Of a DNA stretch of 33,808 nucleotides, positions 1-33,808 are shown piece by piece (within the stretch, counting starts at the first letter, position 1; each line of letters opens with the position of its first letter). The notes under the pieces were generated by a model, which was given only the letters and a program-made list of their open reading frames with translations, did no database searches and had not been told where the DNA came from. Location: contig JAJZZM010000003.1 in the NCBI GenBank assembly GCA_021797555.1, positions 1 to 33,808 on the forward strand, read 5' to 3'. The stretch is from Thermoplasmata archaeon (GTDB taxonomy: Archaea > Thermoplasmatota > Thermoplasmata > Thermoplasmatales > Thermoplasmataceae). The translations under genes and the position numbers were made by a program.

Positions 1-86
1 TGTTGTTTTGAAAATTATGCCATGCGTGGGATTTGAAAATATTCTAAATATTAATTATTTATTGAATATTTGTATTATATTTTTAC

Positions 87-156
87 AGAAATTCATCCAC
101 ATCACAAGTTCAGTGGCTTTCTTTCTGATATGTTGATTTGTAAAATACTGGTCTTT
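87..156. repeat. Dispersed repeat copy 1 (matches 22799-22860)
   Basis: About 57 bases here, beginning AATTCATCCACATC and ending TTGTAAAAT, match a stretch near 22800 with only a handful of substitutions. Flanks on both sides are AT-rich and unrelated. Both copies lie in gene-free DNA, and the second lies beside a TnpB-like remnant. I infer a leftover end of an IS200/IS605-type element, but no complete element is present to prove it. The remaining bases of 1-276 hold no gene that I can see. Confidence 0.6.
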
Positions 157-247
157 CTATCAGTTACTTCTATATATCTTATTATATAATATTTAAATAT
201 ACTGGATTAGAAATAAGTAATATTAATATAAATCTTTTTATTGAAAA

Positions 248-258
248 GTTATTATATA
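248..258 (+). promoter_or_regulatory. TATA box for the DUF2079 gene at 277
   Basis: The AT run GTTATTATATA is centred about 24 bases before the ATG at 277. That is the archaeal TATA-to-start spacing expected of a leaderless or near-leaderless transcript. Inferred by position only. Confidence 0.4.
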
Positions 259-276
259 GAATGTTGTTGAGAGCTT

Positions 277-2808
277 ATGAAATTCAAATTTCTAAAATTT
301 GATTATTTTACCCTATTAATTTCAATAACAACCATATGGATTTTAATAAATCTATGGTATATAATATATAATGTTTATGATTTAAACAATGGCGGCATAG
401 TTGATACAACAACATCATTGCAGTCCTTATTGTCTGCATTTTATCATGAGCCTTTTCTAAACACGGTTCCTGGAGGTTCATATTTCAGTATTCATGCATC
501 CGAAATCTTATATGTACTTCTTCCTTTTTTTATTATATACCATAATTTTATAGATTTATATATAATACAGAGTATTTTAATTTATTCAGCATCAATACCA
601 TTATTTCTTCTTGCAAAAAAGAAATTAAACAATGAAAAGGCAGCATTTTTTATTGCAGCTGCATTTTTATTGAATCCGTACATTCAGGACAATCCATTTG
701 AAACATTAACATTATTTATGGGATTTATAATATATTCGTATTACTTCTTTGATTCAAAAAAATATGTTGCATTTTTTATAACATTTCTGCTTTCACTGTC
801 AACCATGGAATTTAACCCAATACTGGGTATCACATTCGGCATATATATATTATTATTATATACATATGACAGGATAAAATCAGATAAAGTTAGTGGTATA
901 GTACATAGAATAATATTATTTGATTTTAATAAAATAAAAAATAAAATTAAGTTAAATAAAAATTATTTTTTATTTGGATTCGTTATTATAATAATATCAT
1001 CACTATTTTTGGAAATTGATAGTTATGTTGTGCTTTATTTTTCTGGTGGGTCGCATATACTCACATCAAATCTTTACGAATCCAAACTGTCAATTAAGTC
1101 AATAATATCATCTATTGAATATGATTTGAATTCAAAGGTTAATACATTGCTATATTTAAATGGGCCTTTTTTATTTTTGTCATTTCTTGATCCTTTTGTA
1201 ATACTTGAATTGCCATGGTTTTTATCGTACAGCATATCGGTATTTTCTCCATACTGGTCTCTATCAGGGTACTATAATTCATATATAATACCATTTGCAG
1301 CAATTGCAGCAATTTTGGGTCTTGCAAAAATATCATATATGTTAAAAGATAACAAAAATAGAAATAAGCTCATAAATTTAATATCCTACCTTGTTCTTTT
1401 CGTTACTGTTATACTGCTCATATCAAATGTTTTAATACCCATGTATTTAACTCCCGTAACCTCTGTAAATTCCAATAACTACGGCATAAACCAGTTAACA
1501 TCATTAATACCTGGCAATGCAAGCGTTTATACAGGTGTAAATGAGCTTCCAATAGTAAGTTCACAGACACCCAATACATGGTTTTTTGGTAATGAAAAGA
1601 CGTATATATTATATAATGTAACACATCCACCGCCCCTGAATTCATATGGTTTTCTGGCAGCATACGGTTCACATGCATTATATGAAAAAAATTATAACGG
1701 TACTTCAAAATTTAATAATTTAGATTTATACTGCAATATCGGTACATATAATGCAGGTTCATATATAAAAGATAAAAATATATTATCAACTGGCATACCA
1801 AAGGGGAATTATAAATTAACATTAAGTATAAATTATCGTGGAGACATAGTAAAAACATTTAATGAAAATTCAAATACATCATTATTTTTAAACGATTCAT
1901 ATGCATTAGTATATCCTTTTACACTGAAACAGAATTTTAATTTAAGTGAAATAGCCACAAACTCATCAATGTATTATGGTTATTATATTCTGCAGTCTAT
2001 GATAACAGATTCATTTAATGGATACTATATAAATCCATCATCCATAGTATCATGCAGTTCATATGGGCATAACGAATATAATTTTAAATATGAACATTTT
2101 AAGTATGATACCGAATTAATTGCAGGCCAGACATATTATTTATGGCTATGGTCATCAGGATACCCGGGTGGAATGTTTTATCCTGTAGAAAATACGGGTC
2201 ATAATTCATCATATATAGTAAGTATTTACAATGGTGCCGGTACCGATTCATATGGCTATAAAATAAGAGACCTGTACAGCATTAGGAATTCGGATTTATC
2301 GCCTAAAATATCATTAATAGGAATATTGCCAGAACCAACGAATAAGCCAACATATTTATCTGTATCAATTAATAATAATACTAAAATTTTAGACATAACA
2401 AAAAATACAGTAATAAACTATAATCTGGATTTTGATAATTTAAATTCATTTAACATTTCATCAAAAACCATTAATGGGACAATGGATATAACATATAATT
2501 TAATATCAAGAAGTTATGCATCAAATAATAACATATTAATGGAATACCCATATATAACACTTGCAATTATAATACTATCATTTACGATAATTTATCCAGT
2601 AGTAAACATTGCGGTAAAATCCCATTTAATTTTAAATTTAAACCTTATAAAAATAAATTTAATACTATTTTTAATACTTTTTTATATATCTTTTATATTG
2701 TTTTATTTTAATTATATAAATATAAATTTAATATTTTTTAAGATGTATGGAATAATAATAACAATTTTATTATTTCTGTATGTACTTGAATTTAGAAAAT
2801 CCAGATAA
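277..2808 (+). CDS. DUF2079 family polytopic membrane protein (843 aa)
   Basis: Large integral membrane protein with the look of the DUF2079 family. The N-terminal half (about residues 8-390) is a series of hydrophobic helices that includes the family-like stretch FSIHASEILY and a following NPF-type loop. A long, polar, Asn/Ser/Tyr-rich segment (about 395-755) probably lies outside the cell. Three hydrophobic helices close the protein (about 758-840). DUF2079 proteins are uncharacterised but resemble GT-C glycosyltransferases that use lipid-linked sugar donors at the outer face. This is family inference. The gene starts a locus of glycosyltransferases and a flippase and ends 16 bases from the opposing stop of the GT4 gene, which supports a role in surface glycan assembly. 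A second, shorter paralogue lies at 7234-8979. ATG start with a TATA box about 24 bases upstream. The family call is fairly firm; the enzymatic role is not. Confidence 0.75.
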   Translation: MKFKFLKFDYFTLLISITTIWILINLWYIIYNVYDLNNGGIVDTTTSLQSLLSAFYHEPFLNTVPGGSYFSIHASEILYVLLPFFIIYHNFIDLYIIQSILIYSASIPLFLLAKKKLNNEKAAFFIAAAFLLNPYIQDNPFETLTLFMGFIIYSYYFFDSKKYVAFFITFLLSLSTMEFNPILGITFGIYILLLYTYDRIKSDKVSGIVHRIILFDFNKIKNKIKLNKNYFLFGFVIIIISSLFLEIDSYVVLYFSGGSHILTSNLYESKLSIKSIISSIEYDLNSKVNTLLYLNGPFLFLSFLDPFVILELPWFLSYSISVFSPYWSLSGYYNSYIIPFAAIAAILGLAKISYMLKDNKNRNKLINLISYLVLFVTVILLISNVLIPMYLTPVTSVNSNNYGINQLTSLIPGNASVYTGVNELPIVSSQTPNTWFFGNEKTYILYNVTHPPPLNSYGFLAAYGSHALYEKNYNGTSKFNNLDLYCNIGTYNAGSYIKDKNILSTGIPKGNYKLTLSINYRGDIVKTFNENSNTSLFLNDSYALVYPFTLKQNFNLSEIATNSSMYYGYYILQSMITDSFNGYYINPSSIVSCSSYGHNEYNFKYEHFKYDTELIAGQTYYLWLWSSGYPGGMFYPVENTGHNSSYIVSIYNGAGTDSYGYKIRDLYSIRNSDLSPKISLIGILPEPTNKPTYLSVSINNNTKILDITKNTVINYNLDFDNLNSFNISSKTINGTMDITYNLISRSYASNNNILMEYPYITLAIIILSFTIIYPVVNIAVKSHLILNLNLIKINLILFLILFYISFILFYFNYININLIFFKMYGIIITILLFLYVLEFRKSR

Positions 2809-2824
2809 ATTTTAAGCTATATTT

Positions 2825-4084
2825 TTATATAGCGTTCTCCATATTATAAGTGTCATTAATTACCACTTTAGTTTTATTGTATTTTTCTATAATGTTTTTA
2901 TATTCCATTGCAACATTATACCAGTTATGTTCCTTTATAAATTCATTTACATTGTCGTCAAATAAACTATATGCATTATCCATATTTAGTATTTTTATTG
3001 CTTCCACTGCCATTGCTTTGTAATCAAACTCCTTTACCAATTTTACTGATCTAAAATTATTATATATTTTCAATCCTGCTATATTGTATGCTACTACCGG
3101 TGTATTTAGTGATAGGGACTGTGAAACTGTTATAGAAAATGAATCATAATGTGAGGGATAGATCATTAATTTTGATGTTGATATTTCTTTATATAAATCA
3201 TCATCACTTAAAAATCCCTTATAAACAATATAATCTTCCAGGTTTAGCCTTTTGACTATTTTAAAGAATTTCTTCCTTTCACTTTCATATACAAACTTTC
3301 CTACAATTATTAACCTGGTATTATAATATTTTATTATATGCTTCATTATTTTAGGCAGTTCAAATATTCCCTTATTGTAAATCAGCCTTGCAAAGAATAT
3401 TATTTTGTTTTCTTTTTCTTTTTTATTTTTATTATATTCAAATATGCTGATGTTTGAATTATTAATCCCATTGCTTATATTTAGCACATTTATATTTTTG
3501 AAGTTTATTTTTATATTTTCATCATAATGTTTGTTGATCATGCATAAAAATTGAAGATTTCTATATTTTTTTAAACTGTATATTATTATAGTATAATTAA
3601 AATAATGGTATATTCTATATAAAAATATATGAAAGGCTTTGCTTAGTTTAATTGTAGAATATATATAATTAAAAATATGCAGGTTAAAATTACTAAGCCC
3701 CTGCAATGATACACCAAAATTTAAATTCATTTTTTTGCTTAATATTAATGTAAAATTTTTAGAAAACACAGGATTTTCTATAAATTCAAGGGCAAATATA
3801 AAATCTATTTTTTCCCTAGAATACATATTTATTATTTCATCATAATTATAGTTGTTATTTAATATATCGTAAAAATATTTCGTTATTCTTATTCCGTATT
3901 TTTTAAGTTCTTCGGATTTTTCAATTATACTATTCTTATCTTTTCTGAATTCTTTATACAATTTTGGGTCAGGTAAATAGACAATATCATAATAATTATT
4001 TAATATGTTTATAACGTTTATTGCATGGACCTGGGCACCACCAGTATTTATCAATAAATCCGGACCAGTTATGCCTATATACAT
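2825..4084 (-). CDS. GT4-type (group 1) glycosyltransferase with altered EX7E motif
   Basis: A 419-residue GT-B-fold enzyme. The N-terminus carries the Gly-Gly donor/acceptor loop (TGGAQVHAINV, from about residue 13). The C-terminal half has the group 1 nucleotide-sugar domain, with the usual order of a phosphate-binding stretch (IIFFARLIYNKGI) and then the acceptor/donor region near DSFSITVSQSLSLNTPVV. In most GT4 enzymes this last region is E-x7-E. Here the two positions read Asp and Gln (DSFSITVSQ), so either the chemistry is altered or activity is reduced. It should transfer a sugar from a nucleotide donor to a growing lipid-linked glycan in the cytoplasm. ATG start. It is convergent with the DUF2079 gene and lies opposite the aminotransferase relic. 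Family certain; substrate unknown. Confidence 0.85.
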   Translation of the reverse strand: MYIGITGPDLLINTGGAQVHAINVINILNNYYDIVYLPDPKLYKEFRKDKNSIIEKSEELKKYGIRITKYFYDILNNNYNYDEIINMYSREKIDFIFALEFIENPVFSKNFTLILSKKMNLNFGVSLQGLSNFNLHIFNYIYSTIKLSKAFHIFLYRIYHYFNYTIIIYSLKKYRNLQFLCMINKHYDENIKINFKNINVLNISNGINNSNISIFEYNKNKKEKENKIIFFARLIYNKGIFELPKIMKHIIKYYNTRLIIVGKFVYESERKKFFKIVKRLNLEDYIVYKGFLSDDDLYKEISTSKLMIYPSHYDSFSITVSQSLSLNTPVVAYNIAGLKIYNNFRSVKLVKEFDYKAMAVEAIKILNMDNAYSLFDDNVNEFIKEHNWYNVAMEYKNIIEKYNKTKVVINDTYNMENAI

Positions 4085-4151
4085 AAGTTACAAATCAACT
4101 ACCATATTAATATTATTTGAGAAAAATAATTACTTATAACTAATATTATAA

Positions 4152-4448
4152 TGGTCCCTTGCTGCCATAAAAGTAATACGTACAGATTATAAATCCACTA
4201 TAGGGCGTGATGAATTATATAATGTTTTGTGGGCAGAAAATATATTTGCAAGGAAATATTTTTATCCACCATGCCATCTGATGGAGCCATACAAAACCAA
4301 TTTTAAAGTGAAAAATTCCCTTAAAGAAACAGAAAAATTTTCAAACAGTGTGCTTGCATTGCCAACATACCAGCATATAACATCAGATGATATAAAAACT
4401 ATATGCAATATAATAAAAATAGCGAAAGAGAATTATATTAAAATTTAA
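4152..4448 (+). pseudogene. DegT/DnrJ/EryC1/StrS aminotransferase, C-terminal relic
   Basis: The frame is open from just after an in-frame TAA at 4149 to the stop at 4448. It encodes only the last roughly 98 residues of a PLP-dependent sugar aminotransferase. Recognisable landmarks are a GRDELYNVL-type helix, then NIFARKYFYPPCH with the following PY, then a SVLALPTYQHIT stretch and a final helix. These match the end of DegT/StrS family enzymes. The large PLP domain, with its catalytic lysine, is missing, and no plausible start precedes the fragment, since the TTG at 4227 lies inside the domain. It is therefore the tail of a deleted gene. Intact members make amino-deoxy sugars for surface glycans, so the glycan locus has probably lost an amino-sugar step. 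Family call confident; loss of function near certain. Confidence 0.8.
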
Positions 4449-4593
4449 ATGCCCCCGAATTTTTCATCTACAATTATTTGATACCTTTAAGGTTACAGGA
4501 AATATATAAGGTTAATAATTATGTTTTTTTATGTTTACCACAGTAATATTATTACTTATATTATATATTATAATATAAATATTAAAATAATAC

Positions 4594-5496
4594 TTACTGT
4601 ATCTCAAAAATCTTTCTTTGAATATATACACTGAAAAATCCAGGATATATCAAGATTAATATGTAAATTCCTATAAACATAATATTGTGCCTTATACCAT
4701 CATGAAAATGAAGAATATAATTAATTAAATTTTCTACTTTTATCGAATTATCATATGGGCATTTTACTATTTCATAATTTGTTATTGACCATTTTATATA
4801 TGATATAGATTTTTTAGATTTAAAAAGATTCCTGAATATATATAAACTATCCATTAATATATCTATTTTTTTTATTTTATTATAGTTAAACTCCTCTTTG
4901 TTTATACTTATCGTATTTGATGCACTGCTATGATATCTGTAGTATGTCAATTCCATTTTATTTACAATTATTTTTTTGCCTGATTCAAGTGCACATAAAT
5001 ACATGAATGTATCCACTGCTCTCTTAATAATCCTTAGATAATCCATATTTATTACATCTTTTTTAATTGATATTGATGACATATTGTAATCAGGTGCTTT
5101 GGCTTTGCGTTTTATTATATCACCATTTTTATTTATCATTATAAATTTGTTATGGTAATATACAAGAGCTTTATTGTTGAATAAATTATATACATATTCT
5201 AATTTATTGTTAAAAAATAAATCATCATCATCTAAAAATGATATTACATCACCCTTAGCTATTTTTAATGCTTCATATAATTTTAATGATAATGATTTAT
5301 TATCACTAAATATACTTATCATATCATTTTTATTTATAAAATTATCTATTTTATCATCATTATAATTTTTAACAACAATTATTTCATATTTATCTTTAGG
5401 TAATGTCTGGTTTAATGCACTTTTAATGGCATCCAGTAAAAATTCCTTTCTGTTATATGATGCAATGATTACTGAAATTTTTGGTCCATCTTTCAT
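4594..5496 (-). CDS. GT2 family glycosyltransferase
   Basis: A 300-residue GT-A-fold enzyme. The start motif KISVIIASYNR (from about residue 6) and the acidic metal-binding stretch FLDDDD (about 88-92) are those of family 2 transferases. The usual second motif (VDDGS-like) is replaced by a VVKNYNDD sequence, so the nucleotide-binding loop is unusual. One hydrophobic helix near the C-terminus (about 272-294) could hold it at the membrane. It probably adds one sugar to a lipid-linked or surface glycan. ATG start at 5496. It is transcribed alone, on the same strand as the neighbouring GT4 genes but separated from them by relic-bearing spacers. Sugar specificity cannot be read. Confidence 0.85.
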   Translation of the reverse strand: MKDGPKISVIIASYNRKEFLLDAIKSALNQTLPKDKYEIIVVKNYNDDKIDNFINKNDMISIFSDNKSLSLKLYEALKIAKGDVISFLDDDDLFFNNKLEYVYNLFNNKALVYYHNKFIMINKNGDIIKRKAKAPDYNMSSISIKKDVINMDYLRIIKRAVDTFMYLCALESGKKIIVNKMELTYYRYHSSASNTISINKEEFNYNKIKKIDILMDSLYIFRNLFKSKKSISYIKWSITNYEIVKCPYDNSIKVENLINYILHFHDGIRHNIMFIGIYILILIYPGFFSVYIQRKIFEIQ

Positions 5497-6092
5497 TTAA
5501 ACAAATTATTATATTGCTAATAAAAATTAAGTACTATAGTTTGCTATTATAATTAAATATAAATAATATTAATCATAATTAACCATTTATATCAATGCCA
5601 TTCAAAAATGATAGGAGCTTATTACAATGTGATTATAATGCCTGAAGTACTGTAAAGTTCTAATCCCATCAATTGAGTTATGGCGGATTCACTTGCCATT
5701 GCCCAGAAGATCAAAATTTTCCTTTGAGGACAGGTTTCTTACCTTTTCCAGTATTAAATAGATTCTAACAACTTCCATTCCATGCTTTATAGTCTGATTA
5801 TAAAATTATCGTTTTTCATATGTTATTAACAAGTATACGTTAAATAAAATCTTTACATTACATTATTTCATTTTAGATATAAATTAATAAAAATAAAATT
5901 TAAACATTGTTTAATAGCATATCGGATTTGCCGTAAGTTGCCAACAGTGCCTAATCCCAAGCATGAAGATATTTCACGTTACCAATAAAAGAACATTTTT
6001 ATACCAGTTTCGCTTATGTAAATAACTTATTCCTGCATGGCAGTAAATTATGCAATATTAATTTTCTGTTAATATATTTATATAATGTTACT
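5497..6092. other. Gene-free spacer with coding debris
   Basis: About 600 bases without an intact gene. The composition is patchy: stretches near 5600-5800 and 5930-6050 are richer in G+C than normal spacers here and give protein-like frames on the minus strand that are broken by stops. The better one is listed separately at 5602-5802. The second (about 5930-6030, minus) reads in pieces that I cannot assign. Confidence 0.5.
5602..5802 (-). pseudogene. Unidentified broken gene fragment, possibly a transposase
   Basis: On the minus strand one frame stays protein-like for about 67 codons, with a single TGA at 5689-5691. The part before the stop includes an ATG at 5778 and the residues MEVVRIYLILEKVRNLSSK. 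After the stop it continues in the same frame (IRHNSIDGIRTLQYF). The amphipathic pattern and the surrounding debris suggest an insertion-sequence relic, but I do not recognise a family with confidence. Confidence 0.35.
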
Positions 6093-7061
6093 TTATTTAA
6101 CTATTTCATTATATATTTTTATATATTTTTCTATCCAGTTATCGTACTGGCTTATCTGTTCCACCAGCCCCGGCTTTTTAGGTTTATATAGATTATCTAT
6201 AAATTCATCGAAATCATTAAAATAATATGCTTTATCGCCTAAAATTTCATGGTGCACTGGAATATCATTCACCAGTACCTGTGTATTTAATTTCATTGCC
6301 TCCATTGCCGGAAATCCCTCCCCCTCATTATATGTATAATAAACATATTTATCTGCATATTTTAAATATGAATATTTTGTATATTCATCAACAAAACCTA
6401 AATTAATTATATTTTCTGAATAATTTACATATTCCGGGTCATCTATATTGCCTATCTGATATAATTCAACATCCGGCAGTTGCTTAACAAATTTAAATAG
6501 TTCTTCTATTCTTTTCCTACCCTTCCTATTTTTTAAATAAATACTTCCTACTGTAACCAGATGCATTTTATTATTATCTGGATATGGATTTTTATAATTA
6601 TTATTTAGATCAGGTATCCCTGTCGGTATTGCATAAACATTGCTAGTATCAATATACGATTCTAAATCTTTTTTAACCACGTTTGATGGCACAATTATGG
6701 CCTTTAATTTTTTTATTTTTTCTAATGCATTTTTATAATAAATAATGGTATATCCAGTTTTTTTATAAGCATCCAATGTTAAGGGAAAAACATCATGCAC
6801 TGTTGTAATATCTGCATACTTATTTAAATTAAAAAACGATGTCTGGTGAACTATATCATATTTTTTTAAATTCATAAATTTATTATACAATTTTTTTGTT
6901 GTATCCCCAAATAATCTTTTATTTCCTATTTTTATTTCAATGGATTTTATAGGGATAAATGAAGGGAATAAACTATCTGACAAACCATCATATAGCCACT
7001 GGCTGTATTCTTTTATACCGTTATATCCCTTTTTTTCCTCATATAAAATCGCTGCTTTCAT
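6093..7061 (-). CDS. GT4-type (group 1) glycosyltransferase
   Basis: A 322-residue GT-B enzyme. The N-terminal half has a short acceptor domain with the HQTSFF and TTVHDVFPL landmarks typical of mannosyl/rhamnosyl-type GT4 proteins. The C-terminal donor domain has LVTVGSIYLKNRKG and an intact E-x7-E motif (EGEGFPAME) followed by Q/V-rich beta strands. It should use a nucleotide-diphosphate sugar in the cytoplasm to extend a glycan. ATG start at 7061, with the next gene on this strand (DUF2079) 172 bases upstream, so a separate promoter is likely. Unlike the GT4 at 2825-4084, its catalytic motif is complete. Substrate unknown. Confidence 0.85.
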   Translation of the reverse strand: MKAAILYEEKKGYNGIKEYSQWLYDGLSDSLFPSFIPIKSIEIKIGNKRLFGDTTKKLYNKFMNLKKYDIVHQTSFFNLNKYADITTVHDVFPLTLDAYKKTGYTIIYYKNALEKIKKLKAIIVPSNVVKKDLESYIDTSNVYAIPTGIPDLNNNYKNPYPDNNKMHLVTVGSIYLKNRKGRKRIEELFKFVKQLPDVELYQIGNIDDPEYVNYSENIINLGFVDEYTKYSYLKYADKYVYYTYNEGEGFPAMEAMKLNTQVLVNDIPVHHEILGDKAYYFNDFDEFIDNLYKPKKPGLVEQISQYDNWIEKYIKIYNEIVK

Positions 7062-7233
7062 CTACCTCTTATAATTTACCTACTTTTAAATGTTTGTTTG
7101 ATAAATTAGCATATAATTATACTTATTTTCAGGAATTACTGATAAAATTATTGAAGTTTGAATAATATTTAAACGGGAACCAATTTTTTGAAAAATAATA
7201 TCTTACAATTTTCAAAATAATTATAAAATTTAT

Positions 7234-8979
7234 TTAATATTTAGTCTGCACTATATTTACGTTATTTATTTTATAGTTATTGCTGATAATTGCTGTAAAT
7301 CCATGCATATATAAATCTGTATATATGTTAACAGTATAATTGCCTTTATTGTTTACACTGTAATTATATGAATTATTTCCGGATAATATTTCTAAATTGC
7401 CATTATAATTACGGTTAAATGAAATATTTACATTATAGGATCCAGGAGCAATAAAATTAGTTATATTTGTATTATACAAATTGAAATTAATTGAATATTT
7501 TAAAGGAATAAATTTAACAGGTATATTATTATAGTTTTCCTTTAATAGGATCATTCCATCCATTTCGGCATATATCCCATAATTACCTGACCTATAATAA
7601 TGATTAAATGCATTAAACATTGTTATATTGCTGATCTGGGGTACATTAAATGCGGATGAATATATATCAGTTATGATATATTCCGGATTATTTGCATGTG
7701 CAGGCAATTGCCAGTTATAGTTCTGGGTTAGCTGCGGCATATTGTTCTGGATTAAAACGGATGAATGCAGTGGAATTAAATTTATTAATTCATTTAAATA
7801 TTTATCATTAATATTATAATTTATACAGTTGTTTTCATTATAATATATATTATTTCCTGATATAATTTCCCTTATATTATTATTGGAATCCTGGTTTACA
7901 ATAAATGATCCTGCCGGTGTAAAGAATACCGCAAGGACAATATTTAAAATTAATATTGCTGTTAGAACTTTTTTTAAATCTAATCTTTTAAAATTTAATT
8001 TTTTAATATATTTTATATTTTTAATGTTTTTGATTCCAAACAATGCCGATAAAAATATTCCAGAAGCATATAAGGAAGGATATTGATATAATAATGTATC
8101 TCCATAAAATGAATTTCCTGAAATAAAAAATAATAAATAAAACGGTATTACCAGGAAAAACCATTCAAGGCCAAAAAATGATAAGAATAGTAATGGAAAT
8201 GTTATCCTGAACATGAATAAAATCTTTGTTTGCAATGGGTCTTTATATATTGATAGTACCGGTGTTATTGCTGTAGCGGTATATCTTGTTGTTACATTTA
8301 TTCCATAATATAAATTTGCAATAACAAAAAGTATTAAACTTATTGAAAATATTGCAGTAAAATATTCCTTTTTTATCTTATCCAGTTTTTTATAATGCAT
8401 TAAAAGATATGCAAGTGCAAATAGACCAATAATTACAGGTGCCAATAAATCCGTAATAGCTGATAAAAATATAAATAATACCGAGGTTTTATATCTATTT
8501 TTAAATAAAAAATATATTGATATTAAAAAGAATGTTGGAAATAAGGCCATAAAATGGAAATCAAAGAAATATGCACCATATAATGGGTAATAAAATAGGT
8601 ATGATAATGAGAATAGCAATGAATTGGTTTTTGATAAAAAATTATTTGATATAAAATATAATGGTATTATTCCAAAAGATAGCCACACACTCTGGAATAT
8701 TAATAATATATACTCATGTGGATATAAATAATAAAACGGTGCGATAATTAAATATATCAATTTATTCATTAATATAGGCCTTGGATTTATAGATGTTGAA
8801 ATCAAGCCTCCATGGAATACATTATATAACGCTTCGGAGGATACCCCCAAGTCAAATACAGTTGCGTGAAATGAAAAATATTTCATTACTGATAGATACG
8901 AATATAATACTGAATTAACAAGAAATGCTGAGATAATTATTATTAATCGAATTTTGTTGTATTTCATTTGTAATGTCAA
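7234..8979 (-). CDS. DUF2079 family polytopic membrane protein (581 aa)
   Basis: The N-terminal two thirds (to about residue 360) are made of about ten hydrophobic helices. The first extracytoplasmic loop carries FDLGVSSEALYN, matching the FDLG...Q/E pattern near the N-terminus of DUF2079 and related GT-C-like proteins, where an acidic residue is thought to be catalytic. A polar, Asn-rich C-terminal domain (about 365-581) should lie outside the cell. It is a diverged paralogue of the 843-residue protein at 277-2808, with a much shorter external domain. Sitting between a GT4 and a GT2 gene, it most likely transfers sugar from a lipid carrier outside the membrane; this is inference. ATG start at 8979. 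Confidence 0.75.
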   Translation of the reverse strand: MTLQMKYNKIRLIIIISAFLVNSVLYSYLSVMKYFSFHATVFDLGVSSEALYNVFHGGLISTSINPRPILMNKLIYLIIAPFYYLYPHEYILLIFQSVWLSFGIIPLYFISNNFLSKTNSLLFSLSYLFYYPLYGAYFFDFHFMALFPTFFLISIYFLFKNRYKTSVLFIFLSAITDLLAPVIIGLFALAYLLMHYKKLDKIKKEYFTAIFSISLILFVIANLYYGINVTTRYTATAITPVLSIYKDPLQTKILFMFRITFPLLFLSFFGLEWFFLVIPFYLLFFISGNSFYGDTLLYQYPSLYASGIFLSALFGIKNIKNIKYIKKLNFKRLDLKKVLTAILILNIVLAVFFTPAGSFIVNQDSNNNIREIISGNNIYYNENNCINYNINDKYLNELINLIPLHSSVLIQNNMPQLTQNYNWQLPAHANNPEYIITDIYSSAFNVPQISNITMFNAFNHYYRSGNYGIYAEMDGMILLKENYNNIPVKFIPLKYSINFNLYNTNITNFIAPGSYNVNISFNRNYNGNLEILSGNNSYNYSVNNKGNYTVNIYTDLYMHGFTAIISNNYKINNVNIVQTKY

Positions 8980-9108
8980 TGTAAATTTTATATTTAATTG
9001 TTTATTAATGGATTTTATTGTAAATATAAAGAATTTATTTAATTTAACTTTTATTATAAGGATGTTAATTTCATATTTTTCCTGAGAAATAAAGAATCAA
9101 AGCAAAGT

Positions 9109-9118
9109 TATATATAAT
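9109..9118 (+). promoter_or_regulatory. TATA box for the GT2 gene at 9147
   Basis: TTATATATAA lies 30-38 bases before the ATG. With the usual 25-base spacing, transcription would begin around 9138-9142, giving a leader of only a few bases. Position-based inference. Confidence 0.5.
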
Positions 9119-9146
9119 CTTTTTTATTAATGGTTAATAAAGGCAT

Positions 9147-9971
9147 ATGAAAGAATTATATGAAGAACTAGTACGCAGTGAAAATTACGAAACAAATAAT
9201 TACCCGGATGTTACATTTATTATACCTGCATACAACGAAGAAAATAGGATATCCTATGTTATGGATGATTTATGCGGTTATATATATGATAACAACCTTA
9301 AATGGAATATTATAGTTTCAGTTGATGGTAATGACAATACAAAGGATATGGTAAGCAGTTATTCAAAAAAATATGATTTTATAAGCATGGATACATCAAA
9401 ATCAAGGTCAGGCAAAGGAAATGCCATAAAAAGGGCATTAATAAATAATAGTTTAATTATAAATGATACTGTAATATTTATGGATGCAGATAACAGCATA
9501 AAATTTAATGATATATTAAACAGAATAAAAAATATAAATAATAATGATGTTATAATATTAAATAGATATTATAAGGAAAATAAAATTCCATTTTTAAGGA
9601 AATTTCTCGGCAGGTCCTTTAATGCAATAATAAAAGGCATTTTAAGATTAAAAATAGACGATACGCAATCTGGCTATAAAATATTCAAAAAAAACGTTTT
9701 AATGAAGGAAATAAATTCAGTAGGATCAGGCAGTGCGTTTTTTGACATATCGTTATTATACCATATAAAAAAGGATGATTACAGCATAGAAGAAATAGAT
9801 ACAGATTATGAATATAATAATAATACATCATTCCATATTTTTAAATTAACGGTGAACATGTTTTTATCAATATTTGCATTTAAATTCAGGCATACAAAAT
9901 TATATGATAAAATGCCAGAAAAAATAAAAATAAAATTGCTGGAAATATATTATAAACATATAAACGAATAA
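9147..9971 (+). CDS. GT2 glycosyltransferase, dolichyl-phosphate sugar synthase type
   Basis: A 274-residue GT-A enzyme of the ALG5/DPM1 group. Motifs in order are FIIPAYNEENRI (about 24-35), SVDGNDNTKD (about 58-67), GKGNAIKRAL (about 89-98), the metal-binding DAD in FMDADN (about 111-116), and a QSGYKIF stretch near residue 175 that is diagnostic of dolichyl-phosphate glucosyl/mannosyl synthases. No strong C-terminal membrane helices are present. Its likely reaction is NDP-sugar plus polyprenyl phosphate to polyprenyl-phosphate sugar, which would supply the GT-C-like DUF2079 proteins of the same locus. Convergent with the flippase gene (24 bases between stops). Good confidence in subfamily; sugar unknown. 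Confidence 0.85.
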   Translation: MKELYEELVRSENYETNNYPDVTFIIPAYNEENRISYVMDDLCGYIYDNNLKWNIIVSVDGNDNTKDMVSSYSKKYDFISMDTSKSRSGKGNAIKRALINNSLIINDTVIFMDADNSIKFNDILNRIKNINNNDVIILNRYYKENKIPFLRKFLGRSFNAIIKGILRLKIDDTQSGYKIFKKNVLMKEINSVGSGSAFFDISLLYHIKKDDYSIEEIDTDYEYNNNTSFHIFKLTVNMFLSIFAFKFRHTKLYDKMPEKIKIKLLEIYYKHINE

Positions 9972-9995
9972 TATTAATAAATTAAATTTCAACTA

Positions 9996-11567
9996 TTATT
10001 TAAAGAATCTGAATAACCTATCATTTTTAATAGTCTTATCATGGAATGCTAAATTTTTCATCATGTATTTTAAGAATCCAAATTTGTTCGGTACAATAGA
10101 TAATGCGTATTCCATTTCTTCCATGCTTATTAATTTAAAAATTTTTATTTCTGATATATAAATCAATGTTCCTATTATAATCAATATAAATATATTTATT
10201 AAATCATATGGCAGGTTTTTTTGCAATATAAACACTGAAAAGAACATTATTAATGATGCAGCCCATATTTTTATTATTCTATTTTTATCATAATTTACAA
10301 CATCAAATTTTCTTGCATAATGGTATAATATTATGAAATTAACTATGTTCATTGATGAATATGATATTGCTGCACCTATTATATTAAATCTCGGTATTAG
10401 TATTATTGATAATGTTAGATTTGATAACAATGATAAGCCTGATGATATTATGAATATGTTTGTTTTCCTTATGCTTGATATCCCCGGAGATAAAATAATA
10501 GAACCTATAAATACTGCAGTTACAAACATTATTATCATTAATGGCATATATGAAATTTCATATGCATTTCCTGCAAATACATACAACAATGGTTCAGATA
10601 ATGCTGCTATGCCTAAAGCAGCAGGAATATAAATTAATGATGAAATATTTAATAACATTCTTATGCTTGATTTAAAGGCTATTTTATTATCTAATGAAAA
10701 GAATGATGATAATTTAGGTACTAGCAAATTTGATATTGGCATTATTAATATTGTTGCTGCACTTGCTATTATTAATGCAAAATTGTATATACCCAAATAT
10801 GATAAATTAATAAAATATGATACAACTATTCTATCCAAATATGTTGCACTCGTACCCATTATTGAAGAAAAAAACAATGGTATTGAATAATATATTATAT
10901 TTTTATATTGTTCTTTCTCATAATTTGTTTCTTCCAAGTTCAATCTTTTATATATTCTATAAACATATATAACAAATATAAATGCACTTACTGTATCTAT
11001 TATAGCTATTCCCGATATTAAATATATAGCTTTTCCATATAAAAATAATAAAAATAATGGGAATAAATATAAAAATGTATAAAAAAATACATAAATTAAT
11101 GAATATTTTTTATACTGGTTTAAACCCAATAGTATTGATGCAAATATATTTATCATAACTGAATCTGCTATTGCTATCCCTATTATTTTTATTGATAGTT
11201 CATAATCTATGCTGTGGAAAAATAATATTGCTATATAAGGCGATGTATAAAATATAAATAAAAATGCCAATATAGCCAATAATAAACCCAATATTGCAGT
11301 TCTTTTAATTAATTTCAGCAATGTATTATTATTTTTTCTTGCCAAATGGTATGAAAAATAATGCTGTATACCGAATGATAGGCCGAATACAAAAACAGTT
11401 GTTAATATATTCATCAATGCATATAATAATGATATAGACCCCACGGTGTTAACAGGCAATAAATGCGCTATAAAAAAATAGAAAAATGTTGATGATAAAA
11501 ACATAGCTGCAACTGATGAATACTGAAACGCAACCCCCGAACCAAATGACTCTGATATATCACCCAA
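9996..11567 (-). CDS. Polysaccharide flippase (Wzx/RfbX, MOP superfamily)
   Basis: A 523-residue membrane protein with about 14 hydrophobic helices and short charged loops, the profile of PF01943-type oligosaccharide flippases. The N-terminus has the usual FGSGVAFQYSSVAAMF helix preceded by a short polar stretch. The C-terminus ends in a basic tail (KNDRLFRFFK). It should move a lipid-linked glycan across the membrane, completing the set of GT2, GT4 and DUF2079 enzymes around it. The chosen start is TTG at 11567; no upstream ATG keeps the frame, while a downstream ATG at about residue 22 would remove the first helix. Convergent with the GT2 gene. Confidence 0.85.
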   Translation of the reverse strand: MGDISESFGSGVAFQYSSVAAMFLSSTFFYFFIAHLLPVNTVGSISLLYALMNILTTVFVFGLSFGIQHYFSYHLARKNNNTLLKLIKRTAILGLLLAILAFLFIFYTSPYIAILFFHSIDYELSIKIIGIAIADSVMINIFASILLGLNQYKKYSLIYVFFYTFLYLFPLFLLFLYGKAIYLISGIAIIDTVSAFIFVIYVYRIYKRLNLEETNYEKEQYKNIIYYSIPLFFSSIMGTSATYLDRIVVSYFINLSYLGIYNFALIIASAATILIMPISNLLVPKLSSFFSLDNKIAFKSSIRMLLNISSLIYIPAALGIAALSEPLLYVFAGNAYEISYMPLMIIMFVTAVFIGSIILSPGISSIRKTNIFIISSGLSLLSNLTLSIILIPRFNIIGAAISYSSMNIVNFIILYHYARKFDVVNYDKNRIIKIWAASLIMFFSVFILQKNLPYDLINIFILIIIGTLIYISEIKIFKLISMEEMEYALSIVPNKFGFLKYMMKNLAFHDKTIKNDRLFRFFK

Positions 11568-11676
11568 TAAAAGGGTATATGGAATAAAGTTTAAAAAGTT
11601 ATCTAATAAAATAAATAAAATCGTTAATCAAGAAAATATTTTTTATAGTGCCCACAAATATATAATTAATAATACT

Positions 11677-11687
11677 TTTATAATAAA
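11677..11687 (+). promoter_or_regulatory. TATA box for the EamA transporter gene
   Basis: TTTATAATAAA is centred about 21 bases before the ATG at 11703, consistent with a leaderless transcript. Position-based inference. Confidence 0.35.
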
Positions 11688-11702
11688 AATAAATAATCCC
11701 AA

Positions 11703-12590
11703 ATGAAAAAAAATTTTTTACTTTTAATTATTCTGGCAGCATTGTGGGGAATAAACTTCCTTATGCTTAAAATATGCTTAATTTACGAGCCAGGATTATA
11801 TATTATGTTTTTTAGAGTACTAATTGCAGTATTATTTATATTCATAGTACTGCGTAAAAAAATAAAATTCCCAAAATCAATACGTGCAAATATATTTTTA
11901 TTTATTTTCGGGCTTTTTAATATAATATTATTTTTCGGATTCTGGGCTATTGGAGAGGGGACTGAAACTGCATCGTTATCATCAATAATAATATATACAT
12001 ATCCAATAATAGTAATAGCCCTTGCGAGGATTGTTTTGGATGACCGGTTAAATAGGTACAAGATAATATCATTGATTTTGGGTTTTTCAGGCATGGTAAT
12101 AATATTTTCAAGCCAGTTATTGATAAAATTTAATATCGGTTTAATATATCTTTTAATTGCTGCCATATCATTTGCACTGGGAGCAATATTTATGAAAAAA
12201 TATTTAATAAATATAAATACAATAACAATAAATTTTGTACAGCTGCTCTATTCATTGCCGGCAATGTTTTTATGGGCATTTTTTACTGAAAAACTAAATT
12301 TTGGTGGTTTTAATATACTTTTTATATCCCTAATATTATATATGGGAATATTGGGAACTGCTGCTGCATATTTAATCTATATAGATTTATACCAGCACTC
12401 AAAAGTTTCATCCATTGCATCATATTTTTTCCTTGTACCGGCATTCTCTGTTGTATTCAGCATAATTATTTTGCATGAGGTCAATTCTTATTATACTTAT
12501 ATCGGTTTTATAATAATTGGCATAGGCATATATTTAACTTCCCTTGGAACAAAAAATAAGAGAAATATTATCAATAAGCTGCCGGAATAA
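11703..12590 (+). CDS. EamA/DMT superfamily transporter
   Basis: A 295-residue protein with ten hydrophobic helices in two EamA repeats (about 5-140 and 150-285). The first begins with the family-like stretch LLIILAALWGINFLMLK, and the second ends with LGTAAAYLIY and a Leu/Ile-rich final pair of helices. These drug/metabolite transporters usually export amino acids, sugars or other small metabolites; the substrate is not readable. ATG start with a TATA box close upstream. Convergent with the DUF302 gene 26 bases away. It separates the glycan locus from the methyltransferase and ABC region, with no clear functional tie to either. Confidence 0.85.
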   Translation: MKKNFLLLIILAALWGINFLMLKICLIYEPGLYIMFFRVLIAVLFIFIVLRKKIKFPKSIRANIFLFIFGLFNIILFFGFWAIGEGTETASLSSIIIYTYPIIVIALARIVLDDRLNRYKIISLILGFSGMVIIFSSQLLIKFNIGLIYLLIAAISFALGAIFMKKYLININTITINFVQLLYSLPAMFLWAFFTEKLNFGGFNILFISLILYMGILGTAAAYLIYIDLYQHSKVSSIASYFFLVPAFSVVFSIIILHEVNSYYTYIGFIIIGIGIYLTSLGTKNKRNIINKLPE

Positions 12591-12616
12591 ATATATTAAT
12601 ATTAAAATTAATAAAA

Positions 12617-12997
12617 TTATGATAAATTATTTACAATAGATTCAATAATTGTTTTTAATTTCATCATATTATTTGCTGATTTATTAATATTATAATCCTT
12701 TATTAATATTTCCGGATTTCTATACACTATATACACATCATTTTTCTTGTATACAAGAAATTTTGATGGCAGTTCAATTCCGATATCAGGATTTTCATTC
12801 ATTAACGGAGTTCCGGCTGCAGGAGACCCAAAAAGTATTAATTTTTCAGGGTTCATTTCCATATTAACAGTTTCAGCATTCTTTTCATGGTCTATTGTTG
12901 CAAAAACATTGATATTTTTTGATTTAAGTGAATCTAATATTTTATTGACAGTTTCATCAAAACCATATTTGCTTTTAATTTTTATCAATTCATCCAT
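12617..12997 (-). CDS. DUF302 domain protein
   Basis: A 126-residue soluble protein matching the DUF302 pattern. An N-terminal helix (FDETVNKILDSLKSKNI) is followed by FATIDHEKNA, then the conserved strand-turn KLILFGSPAAGTPLM, and then ELPSKFLVYKKNDVYIVYRNP. DUF302 proteins are small alpha/beta proteins of unknown biochemical role, sometimes linked to redox or metal stress. No signal peptide is visible. ATG start at 12997. Monocistronic and convergent with the EamA gene. Confidence 0.8.
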   Translation of the reverse strand: MDELIKIKSKYGFDETVNKILDSLKSKNINVFATIDHEKNAETVNMEMNPEKLILFGSPAAGTPLMNENPDIGIELPSKFLVYKKNDVYIVYRNPEILIKDYNINKSANNMMKLKTIIESIVNNLS

Positions 12998-13173
12998 AAT
13001 TATGCATAACTTTACAATATAAAAATTTATTTATTAACATAATGCCCAATTAAGTTATATGTTAATTCAAATATATAATACTATAATATAGCAATAAGCA
13101 AAATATCGGCAATGATAGATTTAAATATAAATTTCTATAACGTTTCAAATTTATAAATACGGCAAAGCATTAA

Positions 13174-13269
13174 CATTGTATATGCAATTATATTAAAACG
13201 CTTATTGAAAAATTTAATCTTGATAAAACACATTATGAAAAATTAAAAGGAGTGTATAGTTCAATATGA
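13174..13269 (+). pseudogene. Short coding remnant overlapping the methyltransferase start
   Basis: After an in-frame TAA at 13171 the frame is open for 31 codons and includes TLIEKFNLDKTHYEKLKGVY. Its TGA overlaps the ATG of the methyltransferase gene as ATGA, the classic arrangement of coupled genes. It has no ATG, GTG or TTG start. The amphipathic helix pattern resembles a small helix-turn-helix segment. I read it as the tail of a lost upstream gene, possibly a partner of the methyltransferase. It may be chance. Confidence 0.3.
13247..13254 (+). promoter_or_regulatory. Shine-Dalgarno-like site before the methyltransferase
   Basis: AAGGAGTG lies 11 bases before the ATG at 13266, complementary to the archaeal 16S tail. 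Most genes here appear leaderless, so this site fits a gene that was once internal to an operon, in line with the ATGA overlap with an upstream remnant. Confidence 0.45.
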
Positions 13270-14027
13270 TAAAAATAATGAAATATCCTGGATCAAAGCT
13301 AATATTAATACCTGAAATAATAGACAAATACAATAAATCAGGCAAAAAGTATTTTATAGACGTTTTTGCAGGGTCAGGTTCTGTAATAATGAACATAAAA
13401 TCAGAATATAAAATATACAATGATATAAATACAGACCTTGTTTTTTTATTCAATACATTAAAAAATAATTGTGATATCTTTTATAAAAATATATCAAAGG
13501 TTGTATCCACAAAAAAAACATTTTTTGATTATTATGATAAAAGAATTGATTTTATGCATAATAATGTTTATAATGCTCTGAAAACATTTTATGATTTTAA
13601 TGTAAATTTTGGTGGCATGGGAAATACATATTCAAAAATAGACAAATCATTATATGGGAATATTAAAAAAAATATAGATAACCTGAATTTAATAAAAAAT
13701 GATGTTATAAAATGGAATATAGAAAATATGGATTTTAAAGAATTAATAAAAAAATATGATAATAGCAATGTTTTCTTTTATCTGGACCCGCCATATCCAG
13801 GCAAAAACTGGTATGAATACAATTTTAATGCCGATGATTTCAGGGATTTAAACAACATTATAAAAAATATAAAGGGAAACTACTTAATGAATTTTAATAA
13901 AGAGGATGAATTGCCATTAAAAATATTCGGTGCCCCTTCATATATAAAAAAATATATAAATAAAAATGGAAAAACTGATAAAAATGATTTAAAATTCAGG
14001 TATGTATCATTTTATACAAACTTATAG
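13266..14027 (+). CDS. D12-class (Dam-like) DNA N6-adenine methyltransferase
   Basis: A 253-residue protein of the MethyltransfD12 family (PF02086). It has the alpha-group order: an N-terminal MKYPGSK motif (from residue 5, equivalent to the WxGGK region), the SAM-binding FAGSGS (about 34-39), an acidic YNDINTDL strand (about 51-58), and the catalytic DPPY (174-177). It transfers a methyl group from SAM to N6 of adenine in a short DNA site. No restriction endonuclease gene is adjacent, so it is a solitary enzyme or a leftover of a restriction-modification system. Its start overlaps the stop of a short remnant as ATGA, and a Shine-Dalgarno-like AAGGAGTG precedes it. An alternative start is the ATG four codons downstream. 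Its stop lies two bases from the opposing ABC permease stop. Confidence 0.88.
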   Translation: MIKIMKYPGSKLILIPEIIDKYNKSGKKYFIDVFAGSGSVIMNIKSEYKIYNDINTDLVFLFNTLKNNCDIFYKNISKVVSTKKTFFDYYDKRIDFMHNNVYNALKTFYDFNVNFGGMGNTYSKIDKSLYGNIKKNIDNLNLIKNDVIKWNIENMDFKELIKKYDNSNVFFYLDPPYPGKNWYEYNFNADDFRDLNNIIKNIKGNYLMNFNKEDELPLKIFGAPSYIKKYINKNGKTDKNDLKFRYVSFYTNL

Positions 14028-14029
14028 AA

Positions 14030-14803
14030 TTAAATTCCCGGCTTAACACCATTATATAATTTCAATGCCACACCAAAAACTATTACTGTTGCTATGGTCA
14101 ATATTAAAAATTCGGATAAAACATTATTTAATGATGAAAAAACTAATGTACTTCTTGTTATGTCTGTTATATATGTTAATGGGTTTATATATGATATAAC
14201 CCTTAAACTATAGGGTGTCCTGTCAGTAATAGGATAAAACGCAGAGCTTGTGAAATCAACAACAAAAAATAAAACAATAGTTATTGTATTATATGTCTGC
14301 ATTTTCTTGGTTTTTATTGATATTATTAGATATATTGAAGTAAATATTATAGTGCCTATAAATAGTGTTAATATTGAATAAATAAGCCCCATTGTGGTAA
14401 ATATTAATTTGCCAACAAATAAATAGAATATTACAAGCATTATTGTATTTCCAATTATGGAAAATATTAAGGAAACCATTATTAAACCAAATAAATACGA
14501 TAACCTATTAAATGGACCAACAAGCAACTGTTCAAACATAAAAAATCTACGGTCCGACCATAGCATTGACCCGCCTACTGTTCCGGCTGTCATGACCTCC
14601 ATTGCCATTATTCCAGGCATTAAAAAATCGGTGTATGATACATCTACATTATTGAATGTAACCGCAGGTATTAAAGATTGATACATAAAGCCAAGAACTA
14701 ATAAATATAATGTGGGCAACCCAAGCATAAACATAATTGTTCCAGGGTCACTGTTAACTTTAAAATTTCTTATCGTTAACCTCAATGAATCCGGCAATTT
14801 CAA
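14030..14803 (-). CDS. ABC-2 type exporter permease
   Basis: A 257-residue membrane protein with six hydrophobic helices and the ABC-2 signatures. These are an N-terminal amphipathic stretch then MFMLGLPTLYLLVLGF, a central loop with LMPGIMAMEVM, and a conserved INPLTYITDITR near residue 205. It forms the membrane channel for the ATPase encoded directly upstream; the two genes overlap by four bases (14800-14803), so translation is coupled. Such DrrAB-like pairs export lipids, drugs or glycan precursors; the substrate is not readable. ATG start at 14803. Confidence 0.88.
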   Translation of the reverse strand: MKLPDSLRLTIRNFKVNSDPGTIMFMLGLPTLYLLVLGFMYQSLIPAVTFNNVDVSYTDFLMPGIMAMEVMTAGTVGGSMLWSDRRFFMFEQLLVGPFNRLSYLFGLIMVSLIFSIIGNTIMLVIFYLFVGKLIFTTMGLIYSILTLFIGTIIFTSIYLIISIKTKKMQTYNTITIVLFFVVDFTSSAFYPITDRTPYSLRVISYINPLTYITDITRSTLVFSSLNNVLSEFLILTIATVIVFGVALKLYNGVKPGI

Positions 14804-15720
14804 TTTACCACCTCAAAAAACACATCCTCCAGTGAAGATTGGTCCATATTTAATTTTACAATATTATATCCATGTTTTTCTATTATTTTTATTATAGCCG
14901 GTATTATGTTATCTATATTTTTTGCAGTTATTAGCAGTTCATTATTTTTATTCCTTAAATTAACATTCATTGAAAGTATTTCATTTTTTGTTAAGTTATC
15001 TATATCTTTATTTAAATCAAGCTTCAATGTTTTATAACCTCCAAAATTATCCTTTAAATAATTTGAATTCCCCTCTATCACCATTTTTCCTGAATTTATT
15101 ATTCCTATTCTGTCACATAAATAATCAGCTTCCTCCATTATATGCGTTGTGAATAACACGGTTAATCCATTCTTTACCCTCATTTTTATGTAATCCAGCA
15201 ATTTTCTTCTCACTATTGGATCCATGCCTACTGTTGGCTCATCCAGGAATAATAAATCCATGTCATGCAGAAATTCCCTTGCAACCTGTACCCTCTTTTT
15301 CTGCCCTCCGGATAAATCCATTATATTATTCTTTCTTACCTTATCCAAATCAAAAATTTCTATTAATTCCTCCATTCTTGATTTTAGCAATTCTTTTTTA
15401 ACACCCCATAATAAACCATAAATTTTGAAATTCTTTTCTACGGTTGTCAAATCAAATGATAAATCCTGCTGTACGACACCTATTCTTTTTCTTATACTCA
15501 GTGAATCATTTATATTCATGCCCAGAACTTCAACATTGCCAGATGTTTTTTTTACAAGCGTTGACAAAATCTTTATTGTTGTTGATTTTCCTGCGCCATT
15601 CTTACCAAGCAATCCATAAATTTCCCCTCGTTTAACGTTAAAAGATATATCATCCACGGCATATTTTATGTTATCGTATGTTTTTCTTAAATTATTTACA
15701 TATATTGCATCTGTATACAC
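14800..15720 (-). CDS. ABC-2 type exporter ATPase (DrrA-like)
   Basis: A 306-residue ATP-binding subunit. Walker A is GKNGAGKST (about 39-47), the Q-loop is in VVQQDLSF (about 82-89), the signature is LSGGQ (136-140), Walker B is LLFLDEP (156-162) and the switch histidine is in TTHIMEEAD (about 191-199). A C-terminal extension of about 80 residues has the DrrA-type end DQSSLEDVFFEVVN. It powers the ABC-2 permease whose gene overlaps its stop. The start is GTG at 15720; no in-frame ATG lies upstream. Transcribed divergently from the KDG aldolase gene across a 120-base spacer. Confidence 0.9.
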   Translation of the reverse strand: MYTDAIYVNNLRKTYDNIKYAVDDISFNVKRGEIYGLLGKNGAGKSTTIKILSTLVKKTSGNVEVLGMNINDSLSIRKRIGVVQQDLSFDLTTVEKNFKIYGLLWGVKKELLKSRMEELIEIFDLDKVRKNNIMDLSGGQKKRVQVAREFLHDMDLLFLDEPTVGMDPIVRRKLLDYIKMRVKNGLTVLFTTHIMEEADYLCDRIGIINSGKMVIEGNSNYLKDNFGGYKTLKLDLNKDIDNLTKNEILSMNVNLRNKNNELLITAKNIDNIIPAIIKIIEKHGYNIVKLNMDQSSLEDVFFEVVN

Positions 15721-15811
15721 AGAATCATAATACGCTATTAATATTAATATATTTTCCAGGGAATAAAATTTATGTCGTTAATTTATATTATATATTAGTG
15801 GATGCAAATTT

Positions 15812-15819
15812 TAATATAT
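15812..15819 (+). promoter_or_regulatory. TATA box for KDG aldolase
   Basis: TAATATAT lies about 25 bases before the ATG at 15841, the spacing of a leaderless archaeal promoter. Position-based inference. Confidence 0.45.
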
Positions 15820-15840
15820 CATAAATAGTTATATAATATT

Positions 15841-16719
15841 ATGAGCAAAAATGTGGGTATTATACCTATACTAACAACATTTGTCAATAATAAAATAGAC
15901 AAAAGTAAATTAATTAATCATGGGGAACATGTTTTAAAGGGCGGAATGGATTATTTATTTTTGGCTGGCACAACAGGATTAGGGCCATCAACATCCATGG
16001 AAGAGAGAAGATATATGCTGGATGCATTTTCAAATATGCCTGATAGCATTATTCTGCAGGTTGGTTCATTGGATCTTAAAAGTTCTATGGAATTGACTGA
16101 ATATGCAAAGAGATTAAAAATACACGCTGTTGGTGCATTGCCTCCATATTATTACAATGGAATAAAAACAGAATGGCTAATAGATTATTATGTAAAAATT
16201 TCCGGAATTTATCCAACAATGATATACAATTATCCTGCAACAACAGGATACAATATAACATATGACATTATAAATGAAATAAATAAAAGAGGCGGAAACA
16301 TTATCGGAATAAAGGAAACCACATTTAATTTAAGTGATATATTAAATGTGAAATATTATTCTGATAATGTAAGTGTATATACAGGCCCGGATGAATATGT
16401 ACTGCCATCATACAGGGAGAATTTGGATGGCTTTGTTTCTGGTGCAGGTAACTATGCCTTTGATATATTAAAGAAAATAGGCGAGAACTATAATAACCAC
16501 GACGGTGATAAATATCAGGTATTGTTGAATAAGCTTGTAAACCTATCAAAGAAATACGGTGTAATGTCATCAATATATGATATGGTTGAAATAATGAACG
16601 GCTACAGTGCCGGTGAACCACGGGAGCCATTTTTTAAAATATCTGAAAATGACCATAAGAATTTAGAAAAGGAAATAAATGACCTTTTGTCAGAGAATAA
16701 AATAAAATTAAAAATATAA
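15841..16719 (+). CDS. kdgA: 2-keto-3-deoxygluconate aldolase (DHDPS/NAL family)
   Basis: A 292-residue class I aldolase of the dihydrodipicolinate synthase superfamily. It follows the Sulfolobus KdgA sequence closely: GTTGLGPS (43-50) binds the pyruvate carboxylate, IYNYPATTGY (128-137) holds the catalytic tyrosine, and GIKET (156-160) carries the Schiff-base lysine, Lys158. It cleaves KDG to pyruvate and glyceraldehyde in the non-phosphorylative Entner-Doudoroff pathway. This is the known glucose route of Picrophilus, where a KDG-specific member of this family has been described. Whether this copy also accepts the phosphorylated or galactose-derived substrate cannot be read. ATG start with a TATA box 25 bases upstream. 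Convergent with the crotonase gene. Dihydrodipicolinate synthase or N-acetylneuraminate lyase are less likely given the Sulfolobus KdgA-type motifs. Confidence 0.85.
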   Translation: MSKNVGIIPILTTFVNNKIDKSKLINHGEHVLKGGMDYLFLAGTTGLGPSTSMEERRYMLDAFSNMPDSIILQVGSLDLKSSMELTEYAKRLKIHAVGALPPYYYNGIKTEWLIDYYVKISGIYPTMIYNYPATTGYNITYDIINEINKRGGNIIGIKETTFNLSDILNVKYYSDNVSVYTGPDEYVLPSYRENLDGFVSGAGNYAFDILKKIGENYNNHDGDKYQVLLNKLVNLSKKYGVMSSIYDMVEIMNGYSAGEPREPFFKISENDHKNLEKEINDLLSENKIKLKI

Positions 16720-16759
16720 ATTTTATATATTAATTCAAATTCAACTTTTTATCAAAACA

Positions 16760-17494
16760 TTACTTTTTAAAGAATTTATTTATTCTATCCTTTGTTTCAC
16801 CATCAGAAAATAGTAATCCGAATACTGTAGCCTCATAATCTATAGATAAATCCAGAGATGCATCGAAGCTTTTATTAACAACTCTTTTTGCAAGCTTTAC
16901 AGTGGTTAATGGCTTTTCTTTTATTATTTTTGCTATTCTTAAAGCCTCATTTTCCGGGTCATCTGATATTATGTCAACCAAACCAAATTCATATGCCTTT
17001 TTTGCATCAATTTTTTCACCTGTTAAAATCAGGTATAATGCCCTGTTCCTCCCTATAACCTTTGATAATATTACATTTCCGCCTGCGCCTGCATTTATTC
17101 CTATATTTATTTCAGGTTGCCCCAGTATGGCATGTGCACTGCATATCCTTATATCAGTAGATAATGATAATTCTAGACCGCCCCCGAGGGCATATCCGTT
17201 TAAAACAGATATTATAGGCAAATCATATTCCCTGAAATATTTTAACAGTTCATTCAATTTTAAATGAAAATTATATGCATCTATGGGGTTAATATTTTTA
17301 AACTGGTTTATATCAGCACCTGCAGAGAAATTTTTTTTCCCCTCTATTATTACTACTTTAACCTTATCTTTTAAATTATCCATTGAATTCATAATTTCGT
17401 TTACCATATCAACTGTTATTGTATTCAGTTTGTTTTCTCTGCTAAAATATATATATCCTATTCCATCATCAATTTTTACATCAATATTTTCCAT
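16760..17494 (-). CDS. Enoyl-CoA hydratase/isomerase (crotonase family)
   Basis: A 244-residue crotonase-fold protein. The oxyanion-hole stretch is KNFSAGADI (54-62), and the second backbone donor lies in NGYALGGGLELSL (99-111). Both catalytic glutamates of true hydratases are present: Glu108 in GGGLEL and Glu128 in GQPEINIG. The C-terminal region (after about 195) is slightly short but complete (FGLLFSDGETKDRINKF). It probably adds water to 2-enoyl-CoA in fatty-acid or amino-acid breakdown; specificity is not readable. No other beta-oxidation gene is adjacent. ATG at 17494, and the divergent M20 gene begins 75 bases away, so the two share a promoter region. Confidence 0.88.
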   Translation of the reverse strand: MENIDVKIDDGIGYIYFSRENKLNTITVDMVNEIMNSMDNLKDKVKVVIIEGKKNFSAGADINQFKNINPIDAYNFHLKLNELLKYFREYDLPIISVLNGYALGGGLELSLSTDIRICSAHAILGQPEINIGINAGAGGNVILSKVIGRNRALYLILTGEKIDAKKAYEFGLVDIISDDPENEALRIAKIIKEKPLTTVKLAKRVVNKSFDASLDLSIDYEATVFGLLFSDGETKDRINKFFKK

Positions 17495-17568
17495 GATTAT
17501 ATATTGTTTATAATATAATATAATTTTTTACTGGAAAATAAATTATAAAAAATTATATAACGTGGATA

Positions 17569-18771
17569 ATGTTATCTATAAGCATGGATGTAAATAAATA
17601 TATGGCTGATGTGATGGAATATAATAACAAAATGATTGAAATAAGAAGAAAAATACATGAGAATCCAGAGTTATCATATAATGAATTTCAGACAGCAAAA
17701 ATAATAGCAGAAACATTAAGGTCATTTAATATAAATGTTAAAGAAAATGTTGGCGGTACAGGTGTTATCGGACTTTTAAAGGGCACAGATGGAAAAACAA
17801 CCATAGGTTTAAGGGCAGATATGGATGCATTGCCTGTTTTAGAGGAAAACAACGTAGAATACAAATCAAAAAATAACGGAGTAATGCATGCATGTGGCCA
17901 TGATGCACATGTAGCAATGTTATTATGTGCAGCATATGTTTTATCAAAGCATAGAAATGAACTAAAGGGCAATATAAAATTTTTATTCCAGCCTGCAGAA
18001 GAGGATGGTGGCGAAGGTGGTGCACTGCCAATGATTGAGGCAGGTGCATTGGAAAATCCACACGTAGACCATGTTTTTGGGCTGCACATATTAAATGATT
18101 TTCCTATAGGTACAATAGCATTGAAACCCGGCCCTGAAATGGCATGCCCGGACTCATTGAAAATAATGATTCATGGGAAAGGTGGTCATGGATCAGATCC
18201 TGCAAATACAATAGATCCTATATTTGTAGGGTCACAGATAATAAATGCAGTATATGGGATACGATCAAGGTATATAGATCAGAAGGAACCTGTAACAATA
18301 TCCATATGCTCAGTCCATTCTGGGACAAAGGATAATATAATTCCAGATGATTTAATTATGGGGGGTACAGTAAGGACATTTAACGAAAATATAAGGTCAA
18401 AAATAAAAAAATTAGTAAATGACACTGTAAAAAATATTTCCATTGCATACGGTGCCAGTGCAGAAATATCATTTAAAGATAATGCATATCCAGTAACCTA
18501 TAATGATCCTGAAATAACAGAGGAGGTAGTGAAATTATTATCCGGCATAAATGGAATAAAGGTTGTTGATTCAGGTCTTTTATTAGGGGGTGAAGACGTT
18601 TCAAGATTTTTAAACAAAGCTCCAGGAACATATTATTTTCTGGGAACAAAAAATGATGCCAAGGGATTAATATACTCTAACCATAGCTCTAAATTCGATG
18701 TTGATGAGGATTATCTAAAATTTGGTGCATTATCACATATAGATATTGCAATGTACTTTGCAAATAAATAA
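17569..18771 (+). CDS. M20 family metal-dependent amidohydrolase/carboxypeptidase
   Basis: A 400-residue enzyme of the M20D group (hippurate, IAA-amino-acid hydrolase and Sulfolobus carboxypeptidase CPSA type). Metal and catalytic landmarks in order are RRKIHENPELSYNE (26-39), LRADMDALP (81-89), HACGHDAH (107-114), PAEED (142-146, with the catalytic Glu) and GLHI (171-174). A lid domain follows with GGHGSDP and ends before the last ligand region (YSNHSSKFDVDED). It cleaves amide bonds in N-acyl amino acids or peptides in the cytoplasm. An ATG five codons downstream (17584) fits the TATA-like stretch at 17551-17559 better and may be the true start. The stop directly abuts the stop of the HxlR regulator. 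Confidence 0.88.
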   Translation: MLSISMDVNKYMADVMEYNNKMIEIRRKIHENPELSYNEFQTAKIIAETLRSFNINVKENVGGTGVIGLLKGTDGKTTIGLRADMDALPVLEENNVEYKSKNNGVMHACGHDAHVAMLLCAAYVLSKHRNELKGNIKFLFQPAEEDGGEGGALPMIEAGALENPHVDHVFGLHILNDFPIGTIALKPGPEMACPDSLKIMIHGKGGHGSDPANTIDPIFVGSQIINAVYGIRSRYIDQKEPVTISICSVHSGTKDNIIPDDLIMGGTVRTFNENIRSKIKKLVNDTVKNISIAYGASAEISFKDNAYPVTYNDPEITEEVVKLLSGINGIKVVDSGLLLGGEDVSRFLNKAPGTYYFLGTKNDAKGLIYSNHSSKFDVDEDYLKFGALSHIDIAMYFANK

Positions 18772-19104
18772 TTATAATGTTGCATTTAAAAATTCTATTA
18801 AGCCTTTCCTTATTTTTATTCCTTTATTGGTTAATCCATATGTAATTATATCGTTTTCATCTTTTAATATTATATTCAAACCTATTAATTCCTTTAATCT
18901 TTTTGCTAAAATTGTTTTGCTTATTCCCGGTACTGAATTTAGGATATCATTGAAATTTTTTCTTGTATTATTATTGCCTATAACGCCTAAAATTAATAAA
19001 GTATATTTTTTGCCCAATAAATTAAATACTGGTAATGATGGGTCTATGCATATTTCTGTATTTTTATCATAAATCATGCATGCATTTTCTCTTTTTAATT
19101 TCAT
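18772..19104 (-). CDS. HxlR family winged-helix transcriptional regulator
   Basis: A 110-residue protein with the HxlR pattern: an N-terminal Cys region (ENACMIYD), LLGKKYTLLILGVIG, the recognition-helix region NFNDILNSVPGISKTILAKRLKEL, and the wing ending ITYGLTNKGIKI. HxlR proteins bind DNA as dimers, and their N-terminal cysteine often senses oxidants or aldehydes. Target unknown. It converges on the M20 gene with no base between stops, so the M20 gene is not an obvious target by promoter sharing. ATG start at 19104. Confidence 0.82.
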   Translation of the reverse strand: MKLKRENACMIYDKNTEICIDPSLPVFNLLGKKYTLLILGVIGNNNTRKNFNDILNSVPGISKTILAKRLKELIGLNIILKDENDIITYGLTNKGIKIRKGLIEFLNATL

Positions 19105-19154
19105 AATATAATATAAAGATTAAATTAATAAATATTATCAATTTTTATTTGAAT

Positions 19155-20012
19155 TTATATATTATTTGTATTTTCTTTTGCATTATCCTTTGCTCCAAAC
19201 ATTTTTTGTGAAGTGTTTTTGACATTTTTTAATATGTTGTTTTCAAACATTGATGTTATGTCTTCCACGGATTTTCCATTTGTTACTGACATTATTATAA
19301 ATAATCCTACATGTTATATACAGGGCCTATAGTTGCATGCATTACTGGAAATAATTCAATTCCGGGAATAAATAATGGGCATTACAAAAGGAATTTAAAT
19401 ACAAAGTACGGTGGATTAAAGGAATTAAAGGTGCCAAGGAATAGAGATAATAGATTCCACAGTGCAGTAATTGAAGCAAATAAAACAATAGGTTTGGAAG
19501 GATTAATAACATCATTATGCTCCAATGGTGCATCAACAAGGAAGATACCTGATATATTAAGCAATATATTTAAAAATAGGCATTCACCATCACCAATATC
19601 AAGAATAACAGATATGACGCTGGAAGAGGCAAATAAATTTTTAAACAGGAAATTGGATAATAGGCACATGGCTGTAATACTGGATGGCTTATTCTTCTAT
19701 TTGAGGAGAGGTACCGCAGACAGGGATCCAGTAATATTTGCTCTAGGCATAAAAGAATCAGGAGAGTATGAAATACTGGGATTTTATCTTGCCATTAAGG
19801 AATTCCATAATAATTACAAGGATGTACTGGAAGACTTATGTAGAGGGTGGTTAAAGGTAATTTCATCATTACCTGATGTAGATTATTCCATGAAGATATC
19901 CTATTTAAAATCAATAAAGTTCAATTCCAAGCATATATTCAGGAAGATGGACGGGTATATTAAATGCAATGGTGAAATTAAGGAAATGTTCAACAAGAGG
20001 TACACTTTATAA
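19155..20012 (+). pseudogene. IS256-family transposase, deleted and apparently rearranged
   Basis: The plus frame 19311-20012 matches the N-terminal and central parts of an IS256 (mutator) transposase: GHYKRNLNTKYG, then ELKVPRNRDNRFHSAV, NGASTRKIPDIL, SRITDMTLEEA, and VILDGLFFYLRRGTADRDP with the first catalytic Asp. After EDLCRGWLKV the frame jumps to the family's C-terminal region (SSLPDVDYSMKISYLK). The intervening segment with the second Asp and the Glu is gone, so it cannot be active. Directly upstream, on the opposite strand (19155-19292), is a 45-codon open frame (MSVTNGKSVEDITSMFENN...) that looks like the missing first residues of the same transposase, suggesting a local inversion. 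No clear terminal inverted repeats were found. Confidence 0.75.
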
Positions 20013-20123
20013 ATACACAGAATACTGTTCACGACAATTCTCCAAATTCCAAGTTATTTAAGGTATAACTGTAATCTATTATAATAAAAAAATTAATTAG
20101 CAACTATATTATAGTATTATTTA

Positions 20124-21089
20124 ATGAAAAGTGTTTTTCTTGAATCCAGGGGGATTATAAAAATTAAGGATATTAATGATATAAATAATATACCGGAAGG
20201 TTTTATTAAAATAAAGGTTAAATCTGTAGGCATATGTGGTTCTGACATTCATTATTATTTTAATGGCAGCATAGGAAATTTTGTTCTGGAAAAACCTATG
20301 ATACTTGGGCATGAAACTGCAGGCATAGCCGAAAGCAATGCCAATAATATCAGAAAAGGCGATATAGTTGCTATAGAACCGGGTTTACCTTGTGGGAAAT
20401 GCAAATACTGCAAAACTGGAAGATATAACCTATGCCCGGATGTTAAGTTTTTTGCAACACCGCCTGTAGATGGTTCTCTCAGGGAATATATTGTATATCC
20501 TGAAGAATTTGTTTATAATGCCAGTGGCTTAACAACCGATGAGGCAAGCCTTGCAGAGCCAATGTCAGTAGGTATATACGCCACACGGAAGGCGGGCATA
20601 GGGCCTGAAAATAATGTACTGATTGTTGGGTCCGGATCTGTTGGCATATTAACAGCATTCTCTGCAGAGGCGCATGGATCAAATGTAACATTATGTGATA
20701 TAAATATAGATAAAATAAAATATGCCAGGAAATGTGGATTTGCAGCATTTTTAAATGATAAAATCCATGATAAATACGATAATGTTTTTGAATGCAGTGG
20801 AATGGCAGCAGAATTTGCATTGGACAGAACCGAAAAAGGTGGAGACCTATTTTTAATAGGCATGGGCAACAAATGCGGATTAAATCCATTATATATAACA
20901 TCAAATGAAATCACAGTTCATGGAATATTCAGGTATAATAATACATTTAATGATGCAATTAAAATTATAAAAAAGTATAGAAACAGGATTAAGCCATTTC
21001 TTGAAAAGAAGATATGCATTGATGATTTAGACTCATACATGAAGAATAAGGAGTATGAAAAATACCTGAAAACCATAGTGGAATTATGA
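20124..21089 (+). CDS. Zinc-dependent polyol (sorbitol/xylitol-type) dehydrogenase
   Basis: A 321-residue medium-chain dehydrogenase, a little shorter than the usual 340-350. Catalytic-zinc ligands Cys38, His63 and Glu64 (GICGSD, LGHETAG) and Glu145 (AEPMSVG) are present, as are the four structural-zinc cysteines at 90, 93, 96 and 104. The Rossmann motif is GSGSVG (169-174), and Asp192 after the second strand favours NAD over NADP. The DIHYYFNGSIGNF and FFATPPVDGSL stretches are those of sorbitol/xylitol dehydrogenases. It should oxidise a polyol to a ketose. Its stop overlaps the xylulokinase ATG as ATGA, so xylitol or D-arabinitol to D-xylulose is the favoured reaction. Sorbitol is possible. 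ATG start. Confidence 0.85.
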   Translation: MKSVFLESRGIIKIKDINDINNIPEGFIKIKVKSVGICGSDIHYYFNGSIGNFVLEKPMILGHETAGIAESNANNIRKGDIVAIEPGLPCGKCKYCKTGRYNLCPDVKFFATPPVDGSLREYIVYPEEFVYNASGLTTDEASLAEPMSVGIYATRKAGIGPENNVLIVGSGSVGILTAFSAEAHGSNVTLCDINIDKIKYARKCGFAAFLNDKIHDKYDNVFECSGMAAEFALDRTEKGGDLFLIGMGNKCGLNPLYITSNEITVHGIFRYNNTFNDAIKIIKKYRNRIKPFLEKKICIDDLDSYMKNKEYEKYLKTIVEL

Positions 21090-22432
21090 ATTACCTGGGT
21101 ATAGATTTAGGAACAACATCGATGAAGTTTCTGGTGATCAATGAAAATGGCATAATATATAAAAATTCCATAAACTATCCTGTAATTTATTACAATAATG
21201 GTTATGCCGAGCAGAATCCCTTATTGTGGTTAAAGGCTTTCAAAAAACTGTATAAAAATATGGATGTGAAAATAGATAGCATTGGCATAACAGGTCAGAT
21301 GCATAGCCTTGTACTAACGAACAATGGGAAACCTCTTATTAATTCAATATTATGGCTGGATAACAGATCGTATAAATTTTCTAAATACCTTACTAGAAAA
21401 TTCGGCACTGAAAATCTCATAGAAGAAACAGGAAATTACCCGTTATCAAATTTTACCCTGCTCCGGCTATTATGGATAAGTAAGTACAATAAAAATATAT
21501 ATAAAAATGCAAATAAGGCCTTCGTGGCAAAGGACTGGCTTAAATTCATGCTTACCGGGGTGCATGGAACAGACGTCACTGACGGATCAGGAACATATCT
21601 GTTCAATGTTAGGTCCAGGAAATGGTCGGATAAATTATTTAATGGATTAAATATGGATAAAAAACTCTTTGGGGATGCCTTTGAATCAGGGGATATACAT
21701 GGATACTATAATGGCATACCTGTAATTGCCGGCGCAGGTGATCAGGAAGCAGCAGCATATGGCAATAATCTAACACTAAATGATGTGGGTATATCCCTTG
21801 GGACATCAGGTGTGGTCTTTGCAAAGATCAATAATTATAAAATCCCGGAAAATAAATCAATACATCTATTCTGCGATGCCAAAAGAAATAGATGGCACTG
21901 GATGGGTGTTACACAATCTGCGGCATCTTCACTGGACTGGTTTATAAAGGCATTCAATATTAAATATTCACAGCTAAAAAATTTAAATGGGTTTTCCAGG
22001 GTCCTTTTTATGCCATACCTGAATGGTGAGAGGGCGCCCATTATGGATACAGATATCCGTGGTTTATTTTATAATCTATCCCCGGATACCGGCATTAATG
22101 ATTTTATTATCTCCATCATGCAGGGTGTTGCTTTCAGCCTGAGACACGTATATGATTCCATGAATATACATAGGAAAAATATAATATTAACCGGTGGTGG
22201 CACCAGAATCGATAGCTGGAACCAGATAATTTCTAACGTCTTTAATATGCCGGTCAAGGTTAAAGAAGATAGTGGGTCCGCCCTTGGAGCTGCCATGTTA
22301 TCCTCTCACGGTGATATCGATATCGATGCCAGCTATAAACTATATTACCCTGAAAATCATGATATTTATGATGATTTGTACATAAAATATAGAAATATGG
22401 TAAAGCGTATAGCAAAGCCAGATAAATTATAA
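21086..22432 (+). CDS. xylB: Xylulokinase (FGGY family)
   Basis: A 448-residue FGGY carbohydrate kinase with two actin-like domains. The phosphate-binding loop is LGIDLGTTSMK (4-14); GITGQMHSLV (67-76) is the xylulokinase-type substrate motif; the catalytic base is Asp219 in GAGDQEAAAYG; the second nucleotide loop is SLGTSG; and the C-terminal signature is LTGGGTRIDSWNQI. It phosphorylates D-xylulose to xylulose 5-phosphate. It is coupled to the polyol dehydrogenase by a 4-base overlap, making a two-step polyol catabolic operon that would feed the pentose phosphate route. The base composition of both genes looks slightly richer in G+C than their neighbours, which would fit acquisition by transfer. 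Ribulokinase or glycerol kinase are less likely because of the GQMH motif. Confidence 0.85.
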   Translation: MNYLGIDLGTTSMKFLVINENGIIYKNSINYPVIYYNNGYAEQNPLLWLKAFKKLYKNMDVKIDSIGITGQMHSLVLTNNGKPLINSILWLDNRSYKFSKYLTRKFGTENLIEETGNYPLSNFTLLRLLWISKYNKNIYKNANKAFVAKDWLKFMLTGVHGTDVTDGSGTYLFNVRSRKWSDKLFNGLNMDKKLFGDAFESGDIHGYYNGIPVIAGAGDQEAAAYGNNLTLNDVGISLGTSGVVFAKINNYKIPENKSIHLFCDAKRNRWHWMGVTQSAASSLDWFIKAFNIKYSQLKNLNGFSRVLFMPYLNGERAPIMDTDIRGLFYNLSPDTGINDFIISIMQGVAFSLRHVYDSMNIHRKNIILTGGGTRIDSWNQIISNVFNMPVKVKEDSGSALGAAMLSSHGDIDIDASYKLYYPENHDIYDDLYIKYRNMVKRIAKPDKL

Positions 22433-22539
22433 AAAAATATTCAATTCCGTTATATACTGCCAAATTTATTTTTATATGAACTCCTGGAAGATTTCTTCTC
22501 AATTAACACTAACAATATAAATCCGTGTTTATTGTTCAT

Positions 22540-22733
22540 ATTTTATATCATTTAGCATCTGTCTGTTAGCTACCTTATGCCAAAGCATAGAGGCTTCATG
22601 ATTCATTGACCATTGCTTACCATTACATACGGGCTTTTAGTCCTTCAAGGGCAGAGGCAATAATCTCCACAGGCTTATATTCCCTTAAGCACTCCGCAGG
22701 TATTTTATTTATAAGAGTTGAAGCCTTAATTTA
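22540..22733 (-). pseudogene. TnpB-like (IS605-type) C-terminal remnant
   Basis: On the minus strand the frame 22733-22623 encodes ASTLINKIPAECLREYKPVE and continues to a TAA. A shifted frame then goes on with NGKQWSMNHEASMLWH. The order of a PVE motif followed by a KQ...EA motif is what closes many IS605-type TnpB proteins. The zinc finger and catalytic core are missing. The remnant lies about 70 bases from a dispersed repeat that is probably an element end. The family call rests on short motifs. Confidence 0.45.
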
Positions 22734-22798
22734 AGTACTTCTGCTATTCCTCTTATTATTTAATGTTATTAAAATATATTATATAAATATTTTATTAT

Positions 22799-22860
22799 AG
22801 GAATTCATCCACATCGTAAGCTCAGTGGCCTTTTTTCTGGTATGTTAATTTGTAAAAATT
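22799..22860. repeat. Dispersed repeat copy 2 (matches 87-156)
   Basis: This copy begins GAATTCATCCACATCGTAAG and ends TTGTAAAAAT. It matches the stretch at 87-156 in the same orientation with few changes. Beyond the matched block the sequences diverge, so the repeat has sharp limits. A nearby TnpB-like remnant suggests origin from an IS200/IS605-type element. Confidence 0.6.
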
Positions 22861-23255
22861 TAATATTTTTGCTCTATCATTTTTGATGTTTATATTATTA
22901 TTAATGACTATAATTACTCCAATTTTTAAATTGAATTTACCATAGCACGATAATATTTTTGGAGGTCTATGAAATTACCAGAGCACTTCAAGGTTAATGC
23001 CAGAATTCTTTTCAGGTTAACATTATCAATAATTTAATATATAATTACGGAAAATTTGCTGAGAGATTGCTTATTTTTATCATACATATACAATACAACC
23101 ATCATTAAAAATATATAATATACTTTAAATTTGAATTAAATGCAATTTATATCATATAATAATATTTATTAATCATGCTGGATAATGCCATTATATCAAT
23201 GAAAATTAGTACATAATATTTTAATTATTAAAATAAAAATTTTAACTTTATGTTA

Positions 23256-24053
23256 TTAAATTATGCATGCGGCTATAGATGAATATAAACCAATATCAAT
23301 GCCAAACATCGATGGCTTTATGTCCATATTATTTAAGGATAATTTTTTGAATTTTTCCATAACGTATGGATAAAATTCATCGTATCTGTATGTAAAAACC
23401 CCGCCTATAATAGCCTTATCCAAACCTAACGTATTTGATAAAAATGATAAAATATATGATAAATAATTTAAGGATTTTTTAACCGCTTTCTCCTCACCAT
23501 ATTTTTTAACCATATCATTTAACCCTGAGCCACTGCATACATAATCATAATTTGATTTTGACCTAATGGAAATTTTATTATATCCAAGTTCAGTGTGTTT
23601 ATCTGTATAATATGGTTTTCCATTTAAAATAAAACCTGCACCAAAGCCCGTGCCAAACGTCATAAAAACCATATTTTTTGCATTTTTGCCATTGCCCCAT
23701 TTATATTCTGCAAATGCTGAAGATAATGCATCATGCACAATATTAACCCTAATATTGAATTCCCTCTCAATTAGTGTTTTTAGATTGATATTCCAGTAGC
23801 CAGGAAGATGTGGAGGATTTATTATTAAACCCTTTTTCATATCCAGTGGACCACCAATGCTTACTCCAATAATTTCTGCATTATAATTTTTTATTCCATC
23901 CTCTATAAAAGCTCTGGATGTTTCAATTTCATCTATATATTTTTCGCAGGTCTTAAATTTATATGATTTAAATATATTCACAGCATTATTTTTATATCCT
24001 GCAACGGTAACCGTTGTATTTGTTCCACCAATATCAAGGCCTATTACATTCAT
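23256..24053 (-). CDS. ROK family sugar kinase without zinc site
   Basis: A 265-residue ROK protein (usual length about 300). The phosphate loop is GLDIGGTNTTV (5-15), substrate-site residues lie in SIGGPLDM (65-72) and NPPHLPGYWN (79-88), the catalytic base is Asp108 in VHDALSSAFAEY, and GTGFGAG (134-140) is the second ATP loop. The ELGY motif near 155 stands where ROK enzymes have ELGH. The cysteine cluster that binds structural zinc (CGCGNRGC-type) is absent, with only one Cys left in that region. It probably phosphorylates a hexose or a keto-sugar acid; glucokinase or KDG kinase are both possible. ATG start at 24053. It stands alone between two debris regions. Confidence 0.78.
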   Translation of the reverse strand: MNVIGLDIGGTNTTVTVAGYKNNAVNIFKSYKFKTCEKYIDEIETSRAFIEDGIKNYNAEIIGVSIGGPLDMKKGLIINPPHLPGYWNINLKTLIEREFNIRVNIVHDALSSAFAEYKWGNGKNAKNMVFMTFGTGFGAGFILNGKPYYTDKHTELGYNKISIRSKSNYDYVCSGSGLNDMVKKYGEEKAVKKSLNYLSYILSFLSNTLGLDKAIIGGVFTYRYDEFYPYVMEKFKKLSLNNMDIKPSMFGIDIGLYSSIAACII

Positions 24054-24157
24054 ATTCCATTAATGGTTTTATTGGATTAAACATTAATTATTTTTCATCA
24101 TTGATTATGGTATTAATAGTATATGATTAATTTATATTTTTATTGCATTTAAATTAT

Positions 24158-24784
24158 TTATTTTTCTGGACATACTGTTTTTAATCCAACAAGTATATAT
24201 CTCCATGATGCACTTTTGTTCTGGTAATTAGGTTCCATGGCAAAATTAGGATTGAAGAAATTGGATATTTTATTCATATCCTTCCTGAATGGATCCACAA
24301 ATATATTTTTCCTTATAAAACCGTCAGCGTTAATGAAATATCTATTGCATTTTATTGTTTTGCTTATATTTTTATATGCAGTAAACCTTGATTTCCCAAG
24401 GTTATGTAATACAATATTTGATATGGCAAGATCAAAAACCCTGCCCGTATCAATTGGCTTCATTAGGTCTTTTTCCAATATTTTTACCCTATCATATATT
24501 CCTAATTTTTCCATGTTTTCTTTTATTCTGTCTATTGAATTGCCTTCAAGTGATTTATCTGTAAAATTGTCAATAGCTGTAATATTTGCATTATGGAAAT
24601 ATGAAGCGGCTGTATATGTAAGAAATCCAGATCCAGCACCGGCATCAAGTATAATGATTTTAGCATCCTCTGGAATCCCGATTTTTTTAAAAGCTTCCAT
24701 AAACATTGTTCTTGCAATTTTCCTTAAATCTTCTGACTGTTCTTTTGTAGAGTGATGGTATAACCCAAAATCTATATCTGGCAT
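24158..24784 (-). CDS. Class I SAM-dependent methyltransferase
   Basis: A 208-residue Rossmann-fold methyltransferase. The SAM loop is ILDAGAGSGFLT (about 45-56), followed by the acidic end of strand 2 (ITAIDNFTD), a motif II-like DLAISNIVLHNL, and a C-terminal strand pair. No substrate-defining domain is present, so the acceptor (small molecule, RNA or protein) is unknown. ATG at 24784. Same strand as the ROK gene, with about 100 bases between them. Confidence 0.78.
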   Translation of the reverse strand: MPDIDFGLYHHSTKEQSEDLRKIARTMFMEAFKKIGIPEDAKIIILDAGAGSGFLTYTAASYFHNANITAIDNFTDKSLEGNSIDRIKENMEKLGIYDRVKILEKDLMKPIDTGRVFDLAISNIVLHNLGKSRFTAYKNISKTIKCNRYFINADGFIRKNIFVDPFRKDMNKISNFFNPNFAMEPNYQNKSASWRYILVGLKTVCPEK

Positions 24785-25471
24785 AATAAAATGAGTACAA
24801 TAACTATAATTAAACTTTTCTTGGCTATTGCATTAACATTATGGCAATATTGCATTTATTATCTGTGAGATATATATTCAAAACCATTTTTTTGTTATTC
24901 ATCAGTATAACATTTTTTCTATATTGGTCAATGATATTAAATCATCAGTAACAAAATTCTACGTAAAAGTTATTTAATAATATTTATAAATACGAATAAA
25001 AGTATAGGATATAGAAATAATGAAATGGCATTATTTAAGCAATTTATTTTTATTACAGTATTTTTTTAAGCTATTATCAAATGTAAATAATGGTTTATCC
25101 TTGATTTTTGATATGAATTATAAATTTCAAGAATATTATTTGATTTAATATAGAATATATACAAAATGCATAGTACAAATATTATAGAAATTGATGGTGA
25201 GAAATTTGTCTCTGCAAATGAGGAATATTGAGAATGTCAGTGACTGCAAGAAAGAAATGAGTAATAATGCATAAGATTTCAGGAAGGGAAGATATGGATA
25301 GGATAACATCACTTATACCTGTTGTTAATGGGTCTATACATGTATGTGATAGGCTGGAATAACTGGCTTCATGTCATACAGTTAAAGTACCTCCAGAAGA
25401 TATGCAATTTGCAAATGTACTTGGTTACAGGATAGCAGCATCCCAGGAATAAAATTATTTTTAATTTGGAA
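24785..25471. other. Gene-free 690-base region holding an actin-like relic
   Basis: Most of the region (24785-25160) is AT-rich with no frame worth reporting. From 25166 a 21-codon frame (MHSTNIIEIDGEKFVSANEE, then Y and stop) may be a further piece of the broken actin-like gene described at 25267-25452. Confidence 0.5.
25267..25452 (+). pseudogene. Actin/ParM-like (Ta0583-type) C-terminal relic
   Basis: A single frame of 62 codons, interrupted once by TAA at 25360-25362. Before the stop it contains DMDRITSLIPVVNGS, and after it VPPEDMQFANVLGYRIAA. From memory, the C-terminus of the Thermoplasma acidophilum actin homologue Ta0583 reads nearly the same in this order (DRVTSLIP, then PEDLQFANALGYR). 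The N-terminal nucleotide-binding part is missing here except perhaps for a scrap at 25166. I conclude that a Ta0583-like filament protein gene has decayed at this site. The match is strong in pattern but covers only about 60 residues. Confidence 0.65.
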
Positions 25472-26614
25472 TTATATTGTTATGATTAGTTTATTATATC
25501 CGTACATTATATCATTATCTATTTTATCATCTGGTGCTGGTTCGATGGCATTGAATTTGTCTATATTACCTGAAAATTCCTCTAAAAAAATCCTTGATTC
25601 TAACCTTGCCAATGGTGCTCCTAAACAGAAATGTATTCCATTTCCAAATGCTATATGTCTTTTATTTTTTCTATCCGGATTAAATTCTTCTGGCTCTTCA
25701 TAAAGATCTTCATCTCTATTAGCAGACCCAAGGTATAACTGAATGAAATTATTTTTATTTACATCAACGCCATTTATATCTGTGCTGTTTTTTGCATATC
25801 TTCGTGTAGACTGGACAGGAGAAGCAAATCTTAGAGCTTCTTCTACTACAGAATTTATAAATTTATTATCGTTTTTCATTCTATCATATATTTCCGGCCT
25901 TTTTGATAATATAAGCAGGGTATTAGTGAGCAAATTTGTTGTTGTTTCGTTTCCGGCTACCAGCAATAGAATTGCAAAACTTGCTATTTCAGGCTTTGTC
26001 AATTTTTTCCCATCAACAGCAACCTCAGTTAATCTCTTAATTAAATTATTGCCATCATCATTATCTACCATTCTATAAAAATATCTGGACATTTCCATCT
26101 GTGTATTTATATCAGGGCCACGCCCAAGTGACGTTGCAAGCCTGTCAGACCATTTTTTAAATAAATCCTTATCTTTAATTGGTATTCCCAGTATATCAGC
26201 TATAACATTTATAGGCAAGGGTGATGATAATGAAGATACCAAATCAAAGGACCTTTTATTTTTTATATTATTGATTAATGATACTGTTATTTCCCTTATT
26301 TTATCTTCATAGGGCATTATTGCATTTGGAGAAAATGCATTGCTTACAAGATCCCTCAAATCTGTATGCGCTGGTGGATCTGATATCAATATGCTTGGCG
26401 ATACCATTTTATTAAGTTTCTGTGCAGTTTCTAAGCCAAGAAGGTCCCTGAACTGGGATGAATATGTTTTATAATCAGATAAAACATTTACTATATCCTT
26501 ATTTTTAAATAAATATATTACATTACCTTCCTTATAAATTGGATTTTTATTCCTCATTTTTTTATACCATTCAAATGGTTCCTCCCTATATGTAGGTATA
26601 TTCATATTATACAT
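25472..26614 (-). CDS. Cytochrome P450 (CYP119/CYP231-like, soluble)
   Basis: A 380-residue soluble P450 with no membrane anchor, the compact size of archaeal thermophilic P450s. The I-helix oxygen-activating motif is AGNETTTN (220-227), the ExxR motif is EALR (259-262), SANRDED (297-303) follows, and the heme-thiolate loop FGNGIHFCLGAPLARLE has Cys330. Several stretches parallel Sulfolobus CYP119 and the CYP231 proteins of Ferroplasma and Picrophilus. It inserts oxygen into an unknown substrate using electrons from a ferredoxin; no ferredoxin or reductase gene lies next to it. ATG at 26614, with a second ATG three codons in. Divergent from the MFS transporter gene across a 343-base spacer that holds only AT-rich promoter DNA. 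Confidence 0.9.
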   Translation of the reverse strand: MYNMNIPTYREEPFEWYKKMRNKNPIYKEGNVIYLFKNKDIVNVLSDYKTYSSQFRDLLGLETAQKLNKMVSPSILISDPPAHTDLRDLVSNAFSPNAIMPYEDKIREITVSLINNIKNKRSFDLVSSLSSPLPINVIADILGIPIKDKDLFKKWSDRLATSLGRGPDINTQMEMSRYFYRMVDNDDGNNLIKRLTEVAVDGKKLTKPEIASFAILLLVAGNETTTNLLTNTLLILSKRPEIYDRMKNDNKFINSVVEEALRFASPVQSTRRYAKNSTDINGVDVNKNNFIQLYLGSANRDEDLYEEPEEFNPDRKNKRHIAFGNGIHFCLGAPLARLESRIFLEEFSGNIDKFNAIEPAPDDKIDNDIMYGYNKLIITI

Positions 26615-26930
26615 AAATTAATTATAAATAAAATAGTTATGCAATTTCTGTATATACCTTAAATTTTTAGCCCGGAATATTTATATATCCTTAATATTAC
26701 ATAAAGCTTTATTTGGTTTCATCTATCTAACTATGTAAACTGATGTATATAAATTATTAATAAATTAAAAATATTTTGAGTATAATTCTCCGGAATAACT
26801 CGTGCCTTTATGAACCTATATTTATATAAGATGTTAATTGTACCAGTATTAAATATATTGGATATAATGTATATAATCAATTATACTTATAATTTATATT
26901 AAATTCTATTAATATAACATTGTAAATATT

Positions 26931-26938
26931 AATATATA
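26931..26938 (+). promoter_or_regulatory. TATA box for the MFS transporter gene
   Basis: AATATATA lies about 24 bases before the ATG at 26958, as in other genes here. The 26615-26957 spacer otherwise shows nothing but AT-rich sequence. Confidence 0.4.
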
Positions 26939-26957
26939 TGTAAACGTTAATAGGTTA

Positions 26958-28283
26958 ATGGAAAAAAATGATAATACAAATTTCCTAAGGGAAATGGATA
27001 ATCTGAAACCAAGCAGATATCATTATTTTATAGATATATTATCTGATATGGGATATTTTCTTGATGGTTACGATTTACTGGTAATAGGGCCGGCATTAAT
27101 ATTTATTGCACCATTATTTCATATTGGGGCGGTAATATCATCACTTATCGGTGTTGCAACAATTGTTGGGCAATTAATTGGTGGTGCTGTTTTTGGTTTT
27201 GTTGCCGATATGAAAGGCAGAAAAGTTATTTACCAGTGGGATATGCTTATCTTTGCTGTTTTTGCAGTTTTAAGTGCGTTGTCACAGAACTATATAGAAC
27301 TAATTGCTTTCAGGGCACTTCTTGGATTAGCTATAGGTGCAGATTATGCACTGACATTATCTATTATAGGTGAATTCTCTCCAGTAAAGCATCGTGGCAA
27401 ATATCTAGGTACAGGTTTAATGTCATGGTGGATAGGCGGTACTTTTGCCGTTGCCCTAGGGCTTTTATTCCTGCCATTGGGGAATATAGCCTGGAGATGG
27501 CTGCTTGGGGCCGGTGCAGTACCCGCAATAATTGTTTTAATCCTCAGGCGCAGGGTAGATGAAACACCAAGATATGCTGCAGAAAGAAATCAGAAAAATG
27601 AAATAAAAGACATAAAGGAAAAATTTAAAATTAAAAACGATAATGATTCAAATACACCATTTACTGCTGAAAAGGCTAACTACAAAAAAAGGGGTGTTTT
27701 TACATTTACATCATGGTTTCTTAACGATCTAATATTTTATGGCATAGGCATATACACAGCAACGCTGCTTCTGGAGCTTGGCTATTCATCACATTCAGGT
27801 TCGCTTGAATTAACGCTTGTATTATATATTATCGGAGTTATAGGAACGCTTGTTTTTGTATTTACCGCGGATATACTTGGCAGGAAGAAATGGCAGGAAT
27901 ATACATTTTTAGCCCAGGGAGTTGCATTATTTATATTAGCAATATATTTTATTGTGGTAAGGATAGCGCCCCCAATATTATTGTTATTCCCAATGTTTGC
28001 AATATTTTACTTTGCAAACGCAGGCGGTACAGGCGAAACAACAGGCATATTTGTCAGTGAATTATTCCCAACAAGGATGAGGACAACAGCAATGGGTGCA
28101 GGAACTGCTATAAGCAGGGTAGGTGCAATTATATCCGCGGTTATATTTCCGATAACACTGAAATTATATGGCATAGTTCCAATGGAACTTCTCCTATTTG
28201 TAGTTGGTGTAGCTGGATTCCTAATAACATTTTCCCTTGGAGAGGAAACAAAGGACAAATCATTGGAGGAATTATCGGATTAA
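26958..28283 (+). CDS. MFS transporter (sugar/phosphate:H+ symporter type)
   Basis: A 441-residue protein with 12 hydrophobic helices and a central polar loop (about 205-245). MFS motif A is GFVADMKGRK (80-89), the family's PESPR-like motif appears as DETPR, and acidic residues sit in the first helix (FLDGYDLLVIG, Asp36 and Asp39), typical of proton symporters of the sugar/phosphate porter group. In an acidophile it would use the very large proton gradient for uptake. The substrate cannot be read. ATG start, leaderless-type promoter; divergent from the P450. Confidence 0.85.
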   Translation: MEKNDNTNFLREMDNLKPSRYHYFIDILSDMGYFLDGYDLLVIGPALIFIAPLFHIGAVISSLIGVATIVGQLIGGAVFGFVADMKGRKVIYQWDMLIFAVFAVLSALSQNYIELIAFRALLGLAIGADYALTLSIIGEFSPVKHRGKYLGTGLMSWWIGGTFAVALGLLFLPLGNIAWRWLLGAGAVPAIIVLILRRRVDETPRYAAERNQKNEIKDIKEKFKIKNDNDSNTPFTAEKANYKKRGVFTFTSWFLNDLIFYGIGIYTATLLLELGYSSHSGSLELTLVLYIIGVIGTLVFVFTADILGRKKWQEYTFLAQGVALFILAIYFIVVRIAPPILLLFPMFAIFYFANAGGTGETTGIFVSELFPTRMRTTAMGAGTAISRVGAIISAVIFPITLKLYGIVPMELLLFVVGVAGFLITFSLGEETKDKSLEELSD

Positions 28284-28349
28284 TAATAAATTTTAATAAT
28301 TAAATAAATATATATGACATAGCCCAAAAATAAATACATTTTTAATAAA

Positions 28350-28859
28350 TTATTTTGTTTTGTAAACAATATACCACATTTTATTATTATTAATTTTATA
28401 GTTATTTTCAGATGCATAATTTTTTACTTTATCCATAGGTATCTGCAATTCTTCTGAAGAATGTGGATTTGATATTCCGGATGATTCTGGAGACCAGTCA
28501 GCAATGATAATGGTTTTATATGTAATCCTCTCTATTTCATTCATGGCTTTTATAATATTATTAAAATGGTGTGCTGAAAATAATGATATCGATGTTGAAA
28601 ATTGATTATCATGGAATCCTGTTTCCTCTATAGATGTTTTTAATAATTTTAACCTATTTTCATAAATTTCATTTAAAAATGTATTTTTTAATTCGCCAAA
28701 CCTCCACATTTCAGGGTCAATACTAGTAATATTCATATTTTTATTGTTTATTAGCGCCTTGATTACCGTTCCAAACCCCGTTCCAATATCCAGAATGTTA
28801 TTTCCGGTTATTATGGGTATTATTTTATTCATTATTTCACCCATTGATGGTTCATTCAT
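28350..28859 (-). CDS. Small class I SAM-dependent methyltransferase
   Basis: A 169-residue protein with the SAM loop NILDIGTGFGTVI (about 21-33), the strand-2 acidic end in ITSIDPEMW, and a post-motif region SISLFSAHHFNNI that resembles UbiE/COQ5-like enzymes. It is shorter than usual methyltransferases (about 200-250 residues) because the substrate lid is reduced. The acceptor is unknown. ATG at 28859. Lies 73 bases downstream of the P-type ATPase gene on the same strand, so it may be cotranscribed with it. Confidence 0.75.
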   Translation of the reverse strand: MNEPSMGEIMNKIIPIITGNNILDIGTGFGTVIKALINNKNMNITSIDPEMWRFGELKNTFLNEIYENRLKLLKTSIEETGFHDNQFSTSISLFSAHHFNNIIKAMNEIERITYKTIIIADWSPESSGISNPHSSEELQIPMDKVKNYASENNYKINNNKMWYIVYKTK

Positions 28860-28932
28860 AATAATTGCCTGATTTTAAATATTATTTTATAATTATAATG
28901 CATTAATAAATGTTATTGTTAAAACATAATAT

Positions 28933-31338
28933 TTATAGCATCGAAAATTTATCGCTTTTTCTATAAATAAAATTTTTAATATAATCTGTAATAAATAAGA
29001 ACGCAATGGAAAATATTCCTATTATGATGAAATAATAAATATTGAGTGGTGCCATTAATATTCCATAATATGCTATTATGAATGTTATTATTATTGCAAA
29101 TATAATCTGCATTGCTACCGGCATGCTTGGTCTGGATTTAAAGAATCTTCCTCTGGCACGTATTGATAACAATAAAGCTTCTATAGAGAATAAAAATGCA
29201 GTGAACATAAAAGTTTCAAATTTTCCCCTGTTTAAGTGGAAATAACTTAAGCCCAAATAACCTAAAATACTTACCTCAAATATTACCATAATGCCGAAAA
29301 TCATTGAAGCATACAATATTGTTTTTGTTCCCCATACATCGGGTTTCCTTACATATCCTTCCATATCAGTAGCAAGTGTTATGCTTCCAATGTCATTGAT
29401 AAATATCATTAATATAAGCTGTATTGAACGTATGGGCAAAAATTTTATAATCATAAATGCCACCGCAAGAAAGAAAGCTATCTGGAATATCCTTGTTACC
29501 TTATTCAATGTATACGTAATCATTCTTTCAAATATTGACCTGCTTTCTATAACTGCATTTACTATTGGCTCTATTCCTGGCGAGGTTAAAACTATTGTGG
29601 CTGCACTTTTAGCAACATCGGTTGCGTTTGAAACTGCTATTCCAACCTCAGCCTGTTTTAATGCCGGTGCATCATTAACGCCATCGCCGGTCATGCCCAC
29701 ATGGTAACCAGATCTCTGCAATGTTTTTACAATTTCATATTTATTTTTCGGAAATACCCCGGCAAATCCATCGTGGCTTATTATAAGCTCTGATGAACTT
29801 TTTTCATCCAGGTTGGATAATGATTTGACATCCAGTATATTATCTCCTATTCCGACCTCCCTTGCTATCTCCTTGGCTGTATCTATATTATCCCCGGTAA
29901 GCATTTTTACCTGGATTCCAAGGGATTTTAGGTCTGTTATAAGTTTTTTGCTATCCGGCCTTGGCTTATCATTTAGTGGTATTATTCCAGCAAATGACCA
30001 TTTATAATCTTTTACCGCAACAGCAATTGTCCTGAATCCTTTTACTGAAAATTCCCTAATTTTATTATCTATCAGTTCTTTATCTGGATCATTTAAATTG
30101 CATTTATCAATTATAACCGCAGGAAATCCTTTTATAACTGATATATTTTTGTTATTTACAACAGCATCGGCACCTGAAGTTTTTGTATCCGGATTAAAGG
30201 GAACAAATTTTAACAATTTATAATCATACTTGGTTTTATTATAAATTTTAAAGCCATTTATTATTGCATTGTCTATTTCATCGTTATCCTCCTTCCTTGA
30301 TGCTATGCTTCCATAAAAAAGAACATCTTCTTTTGAAAAATTATCATAGTTGAACGGATCGGAAATAGATAATTCATTTCCTGTGATTGTTCCGGTTTTA
30401 TCCAGGCAGACAACATTTATTGTCGATGCCTCCTCTATGGCTTCAAGTTTTGTTACAAGTATATTTTTTGATGAAAGTTTTTCTGTACCGTATGCCATGG
30501 CAACTGTAAATGCAGCCGGAAGGCCAACAGGCACGGATGCTAATAATATTAACAGTGAAAATGGTATTATAGACACTATACTTATATGCGATAAAATCGA
30601 TACAATAAAAACTAAAATTATCAGGGCAATATCTATATATATTAAATATTTTATTAAATTTAAAACATCGGTTTCAATATGTATTTTTCCCTTAGCTATT
30701 CTTACCAAATCAGCTGTTTTTCCGAACGATGTATTTTTTCCAGTTTTTAATACAAGTGCAGTTGCCTCGCCCTCCTTAACAATTGATGATGAATAAATTG
30801 GGTCGCCCTTATTTTTATCAACAGGCAGAGATTCACCTGTTAGCATTGATTGATCCACGGATAAATAATTGCCCTCTATTGTGATACAATCTGCAGGCAC
30901 TATATCCCCCATTCTAATTCTTATAATATCTCCGGGGACAATAAATTTTGATGGCATAATTTTCCATTGCTTGTCCCTTTCAACGTTTACATTTACAGAA
31001 AGTTTTTTCTTAAGCAATTCTAATGTATTATCTGCCTTGAATTCCTCCAAAAAACCTGCAACTGCAGTAAATAATAATAATCCAACAACTATATACGCAT
31101 CTATAAATTTATGCAAAAAAATAGATATTAATATAACAGCAATAAGCATAAAAGGTATTGGTCCCCAGAATTTGGAAAAAAATTTCTTAATATGGCTTTC
31201 CTTTTTTGCAACTATTTCATTATATCCATATTTTTTTATTCTTGATTCTGCATCAGATTCTGTTAATCCATTAATATCTGATGAAAGCTCTTTTAATTCG
31301 CTGTTAATATCTATTTTTTCTGGTTTGTTGCCAGCCAT
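28933..31338 (-). CDS. Plasma-membrane H+-ATPase-type P-type ATPase
   Basis: A P-type ATPase of type IIIA (fungal/plant PMA and Methanocaldococcus MJ1226 group), 801 residues from the ATG at 31338. A longer frame reaches 31416, but its 26 extra residues lack conserved features. The actuator loop is LTGES (167-171), M4 contains VPVGLPA (269-275), the phosphorylated Asp is Asp313 in DKTGT, and nucleotide/hinge motifs are TGDN (481-484) and GDGVNDAP (551-558). M6 keeps the Asn-Asp pair (FINDIG, Asp649) that corresponds to the proton-binding aspartate of plant pumps. The C-terminal autoinhibitory domain of plant enzymes is absent. Expected to pump H+ out using ATP; K+ or another cation cannot be excluded. 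About ten membrane helices. Single gene, followed by a small methyltransferase. Confidence 0.88.
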   Translation of the reverse strand: MAGNKPEKIDINSELKELSSDINGLTESDAESRIKKYGYNEIVAKKESHIKKFFSKFWGPIPFMLIAVILISIFLHKFIDAYIVVGLLLFTAVAGFLEEFKADNTLELLKKKLSVNVNVERDKQWKIMPSKFIVPGDIIRIRMGDIVPADCITIEGNYLSVDQSMLTGESLPVDKNKGDPIYSSSIVKEGEATALVLKTGKNTSFGKTADLVRIAKGKIHIETDVLNLIKYLIYIDIALIILVFIVSILSHISIVSIIPFSLLILLASVPVGLPAAFTVAMAYGTEKLSSKNILVTKLEAIEEASTINVVCLDKTGTITGNELSISDPFNYDNFSKEDVLFYGSIASRKEDNDEIDNAIINGFKIYNKTKYDYKLLKFVPFNPDTKTSGADAVVNNKNISVIKGFPAVIIDKCNLNDPDKELIDNKIREFSVKGFRTIAVAVKDYKWSFAGIIPLNDKPRPDSKKLITDLKSLGIQVKMLTGDNIDTAKEIAREVGIGDNILDVKSLSNLDEKSSSELIISHDGFAGVFPKNKYEIVKTLQRSGYHVGMTGDGVNDAPALKQAEVGIAVSNATDVAKSAATIVLTSPGIEPIVNAVIESRSIFERMITYTLNKVTRIFQIAFFLAVAFMIIKFLPIRSIQLILMIFINDIGSITLATDMEGYVRKPDVWGTKTILYASMIFGIMVIFEVSILGYLGLSYFHLNRGKFETFMFTAFLFSIEALLLSIRARGRFFKSRPSMPVAMQIIFAIIITFIIAYYGILMAPLNIYYFIIIGIFSIAFLFITDYIKNFIYRKSDKFSML

Positions 31339-31524
31339 ACTTTGATTAACACCACAATATATAATTTGGTTTTTATATATATTTTTTTGTAAATTATAAA
31401 ATATATTCACAGTCAAGGATTTCTAAAATATTTATTGTGAATATATAATCCTGATATGCAATATAAATAAATTAATTAGAATTGTTAATAATGTTCTGGT
31501 TCATCCATTAAAAGTCATAAAAAA

Positions 31525-31534
31525 TATAAATAAT
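31525..31534 (+). promoter_or_regulatory. TATA box for the Rieske gene
   Basis: TATAAATAAT is centred about 24 bases before the ATG at 31554, consistent with a leaderless transcript. Confidence 0.5.
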
Positions 31535-31553
31535 ATATCGGCATAGTATAAAT

Positions 31554-31889
31554 ATGTGGAGGAAAGTTCTTGGATTGAAAGCGTTGGAAAACAACAATGG
31601 GTCTGTATCAATAAGGGTTAATTCGGATGAAATAATTTTTATTGCAAAAGTTAATAATAAGTTATATGCAATGAGTGGTGTATGCTCACATTTAAAATGC
31701 ATATTGGGGAATATATCTGAAGATAAAAAACATGTTATATGCCCGTGCCATAATGCTGAATTTGAACTTGACACCGGAAAAATGGTGGCACCGCCATTCA
31801 TAGCAAAGGATGCACCAATGGATAAATTGGGATTAAAAATATATAGTGTAAGGGAAGAAAACGGTTTTATTGAACTTGATCTTAATTAA
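31554..31889 (+). CDS. Soluble Rieske [2Fe-2S] protein with disulfide cysteines
   Basis: A 111-residue electron-transfer protein. The cluster ligands are Cys44 and His46 (CSHLKC) and Cys63 and His66 (CPCHNAEF). Cys49 and Cys65 occupy the positions that form the disulfide in cytochrome bc1/b6f Rieske proteins (CTHLGC ... CPCHGS) and are missing from bacterial Rieske-type ferredoxins. That suggests a higher-potential cluster. There is no signal peptide or membrane anchor, so it is cytoplasmic or anchored by a partner. ATG start, leaderless-type promoter. Its stop is five bases from the stop of the opposing gene. No dioxygenase or cytochrome b gene is adjacent. Confidence 0.85.
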   Translation: MWRKVLGLKALENNNGSVSIRVNSDEIIFIAKVNNKLYAMSGVCSHLKCILGNISEDKKHVICPCHNAEFELDTGKMVAPPFIAKDAPMDKLGLKIYSVREENGFIELDLN

Positions 31890-31894
31890 AAATT

Positions 31895-32500
31895 TTATAA
31901 ATAAATAATTTCAGAAAAAATTTTTATTATTTCTGATATATTTACTGTTTTATGCGGGTTAGGCCTTGCCCTTGAGGATATATACACTCCATATGGTTCA
32001 TATAAATTTTCTGATTTATAATCTCCATATGGGGAAAATATAATGAATTCGTCAAGCTTATTTATAATATTATATATGTTTGAATCAATAAGAGAGTATA
32101 TATTGCATTTTTCATCCATGCTAAAATTCCTATTTAATACATTTATTGAGGCAATTACTGGCGATTTACCTATATTTTTATCTATTAATTTAAAAACTTC
32201 TGAAATTTCAGTGTTATAATCTATATTTTTATAATCAGATGAATATATGCCATATGTGGGGTTTTTAACAGGTATATTAATAAGAACTGTATTCGATTTA
32301 TTAATGTTTTCAGGCATATTAAAGCCATTATTATATTCCATAATAACTGACCAGGCATTTTCAATATTAAAATTATTATTGTAAACAACCCCCCTGCCAC
32401 TGGTATTAAATAATGATGTAATTGCAGGGATTTTGCATCTCATAAAATATCCATAGCTAAAACCGTTTATTCCAAGCATTAAAGATTTTACATTAACCAT
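31895..32500 (-). CDS. Uncharacterised protein, distant alkaline-phosphatase-fold-like
   Basis: A 201-residue soluble protein that I cannot name with certainty. The beginning (LMLGINGFSYGYFMRCKIPA) and the end (IIFSPYGDYKSE, then YGVYISSRARP) have the layout of type I phosphodiesterase/alkaline phosphatase superfamily proteins, which start with GxDG and end with SDHG. Here the metal-binding Asp is Asn (GING) and the D-H-G is P-Y-G, so any phosphatase activity is doubtful. It is less than half the usual length. The start (ATG at 32500) overlaps the thioredoxin gene's end by 13 bases, so the two are cotranscribed and translationally coupled. Confidence 0.5.
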   Translation of the reverse strand: MVNVKSLMLGINGFSYGYFMRCKIPAITSLFNTSGRGVVYNNNFNIENAWSVIMEYNNGFNMPENINKSNTVLINIPVKNPTYGIYSSDYKNIDYNTEISEVFKLIDKNIGKSPVIASINVLNRNFSMDEKCNIYSLIDSNIYNIINKLDEFIIFSPYGDYKSENLYEPYGVYISSRARPNPHKTVNISEIIKIFSEIIYL

Positions 32501-32865
32501 TTTAACTTCTCCTCAAGAGAATTTTTTGGTACAACTCCCACAGACCTGTTTACCAAAATTCCATCCTTAAAATACAAAACTGTTGGTAAACCTGTTATCT
32601 GGTACTGGTATAATAATTCCATATTTTCATCTCCATTAACCTTAGCAAATTTTACATTTCTATATTTTAGTGATAAATCCTTAACCAAAGGAGATAATAT
32701 ATGACATGGGGCGCACCATGGTGCCCAGAAGTCTATAACGCACAAATCATTTTTTGAAATAAAATCATAAAAGTTTGTTTTGTCTATAGAAATCATATCA
32801 TTGTTTTTTAACGAATCCATTATTTCCTTTAATTTTTCTTGCCTTATTTTTTCCTCTTCGTTCAT
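32488..32865 (-). CDS. Thioredoxin
   Basis: A 125-residue thioredoxin-fold protein with a 25-residue charged N-terminal extension. The redox motif is WCAPC (Cys51 and Cys54) inside VIDFWAPWCAPCH, and the cis-proline is Pro94 in TGLPTVLYF. It exchanges dithiol/disulfide in the cytoplasm. The CAPC dipeptide differs from the CGPC of classical thioredoxins and should shift its redox potential. ATG at 32865. Its 3' end overlaps the gene for the phosphatase-like protein by 13 bases, so the pair is an operon; a functional link is possible but unproven. Confidence 0.9.
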   Translation of the reverse strand: MNEEEKIRQEKLKEIMDSLKNNDMISIDKTNFYDFISKNDLCVIDFWAPWCAPCHILSPLVKDLSLKYRNVKFAKVNGDENMELLYQYQITGLPTVLYFKDGILVNRSVGVVPKNSLEEKLKWLM

Positions 32866-33492
32866 TGGATAATAATTATAAAAACGTATTTATTTCTAAT
32901 CATTTTTAATAACAATATTAGTATGTTTCAAGTTTTATAAAAAATTAGCCATATTTTATGTTTAAATAATAATTATAATGATGTTATATTCTAGGCATGG
33001 TATCAGAGGAAGTATAAGGTTATGGTTTATGTTAATCATGTTAACATTCATCTTGAGGAGTTATTATCTCTCCGATGTTTAGACTTCCGGAGTATAATCC
33101 AATACTTTCTATCCAATCAGCAAAAGCTTCATGGATTGCCCCTTTTATTATATTGTAGGAAGCCTACAAGTCTGCATGCATAAGTATTCTTTTTGCAGAT
33201 CTGTATACACCTCTTGTTATCATCTTTCCGAGATAGGCACAATTCCTGTTTAATGATCAATATCAAACACTGATAATATTCATAATTTCCTGTAATCACG
33301 GTTACATAACCATATACTGTGTTTAATAGAAGAAGGCAATAGAAGGGTTTATCATTATAGAGATTACCTGTAGGCTGTATGCAGGTTTTTCATTACACTG
33401 AAGCATTACCGTTGGAAGACTTAATATAAGCCCCTATGTTAGGTGGACATATACATGAAACAGGCAGCTCCAATTCTTTAGCATGAGGTGGC
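32866..33492. other. Gene-free 630-base region with TnpB relic
   Basis: Contains the TnpB pseudogene at 33041-33256. The stretch 33257-33480 gives broken minus-strand frames of no recognisable family and is probably further decayed element DNA. 32866-33040 is AT-rich promoter-like DNA for the thioredoxin operon. Confidence 0.5.
33041..33256 (-). pseudogene. TnpB (IS605/IS1341-type) C-terminal pseudogene
   Basis: The minus-strand frame reads NCAYLGKMITRGVYRSAKRI, then LMHADL, then TAG (33164-33166), then ASYNIIKGAIHEAF and on to GLYSGSLNIGEI, ending in TAA at 33041. This follows the end of TnpB proteins (YxGKRIKRGLxRSxxG, then INADVNGAYNI, then the AFADGIEGVGL-type tail). The zinc-finger cysteines are incomplete, the body of the protein is missing, and a stop replaces the residue after HADL/V. 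It is a dead remnant of an IS605-family element. It lies next to the acetyl-CoA synthetase gene. Confidence 0.8.
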
Positions 33493-33808
33493 TCACATAT
33501 CTCTTATTCCATTTAATGAGTCTAGGTTATCAAGAGTCGTTATGTCTTTAATATTGTTTTTAAGGTACACCGCCTTTATTACCCTGCGCATTATCTTGCC
33601 CGACCTTGTTTTTGGCACGGCATTTACTATGTGTATCTCCTCGGGAACCATGATCGGCCCTAAATTATCCCTCATCCTTCCTTTAATGCTCTCTATTAAT
33701 TCAGGCGATTTCTCATAACCATCCCTCAATGTAACAAAGGCTATTATTGTATCACCCTTAACTGTATCGGGCTTTCCAAATACTGCTGCCTCTGCCACCT
33801 CCTTCATT
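33493..33808 (-). CDS. acs: Acetyl-CoA synthetase, C-terminal part (runs off the window)
   Basis: The last 105 residues of an AMP-forming acyl-CoA synthetase; the rest lies beyond the right edge. Visible are the C-terminal-domain start VAEAAVFGKPDTVKGD, then AFVTLRDG, then a lid with GRMRDNLGPIMVPEEI and the A10 motif PKTRSGKIMRRV, whose Lys is needed for adenylation and is a known acetylation site in this family. The GPIMVPEEI and RSGKIMRRV stretches are close to true acetyl-CoA synthetase (Acs), so acetate is the likely substrate; propionate is possible. Partial at the 5' end, so the start cannot be given. Confidence 0.88.
   Translation of the reverse strand, partial: MKEVAEAAVFGKPDTVKGDTIIAFVTLRDGYEKSPELIESIKGRMRDNLGPIMVPEEIHIVNAVPKTRSGKIMRRVIKAVYLKNNIKDITTLDNLDSLNGIRDM

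Follow-up and report, generated by a model that had tools for sequence, protein, structure and literature searches.

The question raised by this locus is whether an acid-loving archaeon carries a bacterial-type, kinase-based route from a polyol to xylulose 5-phosphate and, if so, from where the genes came. The window, by which we mean the whole stretch of 33,808 nucleotides that was analysed, is a contig of a genome of 1.94 Mb that is 99.6% complete and whose relatives are Thermoplasmata. The gene pair and its surroundings comprise the following features:

20124..21089, + strand: zinc-dependent medium-chain polyol dehydrogenase, 321 amino acids (open reading frame with domain and motif matches)
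21086..22432, + strand: FGGY kinase of the xylulokinase (XylB) kind, 448 amino acids (open reading frame with domain and motif matches)
20079..20098, + strand: A/T-rich stretch TATAATAAAAAAATTAATTA, likely promoter, about 26 to 45 bases upstream of the dehydrogenase start
19311..20012, + strand: truncated IS256-family transposase, a neighbour outside the module
about 22565..22871, no strand assigned: dispersed repeat, a neighbour outside the module with many full or partial copies in its own genome
23256..24053, - strand: sugar kinase of the ROK family, the first intact gene downstream of the pair and a possible alternative partner, also found near the dehydrogenase in the sibling genome G065

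An earlier note on this DNA had described a sorbitol/xylitol-type dehydrogenase linked to a xylulokinase by an ATGA overlap, and this arrangement was confirmed: both open reading frames lie at the positions listed, both are complete with their catalytic residues retained, and the dehydrogenase stop overlaps the kinase start as ATGA (junction sequence TTATGAAT). The pairing is not due to chance, since orthologous pairs are present in two related genomes, one of which has the identical ATGA overlap. Co-transcription is predicted from the overlap together with the conserved pairing, and the two genes would form a translationally coupled catabolic module. The stretch TATAATAAAAAAATTAATTA is nearly identical in G065, where the surrounding bases are divergent, and likely acts as the promoter. 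No linked transporter or regulator was found within the module; a gene of the major facilitator superfamily (MFS; sugar/aromatic-acid superfamily) lies 4.5 kb downstream and has no polyol-specific match.

The dehydrogenase contains the ADH_N and ADH_zinc_N domains, and its best solved relatives are a ketose reductase/sorbitol dehydrogenase, followed by L-arabinitol 4-dehydrogenase and xylitol dehydrogenase. The ranking of solved structures and the tree with bacterial relatives both place it closer to polyol-type enzymes than to threonine dehydrogenases or simple alcohol dehydrogenases. The catalytic-zinc ligands C38, H63 and E64 are kept, as are E145 and all four structural-zinc cysteines (90/93/96/104). 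The Rossmann motif is GSGSVG, and D192 at the end of the beta-2 strand suggests NAD as the cofactor, while R270-Y271 forms part of the FRY polyol motif. The window enzyme shares its zinc ligands, HYY and FRY motifs and NAD-type Rossmann fold with the sorbitol dehydrogenase/ketose reductase/xylitol dehydrogenase branch of the medium-chain family, but is about 20-25 residues shorter than this branch in the cofactor domain, a deletion common to the archaeal dehydrogenases and those of the bacterial group Sulfobacillia discussed below. Candidate substrates would be xylitol, D-arabinitol or a hexitol, for example sorbitol. Enzymes for pentitols and for hexitols overlap in their structural classes, so the structure matches do not separate them.

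The kinase carries FGGY_N and FGGY_C domains, and its best solved relative is the E. coli xylulose kinase. The motifs D7, Q71-M72-H73, D219, LGTSG and GGGT are kept, with QMH and the catalytic Asp residues aligning with those of E. coli XylB. Its best curated model is TIGR01312 (XylB), at 338 bits, which is below the curated cut-off of 380; the lead is about 124 bits over the next xylulokinase model and 200 bits over any other sugar kinase model, the gluconokinase and glycerol kinase models scoring about 138 bits. The two archaeal orthologues also fall below the cut-off, and the Sulfobacillia orthologues score 415-444 bits. By these scores we file the window kinase as xylulokinase-like and not as a certified XylB member. 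A kinase acting on another ketopentose (D-ribulose, L-xylulose or L-ribulose), in a route starting from ribitol, D-arabinitol or L-arabinitol, would be compatible with the close specificities of FGGY kinases and with this low score. We consider such a substrate improbable, given that the other FGGY models are at least 200 bits lower, that the orthologous bacterial clade lies above the XylB cut-off and that one of its members is divergently arranged with xylose isomerase.

Gene context in the bacterial relatives bears on both substrates. In Sulfobacillus benefaciens (L002) and at a second locus (L001), the order is a LacI-type regulator, a PfkB-type kinase, a ribose/xylose-type ABC transporter, the dehydrogenase and the xylulokinase, and family matches indicate a similar cluster in G236. 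In G260, the dehydrogenase lies within a xylan cluster (xylose isomerase, GH3, GH10, GH30 and GH67) and the xylulokinase is divergent from xylose isomerase; the cluster of G214 resembles it by sequence. D-xylulose is thus the probable substrate of the kinase, as judged from the family model and from the fact that some Sulfobacillia genes adjoin each other and others adjoin xylose isomerase and xylanases. The same contexts appear to favour no single polyol for the dehydrogenase. The S. benefaciens pair (contig PXYT01000046.1) is direct kin of the archaeal one, with the two enzymes side by side at 44.5% and 41% identity. Salmonella plasmid p14-120 has the same order of dehydrogenase, xylulokinase and MFS transporter, and an E. 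coli plasmid has the order dalD-xylB-transporter, although the DalD protein of the D-arabinitol operon carries the annotation of another enzyme, D-arabinitol 4-dehydrogenase. These bacterial pairs adjoin a sugar transporter, whereas the archaeal pair does not.

In two further Sulfobacillia genomes, G206 and G261 (L101:9087-11142 and L104:7648-9568), the dehydrogenase adjoins a ScrK-like (fructokinase-like) ROK kinase; this hints at one dehydrogenase that may also serve hexitols when paired with another kinase. The archaeal enzyme could likewise convert mainly sorbitol to fructose, which a separate ROK hexokinase would phosphorylate, leaving the FGGY kinase as an accessory that adds the use of pentitols and is lost where pentitols are absent. 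This is possible but, in our judgement, rather unlikely. It would agree with the ketose reductase and sorbitol dehydrogenase structures that rank closest, and with the ROK gene just downstream in the window and one near the dehydrogenase of G065, a genome with a decayed xylulokinase. Yet the ROK protein of the window is weakly ScrK-like (45 bits) and encoded on the opposite strand, the overlapping structural classes make the structure matches indecisive, and it is a xylulokinase that is coupled to the dehydrogenase here and adjacent to it in S. benefaciens.

The origin of the pair was addressed with protein trees built by IQ-TREE, whose topologies were compared by the AU test; we use Sulfobacillia as a group name following the class of G118 (S. 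benefaciens). The three archaeal kinases form one clade (100/100) joined to Sulfobacillia (100/100), and in a wider tree with 20 more kinases this clade is nested in Sulfobacillia (95/94) as sister to S. benefaciens (92/92). Six archaeal dehydrogenases likewise group together (100/99) with Sulfobacillia (100/100), beside or within that class. In both trees, other bacteria, haloarchaea and other Thermoplasmatales lie outside the archaeal-Sulfobacillia grouping. Both proteins therefore contradict old vertical descent within Thermoplasmatales, the outcome that the earlier note had set against transfer; of its description of the route as bacterial/fungal-like, the bacterial half stands, with Sulfobacillia as the kin by the trees, and the fungal half does not. 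It is very improbable that these are old Thermoplasmatales genes with another function. Other Thermoplasmatales do encode FGGY kinases and medium-chain dehydrogenases, but with identities of about 25-33% these are paralogues, placed outside the clade by the trees, and the AU test rejects a topology that unites all Thermoplasmatales dehydrogenases (p = 1e-49). Kinase orthologues are also confined to 3 of the 117 genomes of the order, and the sole other strong match among 390 genomes drawn from the phylum lies outside the clade.

A placement of the archaea as merely sister to Sulfobacillia was not rejected (AU p = 0.19 and 0.32, smaller sets), so topology alone leaves the direction of transfer unproven. 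Movement from bacteria to archaea is the simplest reading, because the outgroups are nearly all bacterial and the pair is confined to one archaeal family. The pair was almost certainly acquired from acid-mine bacteria, Sulfobacillus and its kin, by a transfer that is old, since it is spread over two genera and predates their split. We regard this as a real domain-crossing transfer of a module of known bacterial kind, unusual in archaea and mechanistically ordinary.

Composition gave a mixed answer to the codon-usage and GC comparison that had been proposed: the kinase is atypical (GC3 0.37 against 0.27; z -3.1, with a background of 56 ORFs only), but the dehydrogenase is typical (codon z -0.5). 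The two genes have not drifted equally toward host composition. As proof of a recent transfer, GC and codon bias are weak, given the typical dehydrogenase and the small background.

The flanking elements had been cited as consistent with transfer, a use that they do not bear out. The IS256 relic is real and truncated, matching positions 20-179 of the 338 in the model, but the supposed TnpB relic was not recovered: the TnpB of sibling G065 has no match in the window, and the sequence at this place is a dispersed repeat. Since the orthologues in G065, G066 and G068 have no neighbouring IS256 open reading frame, the relics are uninformative on transfer, and we rejected both as its carriers, the IS piece and the repeat being local insertions not seen beside orthologues. 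The repeat itself (22565-22871) is about 250-300 bases long and is possibly the tail of a TnpB element; it matches about 25 places across the genome in full or in part, one copy being 97% identical.

The three kinase bearers in the order are the window's own genome, G066 (57% identity, same genus) and G041 (48%, same family). Dehydrogenase orthologues occur in 6 of the 117 genomes, namely these three plus G065 (87%), G068 (63%) and G042 (55%). The further strong kinase match in the phylum lies on a short contig (L170, 1489-3018) of G819, a different Thermoplasmatota metagenome-assembled genome. It is a strong xylulokinase by its TIGR01312 score of 610 bits and represents either a second acquisition or contamination.

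G065 (L067:6100-7110) has an intact dehydrogenase and still has the start of the kinase with its ATGA overlap, but the rest of the kinase is reduced to pieces matching residues 34-58 and 426-442. In G068 (L068:6270-6580), an intact dehydrogenase is followed by the first 21 kinase codons, at a locus otherwise syntenic with that of G066, where the kinase persists. No significant kinase trace was found in G042. The stubs in G065 and G068 record two separate decays of the kinase gene, and in several species the pair has since been lost or cut down to the dehydrogenase. The dehydrogenase dN/dS was 0.09 for the pair G000/G065 and 0.10 for G066/G068, each comparing one genome with the kinase and one without. 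The dehydrogenase is therefore of value independently of the kinase, being intact and strongly constrained where the kinase has decayed. The kinase is dispensable, and the operon is no conserved unit even within the genus. This decay in siblings, beside an intact and constrained dehydrogenase, is what is new here.

As a whole, the locus is best explained, with a probability of roughly 0.65, as a Sulfobacillia-derived module leading from a polyol through D-xylulose to xylulose 5-phosphate. The zinc dehydrogenase would use NAD, its predicted cofactor, to oxidise a polyol to D-xylulose, the likeliest candidates being the pentitols xylitol and D-arabinitol; the FGGY kinase would then phosphorylate D-xylulose with ATP, and the host ribulose-phosphate 3-epimerase, transketolase and transaldolase would carry xylulose 5-phosphate into central metabolism. 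The pair would have passed by horizontal transfer from Sulfobacillia to the ancestor of two genera of the archaeal family. The epimerase, a split transketolase and transaldolase are present in the genus genomes, the window's own included (in G062, transketolase gave a weak partial match only), in agreement with the published reconstruction of Ferroplasma acidiphilum (PMC5473848). The earlier prediction of xylitol or D-arabinitol use through xylulose 5-phosphate is thus upheld for a module feeding xylulose 5-phosphate, by the XylB best model, the gene context and the downstream enzymes, and not for the specific polyol. Against this explanation stand the XylB score below cut-off, the lack of an adjacent transporter, the kinase-less siblings, the ROK neighbours in G206 and G261, which point to hexitols, the sister topology that was not rejected, and F. 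acidiphilum itself, by report a peptide user unable to take sugars (PMC5473848). In the two siblings that retain only the dehydrogenase, this enzyme does its job without the kinase. A search for literature on polyol use by Ferroplasma, Acidiplasma and Sulfobacillus returned nothing.

The kinase route is, as had been supposed, unusual for archaea: xylulokinase was reported in no archaeon except Halorhabdus (Sutter et al. 2020, PMC8551123), which is the only published case. Halorhabdus xylA-xylB is likewise a bacterial-type, kinase-based entry of pentose to xylulose 5-phosphate in an archaeon (PMC8551123), but it starts from D-xylose by isomerase, whereas the window module has an alcohol dehydrogenase first and Sulfobacillia as its source. 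In the literature searched, no paper was found that describes a polyol dehydrogenase paired with a xylulokinase in Ferroplasma-type archaea. The locus provides a second, independent archaeal case, with an identifiable donor group from the same acid habitat. We tentatively propose, at somewhat less than even odds, that it was the first archaeal pentitol-to-xylulose-5-phosphate route, acquired from co-habiting Sulfobacillia, and that the dehydrogenase was later co-opted for a kinase-independent job such as redox balancing or the production or removal of a polyol solute; such co-option would account for the strong selection on the dehydrogenase in the kinase-decayed species. If the module works, some species would have a broader diet than is now known, given the reported inability of F. 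acidiphilum to take sugars. The kinase has decayed repeatedly next to a dehydrogenase that is conserved, which offers a natural test of why a transferred pathway is retained.

Two other parts of the window deserve mention. Positions 277-13000 form a long low-GC stretch (22-29%) with two DUF2079 membrane proteins, glycosyltransferases and a polysaccharide flippase, and look like a surface-glycan island. Positions 25472-26614 encode a cytochrome P450 that is closest to the CYP119 model, at 307 bits (cut-off 680).
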